Source: Lophium mytilinum (lineage: Eukaryota > Ascomycota > Dothideomycetes > Mytilinidiales > Mytilinidiaceae). From it: a DNA stretch of 64,000 bases. The notes beneath the pieces were generated by a model that worked only from the letters and a program-made list of their open reading frames with translations, searched no databases and was not told the origin of the DNA. This document shows positions 1 through 64,000 of the stretch, piece by piece. A program made the position numbers and the translations under genes. Location: contig MU004189.1 of assembly GCA_010093605.1 (NCBI GenBank), forward strand, positions 1,309,834-1,373,833. The letters run 5' to 3'. Every line of letters begins with the position of its first letter. Position 1 is the first letter of the stretch.

Positions 1-1600
1 CTTTTACTAATCGCTTCCAGACGCAATGCCTCTAGACGTAGGCCGGCACAGTGCCACCAAAGTCCCCTAAAGTCCCCTGAAGTCCACTGCGCGGAGCCAT
101 TTCAGTCGTACGGCAAATCGCAATTCACAGCCCATCCAGCACATACAGTTCTAGGCTATACGTTTGCGCACACAAATAACACTGCTTAAGTGTCGCTTTT
201 GCAAGCTAGACGCCACTACCAGGCGCGTCCAGCGTCCACATAGCGAGACTACCTCTTAGTCAAGAGGAAGCTCAGATTACGCTGGCTAAAATTTGACATG
301 ACGCCTACGCTGTGGTCACCCAATGGAGGTATTTCTCGCATGCCCTCATCGCTGATATTCAATAGGATGGAAAATGGTGGCATTTAATTCCTGAAATCGC
401 ATCCCTATGGGTATAGAACCCGAAGTGAACTAATTTAACATGTGAAGCTCGTCCGATGCGCAAAAAGATAGTGGAAATTCTATGATACGTAGGCCCAGAA
501 GCACGTGGAATATGCAAATGATGTTGCGACATGCGACTGTTGGGTTCGCTGTGGGCAAATTAGACCTCGGTTTGGAAATAGCGACGACGAAGACGAAGGA
601 GAGACGAGCAGCGCAAAATTTCTTTATGAGACTAATCCCAGCAGCACCCTCGCGTACCTAGTAGCAGTCAAAGTCGAGGAACGTACGGCTATCCAGCCGG
701 GTACGGCGATCGAGCCAGGTACGGCGAAGAATGTCCCTTCCAGGCTGAGGTACGACAAGTATGCGTTCAGCTATCTTTGGTCTTGCTTACTTGACACCAC
801 TGTAAGGAGTACCCTAGCGCGCTAGGTAGCATGTGTTAGCCACGCTAGGTAACATGTATTAGCCTCGCTAAATAGTAGTGGTAATTTTCACTCTTATGCA
901 TTGATGTTACTCTTTAACACTTAGATCGAGCAGATGGAGCACCCTGCTTCTGTGCTAATAAGATGTCTCCCTGCTCTGAACCTACTTTTACTTACTTCAT
1001 ATCACTGGGAGTAATACCCTAGGTCCTATATACCAGCTATGCTAAAACGCAGTCTGATATCCCCTACATTGATAATTCTACTATAACTGTCTGTTTTGCC
1101 AGATGGTCGCCTAGTGGAAACCCAATTTGCGTAATACTCCTCGCCTATTAACTGCTGAACCATATAGCGATTAGTCCTCTTGATTATCGGGGGATTACTT
1201 ATCGGGGTGAAACTTAGCTCCCAATTGCAGTGCTGAATTGGAGGTGGCACAAGCCCATAATTGCTAATCGGGGGCGCCTTACTAATCTGGTGGGAATAAG
1301 TACCAAGCCACTAGCTACTAACTACTATGATATAGTGTCTGTGCAGGCCTCGGGGAACTCGCACTTTGTAGGCACGGATATTCGACGGAAATAGGCCTTT
1401 ATCGCCGTAAACAAGGCTTGGCATACCAGAAGAATAGAGGGACTCGGTCTCCTCTATAACATTGAACACGCGAACAGTCACTAAAGATTCAAGGTCTCTT
1501 GTTTGGTAGGTCTGACTACTCGTAAACCATTCCAGCCTCTGTCCTTCTTGTCATCAGCATCGTCAATTTTCTTATGTCCGCTATGATCGGTTGAGGCGAG
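1..1600. other. Gene-poor leading region with short tandem repeats
   Basis: No convincing gene is seen. A 106-codon frame at 505-825 opens only with GTG and is of low complexity, so I do not call it. Short direct repeats are present: three near-copies of a 10-base AAGTCCCCTA-like unit near 59-86, an 18-bp unit starting at 683, 701 and 719, and a 23-bp unit starting at 821 and 844 with a partial third copy at 867. The last part is the upstream region of the Zn2Cys6 gene that starts at 1601. Confidence 0.5.
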
Positions 1601-3904
1601 ATGCCCACTTCCGCAGAGATCGAAAATCAACAGCCCGGTGCTTTGGGCTCTTTACAGCGACCGAAGCGTCACCAGGTCGCCCGCGCTTGCGACTGGTGCC
1701 GGGCGTATCGGATCAAGTGTGACGCTAGATCTCCATGTCGCAATTGCGACTCCAGTGGTCGTCAATGCAGCAGCACTGGCGCGAACCAGATACGCACATT
1801 CGCTACTGCGACTAGGTATGTTGATGGTTGATCTAACCAGAACATGCACGGAACTCGGAACTCATGCTTGTATAGAGAAATTGAACGGCTGAAGTTGCAG
1901 ATACAAGAGCTTCAACTTCAAGTCACTTACCAGCACCCTACGGAGAAAGATGAAGGTTCCAGCCGACCATTAACACTGTCTAAATCTACTCGTTCTTTGC
2001 CAACCTATCTCGACCCTTATAGAGAGCATGGCGGGAACTGGCGCCACTGGGAATGTTACTACTCACCGAGCGAGAACTCGCAGCAGCGTATTTGTTATGG
2101 GCCGGCATCTGCGGCCTACTTCATCGGCAGATTGAACACACATCTTAAATCAGTGCTTCCCCCGTCGCAAAACAATGAGTATATGCAACTAGACCTGACG
2201 TCGACGCGTGGGTATCCTGAGCTTCCCAACGAACCCACAGCCTTCCTAGCACCAGGTTCGACGGGCACGGAGCGACTTTCGGAAACTTCTCTCTCGCGAG
2301 CTCAAGAGGAAAGTTTGCTCGACTCATTTTGGCAGACATATCATCTATCATATCCGATTCTGGACAAAGATGAATTCCTGTCACACCTAGACTCATTATG
2401 GGCTCCATTGGGAACACGCCGCCAACCTTCAGCGCTCGTTGACATCGTTCTTGCTTTGTGTATTCAACACGGTGCTTCGAACCTACCGTCTGGCACCCTT
2501 GAAGGATTTAAGAATGCATCCTACACAGATCATGCACTCTATCATAGAAGTTCAAGTCTGCTCGGTGACCAGCTTGAAGAACCCTCTCTCGCCTCAGTCG
2601 CCACTTTACAGTGCCAAATTCTCTCCGTCGTCTACCTTTCCAACGCCTCTCGCCCAAACACAGCCAATATTGCGCTAGCTACCGCCATCAGAACTGCAAT
2701 TGTCCTAGGCTTCCACCGTGATCCACCGCAGGGCACGTCAATGGAAGAGGAGCAGACCCGAAAGCGGATATTTTGGACGCTCTATGCGTTCGAAATGGAT
2801 ACCGTCATGCAATTAGGCCGCCCACTCGCGGTCAATATGTCTCAGGTCACATGTAGTCTTCCGAAAATGGAAGAGAACACTCTGACCTCCAAAACGGACT
2901 CGTCATTGAATAGAATGAAAACTTGCTACGCTTTCAACCTACAGTTCATCAAATTGGTCCTTGCAGCTCGATCGACGTATGTTAGCTTCTACCATAAATG
3001 TGCTGACGTCCTCAAACAACACGATCAGGATAGCCTCTACAACAATGCCGAGGGCTTGGAAGCGTGTGCGGAGTTTCTGTCGCAGAAGATGGAATACCTG
3101 TATAATTGGAGTTATAACGTGCCAGAAGCTTTGAAGTACACACGAAAGAGCGCAGAGGAGCTTCTACCCACTGCCAGACCATCATTGGGGCGTTTGCAGA
3201 CACCTACTCCATGGCTAGAGCGTGAGAGAATCTTACTAGACCTCCGATACCACAACTTCGCCATGAATCTCTTCCGGCCATTCATCTGCTTCTCGGAAAT
3301 CGCCACAATGACTGTGCCATTCACCACCAGCAACGCGAACGCTTGCCTCTTCCATGCGAGAATCATCACCGAGACATTACTACAAGCGCTCACTGAATCG
3401 GAGCTCCTACATGGACGACATGAGATCTTTCGATTGCAATGGAATGCCGCCATATCACTCGTTGGGTACTTGACTGCGTATCCGGGTAGCGATGCGAGCC
3501 ATACATGCCGGGATTCAATCAACTACGCGCTTCAAGCCTTTGAGGTCCTCTCTAGCAGTTTCCCTGCGGCACGTCGTGCGATCAACGTCACTCGGGAACT
3601 TCTCTCTCGCGTCGGACCCCCAAAAGGCAGTCGGACGATTATCAACGATGAGCTTGCTCCGGACAATGCCGCCTTGTTCATTGAGTACCCCGATCTAGCA
3701 CACGATGCCATCGCTCAAGAATTGGGGCTGGGTCCCTCGCCGCTTAGTATGCCAGCGGAAGTTAACGAATGGGCCGCGCAACTACGGCCGCTCGGGCATG
3801 CCCCAGGCCATTCGCTCGATTTCTTGGATATGATGAGCTTTGAGGAACCGCGGGCGTTCAACACGTGGGACTTCGAGTTGGATGATGAACTTAGTAGAAT
3901 ATGA
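1601..3904 (+). CDS. Zn(II)2Cys6 fungal transcription factor, 747 aa, one intron (1816-1875)
   Basis: Nuclear DNA-binding regulator of the Gal4-type class. The N-terminus holds a complete binuclear zinc cluster with spacing C-x2-C-x6-C-x5-C-x2-C-x6-C (CDWC, C, C, RNC, C) at about residues 31-58. A basic/coiled-coil linker with REIERLKLQIQELQLQ follows. The middle part is a fungal-specific transcription factor domain (PF04082 type), with the YPILDKDEF segment and the typical GRPLAVNMSQVTCSLP stretch. The two frames are the same but separated by TGA at 1829. A 60-bp GTATGT...TATAG intron, with CTAAC at 1833, removes the stop and rejoins the zinc cluster to the coiled coil. Coding blocks are 1601-1815 and 1876-3904. 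The target genes cannot be predicted; no biosynthetic cluster lies next to it. Confidence 0.9.
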
Positions 3905-4365
3905 TACGACGCGGGTATTTCATCTTCGAGAACAGGATCCACAAGAGCTTGCAAGATTCGTGGAGACGTCGTTCGACACTCCATGCATGATTCGTTCAGT
4001 CGGTGCAGCTCAGATGTCCAGCCAATCAGACGTCAGGATGTGCCAAGCCGGAGTCTAGGAGATATTTATTGGTCACCATATCCCTAGAGACAGCGTTCAT
4101 GGAGTCTAGGAGATGTGCCCTAGTTTAGGATTCCGTGCTCAAGGGATCTAGCCTTTAGGAGTCTAGAGGTGGTAACACTGCCTTCGCTCTTAGACTAATA
4201 GTGAAGTACGAACTTTCAATTTCCAAATCACTTCAGACAATCCCCACCCGACCAAGACGCGCATGCACGCATTCTTTTTTCTTGAAGCATTTCTGGAGAT
4301 GACCTCTCTCTCGGTACCACCTCCAACATAATCTACGTTGCTCGCCTTCCCAAGAGACGCCTACC
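3905..4365. other. Intergenic region between regulator and EthD gene
   Basis: No gene is seen. A short element GAGTCTAGGAGAT recurs near 4052 and 4101, with weaker copies further on. The last ~100 bases are CT-rich, as in a fungal core promoter and leader of the EthD gene. Confidence 0.4.
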
Positions 4366-4680
4366 ATGTCCTCCGCTACCTCAACACCCATCTACGTCAC
4401 CTTCCTCTACCCTACCAACACATCCTTCAACATGACCTACTACCTCAACACCCACATCCCGCTCACCAAGAAGAAATATGCGCCGTACGGGCTGCGTAGT
4501 TGTGTCGTTTGCGACACCGCCGACAGCCCGGCGTTCGCTGTTATGGTCGTTTCCACGTGGGAGAGCATCGAGGGATGGAACGAAGCGCAAAAGGCAGAGT
4601 GTACGAAAGCGATTGTGGAGGATGTGAAGAATTACACGGATGGGGAGCTGGTGGTGCTTGTTGGCAAGGTGGTCGGGTAG
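4366..4680 (+). CDS. EthD-domain protein, 104 aa
   Basis: Small single-exon protein of the EthD (dimeric alpha-beta barrel) family. The visible hallmarks are a first beta strand IYVTFLYP, then FNMTYYLNTHIPLTKKKY (the conserved F-D-x-x-Y-Y-x-x-H-I-P motif), and a C-terminal helix with a final valine-rich strand. The length of about 100 residues is normal for the family. The name comes from a bacterial ethyl tert-butyl ether degradation locus; most fungal members have no proven substrate, and some act in secondary metabolism as cyclases or decarboxylases. The ATG follows a pyrimidine-rich leader. It is convergent with the GFA-domain gene on the other strand. Confidence 0.88.
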   Translation: MSSATSTPIYVTFLYPTNTSFNMTYYLNTHIPLTKKKYAPYGLRSCVVCDTADSPAFAVMVVSTWESIEGWNEAQKAECTKAIVEDVKNYTDGELVVLVGKVVG

Positions 4681-4792
4681 AAAAGCGATTTAGGGATGGA
4701 GAGCTGGAGCGAGGTTGAAGGAGGGTGTTATATCAGGACACTTGGATATAGATTGCAGATGCAGACTTCTAGAGATGGATTCTATCTTTGGT

Positions 4793-5409
4793 TTACTTAG
4801 AGGGTTGCTCAATCGTGATGTTCTTCTTAGCCCAGTCCATCTTCTTCTCCGCATACGCCTCCTGAGCCGGTGCTGCAATGTGGTTGAATAGTGATGCTTT
4901 CACGATGACCACTTCTGGATGTAAGGGGACCTCTGTGGTTACAGGACTTCTTTGAAATTAGTAGTGGTCTCAAACGTAGAGTCAGAGTTCGCGAACCTCC
5001 CGCAGTTGCCGCAAAAGTTACGCTGTGAAGAGAGCATTAGCGACAACTCTACGGCGCATGCTCGCCTGGCAATAAACTCTACACGTACTGTGATGGTGTT
5101 TCCACTATCGGTATTGCTATCGTGATAGCTCTTCAGGGAACCTTTTGGATCGCTAACGATGACGGCGGATTTCGCGAGGGTGTAATTGAAAGAGCCGACT
5201 ATGAACTATTAGCTAAAGGCGCCGGGTTGGTTGTGGTTACGTACGGCCGCCTCCAGCTCGCCGACAATTCAGGCTTGGTAGAATCAGAATAAATCGTCGA
5301 AAGCTTGCAGATGACGAGAAACGGACCAAAAGCAGATAAGAGAACCATCAGGGGGATCGGGCAGAGTGACGCGGACACTCCCGCAATTGCAGTGGCCTTC
5401 GGTCGACAT
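4793..5409 (-). CDS. GFA/CENP-V-type zinc protein, 134 aa, five exons
   Basis: Spliced by hand as complement(4793-4949, 4997-5022, 5089-5198, 5245-5273, 5327-5409). The four introns are 47, 66, 46 and 53 bp, all GT-AG, and the total is 405 nt in frame. The protein starts MSTEGHCNCGSVRV and shows the three zinc-ligand groups of the GFA (glutathione-dependent formaldehyde-activating enzyme-like) fold: HCNCGS, then ICFCLNCRRAGGG, then NFCGNCGRSPV. The C-terminal half has the usual HPEVVIVKASLF strand. The zinc fold is clear. Enzyme activity is not, because most family members act on unknown substrates. A 29-nt exon carries the central cysteine motif, so automatic gene callers may miss or truncate this gene. 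Confidence 0.88.
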
Positions 5410-5866
5410 GTTAGTGGATGCAATACAACTCGTTGAGGACTTCCCGATGATTCGGGACAAGAGAAGATGGAAAGGGCAAACTGCAGTTCGAGCGAGGCGC
5501 CGCCACTTTATTCGTTCCATACCTTCCGGGAGCTAGACTGAGGAAGGATGTTAGAGGCCGTAAATGTGGATCGCTGTCGCGAGACCCACTTTATCCACTC
5601 TTTGCACTTCGAAAGTACGAATGGACGCGATTCGATCCGTTTTGTCCCTGTATTACTGCTATGATAAGAAATGCTGATCTCTAGACCTAATTACTATCAT
5701 ACGCAGGTTATATGTAGGATGTTATATTCATTGCTTAGAGTGACTAGACCGAGAACTTGTAGTAGGGAAAGTGAACATTAAGAGTATTACCATCGAAATT
5801 TTGGACAGATAAGAAGATGAGAAGCGCGTAGAATTTCAAAAAGCTCCCGAGAATACATAGAATTCA
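5410..5866. other. Intergenic region
   Basis: No gene is seen. It holds the upstream region of the minus-strand GFA gene and the 3' flank of the minus-strand kinase-WD40 gene, and is AT-rich from about 5640. Confidence 0.4.
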
Positions 5867-8561
5867 CTACCGGACGGTCCACAGGTTGACGAGATTCCTG
5901 TCGACTGTCGCTAGCAGCTTATTATCTGGCGAAAATGCTAGCACTGGCGAGGCATACATGCTTGTATGCTTAAACTTTTGCAACACCCCGCCTGTTCTAG
6001 TGTCCCATAGTTCTAGTTCGGCTTTAGATCGGTCGTATATAACCAAAAATTTGCTGTTTGGTGAGAATAACGGAACGTAAAGCGTGAAACCATGGAAAGC
6101 ATGTAGAATAACACCTGACCCGGCGTTCCAAAGTCTGATCGCATAACTGTACGCTACGTCAATAGCCGTTGATACCAGCATAGTTCCGTCTGGTGAGTAA
6201 GCCAAAGCAGTGGTATTTTGTGAACTTGTCCATATCACTTTACCGTCGCCACTGTTCCATACTTTGAGGACGTTGCTGCCTTCAGCTGCTGATGCAAGCT
6301 TCCCGCCGCCATGTGGCGACAAGGCCAACGGGCCCTTATGATTGGCTCCGATGTTCCACTTGTACACCCTTTGTTTGGAAGGTATGTCCCAAACCCTGAT
6401 ATAACTATCGCGCGTAACCGTTGCTATCATCTTGTCATCTGGCGAGACGACGTAGTATCTAACCGATCTCCGATGTTTGACCTTCCATTCTGCTGCTTTG
6501 GATCCAAGATATGATACGACGATGAGCGTTGCTCGACCGTCGTGCCTCATTATTCCATCATATTGAAGGACTATTAGTGGCGAGTTGAGTGGTGAGGGCA
6601 GAGTTCCGCGCACGGGCCAGAGAACCTTTTTATACTCTGGTCTGAGGATATTTTTGCCTTTTTGAGCATCTACGTCCCATAACGTAAGCTCATAACCGCT
6701 TGCCGACGCTACTGTCTTGCTATCATCAGAACACCAGCCTACCGCGATCAGCGGGTAATTATATCTTTTGCTTTTCAGCGTCCGCAGGCTGGCTCCGGAG
6801 TAAGGGTCGACAATCCTGACCCACCCATCCCTACATCCTATAGCCAGCAGCTTGCTGTCCGCCGAGAATGCCACGCAACCTACACTGTCGGTACTAACTT
6901 CTAGCGTCCGCAGAAGCTTCCATGGTTCCTCGAAGACTGAGCTGTCTGAAGGACGAAAGCCTACGGTTGTAGTTGGTTGTTGCGTCTGGTTTGTATCTCG
7001 GCCTCCGGATCCAAAGGATGGATACACTGTTGCTGCAATTCCCTCCGATGGAAATGGTGGGTGCAATGTCTGTGCGGAACTGACGGAGCTAGAGGAAGTC
7101 GATTGACTGCCGATATTCCCAGGGGATGAGTAGCCCTGCGCTTCGGGACGGGAGCGGTTCCGTGGACTGTTGTTCTCGCCTTCACGAGGCCTCTTACTCG
7201 TCCACACAGCTCTGTCTGGTTGAGGCATAAAGGTGGTAGAAGGAGATGCTGTAATTCTTGAGTACGTTTGGGGGTCGATAATCCTAGCGCCGGACGTCCC
7301 ACTCCAACTGGCGAATGCCTCTCGAACTGTTGCTTCATCACTTCCCCTCAAGGGCCGTGTGCGCGCTGACAGAGAGACGTCCACGTTGGGTGTAGTGGAC
7401 TGCGTAATTCCTCGAAAGGGGTTGGAGCTGTGCAACTGCATCCAAGGATGGCGAAGCGCTACTGCTGCACTCGTACGGAGATGAGGATTGACTGCCATAA
7501 GGCTGCTGATCAGGGCTGTTCCACTTCCTCCAGTAACAACCTTCAAGTGTTCTTTGGGATATTCCTGAACTCCTTGAACGTAATTTCTGAGCGCGTCTTC
7601 ATCCTGGAATGTGTAATCGCCTGTCAACATCTGAAATGCAATTTCACCTAAAGCCCATAAGTCTGCCGCCTTGTGATCGTAGGAGTCCGTGTATCTGCGG
7701 GCAAAGAATAGTTCTGGCGCCAAATACGATCTCGTGCCTTTGATAGTCGACGGCTCATTTCCATTAGAAGCGCGTTTGCTAACGCCAAAGTCGGCCAGTT
7801 TTACCAACCAAACCCCCGGTGGCTGCGATTCGATAAGAATATTCTATTTCATGTTCGTTAATCAAACTCCTCTGGTGCTCCACGGTTACTTACCGCGGGC
7901 TTGAGGTCCCGGTGTGCAAAATCGTTCTCATGCATCTTTTGCAGCCCTTCGAGTATTTGCCGCGTCAAAAACTGGGCTTCTACTAGCGGTATTTGTCGCA
8001 CCCGCGAGAGGTAGCAGCGTAGATCGCCAAGCGGGTAGTACTCCATAGCAATATAGACCGTGTTTGCATTTTCGTACCATCCGAAAGACTTCACGAAGTA
8101 TGTTTCGTACTGGATCGCATCAGCCAATTCCGCCGTCTCCAAGGGAGCACCTCCAAAACTTACTTTAGGGGCTGAAAACTTTGCCACGGCTTTCAATTCT
8201 CCCAGAAAATCTGCGATCCTGGCTTGCGGAACCTTCCGGATCTTCTTTACCGCGCGAAATGCCCCAGAATTTCTGCCCTCTATGCATTCCTCTAAACATA
8301 CCTCCCCGTATCCTCCTAGGCCAAGGCAACTTGCCTGCTTCCAGTGCTCTTGGAAAGTCGTCCGTCCTCGACTGGCGCTGGACTCGACATAGCTATGAAT
8401 GGTGCGGTCTTCGTGAACAGTCGTTTGGAGATATGAATCGAGCACGAGATCTTCTTGGGCATGATCTAGTATATGGACTCCTGTATTCGCGACCGTATTT
8501 AGTGTCCGTGGGAGTCGCGGTGACGATGGGCGAAGTTGGCCTCACCAGAAGATGCCGCCAT
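5867..8561 (-). CDS. Ser/Thr protein kinase fused to WD40 propeller, 859 aa, three exons
   Basis: Spliced as complement(5867-7843, 7894-8480, 8546-8561), with introns of 50 and 65 bp. The 16-nt first exon encodes MAASS plus one base and joins in frame to VHILDHAQEDLVLDS. The kinase domain lies at about residues 52-330, with glycine loop GLGGYGEV (59-66), lysine K84 in RAVKKIRK, catalytic loop HRDLKPAN (D197), metal site DFG (D219) and GTRSYLAPE, so it looks catalytically competent. After a Ser/Pro-rich linker (~330-480), seven WD40-like repeats fill the C-terminus, with the signatures VRIVD, LTLWDVD, IRVWDI, LKVWNSGD, IRLWNAGSG, LELWDTRTG and NLWTVR. Seven repeats make one closed propeller. 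It shares a 259-bp divergent promoter with the HeLo-pseudokinase gene. Kinase-WD40 fusions suggest a signalling sensor, but the ligand and substrate are unknown. Confidence 0.87.
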
Positions 8562-8820
8562 ACTCTAACCCCGAACTTGGCTCGTCACACCCTCGACTTC
8601 TTTCTGATGAGGAGTGGGTCAAACCAACTGAGCAGGGCAGGAGGTGTATGTGCTGCGCCGGGTTTGCCTTCGTGCGGGGCTGAGGCTCTGCGTGGGGGCT
8701 GTGTTGAAATCAGGCAGCAATCCAGCCTTGCGAGGTCTATACATTCATCGGCACTAACGTTAAACACTGCCATGAACGCAGAGCCTGGCACTCACTCAGA
8801 ATCAAAATCTCAATCTCTCC
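8562..8820. promoter_or_regulatory. Shared divergent promoter, kinase-WD40 / HeLo-pseudokinase
   Basis: Only 259 bp separate the two start codons (8561 on the minus strand, 8821 on the plus strand). Both promoters must lie here or within the genes, so co-regulation is likely. No clear TATA box is visible on either strand. This is inferred from gene spacing. Confidence 0.6.
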
Positions 8821-10409
8821 ATGTCTGGCGCGGAACTCGTTCTCAGCGTAATCGGTGCCGTCGCGGCAGTGGATGTCGCAATCAAGTATATATTTAACAC
8901 CGGGCCCTCTCTACAGCACTGACCGCCAGCCAATAATGAACTTGAAGCTGACAGTTTCTCAACAGATGCGGTTCGAAATTCGTCGCCACGTGTTCCGCCT
9001 TCAAGAATGCGGAGCGCGAAATTCTAGAGCGAGTGCTCCGTATCAACAATAGATGGTACAGAACAAAGTCTCAGCTGGCCTTTCTGAGCCGCGTTTGGTC
9101 CACCCTTGATCGTGAGCACCAGGAGCTACAAAACCAACTACTCGCAAACCTCGTCTCAGCTCTTACCATCGCCGATTCCAAAGCGAGCAGTTTCTTAGCA
9201 GGACACTCGAAGCTAGGCAGAAAAGAGAAACTCAAGTATGTCTTTTTGAAGAAGATTCTAGATAAAACAATCGCCGACCTGGATTTGTGGCAAAACGAGT
9301 TTGACCCGTCCTGGTTTTTGATTCTGAAAATTGGAGGCCAAAACATCGACAAGGAGCTCAATGTTAACATACAAAAGACCCACAATACGATTACCACCGC
9401 TTCAGGCATCCGCGACTCAATCAGGGATAGTCCCCAACAGACTGTGGCTGTACTCTTGCCAAAAGAGGATTTAGATGGAGCTAGGTTCGATGTCCTACCC
9501 TACAGTTCCGCAAAGTTAGCACAGCGAGTAAACTCGACAAGCTGGCTCATTTTGGACCCGATACGAAGCGAGTCTTTACCAGACTTTCAGCAGATGCACA
9601 AGACGGTTCGAGATCTCGCCAGAAGGCTGACCAGGACTGACCCTCTAACATTCTCACTTTTGAAGTGCAGAGGATTAGTGGTGGACAAAGCACAGCTCCA
9701 GTATACCCTAGTCTTCAAAATGCCAGACAACATGGCGAATCCCCGAAGTCTGCGCTCTAGTCTCAACGCGACAGATTTGAAGCATTCTCTCTCCGACCGA
9801 TTTCAGCTCGCGCGACAGTTGGCCCGGGCAGTCTGTTCCATTCACACCTTTGGATTGGTGCACAAGAGCATCAGGCCAGAGAACATTCTCCTCTTCCGCG
9901 ACAACAGCTCGACACTCGGGTCTGCCTTCCTTGTAGGATTTGAGAGCATTCGCCCAGAAGAAGGTTGGACGAGGCTTCGCAGCGATCTTGACTGGGAGAA
10001 GAACCTTTACCGACACCCAAAGCGACAAGGCGTTCAACTTCAGGATCGTTACATCATGCAACATGACATCTACAGTCTCGGGGTCTGTTTGTTAGAAATT
10101 GGCCTATGGACTTCGTTCGTCCAGTACTCCGGTAGTTCTCCAGATCGGACATCTCAAGGTTTCAAGTTCTTCGATAACGTACCAGACTCAGTAAATACTG
10201 CAGATTCGGTGAAGCAACAAATCTTACTCTTAGCGGGAGAAGAGCTTCGAACACGAATGGGAAGCAAATATGCGCGCGTGGTCGAGACTTGTCTCACTTG
10301 TTTAGACGAGGGCAACGAAGACTTTGGGGATGAAACAGAATTTCAAGATGAGGATGGGGTGTTGGTTGCCGTTCGATACATTGAAACAGTGAGCTGCTCT
10401 ATTCCTTAA
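8821..10409 (+). CDS. HeLo-like domain fused to pseudokinase, 502 aa, one intron (8886-8965)
   Basis: Coding blocks are 8821-8885 and 8966-10409; the 80-bp GT-AG intron joins VAIK to CGSKFVATCSAFKNAE in frame. The N-terminus, MSGAELVLSVIGAVAAVDVA, is the hydrophobic, small-residue-rich first helix typical of fungal HeLo / HET-s-LopB-type domains. Amphipathic helices follow to about residue 160. The C-terminal ~270 residues have a kinase fold with key positions lost: HKSIRPEN (321-328) has Ser in place of the catalytic Asp, the DFG position reads GFES, and no glycine loop is evident, while YTLVFK (K273) may keep the ATP-site lysine. Family knowledge: HeLo domains of HET-S and HELLP are membrane-targeting cell-death executioners, and MLKL has a related bundle plus pseudokinase. 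No HET-s-type prion motif is seen at the C-terminus. Confidence 0.85.
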
Positions 10410-10515
10410 CAAACAACCGCTCATATACCTAGGTCCTCTTACAAATCAGCAACATCTTAGTATGAATGATCCTGGACTTAGACGTTGCCCAAAACTTGAT
10501 GCCATCAGCAATTGT

Positions 10516-11067
10516 TCAGACATACTCGCCGCCCTTCATCCAGCCAAGCTGTTTCCACATATTCAGTTTATCCCACTCTTTCGTAAAGCTCTTCACTTTC
10601 CCGTCTTCTACCTCGAAAATCGCCGAGGCGGTCCATGAAGCTTTATTCCCCGTGGGCTGGATGCCGTTGTGTTCCTTGCCGCAGTGGCTCCCTTCGGCGG
10701 AATACCTCAAGCAGACCATTCCACCTTTCGCAAATATGATATCGTAGGATTTGATGTGCAGATCGGCAACAGCGGCCATTACGTGGGAATGCGAGTCGGC
10801 GTAGTCGAGAGGTGTGTGGCATCCGGGGAAGGTGGTGGGTGCTGTGAAGGTAGCGTTCTCCGCGACGAGGTGCTGGACGCTGTCACGGCCGGTGTTTTCT
10901 TTGGGGGAGTAGCTGATACGCATGTACTCTTTGACGACGTCGACGTTTTTCTGCAGGGTGTCAGTTTCATCGCCTGGAAATATGGGAGGGGTGTGAACGG
11001 CGATGGTACTTACAGACTCCTCATCGCTCTGAGCGACGGTCAGTTTTGAAGGCGGATATTTAGGCAT
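10516..11067 (-). CDS. SnoaL-like (NTF2-fold) protein, 162 aa, one intron (10951-11013)
   Basis: Coding blocks are complement(10516-10950, 11014-11067). The intron is 63 bp, with donor GTAAGT and acceptor CTGCAG. It has no stop and a length divisible by three, so an unspliced reading would wrongly give 183 aa. The spliced protein reads SDEESKNVDVVKEYMRISYSP. It then shows the SnoaL/ester-cyclase pattern, with a helical start, HLVAENATFTAP, HSHVMAAVADLHIKSYDIIFAKGGMVCLRYSAEG, and a terminal strand with IFEVEDGKVKSFTKEWD. This fold binds small hydrophobic ligands and includes polyketide cyclases and hydratases; the substrate is unknown. Confidence 0.82.
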   Translation of the reverse strand: MPKYPPSKLTVAQSDEESVSTIAVHTPPIFPGDETDTLQKNVDVVKEYMRISYSPKENTGRDSVQHLVAENATFTAPTTFPGCHTPLDYADSHSHVMAAVADLHIKSYDIIFAKGGMVCLRYSAEGSHCGKEHNGIQPTGNKASWTASAIFEVEDGKVKSFTKEWDKLNMWKQLGWMKGGEYV

Positions 11068-12722
11068 CGTGGGTGTTTATTTGATGGGGTATTTGATTAG
11101 GGGCATGTTAAATAGATGTAGTTGTTGGTATAACCACTAAATAGATGGAGTTGAGGTCATCATAACCTCATCTGGCGATCGCAAGGCGACGGCATCATGA
11201 CGTCCTCTCTTAAAATTTCCATCAAAGTAATCATTGAGATGCGAACTATCGGTATCCATAGATTGTCGAACGATAAGTAGAAATTGCCATAGGTGGAGCG
11301 GTGGTGTCGAGTGCGAAGTTGAAGCGTGCTACAGGAAATGCGGCGTGAATCTTCTCTAGAATCACAACCATTGGTCGGAAATTGATCAAATTTCTACATC
11401 ACTCATTGGCTAGATTGGGATTAAAAACAGGAGTCACGTGATACCAGGTATGCCTCCGCCAAATCTACGAATTTCGTTCCACATCCAAGAGCTGAGCATC
11501 CTTCAGGCTATGCTTATATTCTTTGGGCCCTGCGCCTTGTTTGTCTCAATAAAAGGGGAACAGATTCATCGATTGTTCTATCCTGCCCAAGATAAATCGG
11601 ACCTATCTTTGTGCCGTGAACTCCTAAGTTTCTGTAGCCTCAGCGCAGTATAAAACACGGCATACAATCACTCCGAATACCCCTCTGCGGCTCATGAACC
11701 CTCTCTGTTTGTTACCGGCCCCCGGAAGTCCGCGTTTTGGATCATTTCTGATTGCGCGCGCCAGTTTCTTCGCCGCATGCAGGAGGCCCTTCACTCCCAA
11801 ACTGCGAGCAACCGCCACACCAACACTGAACGTGTCATCTGCGTTTCAATTTAACAACGCACCCTCAAGCCTCCATAGGGCTGAATCCCCAGGCTGTGGT
11901 CATCTAAGGCACCTCCGCCTTTTGCACGCGCTGCCGCCGCTAAGCATGCACACCAGCGAGGCGCAGCTCGCATTGCGGCGTCCTTTGCCTTTTCTGTGCT
12001 GCGGATCAACATCAAAGCCCCATGACCGCTCTGCATCAGGGTCGCGCTTATGCAGAACTCGGACTGTACGCGCCCGCTTGGACTACAGCTGTATTTCCTG
12101 GGACTCTTGACTGGCCGCCTCGTGCCGGCAGTGTGGTAAGACAGAGCCAGATCCACTACTGCTGATGCGGAGTGACCCTGAATTAGACGCAAAATGCGAG
12201 GAGCCTCATCCATCACAGCCCCCAATACACCACCAGTTCACTGCCATTAGGTAACCAGAGATCGCTGGCGTCAGTATACATATAGGAGTCCCTCCTAATC
12301 TCTCTCACCGCAAACCCTATTACTTCCGCTTTCTATTCGTCAAGTGTCGTTCGTTGCCAGATATCGCCTTCCATTTTTAATAAGCTTGACGATCGTTCCT
12401 GCATCTACTACACTTTCGCCCGTCAGCACTCACCTCTTGTTACACCTAGACGTCACAAGGCAACTAAGAACTCCCTGTATTACAACTTCAATTCTTTGTG
12501 ACTCAAGTCTCCTACGCCTCGCGCAACGTCACCTAGGGTAGGCTTCTACGCCTCTCGAAGTTGTACATATACATACAAAGAATCCACGGAAACACGAAAA
12601 GTAGCCTAAGGACGAGTCAAGTTCTATATAAGCTCGAGCGCAAACCTTTATAGTTTACACCCACACGAATAGCACATTCACATCCCTCATACTTCAATTC
12701 TTACACGTTCTTACTGATTGCC
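11068..12722. other. Intergenic region upstream of patatin gene
   Basis: 1.65 kb with no convincing gene. Short frames on both strands (for example 11694-12110 and its antisense partner) have unstructured compositions. The 3' part is the promoter and CT-rich leader of the patatin-like gene. Confidence 0.45.
12625..12632 (+). promoter_or_regulatory. TATA box of patatin-like gene
   Basis: TATATAAG stands 91 bases upstream of the ATG at 12723, in an otherwise mixed-composition promoter. Position and match are good for a fungal TATA element. Confidence 0.5.
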
Positions 12723-14816
12723 ATGCACGACCGCAATCCTCACGGAACAGCAGGCATGGATCTCGCAACTCTCGAAACAAATCCACACGCGCCGTTGAGG
12801 CTTCTCTCCCTCGACGGAGGCGGTGTACGCGGCCTATCTAGCCTGATGGTTCTCGACGATCTCATGGAAAGTATCGCCATAGAAGAGAAGCGACTCGGTC
12901 GGAGACCACAAAACGACAGAACACCCCTCAAGCCCTGCGACTACTTCGATTTGATCGGAGGTACGAGCACCGGCGGCATCATCGCTATCCTCCTTTCCCG
13001 CCTTCGATTGGACACCAAGCAATGTATTGGCATCTACTCAAAACTCGCCGAGCAGATCTTCAAGCATGACCGGTCTATCAAAGTCGCGGGCATGAAACTG
13101 CCAACAGGCTCAACCCGCTTCTCCGGCCTCGTCCTCGAAAAATCCATCAAGTCTGCCCTTGTGGATCTAGGTTACGACGAGAACGAGCTCATGTGGGACG
13201 ACTCGCTCTTCGAAGAAGTGCCCGACAATGACCCCTTGCCGCGTGATAGCATCTGGGCCGACACCCACTCTCCGATTAACATGACCGTCTCCCCCGTCGA
13301 GTCAGCGAGAGCAGACAGTCTCCTCCCAACCGGAGGCGACAGCAAAGCACCCACCAGCAACATCGCAGACGAAATACCAATGCCCAAGCATGCTCTCACC
13401 GAGCCTTTTGGGCCAGGCCTCAGCAAACAAGCACGCACCTCGACCTGGAAGCTTCATCCACGCCAATCCGTGCACCAAAAAGTCGGCAAGAAAGGCTGCC
13501 GCGGCTTCGTCCTAACCTCCCTCAAGAACGCGCTCGGCCTCCCCCGAATCCTCTCCACCTACGACCCCAACGACCGCCAAACCCGCATCTGGGAAGCCCT
13601 GCGCGCCACCTCGGCCGCGCCCACCTTCTTCGAAGAGATGCAATTCGGCACACCCAAAGTAACCTACCTCGACGGCGGCGTCGGCTTCAACAACCCCTGC
13701 GCCGAAGTCGACTACGCCGCCAAAGCGCTGTGGGAAGGCCGCTCCATCGGCACCATCGTGTCCGTCGGCACCGGCCTGCAGTCGATCCCCTCGGTCAAGA
13801 AAATCGCCTCCTGGCTCCCCTTCGGCCTCGGCACCGACATCTCCCTCGCGTCTGCTCTCGCGAATATGGCGACCAGCACCGCGCGTGTTGATAACGAGAT
13901 GAAGCGCATGTACCTCGAGAGCGACACGCGCTACTACCGCTTCGACGTCGACCGTGGGCTCGCGAACATCTCGCTCGAGCAGTGGATGCGCGAGGACGAG
14001 ATGGCGGCGCTGACGGAGCAGTATATGCGCGACGCGAAGCAGCTAAGGCGCGCGCGGCAGCTGGGCGAGCTGATGGCGAAACTGTCGGCGCTGCCGCCGC
14101 GTTTTGAGATCTCGGCGACGCATTTCCGGATCGGCATGGACGGGCGCGGGCTCATCGATCAATCATTTAATCTTGCCCAGGTGGATTTCAAGACCGGGAT
14201 GCCCCTAGGCGTCGCGCCGCATCTAGATGACCTGCCGAAGATGTCGAAGTTCCGCAATTCGAGCCCGAGTGGGGAGAGCGGGTTGGCGATTGATGCGAAT
14301 GGGAGGATGCGGAAGGTGTATCCTGTGGCGTCGGATCTCGATGGGGATGGGAGGAGGCAGGAGGCGGCGGTGTTCCAGTGCGTGCGCGCGGATAATGTCT
14401 GTTTGAGGACGCTGAAGACGGGGATTCCGCAGGGGAAGTATCGTGTTGTGTTTATTGTCTCTTTCCAGAACAGTAAGTATACCGCGCCTGAGAATATCGT
14501 TTTCAGCGTTGGGAAGCCGTTTGATGCGCGGACGTTTACGCAGCGGTTTGTGGATGTCAATATCACGCCTGATGCTGTGGGCGTGCTGCTGCACCCGGAT
14601 GCGGTGAGGGTACGCGTTGGGAAGAAGAGGTATGCGGAGAACAAGGGGAAAGGGTGGTTGGAGATTGAGGGGGATGTGGAGGTCCAGGTGGGACTCGATG
14701 GGGCGTTGGGGTTTGTGGTCAGTAAGAGGTATGAGGAGGATTGCTTCGTGGATGGGTTTACATTCGGGGGAGTAAGGCTGGAACCGGTGTTCGGGGGCCA
14801 GGTTAGTAGGGGGTGA
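12723..14816 (+). CDS. Patatin-like phospholipase (PNPLA), 697 aa
   Basis: Intronless. It has the full PNPLA catalytic set: oxyanion loop DGGGVRG (31-37), nucleophile elbow GTSTG with Ser82, and the dyad Asp in YLDGGVGFNNP (Asp317). The reaction known for the family is hydrolysis of acyl esters of phospholipids or neutral lipids. A long polar, low-complexity insertion, with DTHSPINMTVSPVESARADS inside, splits the domain between residues ~155 and 255. About 220 C-terminal residues after residue ~470 match nothing I recognise and contain many beta-strand-like stretches. GC content of the coding region rises sharply from ~13.5 kb. Patatins often serve as effector domains of fungal NLR-like proteins; here there is no NB-ARC or NACHT domain, so it stands alone. 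A TATA box lies 91 bp upstream. Confidence 0.93.
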   Translation: MHDRNPHGTAGMDLATLETNPHAPLRLLSLDGGGVRGLSSLMVLDDLMESIAIEEKRLGRRPQNDRTPLKPCDYFDLIGGTSTGGIIAILLSRLRLDTKQCIGIYSKLAEQIFKHDRSIKVAGMKLPTGSTRFSGLVLEKSIKSALVDLGYDENELMWDDSLFEEVPDNDPLPRDSIWADTHSPINMTVSPVESARADSLLPTGGDSKAPTSNIADEIPMPKHALTEPFGPGLSKQARTSTWKLHPRQSVHQKVGKKGCRGFVLTSLKNALGLPRILSTYDPNDRQTRIWEALRATSAAPTFFEEMQFGTPKVTYLDGGVGFNNPCAEVDYAAKALWEGRSIGTIVSVGTGLQSIPSVKKIASWLPFGLGTDISLASALANMATSTARVDNEMKRMYLESDTRYYRFDVDRGLANISLEQWMREDEMAALTEQYMRDAKQLRRARQLGELMAKLSALPPRFEISATHFRIGMDGRGLIDQSFNLAQVDFKTGMPLGVAPHLDDLPKMSKFRNSSPSGESGLAIDANGRMRKVYPVASDLDGDGRRQEAAVFQCVRADNVCLRTLKTGIPQGKYRVVFIVSFQNSKYTAPENIVFSVGKPFDARTFTQRFVDVNITPDAVGVLLHPDAVRVRVGKKRYAENKGKGWLEIEGDVEVQVGLDGALGFVVSKRYEEDCFVDGFTFGGVRLEPVFGGQVSRG

Positions 14817-15222
14817 GTGAGCAGGTATGAGATTTCGGATTTCGAGCATTTCTTCGGCGAATTTCGGGGCGTTCTTGCGGTTTAAGATACCTATACTGCG
14901 GACAGTCATGTTTTTATGTTACCAATCACTTTTAGATTTAAAATATTTCAGCCCTTTCAATTCATGTTCACAAGAGTGACAAGCCAAAACTCTGTGCACA
15001 CTCGTTTGCCACGGCCAGGACTGCCCCCATGGGGTTACCGCAACGTGGGCGTCATGTAAAGCTTCAGACATTATGAACCAAGCTTCCTCTTGACTAAGAG
15101 GCTCGCTCCCAACAGGGCCGCCCCTGACAGTGCCATCCAGCTTACAAAAACGACACTCACAAGCAGTGTTATCCACGTGCCCAGACATATAGCCTAGTAC
15201 CGTACTGCCCACGTTTCTTCCC
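14817..15222. other. Intergenic region between convergent genes
   Basis: No supported gene. A 105-codon frame on the minus strand (14919-15236) overlaps the 3' end of the reductase gene by 14 bp and has cysteine pairs, but nothing shows that it is translated. The region lies 3' to both neighbours. Confidence 0.4.
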
Positions 15223-16767
15223 TTACTCCCCATCATCCTCCTTCAACACCCCCCACAAATTATTCAAACTCTCCGCCCAACTCGGATGCGCAAACACCAT
15301 CTCCCTCAACCCCTCCCACCCCACTCCCCCCACCATCGCCATCTGCACCACCGCCATCACCTCGCCCGCCTCGGGCCCCACCGCCGAAAACCCGAGAATC
15401 TTCCCCGTGTTTCCGTCTACTACTGCTTTCAGCATCCCCCGCGTCTCGTCTGTCTCCAGCCCCCGCGCGACCCACGTCCCCGGCATACTCGCCGTCATGA
15501 GCTTCCGCTTCGGCGAGAGTTTCCGTGCTTCGGCGAGGTGCAACCCCACGTGCGCGACCTGCGGGTCTGTGTAGCAGACGTAGGGGATCGTGGCGGCGCG
15601 GGCGGCGGTGGTGTGGAGGGAAGACGGGGCCGGGGTGGTTAGGATGTTGTCGCGGAGGATGCGAAAGTCGTCGTAAGAAACGTGGGTGAAGGCGGGGGGG
15701 CCGTGGACGTCGCCGAGGGCGTAGATGCCCGGGGCGGAGGTTTCGAGGGTTGGGGAGACAGTGATGTGGCCGCGGGGGGTGGTGTTGACGTTTGCGAGGG
15801 GGAGGTTGAGGGAGGCGGTGTTGGGGGTGCGGCCGGTGGCGAGGAGGAGGTGGGAGGCGGAGATTTGGGTGTTGGAGCCGTCTTGGTTGCGGACGGTTAG
15901 GAGGAGGGGGGTGGAGGGGGTAGTGGTGGCGGAGATGGGGGTGGTGGAGAGGTGGATGGTGAGACCGTCTTCGCGGAGGATGGAGAGGATGTTGGATGCG
16001 ATTTCTGGGTCTTCTCGCGGGAGGAGTTGGGAGCTGCGTTGGATGATAGTGACTTTGGAGCCGAAGCGGCGCCAGAGCTGGCCGAATTCGAGGCCGATGT
16101 AGCCGCCGCCTAGGACGATTAGATGTTCGGGAGCTTCTTCGAGCTCTTGGATTGAGGTTGAGTCGAGTACTCGAGTAGGATCAATGCTCTCTAAACCTTC
16201 TAGGTCGGGTCTCGACGGCCGTTCTCCTGTGTTGATAAATATCAAATCCGCGCTCACCTTCTCCTCCCCACCCCCTTCCATCTTGACCACCAGCTCTTTC
16301 GGTCCTACGAAACTTGCTTCACCCATCAAGACCTCCACACCCGCGCCTTGAAGCCTCTTCTCCCCACCTTCTCTAAAGCTCTTTACGATATCTCTTTTTC
16401 GTTCTCTGACTCGCTTGACATCGACCTTAACGTCTGGTTTAGCTTCCCCAAAGTGGACGCCGTACTCCCCAGCTCTTCTCGCCCAGTACGCCACCCGCCC
16501 ACTCGCGACCATAGTCTTCGTAGGAGTGCATCCTTCATTAACGCAACAGCCGCCAACATGTGTGCGCTCAATAAGACACGTGCGGCGACCTGCACCCGCG
16601 AGGGCAGAGGCTAGAGGAGTGCCGGATTGGCCGGATCCGATGACGCATGCGTCGAAGTGTTTGAGAGACATCTTTTTGACGAACTGGAATGTGCGTGAAG
16701 TTTGACGATTGAAATTTAGATTAGATGTTGCTGACTTGGGAACGAGATTAGAGAAACGGCGGATCAT
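15223..16767 (-). CDS. FAD-dependent pyridine nucleotide-disulfide oxidoreductase (class I), 514 aa
   Basis: Member of the lipoamide dehydrogenase / mercuric reductase-like superfamily. The N-terminal FAD site is GSGQSGTPLASALAGAG, followed directly by the redox-active disulfide in GGCCVNEGCTPTK (Cys75 and Cys80). A second nucleotide-binding motif, VLGGGYIGLEFGQ, and the FAD-closing LATGRTPNT and YALGDV segments follow. The dimerisation domain ends with FAHPSWAE, in the place of the HxHP motif of class I enzymes. It is often annotated as mercuric reductase. It lacks the N-terminal metal-binding domain and the C-terminal Cys pair of true MerA, so the substrate is open. The first ~33 residues are rich in Arg, Ser and Asn with no acidic residue, fitting a mitochondrial presequence; an internal Met (MSLKHFDA) could give a cytosolic form. 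Intronless. Confidence 0.9.
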   Translation of the reverse strand: MIRRFSNLVPKSATSNLNFNRQTSRTFQFVKKMSLKHFDACVIGSGQSGTPLASALAGAGRRTCLIERTHVGGCCVNEGCTPTKTMVASGRVAYWARRAGEYGVHFGEAKPDVKVDVKRVRERKRDIVKSFREGGEKRLQGAGVEVLMGEASFVGPKELVVKMEGGGEEKVSADLIFINTGERPSRPDLEGLESIDPTRVLDSTSIQELEEAPEHLIVLGGGYIGLEFGQLWRRFGSKVTIIQRSSQLLPREDPEIASNILSILREDGLTIHLSTTPISATTTPSTPLLLTVRNQDGSNTQISASHLLLATGRTPNTASLNLPLANVNTTPRGHITVSPTLETSAPGIYALGDVHGPPAFTHVSYDDFRILRDNILTTPAPSSLHTTAARAATIPYVCYTDPQVAHVGLHLAEARKLSPKRKLMTASMPGTWVARGLETDETRGMLKAVVDGNTGKILGFSAVGPEAGEVMAVVQMAMVGGVGWEGLREMVFAHPSWAESLNNLWGVLKEDDGE

Positions 16768-17712
16768 GAAATGATCTAGAGAGTCGAAAAAGAGGTTGAT
16801 AGACAGAGGAGAAATGAAAAAGGAACATTAGAACAGAAAAAGGAGAGCTGAGACACTCGACGCGCTGTTTATGTAGCCGTGATGGTTCTTTGATGACTGA
16901 TGAAGTCTAGAATGTTACAAAGGTAGTGCCCGTACCCGAGTTGGTGAGAGCTGTTAAAGAGATACACGCTAGGGATTTATGGATACCTCCATTTTTACCC
17001 AACAAACCTTTTTGACCTAGACAAAAAGGGCTCTGTGCGGATGACCTTACTAGAAGGAAAATTAACGGACTTTCTGAGGATAAAAAAACTGCAATATTGC
17101 CTTACGCGTTTCGATGTGTTTTTAAACGCCAACCCGAAGATGGGTAGCGCGAAGTGTACTTTTACTTGACCCTGCCGATCTACCCCTCACCACCACAGAG
17201 CTTCTAAGCCATTGGCGTATGAATAAGCTAGGTATACATATTTCGAGGCCCTAACGCAAGCAGTAGCTTGGCTTAGAGCCCTTTTATTGTTAGAGACTCT
17301 AGAAATGAAATTGGGTTGAACGGATTGCTCTACTCAACGTTACCGGCCATCTAAAAGGTGCCGTCACCGTGCAGGGAACAGTTTGGGATGTTGTGACGTT
17401 GCCTATAGAACATGAGATTTTATATGCTATCATGATTATTTCTTCCTTCCAACGTCTTGTCCAAGCCAGACTTTGAACGGAACCTCAATGCTCCCTCCGC
17501 CCCCAACTCCACCCACTTTTACAGCGCATCAACCCCGCTCCCCTCAACTGACCTTTTGGTCTACCGACCTCGAAACTAGTCAGCAGTTGGCTCAGGAGCA
17601 GTGCGGACTAAGGTTGTGAGGTTTATAAAATTTAGGATGCGGCCGACTTCTTATAGCTGGCAGATTGGAGCTCGCTGCGCTAGCTGACTCATCAGCGCTA
17701 GACCTATTAAAA
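16768..17712. other. Intergenic, AT-rich flank of a transposon
   Basis: No gene is seen. It holds the upstream region of the reductase gene and AT-rich DNA up to the inserted element at 17713. The target-site copy TTAAAA is at 17707-17712. Confidence 0.4.
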
Positions 17713-18386
17713 TGGAGGAGCTTACTTATCACCCCCCCCTTCTCTGCGTATCACCCCCCTTTTCTTTGTATATCACCCCCCCTACATTAAGCTAGCTCCG
17801 GCCCGTATCAATAATGTTCCACCAATCCAACTCACTTGTTTGCCTCCGTGTCGGCTTAGTAAGGGCTGCGCAAAATAGAGAGTATGCATTATAAAATAGA
17901 AAGGCTGTACTATCTAGGCCAACAGGACTCTATTTGCTCTATCTATTGTAGCTACTCTACAAGCGGAAGGCAGCCGCTATCTAATTGCTGGCTGAAAGGA
18001 ACGCCAACTAGGCCTGTATACCATGGCCTTATACCCAAATATCCTCTAGTTCCTTCACCACAAGCAGCCTCTTCCTTAGGCGTAGATATAAGGGCATCCT
18101 TAGGGCCTGGTTGGCTGTTGGGGACTAAGGAAGTTGAACTCTTAAGTAGCTGTTGGAGTGCCTGCTTATCCGGCATGGTGGTGAGGCTGGTGATGTATTT
18201 CATTGAGAGAGTGCGCGCTGGTAACGTAAATTCCTTATTCATCGAGCAAGAGCAGGCAAGCAAGTGAGTTGGATTGGTGGAACATTATTAATACGGGCCG
18301 GAGCTAGCCTAACGTAGGGGGGGTGATATACAAAGAAAAGGGGGGTGATACGCAGAGAAAGGGGGGGTGATAAGTAAGCTCCTCCA
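17713..18386. mobile_element. Non-autonomous DNA transposon (MITE), 674 bp, long terminal inverted repeats
   Basis: The ends are near-perfect inverted repeats of about 133 bp (17713-17846 and 18254-18386), differing at only a few positions. Both begin TGGAGGAGCTTACTTATCAC. Inside each end, a TATCACCCCCC-type subterminal motif is repeated three times. The hexamer TTAAAA stands directly outside both ends (17707-17712 and 18387-18392), as a target-site duplication. If the outer AA/TT pairs belong to the repeat, the duplication is shorter. The 400-bp middle is open on both strands (127 aa on plus from 17884, 103 aa on minus) but encodes no recognisable transposase, so it probably moves with a helper elsewhere. 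Confidence 0.88.
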
Positions 18387-19709
18387 TTAAAATGATGTTA
18401 TAATCCTGGTAGTACATATTTCACTAGCGTCTTGGCAAGTAGGTAGCAAAAGGAAGTTGGAGTTCCTGCATAGCGCGAATCGGGCCCTAGGTAAGAGGTT
18501 AATCTCGAGGTCGCGAGATGTATAAACAGGAGGCAGTCCGTGCGATTTAAAGTCGGTTGTGGCATGCTATTGGCGTACAGCTCAAATCAGACTTGAGCAT
18601 TGGGATTGCTCTCGAGGACGCAAGATGTATATACGGGAGCTAGTCCGTGCGACGGGAGCTAGTCCGTGCGATTTTAAAGTTGTTTTTGATATACTGTTGG
18701 CGAACGCTTCAAACCAAGCCTCCATAATAGGCTTGATTTCGAGGGTGCAAGATGTATAACGTGGGGCCAGTCCATGCGATTTGAAGGTGGTTTTGGCATA
18801 CTATTGCCTGACACGCTAGATCACAACTATTGCCCAGAATTTTGGATTTTTGCCTGAAGTTGACCTCCGGTATCAGAGAGGTGTGGGGCGGTTTAGCTTG
18901 GTCGAGGGAAGGGGCCGAAGAAGAGGAGCTTGCCGCAGGCATTGAATGTTGAAAATGTAGTTATAGACTTCGATTACGCTTTCGAAAAGGCTGTTACCCA
19001 ACGCAGGAATCGAGTGAGAAGAGGATTTGGTTTTAGTTCAGCTAAGTTAAGCTACGCTACGTTCTGGTTTTTGCTCTGCGCCGAGAATTTCCGCTTTTCC
19101 TTCTGAGGCGCTGTAGTATACAGTATGCGCTGGTGTGCCTTTCAGATAAATTCATAGGCTCAAGGGCTCCACGAGCCAGTCTAGAATGGAATGATACATG
19201 AGACTGAGAGTTTATGAGAGTGGTTGGTATACGAAACGATAAAGCTGATACAAATGCTACATTGGTGTTCATTGAAGGGCAATCTTCGAGAGCTGTCTTG
19301 CACTACGAGTCATGGCATATCAATCCGGTCCTTCTAGCCGCTCTTTTGTGGTGTTGTTTTATTGATAGTATCGGACTGAGGTCGCCCCCCAAAAAACCAT
19401 TGGCCTTGCTGTTACCATGCGACCGTAGTGGCATAGGTGAAAAGGAATGCAACTTCGCCGTTCTGAGCACAGACACGCTAGACCCGCCCGAATGATCTTA
19501 GGACCGAGAGGCTTTATTAAGAAAGAATAGCAATACGACTATGCAGTCGAAGAGTGAGCTTTTAGAAGATTGGGAATACGTGCAGGTATCACGCATATGT
19601 CTGCTGAGCCCCTTGGACCTTGGAATTCAGGACGTTAGCACTGAATGATAAACTCATCATGTAGTCGACAAACCTATATGCCACATCCAACTGCGCGGTA
19701 TAAATAAAC
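18387..19709. other. Gene-free region with direct repeats
   Basis: No convincing gene. The part 18504-18830 holds the three-copy repeat listed separately. The remaining ~900 bp have only short frames on both strands without domain features. Confidence 0.4.
18504..18830. repeat. Three diverged direct repeats, 108-bp period
   Basis: Three units start at TCGAGG at 18504, 18612 and 18739. Each continues with a GCAAGATGTATA-like block, then a block like CAGTCCGTGCGATTT, then TGGCATACTATTGGCG-like sequence. The spacing is 108 bp, then 127 bp. The extra 19 bp in the second unit is a tandem duplication of ACGGGAGCTAGTCCGTGCG at about 18641-18679. Confidence 0.75.
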
Positions 19710-20519
19710 TCATTCCCAATCCATCGCATCCATGGCGTCGCCCACAGCCTCCCAAGGAGCATCATCCATATCCATTGCTTCATATTCAACCTCCTGGAGC
19801 CCCGTGCCTTCTCCGTTCAATACTAGCATCCCAGTATGTCCAGGCTGTCTATCCTTGACTACAAGACTTGCTTGCTCTAGCCCTGCTAGGATGGTCTTCA
19901 ACATTGTCCCTAGTTTCAAGTCCTCCAGTGTGATCCTTCCACCCTGACTATCCGTAGCATCGGGTCCTCCATCCAGCTCGTCGGCATCTTTCCATCGATT
20001 CCGGTAATCCTTCGCCCGTCCCAGGTAGATACGAACGTCTTGTTGTCCCAGCGCAGCGTGCAGAGGACACTCGAGTTCGTCTAGAGTTGCGAGAAGGTTC
20101 GCATGGAATTGGTGCATTCCGAATGTAGGGGTCGCGCCAGAGTGGTATGGGCCTTTGGCCGCTGTCAAGTCTTTCCGGGAGACACGGACGCCTAGGATTG
20201 CTAGGCAAAGGACTATGTACCTCTCCAGAAGTACGTAGAACTCGAAGAAATCGACTTTGAACATGGATTGTACCATAGCTCCATCTTCCACTAATGCAAA
20301 GTCGATAAGGGTGCTATGTGGGTGGTCGTGGTGTTCGTTGCTACGCAGCTTGATAGCATCGAGAGCCCGATTCCACGAACATAATAGGCCCTCGGCTTTC
20401 CAATATAGACGGCGAAGAAGCCGGTAAGATTTGTCTTTATCCTCGTTCAGCTGCTGGGCGGGAGTACGGCGCTTGGGTTGCTCCAGAGCCCATTTTGATT
20501 GTCCGAGGCCGGGGGTCAT
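19710..20519 (-). CDS. Conserved-looking hypothetical protein, 269 aa
   Basis: Single uninterrupted frame with a good ATG. I recognise no domain. The N-terminus is basic, with KRRTPAQQLNEDKDKSYRLL. The middle is helical with a hydrophobic stretch, FFEFYVLLERYIVLCLAILGV at about residues 92-112. It is too polar at the start to be a sure membrane span. The C-terminus is very acidic and methionine-rich (YEAMDMDDAPWEAVGDAMDAMDWE region). Codon use is balanced and the antisense frames are short, which supports it as a gene. It is divergent from the F-box-like gene at 20839, with 319 bp between starts. Confidence 0.7.
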   Translation of the reverse strand: MTPGLGQSKWALEQPKRRTPAQQLNEDKDKSYRLLRRLYWKAEGLLCSWNRALDAIKLRSNEHHDHPHSTLIDFALVEDGAMVQSMFKVDFFEFYVLLERYIVLCLAILGVRVSRKDLTAAKGPYHSGATPTFGMHQFHANLLATLDELECPLHAALGQQDVRIYLGRAKDYRNRWKDADELDGGPDATDSQGGRITLEDLKLGTMLKTILAGLEQASLVVKDRQPGHTGMLVLNGEGTGLQEVEYEAMDMDDAPWEAVGDAMDAMDWE

Positions 20520-20838
20520 CGATAACGATGGCGGAGAGATGTGGTTTTAATGGAGAGTTTGTGGTTCGAGAAAGCCCTAGAGCGCTGTGGAAGATGTCGT
20601 ATAAGCATTTGCAAGTACGGGAAGTGCACAGAAAGAGATAGAGCGTCGTAGGGGCATGATGGGTAGTTTGCGGGGAAGAAGTTGGTGAATGGAGAGGATT
20701 GCTATACTTGACCCTAACTCGCTTACGGTATCCCGTACTTAGCTGCGCTTTCACCTAACCTCAACCCAGAACCTTGCTGTTCATCACTTACCTACTCAAT
20801 TTGTTTTCGCGATCAGCAGCCTGATATTCCCATCAAAC
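20520..20838. promoter_or_regulatory. Shared upstream region of two divergent genes
   Basis: 319 bp between two divergent start codons (20519 minus and 20839 plus), so it must hold both promoters. No specific motif stands out. Confidence 0.4.
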
Positions 20839-21891
20839 ATGAACGGATTGAGAGACGCACAAGAGTCTCACGATGGGCCAGACAACGCGCCCGATGATCG
20901 AAGCCCGCGTTTCAAGAAGCGCCGTCTTTCGGCCAGCACCTCACCAGACAGCCGGAAGAAGGCCCTGAAAACTATAGCCTGGGCTGAGCTGGGCTCAAAC
21001 GATCACACTGGCGCCGCCATAGATGAGCAGCTGAATGTGCATCCAGATGAGCCTGCTGATACAACTTCGCCGACAGCAGCGCCCGCGTACCCAAAGTCTG
21101 GTCTCACATTGCTTGATCTTCCCACCGAAGTCCGGCTGGAAATATACGATTATCTCTTCGATGACCTCTTAATGCACATCTACAGCGACCCATCGGTCAA
21201 ATCTCGATTCTGCTGTTCCAGCAGTGCGTGCGCCCAGACAGCCGAATCATCACTCCTCTGCAAATCCCCAAACTGGACAATTGTTGATGGCTGCTGCAAT
21301 TACGAGACGCCCGAGGAAGACTGCAAAAATCGCCTGGTCTTTGTATTTACCAGCAAGAAGATCTACCAGGAAACAAGTCTGTTGCTCTATTCTCGACCGG
21401 CGTTTCACATTAGTCACGTGATCTTGCTTCCATTCCTCCGTTCTCTCACGCTCGACCAACGAAACGCCATCCGGCGCCTTACCGTTGCAGGACCTTTCAT
21501 GGGAGGCCGCCGGGCTGTCGCGAATGCCGGCGATGCCCTCGAAGAAGCCGCTGGTCTTCTCCCTGGACTACGACGCATTGGCGTGCAAGTGCCTGTTTCC
21601 AATGGACTGATGGCTGGGATTAGCTTGTTCCCGGGCTCCTATCCACGGTGGCATATGTGGAAATTCAGTCAAGTGCTACTATCCTTAAGAAGGGAAGGGA
21701 TTGAGCAAGTCGTACTGGAGACCACATTCTTGTTACAATGGGGAGAGACAAGCCTAATTGTGTTCAAGGCAAAGCAAGAAGCGAAAGAATGGCTCTTGAA
21801 TCGAGACACAAGCGGCATCAACACCACGACAAGTACTACTGTTCTGAGTGGAAAGTCATACATGCAGGTACGGAAGCATTGGCCATTTTGA
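20839..21891 (+). CDS. F-box-like fungal protein, 350 aa
   Basis: Single-exon frame. Residues 1-90 are disordered and basic, with KKRRLSASTSPDSRKKALK as a probable nuclear signal. Then comes LTLLDLPTEVRLEIYDYLFDDLL (about 91-113), the degenerate F-box opening of a large fungal family (DUF7730-type). The family pattern continues with LVFVFTSKKIYQETSLLLYSRPAFHIS and LTLDQRNAIRRLTVAGP. A Cys-rich insertion (FCCSSSACAQ, GCCNYETPEEDC) lies between them. F-box proteins recruit targets to SCF ubiquitin ligases, but for this fungal expansion neither partners nor targets are known. The C-terminus has no leucine-rich or WD repeats. Confidence 0.75.
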   Translation: MNGLRDAQESHDGPDNAPDDRSPRFKKRRLSASTSPDSRKKALKTIAWAELGSNDHTGAAIDEQLNVHPDEPADTTSPTAAPAYPKSGLTLLDLPTEVRLEIYDYLFDDLLMHIYSDPSVKSRFCCSSSACAQTAESSLLCKSPNWTIVDGCCNYETPEEDCKNRLVFVFTSKKIYQETSLLLYSRPAFHISHVILLPFLRSLTLDQRNAIRRLTVAGPFMGGRRAVANAGDALEEAAGLLPGLRRIGVQVPVSNGLMAGISLFPGSYPRWHMWKFSQVLLSLRREGIEQVVLETTFLLQWGETSLIVFKAKQEAKEWLLNRDTSGINTTTSTTVLSGKSYMQVRKHWPF

Positions 21892-23198
21892 TGGCTACCA
21901 CTAGGGTTGCTTCTGATCTCTGCTGCCTTTTCTTTCTATTGCTTTATGACTCTCTCAGGTCTCAAACCCCCTTTCAAGCGTCGACATCGGGATATCATCT
22001 TCAAGGAGCTTCGTCTTTCCTTCTCGGGTTAAATCGATGACTTCAACAAACCGAAGCTCCAACTAGGTATTCCGCAACCCCCTTAGTTTCAGCGTTGCAT
22101 ATTCAATTTTGTGTCTGTCTGGGGCGTCTGTCGGGCAAACATGGGCTTCTCCCCCTCTCCGACATACAAGTACAACATCAACCGAGCATAGCACGAATAG
22201 ATCAGATGGTATATAGTCATGATCACTCACTGATGTGCCATGATTGCCCTATAACGACATTTACGATTCTCGATAAATTTCGTTCTCTTTGGAACGCCTA
22301 CCATGGACTTCAGCACTACAGATTCTGAGTATATGTATGTACTTCCTCCCCTATCGAGACATTTAGGTACACGTCGTGTCTTAATTGTCTCTTGATCCTA
22401 TCACTTTCACTAGAGACCGTTTTTCGGGGCCTTCATAGCTTATCAGAATGATAGCCTGCGACGAATCGACAGCTAACAGTGGTTGCGTTGTTGAATGCAT
22501 GAAATCTTTTGAGAGCCACCACGTACAAGCCTCGAACGCGCAGTAATGATCGGTATCTCTAATCATTCCCAAACCGCTCTATCCAGCGACTTCCCTTAAC
22601 TCTCTAATACGTCTCCGCAACCCCCACCCCACTACCGGCCCGACACCCCCAGAACAGAGTCGCTCGCATCCCATGCAGCAACCTGGACACTGGCACCTGT
22701 TCCTCGCCAATCGCAGGCCGTGAACATCGCCTGATTGAAGCGGCATTCCCGTTCCCGCTTCCCTCCGTCGGCTGTGCCCTCCACGCGAGGGGTATCCCTC
22801 ATGATCATTGAGAAGGGCCGCTGCTTACTTGCATGTTCAGGTCATACTCCTGCTTACTCTATTTTTTAACACATATGTGCACCTCACCCGACCCACCCTG
22901 ATCACGTGCGCCGACGTCGCTGTGGTTGTGAGGCTTCAATCTATGCAGCTAGCCCAGCCAAATATACTCTCGCCTTCATAATTGTTACCGGGTTCTGAAG
23001 ATACCTTTTCGGCCGTCGCTTCTCAGCCTCGCCTGCGTGCAGATGGGGGCGCTTTCAGCCTTGCCTCTGCAAGTTAAAAGACAGCCTGATGTCCTCCCTG
23101 CTTTATCACTTTGAACTAGCATTCCCCGATTTCCCGGTGTCTGTGCCATACTTGGCCTTCCAGCGTTCCGCTGTGTTGTCAAGACATCCTAGAGAGTC
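21892..23198. other. Intergenic region with a copy of a dispersed repeat
   Basis: No gene is supported. It contains copy A of a dispersed repeat (22675-22860) and then the upstream region of the kinase-ankyrin gene. The part 22080-22620 is low in open frames. Confidence 0.4.
22675..22860 (+). repeat. Dispersed repeat, copy A (~186 bp)
   Basis: From GCAGCAACCTGGACAC to CTGCTTACTCT this matches 32687-32882 in the same strand orientation, with scattered substitutions and small gaps. Shared blocks include TGGCACCTGTTCCTCGCCAA, GTGAACATCGCCTGATT, GCGGCATTCCCGTTCCCGCT and TCCGTCGGCTGTGCC. It ends 338 bp before the kinase-ankyrin start codon. No terminal inverted repeat is visible. Confidence 0.85.
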
Positions 23199-26100
23199 AT
23201 GGAGAACAACATCGAGCTTGGAGGCATCCAAGCCAAAATCCAGTCGCAAGGTTCCAGTTTCGACAGCCGCCGTCGTGAAGTGCGAAGACGGCGATTCCAG
23301 TCTAGCGAATACTCAACCCGCAAGAGATCCAACAACGACCACGCTCTTGAGGAAGAGTCAGCCTCACAGCCGCTCTTGCTGATCCTTCGTATTCTAAGCT
23401 ACCACAAGATTCGACTCTTCTCGGTTAACCCAAATCAAAGATGGAATTTACGACAGGCTCTCGGCGATGGAAGCACATTTTCTGTGGACGGGGCAGAGTT
23501 ACCTATCTGGGACGCCTTGGCTCACTTGAGATATCGCAACCTTGACATAAAGGGTCCCAAGGAAAAGTTCAACTTCGTCGATCATACGCGCATAAGCTGG
23601 CAGCACACAACGCTTGTAGCCTATAAAGCCTTGGTCGGTAGGAAAAGCATGGACAGAGGCATGATCATGCAGGATCTCATTACAGAACTCCGGGTTCTTT
23701 GCCATCGCCCGCTTCAGAAGCATCCCAATTTCGTTCGACTGCTCGGAGTAGCTTGGATCAGTGAGATTGACATGGGGTATACGGATGACGCCGAGCCACG
23801 TGAATGGCCAACAGTGGTCGTGGAGAAAGCACCCCACGGTTCGCTTCTTGACTTTTTGAGCTCAGAAGAATTCAAGACAACGCGCTCGTCGTTAATGGCG
23901 AAACTGAATCTCTGCATAGACGTTTTGATCGCAATCGTAGTAAGTGTTTGCAGTCCACTTTAGGAAGTGACGCCTAATATGAATTAGGCCCTACATGCGT
24001 GCGATATCTTGCATGGCGACATCAAATGCGAGAATGCTCTCGTCTTTAACACAGAAAAGGGGACAGCGGAAAACTGGAGAGTGAAATTATCGGACTTCGG
24101 TCATGCTATTCTGAACATGCAGGGCAAAGGTTCCAGTGGCTTCACAAGGCGAGAAGTTATTGGTACGGATTTCTACAGCCCCCCAGAGCTTAGTAGCGCC
24201 GAGGCAGTGATAGATGTTGCGAACATGAAAAGCGTCGATGTATGGTGTTGGGGTCTTTTGATGTGGAGAGTGTTGATCGACGGAATGGAATACAGCGATG
24301 CAGAGGGACATCAAATTGATCCAGGCGCAATGCGAGCGCTCAGAGAGCAGGGCAATATTGCTGCCACAGCAAAAGATGCTTGCAAGAATTACCTCAATCT
24401 ACACCACAGTCGGGAAGGCGCAGCTCTAAGTTCGATCGTTGGGATCCTAGTAGACGCCCTTTCCCATAACGCAGCCGACCGCCCAGATGCTCTCTCACTG
24501 CTCAGCCGTTTGAGAAGGGCCTCATCTGACAGGTGAGTGAGACGCCAGACCAGACTGGAAGGTTGCTCAAACTAATTTCGATTAGGGAAGCTGAGGCGGT
24601 AGAGAATTTAGTGCCGGAAAAGCCCCAGTCGATAGAATCTCTCGAGGCCTTACCTTTCTTTAATGTACGTATACCATTCTCCTAATTATATTACTCCATT
24701 CTAACGTCTAGGAAAGCTCACACAATACTACTACGACCTTTGGATGCTCTTGGCCGTTCCTCGCGACATATTGATCGAGCTGCAATCGTTGCATGCCGTT
24801 GACGCGGATGGTTCCCTAGAAGCCACTTTCCAGCTTGGACTCTGCCATGTTGCCGGCTTTGGAGTGCAACGAGACGGCCAACAGGCAGTGGACTTAGTCA
24901 AGCGCGCCGCGGAAGGAGGTCTTTCCAAAGCGCGATTGGCTCTTCCCCGGATTGCAGGCGCTTTTGGAGTCGCTCTGTCCCCCGAAACTCGTCAGCTTGT
25001 AATCTCTTGGCTAATCGAAGCATCGAGGAACGGCCCTGGGATCGCTTGGATGGAATTGGAGCGACTTGGCTTTGAGCAGCGGATCTTGGGTCCTTCCGAA
25101 CTCCTGCGAACTGCAACAAACATCGCCAAATCCCCACACGATTCTGGATTGCTGCATGCTGTAAAGCTAGGTGATGAAGAAGCCGTCCGGAAATTAAGTA
25201 CACATGGCAGTTTTCCTGGACAATTCGGAGAAACTCCCTTACATTGCGCAACCCTATTGCCCAAAAGCGTTGGTCTTCCAATTGCTGAAATCTTGCTCAA
25301 AGGCGGCGCCAACATATATCAGCCGACATCTCGACAATATCAACTATCGAGAGATGACTTTATCCTTGAAGCGATGCCTGAACACACCACACCGCTGGAA
25401 TGGGCCATCATAAACGACCGTGTTTCCTTCGTGAGACTCTTTCTTGAGTTTAGCGAAAGTTCAGATCTACCATCTGAAGTCTATGGATCGACAACCACAC
25501 CACTTGCATATGCCGCCAGGCATCAAAGTATCAAGTGCCTTAAATACCTCTGCAATGAGCATGGTCGCAGTAATGCTGATATCAACACCTTCGACAAATA
25601 CGGATTCTCGGCCTTTTACTACGCCGTGCGCCCCGATCTATTGGACCGTGTGTTACGCTACGTGCCGGAAGAGAGAGATGGGCCTACAAGATCGGATATC
25701 TCGCCTGTTGTCGCGCGCGAGGAAAGCATTATCAATATGCTTGTAGCTTCTGGCTCGGACATGAAGGTCAGCTCCGCGGGACATTTCAACTGTCTACATC
25801 TCATCACAGCATTCGGCGAGCCATCTACCCTTGAGGCGGTTCTAAATATTAAAGGAAGCGATCTACTCGTCAACCAAGAGTCTCAATACGGTTGGACGCC
25901 TTTGGTGGATGCTATTTTTTGGAGGCGCAAAGATTCATTCAAACTTCTTCTCGAACATCACGCGAGTCCAAAAGACATATGGCCCAAAACCAAGCGACAT
26001 GCAATTCACACATGTTGTCTCCTACCAAACACGTCGTCGGCGCTATTCTTCGCTGAAACATTACTCCATGAGCATCCATCCTGTCTGCATGCCCGAGATA

Positions 26101-27663
26101 CATGGAATCGAACACCCTTGCATTTCGCGGCTATTTTTGGCAAGCTAAAACTGATCGACCTGTACTTGTCTAAGGGTGCGAAGCTGCTTGTATTTGATAT
26201 TCACCGCATTACCCCTCTAGGATTGGCGGTAGAAGCTAGGTCGATGAGAGGTGTCAGAAGACTCCGAGATGAACATGACAGCAGGAACCTACCTCTCCTA
26301 GGATTCAAGACATCTTCTTTGTCGCCCAGGTACTTCTCGGTATTCCATTTCTTACTTCAACCTGGAGGGAAGTCTCCAACGTATGTTCGAAACTCTCGAG
26401 TTCCGTCACCTTATCCCGGTTGCGCCGATCATCCATTCTCAGGACCCTCTCTGAATGTCCTGGACGACCTACTCAGTCATTACAAATATCGGGTCAGTTT
26501 TGGCATCAATTTCATCGAAAGCATTGTACATTCTCCCTACAAGCATGAAAGCGGGATCAGGGAGGCCGTGCAAATGGCGAATTGGGATGCCGTTGACATG
26601 ATCCTGAAATCGGGAAAGTTCACGGTCGATTTACGGCACTTGCTCAAAATCGCGTTCGATCAGCGCATTCTGGGCTCAGGGCATTTTGCGAGCGAAGATG
26701 CGAGGAAAAAGATGGTCAAATACCTTTGGCAAGAACAAGAAGAGGAGTACCAAGCGCTGTATAAAACTCGCCAAACATCACTAATGCGTTTCCTATGGAG
26801 ATATCATTACCGGATGTACGGCACCATGGAACAGGAACAATATCAACGAGTCAATCAATGGCTTTTTGACAACCGCTACCTGTGGCACAAACCCATGTTT
26901 CCAGATCTGGACTTATGGGTCCACACCCGCTTGCCGGTCACGCTGATTCTTTCTATCTTCGTAGGGTGCTTGCTCTGTCCACTCCTAGTCTGCCTTGCCA
27001 TTATAACCGCTGATCCGGCCACGCAATATGGAACTCGCAACAAAGGCCGAACTGGTGTTATGGTGTTTTGCGTAAGTCAAGCGTTGATCCGATGCTGGTT
27101 GCATTCGCTGATTAGTTCCGTAAAGACCAGTACTCTACTTTTCTTTCCGCAAATGCTCCGCGGCTTGACAATCGCTTACTGTGCATCTCAGAAAACGCTA
27201 AAACTCCGCAGCTGGCAGATGCGACTTGTTCAATCTGTTCTTTGCTTGGCCGTACCCGCTCTCGGAGTCTTCAACATCTGGATTTTGAACCCTGAAAATG
27301 CCAACATTGTACGGTTTCATCCGAAATATTCGCTGGCGAAAGGTGTTGCATGGGATGCAAGGGTTTTGCCCCCCTGGAGACAGAACATCCTTGGGCATTT
27401 CTTCCGACTGTGTGATGTTCTACTCGCATGGTCTGTAATTGCTTATGTGTAAGTGTTTCCGTCGACTCCGCCGACTCATCTATTGTTCTCGACGACTGAA
27501 GGAGTACAAGCTGATTATATGCAGAGTCTTCCCAGTGATCATACTAGGCACTTGGTGGATTACCACGTTCAATTTCCGCAAGACTCCACGACTTGACGTG
27601 AGCGAGGTAAGCTTGCAGAAAACGTATGTTACATCGCGGAGGGGGTGGCCGTGGCTGGAATGA
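23199..27663 (+). CDS. Protein kinase - Sel1-like - ankyrin - membrane protein, 1414 aa, five exons
   Basis: Spliced as 23199-23939, 23988-24532, 24586-24668, 24712-27448, 27525-27663; introns are 48, 53, 43 and 76 bp and the total is in frame. Residues ~85-430 form a kinase domain with lysine K143 (VAYKALVG), catalytic loop HGDIKCEN (D258, Gly replacing the usual Arg, as in many RD-minus kinases), LSDFG (D283) and GTDFYSPPE. A Sel1-like helical stretch follows (ATFQLGLCHVAGFGVQRDGQQAVDLVKRAAEGGLSKARLALP region). Several ankyrin-type repeats follow, such as GETPLHCATLLP, TPLEWAI, TPLAYAARHQSIKCLKYL, GWTPLVDAIFWRRKDSFKLLLEH and NRTPLHFAAIFGKLKLIDLYLSKGA. At least three hydrophobic segments (around LPVTLILSIFVGCLLCPLL, LCLAVPALGVFNIWIL and VFPVIILGTWW) suggest membrane anchoring at the C-terminus. 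The function is unknown. Confidence 0.82.
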
Positions 27664-27902
27664 GGTTGAACGACAAAGTATCGCAGTCAAACAGGGCCAT
27701 CATAGTTTGAAAAGATCTCCACCAACCCTCTTTCTACATTGATGGGTCGCTGTATAGCTTACAGTAATATACTACTGCGTATCTAGTGCCGCATTCCAAA
27801 ATTTGCTATCAGGAGGAACTTTCCATATTCTGTTCGGATGCATCGAGGCTCTTAGACAGTGTTAAGTACAAATGCAGACGTGTACTGAAGCTCTGTGGTT
27901 TG

Positions 27903-29075
27903 CTAGTTGTTTGACCCAGTGCCTGCGACGAATACTACTAATACCGTTGTGAACCTACACACGACAGTTTGATCGTGGTCAGTTCGGCCATTAAAATCTA
28001 GGAGAGGGAGATTGACATACGTTGCACCGGCTACAAATATCTCTCCTGTTCGTGCTTTAGTGAGCATAGACAACACTATGATAAATATCGTTGACGATAT
28101 TGCAATCACCAGCAGCCGCAATGCGACGCTATCAATCGCATTCACAATTATGACGGGTATGAGGAGAAGCAACACAAGCAGGCTCGCCACCAAAAAGCGC
28201 CCTAACCGAGCAACCAGAGCACTTGAAAAGATGTGCACATTTGGATCGCGCGAGACCTGCAGACGGGGGCTCTGGGACCGAATCAGTACATTCTCCCGCA
28301 CGTACAGCGTTTTCGGATTCTAGTGGGAGCCATACTTTGTTGAACTTCGTTGCAATCCAGATCAAGAAGCCCTCGATTGGACCCTCAAACGCATTTAATG
28401 CTCTATCCGCAGGGCTCGCTAATGTAGCCAGGTCTTCGCCTTTTCCAAGATACGCTGTTTCTTGCCGGGCCAAACACCCAGTGCTGTCGATCCAGTTCTC
28501 TAAGTTTGCAATGTCTCGCCGGTTTGGGCGCTCTAGTCCCAGTACCCGTTCATTGCGGTGGATCAGCTCATCTATCAACACCTCCTCAGCGATGACAGCA
28601 CATAAGAGAGCGAACAAGGAGACCTACCATAATCAGCTAATGCTGCATCGATGTTTTCTAGCACCTGCTTGCGGGCCGGGTTGCTATCGCGCCGGTAACT
28701 TCCAAGGAACAGGACCTTGGGCTCTTCGCGGTCGATTTGCTCGAGCTGTTCCTCAAGCTGGGAGAGCTTGTCTTGCTTGTGGAGGAGCATTCGAGCTCGC
28801 AGCGCGGAAAAGCGGCGACATATCTGGAAGTACGGATGGGAGCTAATGAGTGCTGCGAAACGGGGATAGCCAGATGGGAAGTCTTCGACTGTGTTTCATG
28901 GATTAGAGCTCATCTGGATAATTCGTCTACGTCTCATTGAAAGGGTACCTTGGGTGATCGGCGGTTTGACGGAAGTCTCGTTGCCACGTCGAAATGCTCG
29001 GAGTAAGCGAGTGCACAGTGAAGTAAGGCATCGCGGCATACGCTGAGAGGCTTCTAGTGGGATCAGATCAGCCAT
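27903..29075 (-). CDS. DUF6594 membrane protein, 313 aa, five exons
   Basis: Spliced as complement(27903-27954, 28021-28256, 28306-28571, 28628-28888, 28949-29075); introns are 66, 49, 56 and 60 bp, all GT-AG, and the total of 942 nt is in frame. The protein has the DUF6594 layout. After a basic N-terminus comes YPRFAALISSHPYFQICRRF, then LRARMLLHKQDKLSQLEEQLEQID (coiled coil), then ERPNRRDIANLENWID. The C-terminus carries three transmembrane segments: LVASLLVLLLLIPVIIVNA, LLVIAISSTIFIIVLSML and TTVLVVFVAG. The family is common in Pezizomycotina, frequently near NLR-like and incompatibility genes. No biochemical role is established. It is convergent with the kinase-ankyrin gene, 239 bp apart. 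Confidence 0.87.
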
Positions 29076-29518
29076 TTCAGAAAGATGTAAATGCTACATC
29101 GATCTCTAGAAACCCGGGTATAACTCAGCGCTGCTAAAAAAAAAGGCCCTGCCAGCGGCTCTTCTACTTCAACGTCTTCCCTCGAGGATGTACCTCCCAC
29201 TCTCCGGCCTAAGTAGCTGCATATCTAATTCCCACGATTGGCTAGTTCTCAGATCTGCTGCATGTTCTAGGATGCACTGCCAGCTGGCTGACAAGGATGC
29301 GTGACCACTTACTATCCTGCAACGTAAGCCACAAGGTAGAGCAGCCAAATCCGGCGAACTTACAATTCTGCCTTGGCATCTAGAAAACCAACAGTGAGGC
29401 TACTGCTGCCTGGCGGCATGTGAGGATACCTCATAATACGCCTCCTCACTCCGCTCGATCCCGCATTCCGCTTCAGCCTTCTCACGCTACCATCTGCACA
29501 CCTCATTCTGCGAATACC
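29076..29518. other. Intergenic region
   Basis: Upstream region of both the DUF6594 gene (minus) and the small gene at 29519 (plus). An A9 run near 29136 is the only notable feature. Confidence 0.35.
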
Positions 29519-29897
29519 ATGGACGCCCAAAAAGCGTAAGGCTCCTCGCTACATATCGTGAAGCTTACTGAATGCCTTTAGCTCGAGGGCGTACAACCCA
29601 GATTGGGCCGCTGCTAGCTCTACCAATTCTGCTGGTCGTCCGACTATTCAGCGCGGCACGGTAAGTGTCACGATACTCCTCGCACTTGCATGTGTGGTAA
29701 GTAATGGTTGGTAGAGTAGTAGCTACCGACCCGAAGATAGAGTCTGGCTCTCGACAGAAGGCCGTCGAGGGCTTGAGGGCCCCTTTCTTGTAGCAAAGGT
29801 GTCGTCGCCAGGAATCTACATTCTCTGTTTTGAGAACGGAAATCCGGCAAAGGATGGTGCTGAGATTGAGGAGTCTCGATTGTCCTTAGCTCAGTAA
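29519..29897 (+). CDS. Small protein of 92 aa, three exons, unrecognised family
   Basis: Coding blocks are 29519-29535, 29582-29660 and 29715-29897. The introns are 46 and 54 bp with donors GTAAGG and GTAAGT. The first exon is only 17 nt, so the gene is easily missed. The protein starts MDAQKAASRAYNPDW and has a Ser/Asn-rich middle. It ends in a compact beta-rich segment, SSYRPEDRVWLSTEGRRGLE, continuing with GPFLVAKVSSPGIYILCFENG and DGAEIEESRLSL. The last part looks like a small SH3/chromo-like barrel (inference from the strand pattern only). It is convergent with the caspase-pseudokinase gene, whose stop lies 131 bp downstream. No function can be assigned. Confidence 0.68.
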
Positions 29898-30028
29898 AAG
29901 TTCTCGAGACAGAGTCTCGAGATTTCGTGTAGAAAGCACCATTGAATGTGTCGGCCTGCGAAGCTTCTAGAAATAAAATAAGGAGAATTTCAGAACGGGA
30001 AGAAGAGCAGATCGCAGGGTATCTTAAA

Positions 30029-32332
30029 TTATCCCTCTACATCAAAGAACGACGCCCCATCAAGGTCCAGTCCGGCATCGAAACTTTGCAAAACCCTCCC
30101 GTGGAAAGCCCTCCCCAATTCACACTCAATCTTATCGTCCTTCTCAACACCGAAGTCTCCCGTCAGGCAAGTGACCGCCGCATCCTCATACGCCAAGCCC
30201 ATATCATGGCTCAACAACCCTTTCGACTTGTTAAGTATCTCATGTCGCAGCGCCAGAAGTCCTTTCTGCTTCACAAATCTGCCAAACATACTTGGAAGAA
30301 GATCCCAAAGACCGATTTCGAGCAACAGTAGCCCGAAAGAGTAATAGTCGTGTATTTTTGAGTGCCTTTTGGGCGGATAGCGCCCTTGGCGGTCTGGGTG
30401 GCGGTATATGTCGTTGACAACGTCCTTCTCGTATCGCTTCGTGGACGACTCGTCGCTTTCGCGGGTGAAGTCGAAGCCGCACAGGTAGGGCTCCGAGTAG
30501 TCGATGCGATATCTGTTCTTATGTCTGAAGAAGACGATGTTGTAGCTCGCAATACCCTGATGAACCCACCCAACACCGTGCCACTTCAGCAACGCTTGGC
30601 CGATCTTTCGTGCGATGTTGAAGCGCTCACCTAATGTTGGCCGCTGGTGTCGTGATCGAGTGCTACTTGCCCTTTGACTGTGGTTCCAGAGGATGGTTTG
30701 AAGACTGACCGGCACATACTCGTTCCCGACGGGATTAATAAATATTAAGCCATGTCGACCCTGGTCTTCAGCGGAGAAATAACCCAGACACTTCGGAGTG
30801 CGAAAACCATCTGACTGAGGTGCTTGAAGGACGTCAGCAAGGCGTTTCAATCGACCTTGGCTGAGATCATCCAAGTTCTTATCGGAGTCATCGAGGTGCT
30901 TGTATTCTACAAGAACGGTTCCGTGAGTAGGGTGTTGTTCAGTGAACAGTGATACGGTCAAGGGAGTATCTGCCTGCGGGTCTGGTGTATACGACGCTCT
31001 TTCTAACAAGTTATCGGACTCTACCGGAAAGTTGGCCATCAATCGCACTTTGAGTGATTCTACAATCCCGAGAATCCGCATTTCAGGATCACTGATTGCC
31101 TTCGTCAAACAATCCTTTTGATGGAGCTCTGGCAATGCCATCACGTTCCTTTCAATCGTATCTTGCAAAGCTAGGATACTAGTCTCAAAGCTCCGCAAGA
31201 ACCTGTGTACTTTGATCTCGTCTACGGTTGCGCTGTTTTGGTGGTTTCCATAAGAAGAAAATGAGGTCGCCAGCAGCTTCAGAGCGTTTCCTAATCGAAC
31301 GTTGAAGATGTCCCAGGCGCTGCGGATCTCTTTTTTTGAAGGGTTGGGCATCTTTCTTAGTTGGGCCAGTGATTGGACCTGCGGTGGATGCTCCAAAACA
31401 AAATCGCGAAGACACTCAGCTCGAGACACAACATCAGTGACCATAAGTCCTGATATTTCTCTAGGAGCGTAGGTTTTGAGCCAGTAGATGATTTCGTCAA
31501 GAAGTTCCCCGGACAGTGGGCTGCGTACCGTCATTCTAAGCGTCAAAGCTGCCTCTTCGGAATTCAGCCGTGGCGTTTCAGCAGAAATAGAAATGAGAGG
31601 CTCTAAGCGTATTGTCTCTCGTCTACCTCCCAGCGGGAAGTACAGCGGGGTTTGGAGAAGGCAGCGGTCCGCGCGAGCAAGTTGATGATGTATATCAGCT
31701 ATCCGTGCGTGGCCTTTTGCCTTGAGAGAATCTTCTACTTCCTTGATCCAAGCTGTGGTGAAGGAGTCTTGGCCTGGGCTCGCGGCTTGACAGCCCATCG
31801 CACATGACGCCTGAAGCTCGACGTTTGGGGGGACAGTACGGTCACTAGCTCCTCGTGCAGCTTGTGCAGCATAGCAGCAGTCTAGCAGCAGGAGGACGTC
31901 CCCTCTGGCGTGTACTAGCTTTGGCTGTATTTCATACCAGTCCAGCGTTGGCCCATCCTCACTTTGAGCGGCCCAAACCGCACGCCGCCGCCTATCTTTT
32001 GAAGCGAGGAAATCTTGATCGCCATGACCCCCGTAATGGACGATTGCTAGAGACCGTTTCGGGGGAGACTCTAGCCGAGTCAGGAATTGTGCAATCGCTG
32101 CATCTAAGGCAAGGTGGCTATCGCGGGTTGGAATGGCGAATTGATGGACACGGAATTTCAGTAGCTCTTCGAAGAGCTTCTTGAGCCTGAGAGCTTCCGT
32201 CAGGAATCCAGGCTCGTCGCTCTCTTCCCAATAAAGAAGCAGGACTTGAATAGAGTCATAGTCGTTTTTCGGATTCCTGTCAAATTGCTCCTTCAAGCCT
32301 ACATTGATCTTACTCTTCAGTGCGTTGGTCAT
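30029..32332 (-). CDS. Caspase-like peptidase fused to pseudokinase, 767 aa
   Basis: Intronless; the first ATG is at 32332 (the frame opens upstream with no ATG). Residues ~25-260 look like a clan CD caspase-like domain. A strand, IQVLLLYW, is followed by the catalytic His in SLAIVHYGGHGD (H103), then the nucleophile in VLLLLDCCYAAQA (C153, matching the D-x-C of metacaspases). The LDWYEI stretch and the AWIKEVEDSLKAKGHARIADIHHQLAR helix fit the rest of the fold. A helical linker fills ~270-450. The C-terminus is kinase-like but degenerate: K478 (VLVEYKHLDD) is kept, the catalytic loop reads HQGIASYN (591-598, Asp replaced by Gly), and DFG reads GFDF. Its fold matches the pseudokinase at 9.7-10.4 kb, including the IYRHPDRQGR and SFGLLLLEIGLW motifs. 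Inferred role: regulated cell-death protease. Confidence 0.83.
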   Translation of the reverse strand: MTNALKSKINVGLKEQFDRNPKNDYDSIQVLLLYWEESDEPGFLTEALRLKKLFEELLKFRVHQFAIPTRDSHLALDAAIAQFLTRLESPPKRSLAIVHYGGHGDQDFLASKDRRRRAVWAAQSEDGPTLDWYEIQPKLVHARGDVLLLLDCCYAAQAARGASDRTVPPNVELQASCAMGCQAASPGQDSFTTAWIKEVEDSLKAKGHARIADIHHQLARADRCLLQTPLYFPLGGRRETIRLEPLISISAETPRLNSEEAALTLRMTVRSPLSGELLDEIIYWLKTYAPREISGLMVTDVVSRAECLRDFVLEHPPQVQSLAQLRKMPNPSKKEIRSAWDIFNVRLGNALKLLATSFSSYGNHQNSATVDEIKVHRFLRSFETSILALQDTIERNVMALPELHQKDCLTKAISDPEMRILGIVESLKVRLMANFPVESDNLLERASYTPDPQADTPLTVSLFTEQHPTHGTVLVEYKHLDDSDKNLDDLSQGRLKRLADVLQAPQSDGFRTPKCLGYFSAEDQGRHGLIFINPVGNEYVPVSLQTILWNHSQRASSTRSRHQRPTLGERFNIARKIGQALLKWHGVGWVHQGIASYNIVFFRHKNRYRIDYSEPYLCGFDFTRESDESSTKRYEKDVVNDIYRHPDRQGRYPPKRHSKIHDYYSFGLLLLEIGLWDLLPSMFGRFVKQKGLLALRHEILNKSKGLLSHDMGLAYEDAAVTCLTGDFGVEKDDKIECELGRAFHGRVLQSFDAGLDLDGASFFDVEG

Positions 32333-32686
32333 GGCGGCGAGACCTCGAGAGGGGAGATTCAAGAGAAGAAAGGAGTATTGGCACCAACAGGCTGCCTAGG
32401 CTGAAGGCAAGCAGCAAACCGCCTCGAAAGTGAGCCTTGCGGCTTTAGCGCCATAAATGCGCCTAGCCTCCTGCATGTCTCCAAGAATAGCGGCATGACC
32501 GGTCAATGCGGCAGTATTTGATCAGGGGATACTTCGAGTCTCTGGACATGTTGGAGAGTGGTGGAGGTGATACGGGGAGCCCCGCTGTAGAATACGATCC
32601 CGGCCTGGTGGAGTGAGGCTGACGGTGTGCAGATCAGCCTCGGGCTGTTTTCCATCAAAGATAAGTTTACTCGAGAATATCTCACA

Positions 32687-32882
32687 CAGCAACCTGGACA
32701 ATGGCACCTGTTCCTCGCCAATCACAGCCTGTGAACATCGCCTGATTATAGCGGCATTCCCGTTCCCGCTTCCGCTCCGTCGGCTGTGCCCCCTCTACGC
32801 GAGAGGTGGGGTATCCCTCATACTTAATCATTCAGCAGGGCGGCTGCTTACTCGCATCCCCAAGTCATACTACTGCTTACTC
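32687..32882 (+). repeat. Dispersed repeat, copy B (~196 bp)
   Basis: Partner of 22675-22860 in the same strand orientation. It begins 355 bp upstream of the ATG of the caspase-pseudokinase gene, which lies on the opposite strand. Small gaps relative to copy A fall after the GTGCC block and before TATCCCTCA. Confidence 0.85.
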
Positions 32883-33174
32883 TGTGACACAGCTACTACA
32901 GCTACTTTTGAAGTAACACAGCAGGGATAGTAGTAACGGTCCAAGATGCCTGTCCTGCATGAGGAAGATGGAATTGTTGGGGGGAGCTTCAGGTTGATGT
33001 ATGCAAGAGATAGGCTTTCCTAGTTCTACACATACAAAGCCTCATAAAAATTAACGAGACTGATGTATGAGTATCAGGCGGGAGCATATGATACGGACCA
33101 GGACTCGACTCTGGGGCGAGAAAACGATGCAGCTTCCTAAGTCATCCCTTCAGTCACTCTCACATCTCAACCCC

Positions 33175-33400
33175 AAAACTTCTCAATCACCTCCCATTCC
33201 TCCACACCCTCACACCTCCCAGCATAACCACCTCCCTCTCCTCCTCCATTACCGCCTTCCGCCACGAAAACGGCCGCCGCTACCACAACCACGGCGACGG
33301 CCTCACCTACCCCTCCCCAACGACACCGACGAAATCAACCGACTAGAACTGCAACACAACGTCTGGGAACCCTCGCCGAGTAGACTTGGATACCCGCTGT
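33175..33400 (+). pseudogene. Remnant of a SAM-dependent methyltransferase (LaeA/TAM type)
   Basis: One frame reads SSITAFRHENGRRYHNHGDG followed by LTYPS. A frame change then gives PNDTDEINRLELQHNVW. Together these match the conserved N-terminus of fungal LaeA-like/TAM methyltransferases (S-Y-R-x-E-N-G-R-x-Y-H ... P-N-D-E-x-E-x-x-R-L-D-x-x-H). The frame change lies near 33317, in a C-rich run. No SAM-binding motif follows, so only the N-terminal piece remains. This is a relic. Confidence 0.55.
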
Positions 33401-33961
33401 CATATCTCTAAATTAGCTTTAAGTAAGCAGACAGTCTATGGAGAATTTCTAAGGCCTAGCCTAATTCCTGCTGCGAGAAAGCTTACTTGTTGCATGAGGG
33501 AACGACGAAGCATGTTGCGCGTTGCTTTAGGGAACGTGAGACATTGATGGATTGACCTTCGGTTGTATACAATTGGAATCCTTATCATACCATATTTCTG
33601 ACTTGATGAGCGATGCTATGACGGATCAAACGAATCCTCAACACGTTAGCTCTCAACATTTCTCGAAATAGAGATATATTCAGGACTTAGACCAGTATGT
33701 GTACCAAAAGCCAATGTATTCGAAGTAGTACATGGGTATATCTAAAGGCTCCTGCGCGTTTTACATACGTAGACGATAACAACATAGATGTGCCTACTAT
33801 GAGGATATAGAAAAAAGGCGCGGTTATTTAATCGCTGTGAAATCGGAACCTCTTTTCACAGGATCAACCGGTGACGCTGCTGATGTCTTTGTTATTCGTT
33901 GCCGCTGAGACTTAGGTTCTGCCCTCTTTAGCGATTCTGTCGACGGCGTTACCGATTCTTT

Positions 33962-35485
33962 TTAGGCGGCCTGGGACTTATTATGGGGTTCATTAGCTTG
34001 GCTCAGCAATTCGGTCGACAAGGTAGAGGGCTTTAAGCTGTGAACGAGAACCGGTTTTGAGTGTCTATAGCAAACGCGAACGGAGAGCGGTCCTGAGTGC
34101 CTATAGCGAACGCGAACGGGGAGCGGTTCTGATTTCTCAGAGCTAGCACGAACGAGACGAGTGTGCTTTCTCTTGCCTCTCGCCTCATATTGTTCTTGTA
34201 AGCGACGGAATACGCGTTTGGACTCTTCAAATATCCTGTCGTGCTTCTCCACGCTCACTCTCGCTTTCCGCACTTGGTCCTCAATTTCAGCGTCATCCAG
34301 CCGAGTAATACGAAACGACGAAAAGATAGCAGTGTCGTTCAACTGTCTCATAGGACGATACAAGGGTGCGCATTTTACCAGTTGAATCATCTGAAGCACC
34401 TTGTTTCTCGAAGAGTGATGAGAAGCCCGTTTGTAGAGATCCTGTTTTAGAAGCTCTAAGATAACTTGTACTTCATCGATATGTCTCCCAATACAGAAGT
34501 GAGGTCTCTGAAGAGCATCGTAGATCCAAGTTCTCGGGTCTCTAGCTCGCGCCCTCCTAAGAATTATTTTCTCCATCTGATACTTCGCGTTTTCTAAATC
34601 TCTTCTGTAAGCATTGAGACGAAGGCTTGTTGAAGACCTGAGGAGCTGCCACACGTTCCGCTGTGAAGTTTTTTCGAAGAAACTGCCCATTTCAATCATC
34701 CTGGATAATTCTGACCAGCCGTGAATGGTATCACGGAAGATTTCTGTGGCAACTACTCTCTCTGCTTTCATCTTGCGGAGGAACCCGTCAGATCGTTCCG
34801 AGCTTACTGATGCAAGTAACTTCTGTCCCTTGCGTACCTCCCGGAAACCTATATGAAGGCTTTTAAAGATGGAGTGAAAAAAGTCAAACTTGGGGAGTGG
34901 AGCTCCGTTCAACATTATCCGAATTTTGTTGAGACCCATCTCTACAGCGTTGAACGGTTGCATCGACACCGAGTAGTCCAGTAATTCGCGAGCACGTATG
35001 AGTTGTAGTCGTAGAACCGGTGTTCGTTGCTCGGAGGCAGTCGCTATAGCTTCCTCGAGACTTCACACATCATCCTTCATGTCTTGGAGACGATGAAGTC
35101 TGCGAGACTCGTGCGGCGCGGGGAATTCGGACCCGTCCCAGTGATTCCAATCTGTGATGCAAATATCACCGTATTTAAGAAATCTACTAGAAAGGCGTTG
35201 GCGTTCATGGATCGGGCGTTTGGAAGGTACCAGCCTGGGAATGGCCGGCTTCACTACCGGGCGTTCCACGCGTGGCTCCTTGAGAGTCGGCGACTTGGCA
35301 GTCGAGCGAGTAGAGGAATAACGCCTTTCAAGGGGTACAGAATCTGCAATTGAACTTCGGTGGGGGTTGAGAACAGATGTTCTCGCCGCGGCGAGTATGC
35401 TATGACTGGTACGTGGACGGGCATGGTGAAGGAGGAGGCGAACTTCGAGCGGCGGATGACAACAAGCATAGCAACGCATGGGCAT
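33962..35485 (-). pseudogene. Long frame (507 codons) interrupted by a single TGA at 35063-35065
   Basis: Two segments, 35485-35066 (140 aa) and 35062-33962, are in exactly the same frame, separated only by TGA. The residues just after the stop (SLEEAIATASEQRTPVLRL) continue a helical pattern, so this is probably one gene with a nonsense change. A CGA-to-TGA transition would account for it. No GT-AG intron of sensible length that removes the stop could be found. The N-terminus is Arg/Ser-rich with few acidic residues. The main body is basic and helical with no domain I recognise. Near the C-terminus a 36-bp tandem duplication (34058-34129) gives a repeated VRVRYRHS-type motif. A shorter product from the internal ATG at 34969 is possible. 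Confidence 0.5.
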
Positions 35486-36388
35486 GTGAAGAGGCCGGGG
35501 TGCTCTCCGGCTCGAACAGTACGGATGTGTTGGTCGCTACGCGTCTCAATAGGTCGCTGGATGGCATCTGGAAAATAAGGAAGGAAAGCGGGTGGATCAT
35601 GTCATGGCCGGAGGGTCGTGGTTTGCATTGGTTGTAGTGATTATTTGTGTCGGTTGACGAGCCTAGAGGTCATCTATAGAGTAGAAGGAGGATGTCAAGA
35701 TGGCAGGATGGCCAAACGTAAAACAAAATCGCGTCGGAGCGGCCAAACTATGCACCGTTAGGATGCTCGAAAAGCGAAGCACTTGCATAAAGTATTCCCT
35801 GGCTCGCCCTGGATCCCACGTGACGGGTACCATATAAGAAATACTTGCATAAACTACCCCCTAGCTTGCATCTGGACGCCTCGACGCCTGGGCCTCACGT
35901 GGGGCTTTGGAAGCGCCGATTGTGATGTCATGGGCGCTTGCGGGCAGCGACAACGAGACCCAGTCGATGGCAGGATTTACCAAAACCTCAGACAACCATC
36001 CCCCGGCCTCCGCACTGCAAGCACCGCACGCCCTCCAGCTTTGTTTCAAACACCATCGGTACGTGATTTGATCTGCGCAGGCAGCGCGTCTGACTGTGGC
36101 CCAATTTACGCAACCGCTGGCTGCCGCCGTGCACCACCTCAAACACTCGCAGTGCAGGGTACACTGCTAACAATAGCCCTACAGAACTCTATAACTGCCT
36201 CTCTGCCGACTCTTCTCACCATGTAAGCTGGCCTTCAATCTCCAATTCCCTCCGTTCTTATTCCCTGCTACTTTGTACCGCATCTATATTTTGCATTGCA
36301 TCGTTCCGCTTGTTGCCGCATTTCACCGCATACCTTCACTTCATAGCATTGCTTCAGTCGCGTTCAAGCGTTCCTCTGCCTTTCCACT
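35486..36388. other. Intergenic region and leader of the Pil1/Lsp1 gene
   Basis: No gene is supported. The last ~160 bp are CT-rich, typical of a strongly expressed fungal gene leader. An ATGTAAGC at 36222 could be a 5'-leader start/stop or splice site. Confidence 0.4.
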
Positions 36389-37617
36389 ATGGCCATCTTT
36401 GCCTACCCCCAGCATCCCCCTCCTCCGCCGCCTCCACCATACTCCGGCTATCCTACATCTCGCACGCCTTCACGATCTCGTTCGCTTACCATCATGCCCA
36501 CGCGTACTAGGAATCGCTCCCTCTCTGTCCGCTCCAAGAAGGAGTCCGGCAGTACTGAGAAATCGGTGCCCAAGCATCGCTTCACCATGGCCTCCCTCCG
36601 TGGCATGCAGCAGCCAGACCTTTCCAAGAAGCTGTTTAAGCTGATCAAGACGGAGAACCATGCCATCGGCGCGCACGAGACTGCCGGGCGCGAGCGAGCG
36701 GCCATCGCCTCGCAGCTCTCTGAGTGGGGCGAGGCGACAAACGACGACGCCTTGTCGGAAATATCAGACAAACTTGGGGTGTTGATGGCTGAGATCGCGG
36801 AGCAGGAGGATGTTTACGCGCAGAACCTGGAAGAATACAGGGGCGTTTTGAAGCAGATCAGGAACACCGAGAGCTCAGTCCAGCCGAGTAGGGACCACAA
36901 GGCGAAGGTAGGCATTCAAGATTTCCGCTGGGTGTTACATGCTGACAGATTGAAAGGTGTCCGACGAGATCCAGAAACTCAAGTACAAAGAACCACAGAG
37001 CACTAAAATTGTGCAATTGGAGCAGGAACTAGTCCGCGCCGAAGCACAAAGCTTGGTAGCTGAGGCTCAGCTCACCAACATTGTACGTTTGACACCTCAT
37101 TGTATGATCAGCCTTGCTAATAGGGCTATAGACCCGCCAGAAGTTCAAGGAGGCTTACGACCTCCACTTTGCCGCCACGATTGAACGCGCCGAGAAGCAA
37201 ATTCTGTTGGCAAAACAAGCCCGACGCCTCGTGAACTTGGTCGACGACACACCAATCGTTCCTGGCGACGTGCATCACCCGTTCGAGCACATGGAGGTTG
37301 CCCGGCAGGTTCTCAACGACGCCGAGGACGAGCTTCGCGCGTGGACGCCGAACATGGAGCCTATCCATTCGTCTGCTGGCAACCTCGGCGCCGGAGCCAT
37401 GCCCGGAAGTCATTCAATTGCCTCTGGTAATGGAGGCTACGAGCAAGACCTACAAGATACTCATCCAGCATACAGAGAAAAGACTACCAGCAGCAGAAGC
37501 ACAAGCGGCGAAAGACGCGTCACCAGCGGCACTTCCGTAAACTCGACCGTCGGCACCGAAACCAACCCGCCATACCCCGTCAGCGAAGTCGAGAGGCGAG
37601 AAGCTGCACAGGTCTAG
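36389..37617 (+). CDS. pil1: Eisosome core protein Pil1/Lsp1 family, 376 aa, two introns
   Basis: Coding blocks are 36389-36907, 36957-37082 and 37132-37617, with two 49-bp introns. Eisosomes are plasma-membrane furrows coated by BAR-domain Pil1/Lsp1 proteins. The family core is unmistakable: LSKKLFKLIKTENHAIGAHE, AAIASQLSEWGEA, LSEISDKLGVLMAEIAEQED, YRGVLKQIRNTESSVQPSRD, DEIQKLKYKEP, LEQELVRAEAQSLVAEAQL, then RQKFKEAYDLHF. The N-terminus carries a Pro run and a Ser/Arg-rich segment, RTPSRSRSLTIMPTRTRNRS. Translation may also start at the internal Met before PTRTRNRS. The C-terminus is Ser/Thr-rich and probably phosphorylated. Filamentous fungi usually have two or more paralogues, so the exact orthologue is not assigned. 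Confidence 0.93.
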
Positions 37618-38501
37618 GTAGTGTTCGATCGTGGCCTATTGACGACTTTTGACGATGCGTTGATACCTTGCTCATTTGTTCTTTCATGTTGCTTCTTTAG
37701 TATGACTTCTCGAACGGCGGTCTTACATTCTTGAATCATGGAGAGGGCGGCAACATGTTGTATGATTAATTCCTTTGGTACTTTTTTGGGTTGCTAGATC
37801 GAGGACCCGCATGCCGCTGGCAGCTTGATGAAGATTCTTTATGACTTTCAAATCTTATGTGCAGGGTCCAGGGCGCGAGGGCGAGTGAACTGTGTGAGAA
37901 CTATATTGACACACCGTATTTGATGCCAGTGGCATGAGACTCCCACTGGCTATGCTGGGGCTCAATGACTCCTCTTCACGCTCTCCAACGGCAGATGCTG
38001 TAGTGTGGTGATCTGTCCTCAGTACCATCGTTGATAGATCTCGTCGCGGAATTCCCCCGCTGCTACTCTTTGGTTAGGGCTACCCATCATAGCAATCATT
38101 GAGATTGCTCAGATTTAGGCGATGGGTTTCGGGAACGAAAGACGCGATGATTTATGCCGGCTTGGTGGGGTTGATTTTCACTTGTGTCCCGATGTCAGTG
38201 CACAGTGCCAAGACCCATGTTCCCAAGGTTGTTCCGTGGCCTCAATTCCACCCACCTCGCCGTCCGTCCATATCGCCAATAGCTACCACATACCACCTTC
38301 TAGACAGGTGGTGCTTCGACTAGGCATCTACTCTTTCCCTAAACCTACCTACTTAAACGTACCCCGCCGCCTCTTTCCACAGCTACTCCAACTCCCCGCC
38401 TTGACTACAGCACTTCACCGCTACAGAATCCAACAGCTATCTCGTCTCGTACCGCCGGGAAAGCAGGCTCCACGGCCTAGGGGACAGCATCATCCTGCAG
38501 C
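37618..38501. other. Intergenic region between Pil1/Lsp1 and Sec24
   Basis: 884 bp; no gene is supported. The final ~150 bp have the pyrimidine-rich character of a leader. A further 5' Sec24 exon cannot be excluded. Confidence 0.4.
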
Positions 38502-41306
38502 ATGGAGTATGAGGGCGCCCCCGGGGGGCACAAGAAGAAGCGCGCATACGCCGCCCAGGCCTACGATTTTGGCGCAAATGCACAACCGGCGGGAGGAGCA
38601 CCAGCACCCATCGGAGCTCCTATTGGATCTCCTATTGGGGCTCCTATCGGGACACCTCTTGGGGGAGCACCAGTGCCTGGAGTCCCTCAGGCGCCTCAAG
38701 ATCCGCTGGCACCACAATTCGGGCAGATGAATTTGGGCCCTCAGCCTGCAGGTGTGCAACCGCAAGTTCCCCAGATGCAAGCCCCGCCACAACAGTTAAA
38801 CCAGCTGTATCCTACGGATCTAGTCAGCCAGCCTTTCAACGTACTGGAGCTCGACTTGCCGCCCCCACAGATCAATCTTCCACCAAATGTGTGTCTCATC
38901 GATTCAACTACTGGTCTGCACTGGCTAATCCGTACAGACAAGCGCGACACCTTCGCCTTACGCGAACTGCCCCCCGAAGTACGTTCGATCGACGCTCAAC
39001 TGTGTCCCCACCACACACTCGCTGTTGAAGAAGTCCCGCCTTCCCTTCGCTCTCGTAATCCAGCCATATACCTCGTTACATGATGCGGAGGATCCCGTCC
39101 CTGTTGTTCCGGACCAGGTCATATCGCGGTGTCGGAGGTGCCGAGCGTACATCAACCCATTTGTCACATTCCTGGACCATGGACATAGGTGGAGATGCAA
39201 CATGTGCAATCTCACAAATGATGTCCCGCAGGCCTTCGACTGGGACTCGGCAGCCCAGAAGAGCGTGGACAGATGGCAGAGACCAGAGCTCAACTACGCT
39301 GTGTGCGAATTTGTGGCCCCACAGGAGTATATGGTGCGACCGCCGCAGCCCCTGGTCTACCTATTCCTCTTTGACGTTAGCTACGCTGCGGTCACAAATG
39401 GGCTGCTTGCTACCAGTGCCCGTTGCATTTTGGAGAGTTTGGACAGGATACCGAATGCGGACCGAAGGACACGGATTGGTTTCATGGCCGTAGACTCCAG
39501 TCTACACTACTTCTCCATTCCTCGGGACGGAAGCGAGAGTAACGAGCCGGGAATGCTTGTCGTAAGTGACCTCGACGAGCCATTCCTTCCAACCCCACAG
39601 GATCTTCTAGTCAACCTTTCGGAATGCCGAGCAAATGTGGAGATTTTCCTTGAGAAGCTGCAATCGATGTTCCAGGATACACCAAACACAGGGTCGGCAA
39701 TGGGCTCCGCGTTGAGGGCAGGTCATAAACTCATATCCCCCGTGGGTGGCAAGATTACCGTTCTCAGTGCGTCACTGCCAAACATTGGTTACGGGAAGCT
39801 GGAGATGCGAGAAGACAAGAAAATGCTTGGAACCAGCAAAGAAGGCAGTCTGCTTCAAACCGCCAACAGTTTTTACAAGAGTTTCGCCGTCGAGTGCTCC
39901 AAGAACCAGGTTTCTATTGACATGTTCCTCTTCTCCTCCCAGTACCAGGACGTTGCAACGCTTAGCAATCTGCCGAGATACACTGGTGGACAGACTTACT
40001 TCTACCCTGGATGGAATGCGGCTAGGAGCGAAGACGCCATCAAGTTTGCCAGGGAGTTCAGCGACTACCTATCTGCCGAGATTGGACTAGAAGCCGTTCT
40101 TCGTGTCCGGGCAACGACCGGTCTCCGGATGAGCACGTTTTACGGCAACTTCTTCAATAGGAGCTCTGATCTTTGCGCTTTCCCTGCCTTCCCTCGTGAC
40201 CAGGCCTATGTCGTCGAGGTTGCGATTGATGAGACGATTACGAAACCCTACGTCTGCATGCAGGCGGCGGTACTTCACACCACCTGTAACGGTGAGAGGC
40301 GGATACGAGTGTTGACTTTGGCGCTGCCAACGACGGAGACATTAGCAAACATCTATGCGTCGGCGGACCAGGCAGCTATCACGGTCTACTTCAGCCACAA
40401 AGCAGTCGAGAGAGCGTTGGGAAGCGGACTCGATGCCGCTCGTGAAGCACTACAATCCAAGATTATCGAGATCTTGCAGACGTACAGGAAGGAGTTAGCA
40501 GGTGGCAACATGGGAGGTGGAGGTCTTCAACTGCCCCACAACCTACGAGGCTTGCCCGTCCTATTCCTTGGTTTGATTAAGAACGTGCGTATCTTCTGCG
40601 TCTTTCCATACTTCTATGCTAACCTCCTTTTCTAGGTCGGCCTCCGAAAATCCGCACAAATCCCATCCGATCTCCGCGCTGCAGCTCTTTGTCTTCTGTC
40701 AACCCTTCCATTACCGTTGATGATTCAATACATGTACCCGAAGCTGTACTCCCTCCATGACATGCCCGACGAAGCCGGTGTCCCAGATCCGCAGACTGGT
40801 GAAATCCTTCTCCCTGCTCCTTGCAACCTCTCATCCGAACGCATCGTTCCGTACGGGCTTTACCTCATTGACGACGGCGTGAATCAGTTTGTCTGGGTAG
40901 GACGAGATGCCGTACCGGCTCTGCTACTCGACGTCTTCGGTGTCGAAGATCGGACGGCCATTAAGCAGGGCAAGACTACACTGCCTGCGCTCGACAACGA
41001 GTTTAACGAAAAAGTGAGGGCTGTCGTAGAGAAGAGCAAAGACCATCGCGCAAAGGGAGTCGGAAGCATCATCGTTCCAACGCTGTATGTCATCAAGGAG
41101 GACGGTGATCCAAGCTTGAAGCTCTGGGCGCAGACACTGCTGGTCGAGGACCGGGCGGATCAGGGAGTCAGTCTGCAACAGTGGATGGGGATGCTGCGGG
41201 AGAAGGTATGTGGATCTAATCCGGAAGGGATAGTGCCTTTGATCTTGAGCAGTTGGCCGGATTGAGGACTTGTTGCTAATCTTCGGTGGCGCAGGTTGTG
41301 CAATAA
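38502..41306 (+). CDS. sec24: COPII coat cargo-binding subunit Sec24, 871 aa, three introns
   Basis: Coding blocks are 38502-38888, 38938-40584, 40636-41205 and 41295-41306; introns are 49, 51 and 89 bp. Sec24 pairs with Sec23 on ER membranes and selects cargo into COPII vesicles. The N-terminus has [20 protein letters not shown], a short tandem repeat. After splicing, [30 protein letters not shown] leads into the zinc finger CRRC...CNMC (about 230-255), then the trunk, beta-sandwich and helical domains, and a gelsolin-like domain near [19 protein letters not shown]. The last exon is only 12 nt and replaces a read-through CGSNPEG tail with the normal ...LREKVVQ end. The length is slightly shorter than usual (~900-930), so an upstream exon is possible. 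Confidence 0.93.
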
Positions 41307-42194
41307 ATGCCTTATGGACACGATCAACAACACAGGGCGATGACGGGCTTTGTATGAAAAAGGCATTTCTGCCCACGAGTCGACGGACTGGAAGCGACGC
41401 TGGCTGCGGCGGAGAGTTTGTCGGAACGGTGCTTTAGTTGGGCCATGTGGTGGGCTTGGTGGATAGCGCTTTTCTTGTATCACAGAAACGAAACGGGAGA
41501 GGGCGGCTCATGAAGCACTCCGTAATGAATAGGAACGGTTGCTTTTCTACGTGAGCGGTTTCGTAATACTCCATGTCCTGCCAGGGTTTTGCTATCGCCG
41601 TAATCTTTGACGCTTGGCAGGTGTAATCTGTTTAGGATCACAGCCTCAACACTATGCATTACGCCGGCATCTGCCCTACTCGGGGGACGTCTGACTAACG
41701 CAGGTGCGTGTAAGCACTTGCGCTCTCCTGTGGATACCACGAAAAGCTAAAATGGTTGAGTCGCTCATAGGGAGAACTGGGATAGTTATTCGGCAGGGTC
41801 GTCACGCTAAGTGGAGGTAGGAAATATACGTTGTATAAGAAAAAGCTTCAGCCGCGTCGATTGCAGCATTGGTTTGGGTTCTTAGCTCATGCCGCCGTGC
41901 GTACTTTCACATCTCATGTTAGCTGCTGACTCGATTACAGCAAAACTCCAGAATTTAGATAGAAGGTCATAAGCAAGCGCAGCTCGGACATCCCTTGGCG
42001 TCAACACGTGTTGACAAACTCCCTAAATTCACACAGTCTATACCGTTTCGAAAAGATTTAGATGGATGAAGAATGCCGAACTTGGGTAGAGTTCACTGAT
42101 TAGAGGTTAGCGGGCTTGGCGGTCATCAATCCTTCCACCTGCATTTCACACCTTTTTTCCAACCTCAACTTTCCAACCCCAACACAACAACACG
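41307..42194. other. Intergenic region
   Basis: No gene is seen in 888 bp between Sec24 and the small coiled-coil frame. Confidence 0.4.
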
Positions 42195-42707
42195 ATGGAT
42201 CCAACCCTCGTGAACACCGAGTTCGTGAGCGCGTTCGAGGCGAAGGACAAATCCGACGCCAGACGAGAGTTTCTCCGGAAGGCGGAGAAGGATGTCGCCG
42301 AGCGTGCTGGGGTCCAGGGCGCGTTGATAGCGAAAGTTGATGAGGCCAAGGCGGCGGGCGAGTCGCTCACTGCTAGCCTTGCGAAGGTTACGGCAGCGCG
42401 ACGGGCGCGTCTGGCAGCGCTCGGTCAGCCGCAAGGGCGTCGAGAGGAGGTTTCTATGGAGACTCCCATGGAGACTCCTGCGGTAACTCCTGCGGTAACT
42501 CTTGCGGAGGATGCGAATGCCTAGATCAGGTCGCTCAGCATGAGCCTGGCCAGTGAACAGGCGAAGCTGGCGACTGCGGAGGTGGAGGCTGAGGCGTTGG
42601 GGGTGTTGGTAAGGCAGAAGGACGGCAGCCTTCAGTGGAAGGACGTTGACCTTCATCAGAAGGAACGAGAGATTGAGGCTTTGCGGAAAGCACTCCAGCT
42701 TGCGTAG
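42195..42707 (+). pseudogene. Small coiled-coil protein frame interrupted by TAG at 42522-42524
   Basis: Codons 1-109 (42195-42521) encode an Ala/Glu/Lys-rich helical protein with FLRKAEKDVAERAGVQGALI, and a Pro/Thr repeat TPMETPAVTPAVT made by short direct repeats. After TAG the same frame continues to 42707 with IRSLSMSLASEQAKLATAEV and ends EREIEALRKALQLA, again a heptad-like helix. A CAG-to-TAG transition in a single gene would explain this. Alternatives are a genuine 109-aa protein with a relic tail, a separate 55-aa product from ATG 42540, or stop readthrough. No domain is recognised. Confidence 0.5.
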
Positions 42708-45700
42708 ACTCATCGTTAAGACTCCTTTGCGTGTGGTTTCAGTGAGTCGTTTTGGAGAGTTTGAGCTCAAGTGGAATGCCCAGGAGACAGATCCTTGTGC
42801 AGCCATAAAGATGTCTCTCGAGGAATTCGCACTCTTGTGTTACAGAGGTGCGAAGGGGGGTTTGACCTGGAGGGCTAGCAGATGGATGCGAGGCCACTGC
42901 TTTGCAGATGTCTGGCACAGGCAGCGCAAATCGCAAGCTTGTGCTGGTGGGTTCGATTTCGTGTATTTGTTCAATAGATTGCGTGTCTTCCAGATCGTCT
43001 TCTTCTTCCTATCTCTCTTTATAATGAACTGAACGTTGGTAATATCAAAAACACTACTCATCTGAAAGCAGAACAAAGGCTAGAAAATGTCTCTTATCCC
43101 GAAGTTATTTCGTACGTATATGAAGGTGATCGACTGGATTCATCTCCTCAGGCGGAATCGTTGAGGTACTATGTCAGAGCTGCAATTATTTTTTAGGTTC
43201 ACCACTGGTAAATGTCATTGATTAAAGAGCAATAAAGGCTGAAAGTCACCGAGTTTGTATGGCATACATCAAAAGAATCGGCGATCGTATTCACGACGAT
43301 CGTCTCATCTCCAGCCTCGATCGCGGGTGCCCGTGGCGAAGATTAGCTGAAGATTATATGTATCGGCGTTGCAGAGTGCAATCACTCCTCTAGGCGTTTA
43401 GTGTATCCGTCCTACGTTTGGTATCTCAGCGATAGCCGTTCAACCCCTAATCGCGAACGCCGACTTGTTCGGATCTGCTCGGGGTACCGCGATAGGCTTT
43501 CGAGAATCAAGATAAAATATCAAGCTCTATGCAATGGTAATAAGGCTGCTGTTTGACACAGACGCCGGGGGACGTCTTAACAGAGGTCTAATGTCCTCTA
43601 ATTTGAATTTGGGGGCCATTCAAAGCGGTTAAGAGTGGCTTGAATTCAGCTTTCTGGTCCTGGAAATAAACCCCTTTGCAACATGCATTTTGGATTTTAA
43701 GCTCAAAAGTTTTCTGATTACAAGAAGTACGGCAACAATCGACTTGAAAGAATTCGATTCCCCTCTGCCCTTGCATCTGAGACTATTTAGACGTTATAAG
43801 TGACTTTGAAGTGTGCGTGAGTGAAGCCAGTTGTACCCCTTTAAACGTAGGCCGCGCCTTCTAAGCTGGGTCACCCCTTTAGGCTTGAACCGCGATTCTG
43901 AGCTCGGTTCTGATCCAATTTTGAAACAAACAGCGGCAGTGGACTCGGCGGGGTTCAAAGAATACACCCAGTGTGTTTGAAAGTGATGGGAATGAAAATG
44001 CGTTTTCTACATTGCCGGAGACTTACCTTACCCCGAGTTCACGTGAATTGCAAGTTTGAGCTCATTTTTTAAATACCTCCTAGCGCTTTCTGACCTTGTA
44101 GACGCCTCAGAACTTGCCAAACCGCGTTAGGTCCTTACGACGCGATTAAAGCTTTCCAGACGCTGGCCTTCAATCAACAGGCCCAGTGAACTAGTCCAAG
44201 TTAATTTCTTGCACGTCTGCGTGCGAAAGGAGTCGTATTGTAGTCTTTTATTTGTGTCGCGGGATTTCCAATCTGACACGAACGAGTGGCGACAGCTGGA
44301 ACCCAAGACTCCCCGCCGCTCGGTTTCCCAGAAACGGCAGACGCCGTTCCCTCGCGGCGTCCAGTGGCTCAGTTTCTGACGTGCAGCGTCGTCGAACAAA
44401 CCGGGAACCCTTCAACGCTCGAAGCACCCGCCGGAGCAAGACCCGGAAGAACTCTGCAAAAAAAAACCACCCTCCTCACCGCCTTTATACGCATCTGCAA
44501 CCCGCGTCCCACAAAAGCTCGCACAGGAGCGTGGGTTCAGACTCGAGGACTATGGTACAGCTGCGACGGGGACGACTCGCAGGGCGGGACTGGACTGCCT
44601 AGCCCTTTCGCTTCAGCAAGGTACAAGAGGTACCTTTTCTCGCTGGTGGATCACGCACTTGGGGCCTGCATCCCCTTGCAGCCCGCCTGCTTTGCTGGTT
44701 AGTTCGCGGCGGGTCTCTGCGGCGGGCCAATTGGCGGTACGGGAGGCGGTGGGAGGTGGGCGAGCCGGCTTTTTCTGCTGACGGGGCCTGGATGTTGCTG
44801 CCCCTGCCCTGCTGTGTTCTGAAGTCGGGAGAACGGCATGTGAAACCGGGCGGTGCGACGAGAGGGGAGGGTTGAAGAGGCGCCAGGCACGACGAGGGCT
44901 GGATATATCGGATGTGATGCTGGAGCTTGAAGACGCCTGGGCTTGCAGATGGATCTCGCAGCATGCAGGCGCCGCTGTTAGGGCCTCCGAGCACCGTCAC
45001 GTATGCTTTGCCGTCGGCGGCTCCCCCAGCTGCCCAGCGTCAAGCGGCATATTATTCCCACCACCTGGCTGAAGGGCGAACGCGTCCAGTCGCAGCGCGG
45101 GCCGTCTCCCACCAACTACAGCACTCCATACAATACTCGGCGCTGTGGATCGGCTGCTGTCGCAAGGCGGATCGCGCATTTCTGAGCCCCCCCGACCCGC
45201 ACACACACACGACAAAGGGCGCTAGGTGGTTGCGTTCTACGGTACGGGTTTCTGCCAACCCCTCGCATCGCATGCCGCAGCAGCAGCAGAGACGAACACG
45301 CAATTCCATACTCCCTCCCACCACACACACCCACTCAACATCTGGCCCGGCCTGCAGCTGTCCTGTCCTATCCTATTGCTGAAGACGCCGAAAGACAGAG
45401 CCGCACCATCCCTCCCTCGACCTCGACCGCGACGCCCGTGCCTCTGTGCATCTGCAGCCTGCTGCTCACCATCTGCCCAAGTGGCGGGGATCGCCCCCTC
45501 CAGCACCTTATCGCGGCGTCACTGGCCATCCATACCACGACGACCACTCCGCGTAGCCGGCCGCCCTCGAAATCACCACGCCCTTCTCGCTGACGAGACT
45601 CTACACGACTGACGACTGACGAAGCTACGATTTCTGTTCTTTCTGCGACCGGTACCAGCTGGAGTGTGTGTCGGTCGGATGTCGTTGCAGCGCAGCCCTA

Positions 45701-45888
45701 TCGACCGTCAGCTGCACCCCGACAGCCTTCCACCGCGCGAGCATCGTCTGCACTGCGTTCCTGAGGCCCAGCGCTGGTGATTCGAGAGCCACTGCTAAGC
45801 CGGAGGAACCGCTGGACTGCGCCGGACTGCGAAAGGATTCCCAGCGTTTCAAGTCAGGCTACATCTAGCACAACTCAAATACAACAAT
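42708..45888. other. Large intergenic region and pyrimidine-rich leader of the C2H2 gene
   Basis: 3.2 kb without a supported gene. The part 42710-44250 is AT-rich with short frames only. From ~44280 GC content rises, and overlapping open frames on several strands show repetitive Pro/Arg/Ser composition, as expected from GC-rich non-coding DNA. 45290-45880 is C-rich with CACACA and CCTC runs and likely forms the promoter and long 5' leader of the C2H2 regulator. Confidence 0.45.
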
Positions 45889-48145
45889 ATGTCGGGATTC
45901 CAGGCCGTCAACACCACCCTCCTCGTGCCGGAGCACCCGCCAGCCCGCCTGGGCGAGGAGACGACGCCAACAACCCCCCGCCCGAACAAGTTCTTCGCCG
46001 AGGATGCGCGCGGCGACGAGGCCAGCGCGAAGACGCCCACGCGGAACAGCTTCGGTCTGTCAGCCCAGCGGCCCTTACCGTCGTCGCCCTTTACACCCGC
46101 GCGCGAGGTCAGCAAGACGCCGAGCCGCAACGGGGGCCAGCTGAGCCGGGAGAACTCGCACCGGTCGACGCACTCGGTGGACTCGCAGGACGTGGAGATG
46201 GGGGACGAAGACGATGGCCACGACGGGTCGGACGGCGAGAGCGTGAGCAGCGACACGACGCGGCCGTCGAAGAAGAAGAAGGGCCAGCGCTTCTTTTGTA
46301 CTGACTTCCCGCCCTGTCAGCTGAGCTTCACGAGGAGCGAGCATCTGGCGCGACATATACGGTGCGTAGTGCAATATATATGTGCTGAGCCTTGCTGACG
46401 ATAGCAGGAAACACACTGGCGAGCGGCCGTTTCAATGCCACTGCTCCCGCCGCTTCTCCCGCCTTGACAACCTGCGCCAGCATGCGCAGACGGTGCATGT
46501 GAACGAGGACATACCGGGAGATTCTCTCGCGGCAACGGGGACGAGGTTTCAAAGACAGATCCGCACGGATAGGGTCAGGCCGCCGGGAAGCAGGTCCCGG
46601 GCGAATACACTGGGTAGTCAGGGTGGGCATAGTCGCGGACACAGCCGGAATCTCTCTTCCTCCAGCATTACCTCGACGACCTCGACGATCAGCACCGTCA
46701 GCACGCCCCAGGACTCGCGACGACGTCCGCCCCCTCTGGCAATGGCCAACGACGGCGCGGCGAGGGCCAGGCTGTCGCTGGAGACGTACAATCCCCCGCT
46801 GATGGGCAGTCCGGGGCCGCAGTACACGAATTACGGCAACCAGTCCCCGGGAGTCACCACGCCCACCTCTGCCACCTTCTCCGCATCCGGCAGCCCTAAC
46901 AGATTCCCCTCTGGCCTGCAGTCGCCGATCTCGACCGTCCCGCGCTCCCTGACATGGGGCAGCAGAACGCCAGGACGGCGGTTGTCCGTGCCATCGGGAG
47001 CAAATCCCTTCCAAGGGCCTCAGGGGTCGATTCCCGCGCCTCTGCCTTATCTAACCCCTATGCCATCCTCCACATCCTCCACGTTCTCCGCCAATAACAG
47101 CCTCTTTGCCAGTCCCACCAGCTCTGTCTTCTCTGAATCACGCCGCGAGTCCAACGCATCGGAGTCGGACTGGAGACGGCGGACCTGGCATCCCGGAACC
47201 TACTCCAGCCTGGGCCCCCGTCCCGCGACCAGTGGATTGAGCTACTATCAAACCCCTGACGCCCCCCACCCCTCGTTCTCTTCTCAGCCTGCCGCGAGCC
47301 AGACCACCCGCCTGCCTGGGATCGAGAGCTTTGATCACGCCCCTCCCCCGCTCTCACTCGCTCGACGACCAAGCCCGATGCAGATAGACCCCCCTAGCCG
47401 ATCTGCGTTCCCGTCAATGCAGGACCAGGCCCGGGCCGGCGATCGAACAAGCATCTCCTGGGACAGCTCGCTCCAGAAGGGGCTGAATCGACTCGACATC
47501 ACCAGCCCTACGCCGCCACGAGAGACGCAGGGATGGTCGCATTACCAGGGCCCGCAATCGCAGGCAACATCAGTCCGACCGACAACCGCGCCTCACACCG
47601 GATACTACAGCTACCAGGCTTCCGCTCCAATTCCTCAACAAGCCCAGGCCCCACCACGTGAAGACCGTCTGTCCCAAGAACAGCCAGTCACGCCCCGCAA
47701 GAACAAGCGACACGGCTGGTACAATGGCCCTCTTCCCCAGTCCCAGCCAGCACCCTCTCAAGCTGGCCGCACTATCCAACGCACCTCTCCCGAAGACTCC
47801 AGTAGCAGCGAGGGCGTCCCCACCCCGTCCACCTCCTCGCTCGCTGAATACCACCCCGCCATCGTCCACAGCAACGGCTACATTGAGGCCCATCCTCCTG
47901 GCGTCCCCGTGGACGAACACAAGCCGACGGTTCCGCAGCCAGTGGTAGACCGCGGCACGGTGTCGTTGCAGACGTACCCGACCGCAGGACCGCCTCCCCA
48001 GCGCGCATACCAGGTGGAGCACGACAGAATGGGATTCGGGCAGCGACCACACGATTCCCACCCCGGGGCGAACGACATGCGGAGGCTGGACGTGCTGGTC
48101 GCAGTTGCTACGGGGGAGCAGGCGGGCGTCCCTTCGCGGCCTTGA
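45889..48145 (+). CDS. C2H2 zinc-finger transcription factor, 736 aa, one intron (46362-46407)
   Basis: Coding blocks are 45889-46361 and 46408-48145. The 46-bp intron falls between the two zinc fingers. Finger 1 is C-x5-C ... H-x3-H in [26 protein letters not shown], and finger 2 is C-x1-C ... H-x5-H in [23 protein letters not shown]. This finger pair, with [14 protein letters not shown], matches the Nsf1/Usv1/Com2/Rgm1-type stress and carbon regulators of ascomycetes. Upstream is an acidic patch ([17 protein letters not shown]) and a basic KKKK stretch just before finger 1. The rest is a long Ser/Pro/Gln-rich disordered region with many potential phosphorylation sites. A long leader with upstream frames suggests translational control, though this is inference. 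Confidence 0.9.
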
Positions 48146-49510
48146 GGCGAGGTTGGGGTAGTATCCTCACAATCCCGCTTCAAACCGAAGCCTAGGGCCT
48201 TGAGCTCCACAGAATCGCACTCGCGTCGACGAGGCGGTTGCTACCGGGTCGTGGTCTAATCTACCGCTCTGAAACATTCCAAACTATCTACACGCCATAT
48301 CTTACACTTCTTACACCTCAACACGAACGTCACGACGTCATGAAATCATTACTGGGCACGAACACACGAATCTGCTATGAGACCGATCCATCTATCACAT
48401 CACACAATTACTCCATCCGATACCATGTTTTTCTTTGTTGAGACTGAGAATCATCGGTGCGAATATGATACCCATGAGAGAACGGGCAGGGCGGGACGGG
48501 GCGGGGCAGCACAGGAATTTTTATGCTTTTACAGCTATTGTCACGCGTTTGGGAGGGTATTGAATGAGTACAGACTTTCTTTATACGCATGCATCGTGTT
48601 GCTTGTTTGGCTTTTTTCTTTTGTCAGTCGTTTTACTTGCTGGGTTGGGTTGGTTGGGTTAGCGTTCTGCGGGTTTGCGATGCGTCTGTGATTTTGTTAT
48701 GCGGTATGGGTTATGAATGAGATGTGAGATGGTACGGCGGATTAGGAGGGTTCTTACCGCATTTCTGGCGGGGCGGTGGTTAGGTTTCTTGCGTGTCGTT
48801 TTATTGATTCAGCTGCCTCTCTACTCCACTCTTCTCTGCTCTTCTTGGTGTGGTGAGGTGAGGTGAGCGTCGTCGATATCTCCTCGCTTTCTTCTCTGTG
48901 GGATCGCAACTCGGGACCCCGATCACACCTCCGAGCTAGGAGACGTCCCCACGCGCCGCCTCTGATGCACGAGCGCCATGCCGATGCCGTGAGTCGGCCC
49001 GGGGATGTCCTACTCGACAGTCTCATCATCTCCACTCCCGACATCGCGACCAGACCTCCTGACACCTCTAATCCGACTTCTCTTATCTCATGACCCGTAG
49101 ACTAGCCAATCTCTTCCAGCGCGTCTCTCATCTTCTGCACGGCGGTTTAATCAATTGGGGCTTGTGTATGTAGCTTTCAATCCAGATAATCTACTACCTT
49201 CTCTTGAACGCTGCTGTGAATGTGTTCTGCTGGAGGTTTTTACAGTTTCCTCCAGAGACGGGGGGAGGGGAGGGGGAGAGGGGGGTGTATGACCGTATCC
49301 CGCACCCTTCGTGCTCAGTTCTGCGTGTCACTTCACCGCCTCCGTCTGCTTCACATGCTTAATTCAACCCCTCTCCCGTGCTCGGTTCCCCGTTCGCCGT
49401 TCTTTAGTAGTCTAGTGGTCGCGTGCTCTCGAGTACTCCCTCATCCCCCTCCCTACCCTACCCTCCCTCTTCTGAGTCTTCTCGTAAAGCGGCGGTGTGT
49501 GTCGTTCCCC

Positions 49511-49556
49511 GTCACGCTCCCCATCACGCTCCCTATCACGCTCCCCATCACGCCCC
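49511..49556. repeat. 12-bp tandem repeat, ~3.8 copies
   Basis: Units GTCACGCTCCCC, ATCACGCTCCCT, ATCACGCTCCCC and ATCACGCCCC follow one another without a gap. Confidence 0.9.
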
Positions 49557-49952
49557 CTCTCTTCCGCTTCTCCTCCGTCAGTATCGGGACAACTCGCGAG
49601 GCATGTGAGACTGACGTGTCCCCCCGCTGCCGACGTCGGAGGGGTTGCGGTATATTAGAAGGGGCTCGCTCGCGGTTTGGGAGGTAGAGCAGAGGAAGGG
49701 AAGGAAGGGGGAGAGGGAGGGGAGGTCGGGATCAAAACTGATCAAGTCAATGGACGAGTGGATATGGGAAGAGGGGGTTGGAGGAGGGGAATGAAATCTA
49801 GTCGATAACATGGACATGGGGGAAATCAAAATACTCTGAGGGAACAGTTTAATGGGAGGGGAGGAGTTGAAGTTCAGCTGGGAACATGTCGAATGGAGTG
49901 GAGAGGGGAGGGGTGGTGTTGAAACAAGATAACCCATTGTTCCGCATGATGA

Positions 49953-49973
49953 GGGGGGGGGGGGGGGGGGGGG
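49953..49973 (+). repeat. Poly-G tract of 21 bases
   Basis: An uninterrupted run of 21 G, flanked by GATGA and AATATCTCCCC. It lies at the start of the degenerate repeat array. The exact length may be affected by sequencing error in homopolymers. Confidence 0.85.
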
Positions 49974-50084
49974 AATATCTCCCCTAGAGCGGGTGGGACA
50001 TGGAGGGGGAGAAGAAAAGGGGAGTTCGACAAAAGTTCCACAATGTTCTCATGGGGTGGGGAGTCGACAGCGGGACAGGAAAAA

Positions 50085-53000
50085 CGCATGGAATGGTGTG
50101 GGTAGTTGTGGACGAACTCAGAACTAGCACGCTAGAGATGGTATGGGTCGTGTGTGGTGGACTCGAGCTATCAACAGTGGCTTAAAAATGCAGCAATGGA
50201 GAGGAAAGGGTGCTGTGTGTGGTCTTGGATAAACTCAAAACTGGCACGCTGGTATGGGTCATGTCTGGTGGGCTCGAGATATCAAAAGGCGGTATATTTT
50301 CCTAGCATGGAGAGCTGCTGTGTCTGCTGAAGAACAAGTTCTTCACTCCCGTGCTTCATGTGGTTGTCTTGTGTGGTGGCCTCGAACTTTCGAAATCGCA
50401 AAACTCTTTCGGATCATGGAGAGAGTGTTGTGTGTGGTGGAGAACAAAACATACCGCACATATCTACAATGGAGGTGTCCTGCGTAGTGGTTTCGAGCGA
50501 TCAAAAGCAGTCGAGACCTTCCCTCATGGAGGGGTACTGTGTGTGGGGGATAACAACCGCATCTTATTAAGTTTTTATGGAGGTGTCCTGCGTGGTGGTC
50601 TAGAGCGTTCAAAAGAGTGAAACGCGTTTCCTTCATGGAGAGGGCGCTGTGTGTGGTGGAGAGCAATGGATGGGCCATCCGCCATGGTGGAGTATTGGTG
50701 TGTGGTGGGCTGGTATCAACTTCCCTCTCGATGCCAGACATGGTGGGAGGTTCCTGGAGGCTTCGAGCGCGGGTCAATCAATATGCGAAGAAGATTGCAT
50801 GTGGGGTGTGGTGTGGACAACTCTCCTGCTAAATGTCACACAATTTCAGGCCATGGGGGAGTCTTTGGATCTGCATCAAACCTAGCAGGCCGCACAAGAA
50901 TGGACCGTTCAGCAAAAGCAGAGGAACTGGGAAATGGGTGTGGGAAAGTCCGCGTATTGGGTGACTCAAAATACTGGATATCTTATTATGGCAGTACCAG
51001 AAGTTCCCAATTTCTGAAAAACGTGTTAGCATACCCTGCGATGATTCGCCAAAGTTCGCACTTCCACGCCAGTCTTAAATAGGGCTTCCAAAGATCCATC
51101 TCTCCCTGGGTTGATTCAAAGCACGATAACAGAAGGTCAACATGAGCCGTGGTTCGAACTTTTGGGGGCCACCTTCTCATGTTCAGCCCTTCCTTCCAGG
51201 ATCCAAAAACCTCGTAGGCACAACGGTATGTTCGCCGTCGGAACTTCAAAAGTTAGCTCGTTCTTAAAGGATGGACCCTGGACTTCAACAATCAAGGCCG
51301 AAGGTGAGAATGGCATCGGCGGACTGTTCCTCTTCGATCAGACTGGGGCATCCGAAAAGTTCATGGTGCTTCTAGACAGACTCAATCACGGGACCTATGT
51401 GAGAGTTGGCTGTGGACGCAGTCTCCAAACGATGAGTATCTAAAATATCATGGCATTGGAAGATCGGATCTGCTGCCAAAATTGCATAGTCTCTTGAAGT
51501 ATGACACTTTCAAATTTGAGCGCAATAACAAACCAATGTGAGAGTTGGTCGTGGACCTGGACTTCAAACCTCCAGGCTAAGGAAAGTCACGGTAGCGAAC
51601 CATCGGGTCTGCTATCAAAACCAAGTATACCCATTCATCATGGTACTTCCAAAGTATCCTTCAGTAGTGCTGATGTGAGAGTCGGTTGTGGACTCGGACT
51701 TCATATTCAGTTTTTCGAGGACCTCATGGCAACAGACCATCGGGTCGAGCGTTGGTGTAGGAACCATCATACCTACTCTCAACAGCGTGGAGCACGTCGG
51801 GACGGATCGCGTTTATGGTCGGAAACCTGGCCCTCACGCTCTCTCGACTAAATATGACTATGGCGTTCGGGCTGAACATGGCGAGCGAAGAGCGTCAGCA
51901 AGCGACGTATCTTCTCTGCTATCAAACCTGCATAGTCTAATGGGGTATGGTGGTTTTAAAACGGCCCAGCAACACGTGGATGTGAGAGTTGGTTGCGGAC
52001 TTGGACTGCAATTATGCATCGTTTGGAGTTCATGGCATCGGTGGGCCGGCCGCTTTGTCAAAACTGGGTACACTACAAGGGCATGGTGCTTTTAACACAC
52101 TTCACGATAGTACCGATGTGGGAGTTGGTTGTGACTCGTACTGCTATGCATTATCGGCAGCTAATGGCATCGGCGGAACGGGACCGGGCGTTCTCCCAAA
52201 ATCTCGATCGCGTAAACCGTCCATAGCCTGTTCATCATCACTTTGAAGAAATGAACTCAATGTCGGAGAAGTTTGTGAACTCTGACTTCAGAGCTCTGGA
52301 GCTTAGGGAATATATGTGGCGGGGATTGGGATTGCTATGAAAGATGCGTTTTAAGTGCTCTGCTGCTATGATGGCTCGTCCAACATCAGACTTATACGAA
52401 ATTCTCCATGTGAGAGTATTTTGTGGACTCGGACTTTAAAAATATTCTCTAGAGAACTCATGGCAGCGGCTACTTGGACCGGCTATCAAAACTGCTCGCT
52501 ACACTGGGTTTATGGTTCTTCCAACTACAGAAAATGATGGAATCGTCGATGTGAGAGTATTTGTAGTTGTCGGACTACAAACCCTCATCCTAGAAGCTCA
52601 TGGCAGTGGGATAAATTAGTCATTCGACGATCATGACACATCTCACTTCTCGTCCATGTATGCGACCAAGAAAGATAAGTCATTCACGTTCGGTATGGAA
52701 TTGAGCAGTGATTGTGGGAGCGCTTAGTTACACTCGAGGTTGATGAAGATCGAGAAGATCAAAAGTACAGTTACTAAGCATCAATGAGCAGGACGCCCTA
52801 AGCTCATTCACTTTAGGACTGGCAATAAGTGCGGCAGTATCGTGTAATGACTGCGGCTGGGAGATTGGGTACAGGATGGGAGTATTTCCAGGGGCAATAG
52901 AGCGTTAGGCTATGACGTTGAAAGAGGTCGGGCCTCCTTCAAAAGGATCTTGGGCACTGGATCATGGCTCTTTCAATATCCCATCAACAGATCATCGATG

Positions 53001-56000
53001 TGAGAGTATTTTGCGGACTCGAACTGCAACTATAGCGCTCGGCTCGTTGATGGCTTCAGAAAACCATTCGGCTTCTTCCAGTGAAGAATAGGCTGAGGGA
53101 ATGGCGCTGCCAAAGAGCATTCCCAGGGCTTGAAAGGGGAGCTAGTTGAGGACTGAACTTTGAACTGCAGCCAAAATCTGCGGCCAAAAGGTTGATGGTC
53201 TCGGGGGATCGGGCCTGCTATCAAAACTACGCACTTGAGTATGGTCGTAGTAACCTTGGACTGGGCTCCGGTAGATAGGTGAGTGCGTTGGCATCATCAA
53301 AGTGCGTCGGCATCGCACATGGCATCGGGGTGTGTTTCCATTTCGCTCAATATCAAGCTAGGGTCGAAGCCATGGCGCTTCCAAAAGACCCGTTTGCGGG
53401 TCTAGTATGGAACTCTTTTGTGAACATAAGGCTTTAAAAACTGGAACCAATCGGAACTTATGGCACTTGGGAGTTGTTCCACTCCTTAAACATTCTCTTC
53501 TCCGACAGCATTGAAAACGCATTCTCAAACAAGCATGCCATGATTACCGAACTTGACATCTAACAAGTCGGAAATTCATGGCACTGAAGTATCACTCTAC
53601 GCTCTCAAACCTCGTACATATCGGCGAACATGTGCTACGGATTACTCCACCGGTAATTTTCCATATGTGGGAGTGCTTCGGCACCATGAGACTGAAAGGC
53701 CAAATAATATCGACCCATGGCATCGGAGAGATGTTCCCCTCGTTTGATTTCCAGTTTGGTTTTGATGCTCTGTCTTCCCGAAGAGCATTCGGAAAGCCTT
53801 ATATGACAGACTTTATGTAAACTTCTGACTCCAATCGCCAATCCAAATATGTCATGGCATTGGGCAATCTTACCGCTTCTCAAATCTACGACCCACGCTG
53901 AGAGCCGTGGCCTATACAGCCTCGAAAAAACCGTTTAGAACGAGGCTGTCATGATCGACAGACTCTGCAACCAATGAGTGCGAAATTCATGGCACTGGCG
54001 GATCATTCTGGGTCTATTGAATCTCAGAATGTGGGCGTGATTCTATGTTTCCTCGACACCAAGTCTATTTCAGAATGATGCGCAAGAGCTTTGCGATTCT
54101 CGAAATCCCAACAAAATCAATTCCTGGAGGCGGTCATGGCATTGGGGAACAGTTTCGCCTCTCAAAACTTCACGCTAAGCCATGAATCATGACTCGTACC
54201 TGAGACTCCTAGAAAGAGGCATTGGTGCAAGTAGGTCATGATCTGTGGATTCTAAATTGAGCGAGTTTAGTGCTCATGGCATCGGTACATCAGTTTGCTA
54301 CTATTGAACGAGGATTCGCCTGTATTGATGTGATTACTCGAATAAAAAGAGCAAGACCGTGCATGAAAAAGTGTTTCATGATCCTTGGGCTTTCTACGCA
54401 CCAAGATATCATTCCTATGGAGCTGGGCTCTGTTCTTCTCCTGAAGATTTGGGCCAAGCAAAAAAGAGTTTGGTGTTGCTCGCATGGAGAGAGGCGTCCC
54501 GTGTCAATTTGGAATGATCCTCAATATGTAAGAAGTAATCGAAGAAAAGTATCATGGCATCGTTGGATCGTTCCAGCTACTATCGAACGATCATCCGGGC
54601 TCGAAAAATGTAAAACCTCGAACAAAAAGCCATCCTTGAGGTGCGCATATGAGAGTACTTTGTAAACCTTGGACATCATTCAAAGCCGACAATCTAGACC
54701 GTATCATGTCGTTGGGGGATGTTTTGTCATCGAGGGTTTGGGTCAGACCAATAACAAATGGGGGCGCGTAAATCCATGGAAAGCCACGTCCCTCTGCGAA
54801 TATGATATAATACTCGGGTCCAGAAAACTCAAACTCTCGCACTCCATGGAATTGGTAGAGATTGCTGCTGTTACTAAAAGCTGATCGACTCGTATCGATG
54901 TGGTTTCTCAAACAAAAGGCCCATCAAAAGGGTGCATGTGAGAGCGCTTCGTGGCTCTTGGGGCTCAACACCTGAATTTGAGAGATGGATGTATGCTTAC
55001 ACAGAGAGATCGCTCTCTCCGTCCACTGCGGATGTGTTCGGGCCGGTGTCGTGTATTCGAGATTTCAAAACCAATCGCCGTGGCAGATAATGGGAGGGTG
55101 CTTCGTGGTTCAAACCTCTACACGACTCCCACTAATGGCACAGTGACAGCGAGCGACCGTCTTTTCTATTAACGCGAAAGAATTGCTTGGCAAGATGTTC
55201 AAGCCTCAGCGATTGGGGATACTGTAAGCACTGGGTGGGGAACCGCTATGTGCTGTTGTTCGAAGACCTACAGGCGGTTATTCAATGATCTGGTCTCTAA
55301 CAAAACATTTCTGCCGTCTATGCATGGCCATTGCTTGAGCCTGGAACTGCGGCGATGTTCTCCGCCTTAAACCTTTCCCCAAAAGATAGCGATGATCTAT
55401 TTTATGGCATTAGGAGTGGTGTTTATCCACGTACTGCGTAGTGTACCCACTCCGGCTCTGGTCAGGAATGAGAAATGACATGGTTGTCACTGCATGGCCC
55501 AGCTTTTCAATCAACAAAAATTTCCTATCTCGCATTATGGGACTTCGGGAAAGACACTACAGAGACGCGTAGGACACCTCAATTGTCCGGTTTATTGATT
55601 GCCTATGAGCTTCTGTTATCAGACTGCTATTCGAGGCCATGTATGTGCGAGAAGGTGGTAATACTAAGGGCCTCGGATGGAAGTTCGAAACACTACTTTC
55701 TGTCGTCCGATGCGGAGACCGTGGAAGACCCTTTTCTGATTGTGTTAGAGGTCTGGTATGAAACCGCGACGCCATGTCATACTATGTGTCCTTGCTTGGA
55801 TTTGCATCTTATTCTTAACAAGTGTATATAATATTGCTTCCAATAGGTAGTCAGGACACTTCGATGGGTATTCATGCGCATCGAAACCCTCATACGCTTT
55901 GGAGAAATGATCCTGAACTTCACAGTAGTTCTGGAGTTCCAAAGGGCAGGTCTTTTGTTCGAAAATGGTTTGAGGAGAATGCATGTGGCTGCTCTGAGTT

Positions 56001-58000
56001 GGCACTCGGTCAGATGCGTGATGAAAAGAACATCGTACTGCTCTGGGGTGCATGTCCCCGTGTGCGAAAGTACTGTACCGCTATAAAATGTCCAGTCTTC
56101 AATATAATCTCTCCCTCCTCCTCATGATCATAAAATGACGTTCTAGTAAGCGATGACAAGAACAACGGAAAGATATCTGTTAGAAACTAAAAGACCTGTA
56201 TCCTTCGGACATACTCACTGAAGTCTCAAAGGGTATTCGGACGCTATTCGTGATCTTGGGCACTAAAAGAAAGACTGCAAGGAGCCATGGCACTGGCAAA
56301 TCTTCCCTGCACTAAAAGCTTAGTGATAGCACTTTTGGTGCTTTCAAAACTCTGAAAGGCAGCATCGCATGCTGTAAACAGCGGTCATGCTACTGGGCCA
56401 TGTCTTTTGTTTGAAAATCTCCGAAGTTGACTCAGACCGTCTGATTTTGATATATCCCTTCTTGACATGACTGTGGATGGATTTTTAAACGACTGGGAAT
56501 AATATCCGATGCTGCTTGGACTTCAAAGGATTTATTCATCGAAGCAATGGCACTCGCAGATCTTCCCTGCACTGAAGAATATATGGAAAAAATGATCGTG
56601 GTGTTTCCAAATCTGCCATGCCAAATGGTCATGCTGCGAACAGCTGCGATGCTCCGAGATCATGCTCCGTATTCAAGAAGTTGAATAATATCTATATTCT
56701 GATCCGTCGTCAATAGCAACTCCAATCCCTTCATGGTCGTGTCTGAAACTGTGAAGAAACTCTTCTGGGCGGATGCCTCATGATCCGAGGACTGCAGGCT
56801 GCACCGAAAGCATGCATTCTTGGATCTGTTGGCCTCCGAGATACATGCTACAAACAGATATCCACGCCAGGGATTTGCCCCGGTCTACAAATTTGCACTG
56901 GGTGCAATGCATGGTTTGGTGTCGAATGAAAGGTACAAACGACGACATGGCCGGTGTGGGAGATTGAAAAATTCCAGTCGGCAGTTTTGTGAACCTTGAA
57001 CGTCATCCAGTACCCTATTTATATTCAATGAAATCGGCAGCTGTTATTGTCCATAAAGTGGCGCTTCATACTCCAATGGCTCCATCTACTCCCGACCGTC
57101 GAAGTCATGTGGCACACCTTCGGATTGCTTCGGAGGTACGAGAAGCAGTCCGAGCTGTCTTCCAAAATTTGTCAGCAGAACTGGCTCTGAATTGATACCC
57201 AAGAGGAGGATCGAAGGGTGCCCAGAAGTGGTCTGGCCACTTCAAGTATAGTAGGATATTGGTATGTTAGCCATGAGCACCGGGCTTTGGAACGCGTCCA
57301 TTCACAGATAAATTTGCATGCCTGGTCGTTGCATCTTTATAAGCTGTCGAATCAACGATTGCATGATCTTTCTGGCCTGCTGGGGAGAATGATGCCTTAT
57401 TGCATCTATTGGTCCACCGGAAAGGTGACATTCTTCGTATCGGGATACAGCGTTATTGAAGCACTAAGTCAATGACCTTTAAACCCACAAGTAAAGAGTG
57501 CCATGTGGCTTGCCGGAGTTTGAACCAAGATTAGAGAGTACTCGATGATCTGAAACCTCTCAGTCATCGGCTACAAATACGATCGAGATCAAACCGAAAT
57601 GTCGAAAAGAGGCCGCCCAGCAAAGTGATGTGCTTAAAGCTGAAACATGGTTATTTCAAAAGAGTCTTTAAAACCTGAGATCATGTGCCAACGGAAGCCG
57701 TTCCTAGTTCATCATTATTGCTGACGCTGGGACACCTTGTTAGGCCAATTTGTCATGATGATCGGACTCCATAACAATCGGCAAGAAGATCCCATGGGAC
57801 CATTACACAAGTGGAGCATGTTTGCCACTGGTATTTTGAACCTCACAACCGAACTTGCGAATGGCGATCGGAATCGAAATACCTGTACGGGCACGCCGTG
57901 ACACCGTATCATGCTGGTCAATCCCAAGGCTATGGAGTTGCATGTCCGCCGAAGAAGCTTAATGTCCTCGGACTCAGCGAATGAGATCTCGAGTCGAGGC
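50085..58000. repeat. Degenerate tandem-repeat array, period ~110 bp then ~140 bp
   Basis: No gene is found in about 8 kb, but weakly conserved boxes recur regularly. At 50.1-50.8 kb a two-part unit alternates a GTGTGTGGTGGAGAACAA box with a GCGTGGTGGTCTCGAGCG-like box every ~110 bp (about 50147, 50264, 50365, 50480, 50587, 50699). From ~51.3 kb, a CATGGCATCGG-like box recurs at about 51308, 51449, 51588, 51724, 51877, 52031 and 52162, and later at 53577, 53716, 53853, 53988, 54135, 54275, 54415, 54553, 54705 and 54844. That is a period of 131-154 bp, mostly 135-141. A GATGTGAGAGTTGG box occurs at 51398, 51537, 51671, 51980 and 52117, and a CTATCAAAAC box between them. Copies differ mainly by C/T and A/G exchanges. 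Units become unclear past ~57 kb. Confidence 0.75.
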
Positions 58001-59604
58001 GGCACCGTCGTCTGAACTTGGAATCTCAAATCAATATCGCGACTTGTGGCGCTGGCTCCTGAGTAGTTAGCTCATACCAAACCTCTTCGGGATGCATAGA
58101 AGCTGAAAAGATGAAATTCCACACCGTAACAGAAGTGGAATCCGTTCTTCCTACTAAGAGTAGTAACTGTTCTATGCCCCTTCCCGTCCTGTAAAAAGCA
58201 CGAATACCGCCAGCTCATCAAGTTCTGAGCACAGAGTCAACTTCATGTAAGAAGCGCCAGCAATTCGCTGGAGACTTTTATCAAGTGAACATCCAACTCC
58301 GAATGATCACAGTTGCTGGTCCTTGGATCGTTCAATGACAATGAATATCATCTTCTAGAGATATATTGACTCCGGGAATCGCCGAAAGCTCGAGTTTCGG
58401 TCAAACATCCTCACCAAAACATTCATGACCACTTCTGTGAGCCTAAGAGCTACAGAAAAGTCGACTTCGGCCAGATTTTATGTCCAGAGACTTTACTGGC
58501 TGCTCGAATATCCATCCTACTGTGTACCGACGTCTAAAGCGAGATAACCAGGTATAAATCTGGTCTCCCGTGAGCTTGAGCTACCACGTTCGCGATCCGT
58601 GTCTTTGGATCTCGGATTTAGGTCATCTCTGGTCATGCCTCATGGTTCTCGGGGTACAAGGTTACCCAGAAGCCAATGTCACTCATTTCGTATGGTGCCA
58701 CTGGCCTGAATGATGACCCTTAAGCATTATGGTGGAAGAATAAATCACTGCCTACAAAGTAAGTAGCCACGGGATTCGAAGACTTAAAAGGAACTGACTC
58801 GCACTATGTATTCTGGTGGCATTTGGACCTTTCTACTTTAACCTCTGAAGAGTAGAATAATTGCGGAAGCTGTATGTCACAGCTTTCGCGTCACCAGACG
58901 AAAGCAATTAAGAAGGCCTCGCGATTGGATGAGAGCGACAAGCTGTTCACTAGAACACCCTTGAGCGATGTCACTACATCGACTTCATGTACAGATTGAG
59001 CACTGACAGACTTGTATCAGTCTTGCGAGAGAAGCTACGAGTGGCTGTCTCAGAATACCTGAGTATGTATCGCGACGTCAGCGATGACGTATCTGGACAT
59101 CGGCGCAACCTATTATCTACTTCCCAGATGAGATCTTCATGCTCGTCTCTTCGGCGAGAGTTGGAATCTAGTGGAAATAATCCCTGCCTGCCTTCTACAT
59201 GTTCTCTAGCGGGATTGAGCTTGCTCTTAAGTGGAGTCTCCCATCAACGCCAACTAGGAGTAATCTGAGCTTATAGTCGGCCGAACTTGACGCTTTGCAG
59301 GTAGAAGGTTGGTTGAACAGCGGCCTGAATAGATTAATAGGCGTCATTGTGAGACAGGTCATGTTTCTTGAATTGTTTCCAGGATTTGATCCATTTCACC
59401 ACTTCTCAGTAAGTTAATGATTGAAGTGTTCCACAAGTTACAAGTCAGCCTGCGTATATATATTTACTTCCAATCTAGCTATGCTCTATTTGATATGGTA
59501 GCTAGTAATTGCATGAAGTGCACGTGATAAGTGCGCTAGCCCTCTCCCAGCTCCCTGCTAGCGCCCCGCTCGTCCCGTTCCCGTCGTTCTTGTTTCCACC
59601 ACCC

Positions 59605-59858
59605 CACGCGGGTGACACATTAAGCAATACACCAAACCTCCAAAACCGCTTAGATCAGCAAAAGTCTCCCAACAACACGACGCTCTACAGCCACCAAAAG
59701 CATGAATTAATTGATAAGAAAAGTACCATATATTTGAGCTGCTTCTGGAGACTGTAAATATCGATTTTTGGAAGTGGCTGTCTTGCAAAATCTTGGTGCA
59801 ATTTGTGGTTGAAGAGGGTAAGCTGTTTTGGTGTATCGCTTAATGTGTCACCCGCGTG
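59605..59858. mobile_element. Short MITE, 254 bp, with 5-bp target-site duplication
   Basis: Terminal inverted repeats of about 32 bp: CACGCGGGTGACACATTAAG at 59605 and its reverse complement ending at 59858, with one mismatch further inside, before the shared ATACACCAAA. The pentamer CACCC flanks both ends (59600-59604 and 59859-59863). The interior is AT-rich and non-coding. The size, repeats and duplication are those of a non-autonomous DNA transposon; the superfamily is not certain. Confidence 0.85.
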
Positions 59859-60700
59859 CACCCTTCGCCGATCACGTATCAACCACTACAGCCAACGGCC
59901 AAGCTGAGACCTATAGTCACGGCACAATCTTCAGCTGCCTACCTAAGCGGGCGTCACATGCATGTAAGGGTTTATCACCTGGATCTCAAACTGTGCCGCC
60001 TCGCTCTAGTCTCTCCGTGGCGTCCGAGCTGAAAGCTGATCACGAAGATGCACTAACCTATCCGCTATTGAAGCATACACCTCTACTGGGAAGCCATGTC
60101 GTCAAACTCCGTCGTGGTGCTTGTCAGCTTACCTTAGGCGGTGACCTCTGAACGGTCTTTCTCTCAACTTCCCTGCCTTTCGCTTTCTCTTTTCGATACG
60201 CAAAGAGGGGACCTTTTCTTCTCCCGGAGTACCCAGAGAAATATCCCGCATTGCGTTATACCTCCCGATAAGCACTACTGTCTTACAACGCAGTCATAGG
60301 TGCCGGTACTTCGTTAATTCAATTCGCTGGCTAGGTCATCACCACCGCCTGCGGCTGTTGCGCCACCAAAGTTAAATGTTGTCATTCGTTTGTAGCGCAT
60401 ATCACTTCTAGTCACACTTTCTGCATCTTAGGTCAAGCTGTAACGGCACATTCCGAGAACATGGAATCTGGGGAATCTTCAGCTGCGGCCTTGACGCCCC
60501 TAGCTAACCTCTCTTTGGTTGCACTCCGTATTATCACTAGCCATGGCTTATTTGAAGATACCAACCATTGGCAATGGCGCAGTTCTGTCATACAGCTACG
60601 CTCAGCTTTTCCGGTTTTCAGCTCCACCCACTCGACACAGCATACAGCCAACTAGGAGAAAGCGCCACGCTATAGTATACCAGTTATAGTATGTCGTATG

Positions 60701-60708
60701 TATATAAA
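60701..60708 (+). promoter_or_regulatory. TATA box of M6 protease gene
   Basis: TATATAAA stands 134 bases upstream of the ATG at 60842 and is followed by a pyrimidine-rich stretch. Confidence 0.45.
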
Positions 60709-60841
60709 CTCTTCAGCGTTATCTTGCGACTTCATCTAGTCTATTTGCTACTCACTTTATTTCGAAACCTCGACTGCTCCCTCAGTTCAACGACTCGTCG
60801 AATTCAAGGATTTCGGTCGCCTCATTCCAGCGTAGACCACC

Positions 60842-63008
60842 ATGGCCCCTCGTCACACTGATGCACCATGTTTTGTCCCTCCTCATCCCGACCTCCTTGC
60901 TCGTACCCGGACTGCGGCATTGAAGGTGCAAGGGACTGCGAACGAAGGCTCCGTCAAGGTAACTGCCCATGATCTCGTCGGAGGAGAGCGAAGGTTGCCG
61001 GGTATGAATGACGGGACAATCTTTCCCCCGTCTCATTTCGCGCAACGCACCTCTATCATGGCAATGAGTAATGCTGCGCTGGAAAGAACCCCTTTGAGTG
61101 GTGCCCTCAAGTGAGTCGTGACACGAATAGCGGTCATTGTGATATCTAACCCCGTGCACTCCCATAGGGTCGCAATTGTTCTTGTCGAGTTTCAAGACGT
61201 GAAAATGGCGGCTGGCGCGAAGGACCACTTTCAAGATCTCTTCTTTTCAACCGGAAAGATTCCGACCGGCTCTGTCAGCGAATACTATTCAGAAGTCTCC
61301 AACAAGAAGATCTCACTCACTGGCGAGGTTGTTGGACCCTTCACACTTAGCAAGAACTTGGCCTACTATGCCAACAATAGTACATAGTCTACGTCACCCC
61401 ACACTTAGAGGTGTTTGCTGACTTTAGGTTGAGATTACGGCCGCGTCTGGCCGGAGCCGAACTCCACGACCATGGCGAACGAATCACTAGACTTTGCCAT
61501 CGGAGATTTCGACTTCGCGCCATATGACAACGATGGCAATGGATACGTAAGACTCTGAGGCTCATGTGACTTAATTTTCCTTTGCTAAAGCAGCCCCAGG
61601 TCGATGCCTACGTTGTTGTTCATGCAGGTAGCGGTGCCGAAGAAACGGGAAATCTGAATGACATTTGGAGCGTCAAATGGACTTTGCCAACAGAGCGAGA
61701 AGCGAATGGTATCGTTTCATCTCATTCTACGTAGAATGAACTCTAACATACGTCTAGGCGTGAAGATATATGGATTCTTGACGGTCCCAGAAGATGCCAA
61801 GTGTGGTGTGTGCGCACATGAGTTGGGGCATCTACGTGAGTTCACTTGCGATTTTCCGATTGACGCAATCAACTCATCAATGATAGTGTTCGGCTGGCCT
61901 GACCTCTATGACACCGATTATAGCTCTGCAGGTATCGGAAACTGGTGTTTGATGTCTTTCGGTAGTTGGGGAGGTGGTGGGGACCGACCTGTACATCCTT
62001 CAGCATGTATGATTCGTTCCAGATTTATTACGACGATGTGTCCCTAACATTTTTGAAGGGTGCAAGCAAACGCAAGACTGGATTGACACCGTCACGGAAA
62101 CGGAGAACCACCAAATCAGCCTTCAAGACGTCAAGTCTGGCTTCAAAACCCATCGACTCTGGACTAATGGCAACTCAGCTAGCCAGGAGTACTACCTTAT
62201 TGAAAACAGGCAACTCACAGGCTTTGACGAGTCCCTACCTGGTGCCGGCCTACTCGTTTGGCACATCGACGATGCCGTGTCCTCCAACACAGACGAAAAC
62301 CATCCCAAGGTCAAGATCATGCAAGCCGACGGGCTCGATCAGCTCAAGGCCAACTTCGGCCGTGGAGACGCCGGCGATGTGTTCCCTGGCCTCGCCAACA
62401 ACCCTACATTCAACACTACATCCAACCCGAACAGCAAAGCGTATGCTGGAAACGATACTTATGTCTCCGTGACAAGCATCCCCCCGCCAGCTGCTTCCAT
62501 CACGTTCAACATCACCGTCAAGCCCATAGATCAACCCCCTACGGGCGACTTCGACCCAAAGAAATGGTACCGCCTCAAAAACACCTTCCAGCCCCAGACC
62601 GACTCCCTCGACGTCATCAACGACAACGGTTCTAACAGTACCGGACTCCTCCAAATGGCTCGCGATGGCAATTTCAGTGGCCAGTTCTGGCAGATTAAGT
62701 CCAACAGCGACGGCACCTACGCCCTTCGCACCCTCTTCCTCGGCCCAGATCGCCAGCTCGATGTTTACAGCAACGATAAGCTGACGCCAGTTCTTGATAA
62801 AGCCGGCTTCTTCACAGGCCAGTTCTGGATTATCAAGCCTTGGGGCGATGGCACATGGCATTTGGAGAATGCGTACGGTGGGCCGTTTCTGTACCTGGAT
62901 ACTTTGGAGGGTGGGCCGAAGGTTGCGATGAATCAGGCGAATACGGGGAGGCCGACGCAGAGGTGGACGATTACGCCGATTCGGGATATCACTGAAAGTG
63001 GATTTTGA
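60842..63008 (+). CDS. M6-family metalloprotease with ricin-like C-terminal domain, 616 aa, seven exons
   Basis: Spliced as 60842-61110, 61168-61379, 61434-61546, 61600-61708, 61758-61835, 61887-62006 and 62059-63008. The six introns are 49-57 bp and the total of 1851 nt is in frame. The zinc site is HELGH (255-259), followed after an intron by LFGWPDLYD and MSFGSWGGGGDRPVHPSAW, the typical continuation of immune-inhibitor-A type (M6) proteases. A beta-rich part with EYYLIENRQLTGFDESLPG and GLLVWHIDD follows. The last ~150 residues form a ricin-B-like trefoil, with the repeated Q-x-W signatures GQFWQI, GQFWII and QRWTI, suggesting carbohydrate binding. The start lies in ACCACCATGG. No secretion signal is visible at the N-terminus (MAPRHTDAPCFVPPHP), which is odd for this normally secreted family. 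An unannotated 5' exon is possible. Confidence 0.87.
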
Positions 63009-63353
63009 TTGAATGTGGAAAGCCTGGAGTTTTGAAAGGCCTTTCTAGCTCTTTCCCAATATCATTAGTTCGAACATACGAGAAAAGGCAAGCAAATAAG
63101 GTTTTATGAGGTAGTATGAGTGCACAGTGCTGCACATTGGGACGTTCAAACTGGTTGACCTTCAGTCGCAGGTACACAAGGTTCTCGAGATTTATTCGTT
63201 TAGGGTTTTTGTACAAGTAATTCAAGTAATTCAACTCTCACTGGATCTTGCAACGGTTGATGAACAATGATAACATTATCATTGAGTTGTAGGTAATAGC
63301 AGGACTATACGAACGCTGGGAACCCCTACAGCCCCTTGGAGTGCCTACCAAAT
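63009..63353. other. Intergenic region between convergent genes
   Basis: 345 bp of AT-rich sequence 3' to both neighbours. No gene. Confidence 0.4.
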
Positions 63354-64000
63354 CTACCCTTTTCTCAACATCTTTTCAGGAGGCGGAGGGTCTTCCTTTG
63401 GTGGCTGCAGCGCTTTGATGACACACTCCTCCCAAATTTTGCCCTCTAGCACGTACAGAGCCTCGAAAGTTTGCTCAGCAAATGCTGGGTAGGGCCCGAT
63501 AGCGCGAATTGAATTTTCGTATGTCGTCCGAATATACCGTATTGTGTCAGAAAGCCATGCTCGAGCCTCAATCTCCACCATGGCAAAGTAGTCAGGGAAC
63601 CATTCGTCCCAATGGGCTACTACGCCGTCAGCTTCGGGTACGTTCTCCTCCAGAAGCACCAGTCGGTTTCGAATATCATCGCGAACGTTGAGGAACCTCT
63701 CTGATGCGGCGTCGTCATTAAGGTAATTGAAGACCCCTATTGTCTATTTAATGTAGAGTTAGCGATGCGTTTTCTTCGGTAGCTTCTGCTGCGCACTCAC
63801 CCCTCTCAAAGTTTGGAGCAAGAGCTCATGGGAAGTTTGATTTCCTGCCATGGCCTCCCTAGTGGTCCTCCGTAATACGTCCACGTGCATTGGGTCGTTT
63901 AGGGCGAATACTGCCCCCTTATAGTTGTTGATAAGCCGTGCAGTGGGTATGAAATTTGCTGCGTTGAATCGTGTGCCAAACGCTTCCCAGACACGCTGCG
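63354..64000 (-). CDS. 3' end of an unrecognised gene running off the window (at least 195 aa)
   Basis: Two coding blocks on the minus strand, 64000-63801 and 63743-63354, are joined by a 57-bp intron (donor GTGAGT, acceptor AATAG). The visible C-terminus is helical: VWEAFGTRFNAANFIPTARL, LINNYKGAVFALNDPMHVDV, TIGVFNYLNDDAASERFLNV, WDEWFPDYFAMVEIEARAWL, and a final Pro-rich tail DPPPPEKMLRKG. The pattern resembles the C-terminal helical region found in some large fungal proteins annotated as chitinase-like, but I cannot name it from this fragment. The start and most of the protein lie outside the window. Confidence 0.75.

Follow-up and report, generated by a model that had tools for sequence, protein, structure and literature searches.

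In a 64,000-nt stretch of the Lophium mytilinum genome (MU004189.1:1,309,834-1,373,833 of GCA_010093605.1; hereafter the window), a gene encoding a pseudokinase (PK-A) lies head to head with a gene encoding a kinase with a WD40 tail (KW). The genome holds four pseudokinase copies (A in the window, B, C and D outside it), three of which face a kinase of one family; these kinases differ in their C-terminal tails, and frequently a single partner is broken. We tentatively propose, with confidence a little short of even, that the pair constitutes a two-gene module of sensor-enzyme and executioner, in which a pseudokinase latch, once released, would attack the membrane, so that the hyphal cell dies or is walled off.

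A divergent pair of genes

The coordinates previously assigned to both genes and the divergent gap between them were confirmed by spliced models with GT-AG introns and no internal stop, jointly open across 1,361 codons. The features are as follows (positions in the window).

8821..10409, + strand: PK-A, pseudokinase gene with a possibly HeLo-like N-terminus; predicted spliced model, 502 aa
8821-8885 (exon 1), 8886-8965 (intron), 8966-10409 (exon 2), + strand: predicted structure of PK-A
8821..8885, + strand: first exon of PK-A, hydrophobic stretch, residues 1-22
8967..9440, + strand: remaining N-terminal region of PK-A, residues 23-180, covered by an AlphaFold2 single-sequence model
9702..10307, + strand: C-lobe-like region of the pseudokinase (DUF7580/Pkinase-like), residues 268-469, from Pfam and PDB profile matches
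9861..9884, + strand: HKSIRPEN, in which Ser takes the place of the catalytic Asp of HRD
9936..9944, + strand: GFE near the place of DFG, lacking the metal-binding Asp (register by eye)
8562..8820, no strand: intergenic stretch of 259 bp from ATG to ATG, both start codons facing; candidate two-way promoter
5867..8561, - strand: KW, kinase-WD40 gene; predicted spliced model, 859 aa
8561-8546, 8480-7894 and 7843-5867 (exons), 8545-8481 and 7893-7844 (introns), - strand: predicted structure of KW
7439..8343, - strand: kinase domain of KW, residues ~52-336 (start by eye), Pkinase 8.2e-43
7914-7897, - strand: HRDLKP catalytic motif of KW
7792-7784, - strand: DFG catalytic motif of KW
5870..6928, - strand: C-terminal WD40/beta-propeller region of KW, residues ~507-859

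The kinase-like region of PK-A

The translation bears out that PK-A lacks both the catalytic Asp and a DFG motif, and the two altered sites are conserved in copies A, B and C as HK[SN]IRPE and GF[EN]. Pfam matches to DUF7580 (7.5e-5, residues 282-469), PK_Tyr_Ser-Thr (9.8e-5, 268-335) and Pkinase (2.2e-4, 283-400) all fall under the curated cut-offs. For DUF7580 (PF24476) the score is 22.9 bits against a cut-off of 27 bits, and among the 18 matches of this family in the genome, 17 of them above the cut-off, PK-A is the sole one below it. A profile made from the three copies matched kinases of the PDB from 6.7e-6, with EIF2AK1, StkP and B-raf, then RIPK1, leading the best 60 of 591 matches.

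The earlier note had described a kinase fold and an MLKL-like protein. Similarity by sequence falls chiefly in the C-lobe (positions 84-190 of 263 of the Pkinase profile), and the N-lobe is not recognised by sequence; a second AlphaFold2 single-sequence model reached a pLDDT of 37.4 and is useless for the fold. The likeness to MLKL holds for the missing catalytic Asp residues, but MLKL does not appear among the best 60 of the 591 PDB matches.

The N-terminus of PK-A and related fusions

The N-terminus had been read as a HeLo helix bundle, and here the evidence is divided. The first exon is hydrophobic (Kyte-Doolittle 19-residue maximum of 2.02, from residue 6) and the region behind it is modelled as helix throughout, at low confidence (pLDDT 57.6). 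The starts of PK-B and PK-C also comprise a short hydrophobic stretch with M first and AEL and VD within, noticed by eye and then aligned, and A, E, L and V, D are invariant across the three copies in the alignment. On the other side, Pfam HeLo (PF14479) gave no listed match to the three N-termini at a maximum E of 10, a setting at which the HMMER filters drop most matches above ~0.1, and a search of the genome with PF14479 returned eight matches without PK-A. PK-B matched PF17111 (listed as PigL_N), which we take to be a HeLo-like family, at 0.026.

Profile tests were borderline or negative. Against a HeLo-type profile built from seven sequences of this genome, the N-termini of PK-A, PK-B and PK-C were equalled or surpassed by 54, 79 and 17, respectively, of 1000 shuffled versions of each, and a stricter 5-sequence HeLo profile performed worse (71, 950 and 37 of 1000). 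Conversely, a profile of the PK N-termini matched the DUF7580 gene at C10:293910 with 21.2 bits, above all 341 decoys; the N-terminus of that gene compares with HeLo at just 0.11. Using hhalign, the PK N-termini scored 17.4 against four HeLo sequences, with a probability of 0.65% over 12 columns and 16.6 for the best of 60 shuffles. They scored 29.1 against the N-termini of three genes sharing this pseudokinase region (19% over 54 columns; top shuffle 20.1) and 22.1 against those of five other DUF7580 genes (4.9% over 18 columns; top shuffle 17.5), and the N-termini of the three genes themselves aligned with HeLo at a probability of 86.8%. Because each profile holds so few sequences, these alignments amount to a hint, and a later hmmsearch test was weaker. 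Taken together, sequence and modelling leave a HeLo-type N-terminus of PK-A suggestive rather than established.

Pseudokinases are also well known as activators, as STRAD is of LKB1. PK-A could be an allosteric activator or scaffold of the active kinase next door, its N-terminal helix serving as a membrane tether and its output being ordinary signalling rather than death. The pairing and the complementarity of a dead and an active kinase fit such a role equally well, as does an N-terminus with no listed Pfam HeLo match and with some shuffles scoring as well against the HeLo profiles. However, two other genes of this genome carry the same kind of pseudokinase region, one on C3 in combination with a clear HeLo domain (PF14479, 5.5e-40) and one within the window in combination with a caspase domain (Peptidase_C14, 4.4e-5), and regulation of an effector therefore fits better than a scaffold. 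Pseudokinase B, moreover, is open though its kinase neighbour has a stop. We regard the activator or scaffold role as unlikely.

Copies elsewhere in the genome

The prediction that the two genes would recur as neighbours held in this one genome: including the window, three of the four pseudokinases, and two of the three outside it, each face a kinase from one and the same family in head-to-head orientation. The start-to-start gaps are 259 bp, 633 bp and 644 bp in pairs A, B and C, pseudokinases B and C are 47% and 34% identical to A, and the paired kinases share 40-47% identity among each other. Were the three head-to-head placements independent, the probability of their arising by chance would be roughly 6e-12, though a single duplicated ancestral pair would account for the arrangement equally well. 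Copying of a larger segment along with its neighbours was rejected as the cause of the three pairs, the reading frames flanking them differing by eye. The only complete module seen in the genome is the window pair, since the kinase of pair B carries an in-frame TGA and the pseudokinase of pair C changes frame; pseudokinase D is truncated and contains a TAG, so that at every locus outside the window a partner is broken or missing.

One ancestral pair copied to three places and now decaying, with a shared upstream stretch and no common pathway, would yield all three pairs, and the breaks at all three outside loci are in keeping with it. Adjacency by descent only nevertheless appears quite unlikely to us: the kinases are just 40-47% alike and still adjacent, over which distance a functionless adjacency would be expected to be lost, and the window pair is open over its full length. 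Because pairing persists in three of four copies despite a pseudokinase identity of 34-47%, the head-to-head unit looks, from these comparisons, old and kept together.

The kinase and its family

KW has the catalytic motifs of a kinase (AVK, HRDLKP and DFG), as had been described, followed by a C-terminal region with many Pfam WD40/beta-propeller matches. Its assignment as RIPK-like was not upheld: the nearest solved chain is RAD53 (3.5e-27), a counterpart of CHK2, followed by CAMK-type kinases (STK17A, CDPK and CaMKII types), and no RIPK occurs among the best 60 of 1197 PDB matches; a RIPK-type kinase was hence rejected. Neither NACHT nor NB-ARC was among the best 25 of 38 Pfam matches to KW, down to 4.7e-4. 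RHIM core patterns gave one loose match within the kinase domain and none other, a missing pattern being weak evidence.

The family counts seven kinases in the genome, with a WD40 tail in two, a second kinase-like domain in two and, in the remaining three, no Pfam match within those parts of the tail that were scanned. No pseudokinase adjoins four of the seven within the flanks examined. A tree of the seven members and two outgroups did not unite the three paired kinases (0% of 200 bootstrap replicates), and none of its inner branches was starred; therefore, either the pairing is ancestral and partly lost, or it arose repeatedly, or the tree lacks resolution.

Damaged copies and tails that differ are a familiar pattern of fungal incompatibility genes, and in the sister kinase on C19 the WD40 repeats give a strong Pfam match (4.6e-33 over 142 residues), but the repeats of KW itself are diverged (the units of the sole family of internal DNA repeats detected are 69-79% alike), and an allorecognition (het) locus, at which alleles of both genes would trigger incompatibility upon hyphal fusion, is improbable and would in any case be one way of using the module, not a separate mechanism.

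Discussion

A sensor kinase coupled to an executioner is a reasonable reading of the pair because the pairing holds in three of the four copies. In the module that we favour, the KW kinase would stay inactive until the variable tail at its C-terminus, a WD40 propeller in this case, detects a ligand or undergoes assembly; once active, it would phosphorylate or otherwise free PK-A, encoded back to back. PK-A would act as a latch whose hydrophobic N-terminal helix, together with the helical region behind it, may attack the membrane when freed, and the hyphal cell would be killed or walled off, as in incompatibility or anti-parasite defence. The module would parallel the fungal protease-gasdermin pairs and might work like RIPK3-MLKL. 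The more specific version, a fungal analogue of necroptosis without NLR or amyloid, in which a RAD53/CHK2-like kinase with a swappable sensor tail would directly phosphorylate a HeLo-like pseudokinase and so cause membrane attack, is doubtful.

With RIPK3-MLKL of mammalian necroptosis, the pair shares an active kinase and a pseudokinase whose N-terminus is hydrophobic and probably helical. It differs in that the fungal kinase is nearest to RAD53 rather than RIPK and carries a WD40 tail, that the fungal genes are adjacent, that the 4HB fold is only putative, and that the RHIM core patterns are unmatched save for the loose hit in the kinase domain. HET-S/NWD2 and HELLP/PNT1, which combine a HeLo/HELL effector with an NLR, are likewise executioner-sensor gene pairs with a hydrophobic N-terminal stretch and repeats on the sensor, whereas here a kinase replaces the NLR, a pseudokinase region replaces the amyloid motif, and Pfam HeLo is unmatched. 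In overall architecture PK-A corresponds to the HeLo/HELL-(pseudo)kinase proteins of fungi and to the DUF7580 family, to which it shows similarity and of which a sure HeLo-DUF7580 gene exists in the genome; PK-A, however, lies below the DUF7580 cut-off and its N-terminus is not recognised as HeLo. The excerpts of the literature examined described no kinase partner for such proteins, and the open-access literature yielded no paper on DUF7580.

Excerpts of a 2025 review (PMC12881547) indicate that fungal death pathways frequently form clusters of two or three genes, that some kinase or pseudokinase proteins carry HeLo-like domains, that a protease gene lies in a cluster with more than 80% of the gasdermin genes of fungi, and that wider work on fungal HeLo/4HB proteins is called for. 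As portrayed there, the gasdermin-protease pairs resemble ours in that an executioner adjoins an enzyme, often with a WD40/TPR/ANK sensor tail (PMC12881547), and are unlike it in having a protease where we find a kinase and a gasdermin where we find a pseudokinase effector. In the excerpted sources, the HeLo effectors of fungi are either triggered by an NLR through amyloid templating or fused to the NLR itself (PMC12881547, PMC10197012, PMC9815663, PMC7885112, PMC12258605), and no description of the present kinase-pseudokinase pair was found in the parts of the open-access literature covered by our search.

The pair raises the question of whether fungi, like animals, release a pseudokinase executioner by means of a kinase, and its compact, repeated arrangement makes that question directly testable. 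If the proposal is true, the kinase-pseudokinase death switch would either be inherited or have more than one origin; in the more specific version, the pair would represent a kinase-driven sister of the protease-gasdermin pairs, in which the logic of RIPK3-MLKL was reached from another kinase family.

Gene models and recurrence of the pair

The searched assembly comprises 43.18 Mb in 24 contigs (C followed by a number), the window being C9 1309834-1373833; positions without a contig label are those of the window. The DNA has intron-bearing genes and fungal families such as HeLo and DUF7580, and we take it to come from a filamentous fungus. The two genes were modelled as follows, their start codons lying 259 bp apart, as the earlier note had claimed for these divergent neighbours.

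PK-A, 8821-10409 (+): pseudokinase; exon 1 8821-8885, 80-bp intron, exon 2 8966-10409; 502 residues, predicted spliced model
KW, start 8561, end 5867 (-): kinase-WD40 gene; introns of 65 and 50 bp; 859 residues, predicted spliced model

Searching the genome with PK-A returned 21 matches, including three other loci that are close copies:

Close copies of PK-A (identity in the genome search)
B, C5:446.7 kb: 47%
C, C5:2408 kb: 34-49%
D, C10:1095 kb: 47%

By eye, paralogues B and C open with a like hydrophobic stretch, followed by an intron at a like place. The KW protein gave at least 56 matches, a lower bound because 53 of 159 candidates were scored; the top group consists of seven loci (the family kinases), the best match at any other locus being 2e-18.

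Two further pairs share this head-to-head arrangement: pseudokinase B (C5:447 kb) faces a family kinase at C5:449 kb, their start codons lying 633 bp apart, and pseudokinase C (C5:2408 kb) faces another at C5:2410 kb, with a gap of 644 bp. A divergent family kinase hence neighbours three of the four pseudokinases, and a pseudokinase lies beside three of the seven family kinases, which would occur by chance with a probability of about 6e-12 if placements were independent (rough estimate). Alternatively, all pairs may derive from one ancestral pair. The paired kinases share 40-47% identity, and in the alignment pseudokinases B and C are 47% and 34% identical to A; these low identities indicate that adjacency was kept across a long divergence, in surroundings that, by eye, appear to differ. 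A tree of the seven family kinases left the paired ones ungrouped and had no firm branch. Judged from sequence, we regard the pseudokinase and its kinase as a unit.

Catalytic state and kinase affinities

As previously claimed, PK-A reads HKSIRPEN in place of the HRDLKPEN of active kinases and lacks DFG. GFE stands near the expected place of that motif. KW keeps AVK, HRDLKP and DFG. Both catalytic Asp residues are also absent from copies B and C in the alignment and, because this loss is common to all three, PK-A looks like an old pseudokinase rather than a fresh mutation. Pfam similarity of PK-A to kinases (DUF7580, 7.5e-5; PK_Tyr_Ser-Thr, 9.8e-5; Pkinase, 2.2e-4) is mainly limited to the C-lobe, and all three matches fall under the curated cut-offs. 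Among the best 60 of 591 matches of a three-copy pseudokinase profile to solved structures, EIF2AK1 came first (6.7e-6), followed by StkP and B-raf, RIPK1 being weaker (8.5e-5). KW matches Pkinase at 8.2e-43 and carries a C-terminal beta-propeller; its nearest solved kinase is RAD53 (3.5e-27, among the best 60 of 1197), a different kinase type from RIPK3, and the RIPK-like designation was abandoned.

The pseudokinase N-terminus

The earlier note had also proposed a HeLo-like N-terminus, of which the hydrophobic first exon (Kyte-Doolittle maximum 2.02) is retained, whereas Pfam gave no HeLo match for the N-termini of A, B and C. B matches PF17111 (listed as PigL_N, which we take to be HeLo-like) at 0.026. 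N-terminal A, E, L and V, D are invariant in the three copies, and the structure model of PK-A was helix only and of poor quality. A profile of the three N-termini matches that of the DUF7580 gene at C10:293910 with 21.2 bits, a score that none of the 341 decoy pieces reached. Four genes of the genome with this pseudokinase region have N-terminal HeLo matches (5.5e-40 on C3, 5.3e-6, 0.017 and 0.11), and a fifth, C5:381420, has none.

HeLo-type profiles were built from N-termini of this genome. With the 7-sequence profile, A, B and C were equalled or outscored by 10, 12 and 3, respectively, of the 341 decoys and by 54, 79 and 17 of 1000 shuffles of their own sequences; with a stricter 5-sequence profile, these numbers were 13, 239 and 3 decoys, and 71, 950 and 37 shuffles. 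When the search was reversed, with the pseudokinase profile, the decoys (of 341) that outscored the six HeLo-type sequences besides C10:293910 numbered 2, 3, 6, 30, 56 and 341. A relationship of these N-termini to HeLo is possible, perhaps likely.

Variable tails and decay of copies

The family kinases differ in their C-termini: KW and the C19:365 kb kinase carry WD40 tails, the C10 and C16 kinases a second kinase-like domain, and the tail pieces scanned in the other three gave no Pfam match. The WD40 repeats of the C19 kinase match Pfam strongly (4.6e-33 in 142 residues, the array being partly masked), while those of KW are diverged, forming one DNA repeat family 69-79% alike.

C19:365218-367594: WD40 behind a putative transmembrane stretch; upstream, on the same strand, a transporter-like gene and not a pseudokinase (both by eye)
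C10:1141017-1143738 (apparent frame change) and C16:1469860-1472363: tandem kinases of the KW family

Among the pseudokinase loci of this genome, both genes are open in the window pair only. The kinase of pair B has an in-frame TGA beside an open pseudokinase, pseudokinase C has a frame change in its C-lobe, and copy D has a TAG, lacks about 100 N-terminal residues and has no adjoining kinase, the C10 family kinase lying about 46 kb away. In the flanks (one to a few kb) of the four unpaired kinases, nothing matched the pseudokinase with an E value under 0.08. An in-frame stop does not prove gene death, because stop-codon editing of a pseudokinase transcript is reported from some fungi (PMC4817773); assembly error is another possible source.

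Proposed mechanism and comparison with known systems

Our preferred reading, held tentatively, is that the sensor kinase (KW) would activate the pseudokinase latch, whose release would free the N-terminal region to attack the membrane. Activation in the opposite direction, from pseudokinase to kinase, appears distinctly less likely, as does an adjacency owed to descent only. An incompatibility role, least probable here, would be a use of the same sensor-kinase/latch mechanism. Partners that come and go are what defence or incompatibility genes would show, and a relic in decay would account for the pattern equally well.

By analogy, the sensor-kinase/latch pair would at most work like RIPK3-MLKL, membership of the pseudokinase in MLKL or HeLo being unproven or absent on the features tested. 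A figure legend of a 2025 review (PMC12881547) places some HELL domains in proteins with kinase or pseudokinase domains, mentions possible fusions of protease domains with kinase-like ones, and describes clusters of two or three genes as a frequent form of such death pathways. According to the text of the review, more than 80% of the gasdermin genes of fungi lie in a cluster with a protease gene. On this account, the architecture is not new. In the open-access passages and search results consulted, no such head-to-head pair, formed by an active kinase-WD40 and a HeLo-like pseudokinase, is described.

Related and neighbouring genes

Genome-wide, DUF7580 gave 18 matches, 17 over the cut-off and PK-A the one below, and HeLo gave 8, with 6 loci over the cut-off. 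Other genes observed were:

12723-14816 (+): patatin-like phospholipase, 1.2e-22, of a family that also serves fungal NLRs as effector domain
23193-27452 (+): weak kinase-like stretch, then a match to Sel1 and numerous ankyrin repeats; perhaps a single gene
C13:1027594-1028979: frame of 1302 aa; HeLo pieces totalling 41.7 bits, and a pseudokinase-like stretch
C3:1992463-1994694: one open frame, HeLo 5.5e-40 and DUF7580 3.3e-10, an undoubted HeLo-pseudokinase-type gene

About 20 kb from PK-A, another gene of the window combines a caspase domain with a similar pseudokinase-type region:

30029-32395 (-): caspase gene; Peptidase_C14 4.4e-5, DUF7580-like 7.6e-5; YGGHG and DCCYA by eye

Its product is possibly a protease sensor under the control of a pseudokinase of this type. 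The combination suggests that the pseudokinase-type region is a portable regulator of effector domains.
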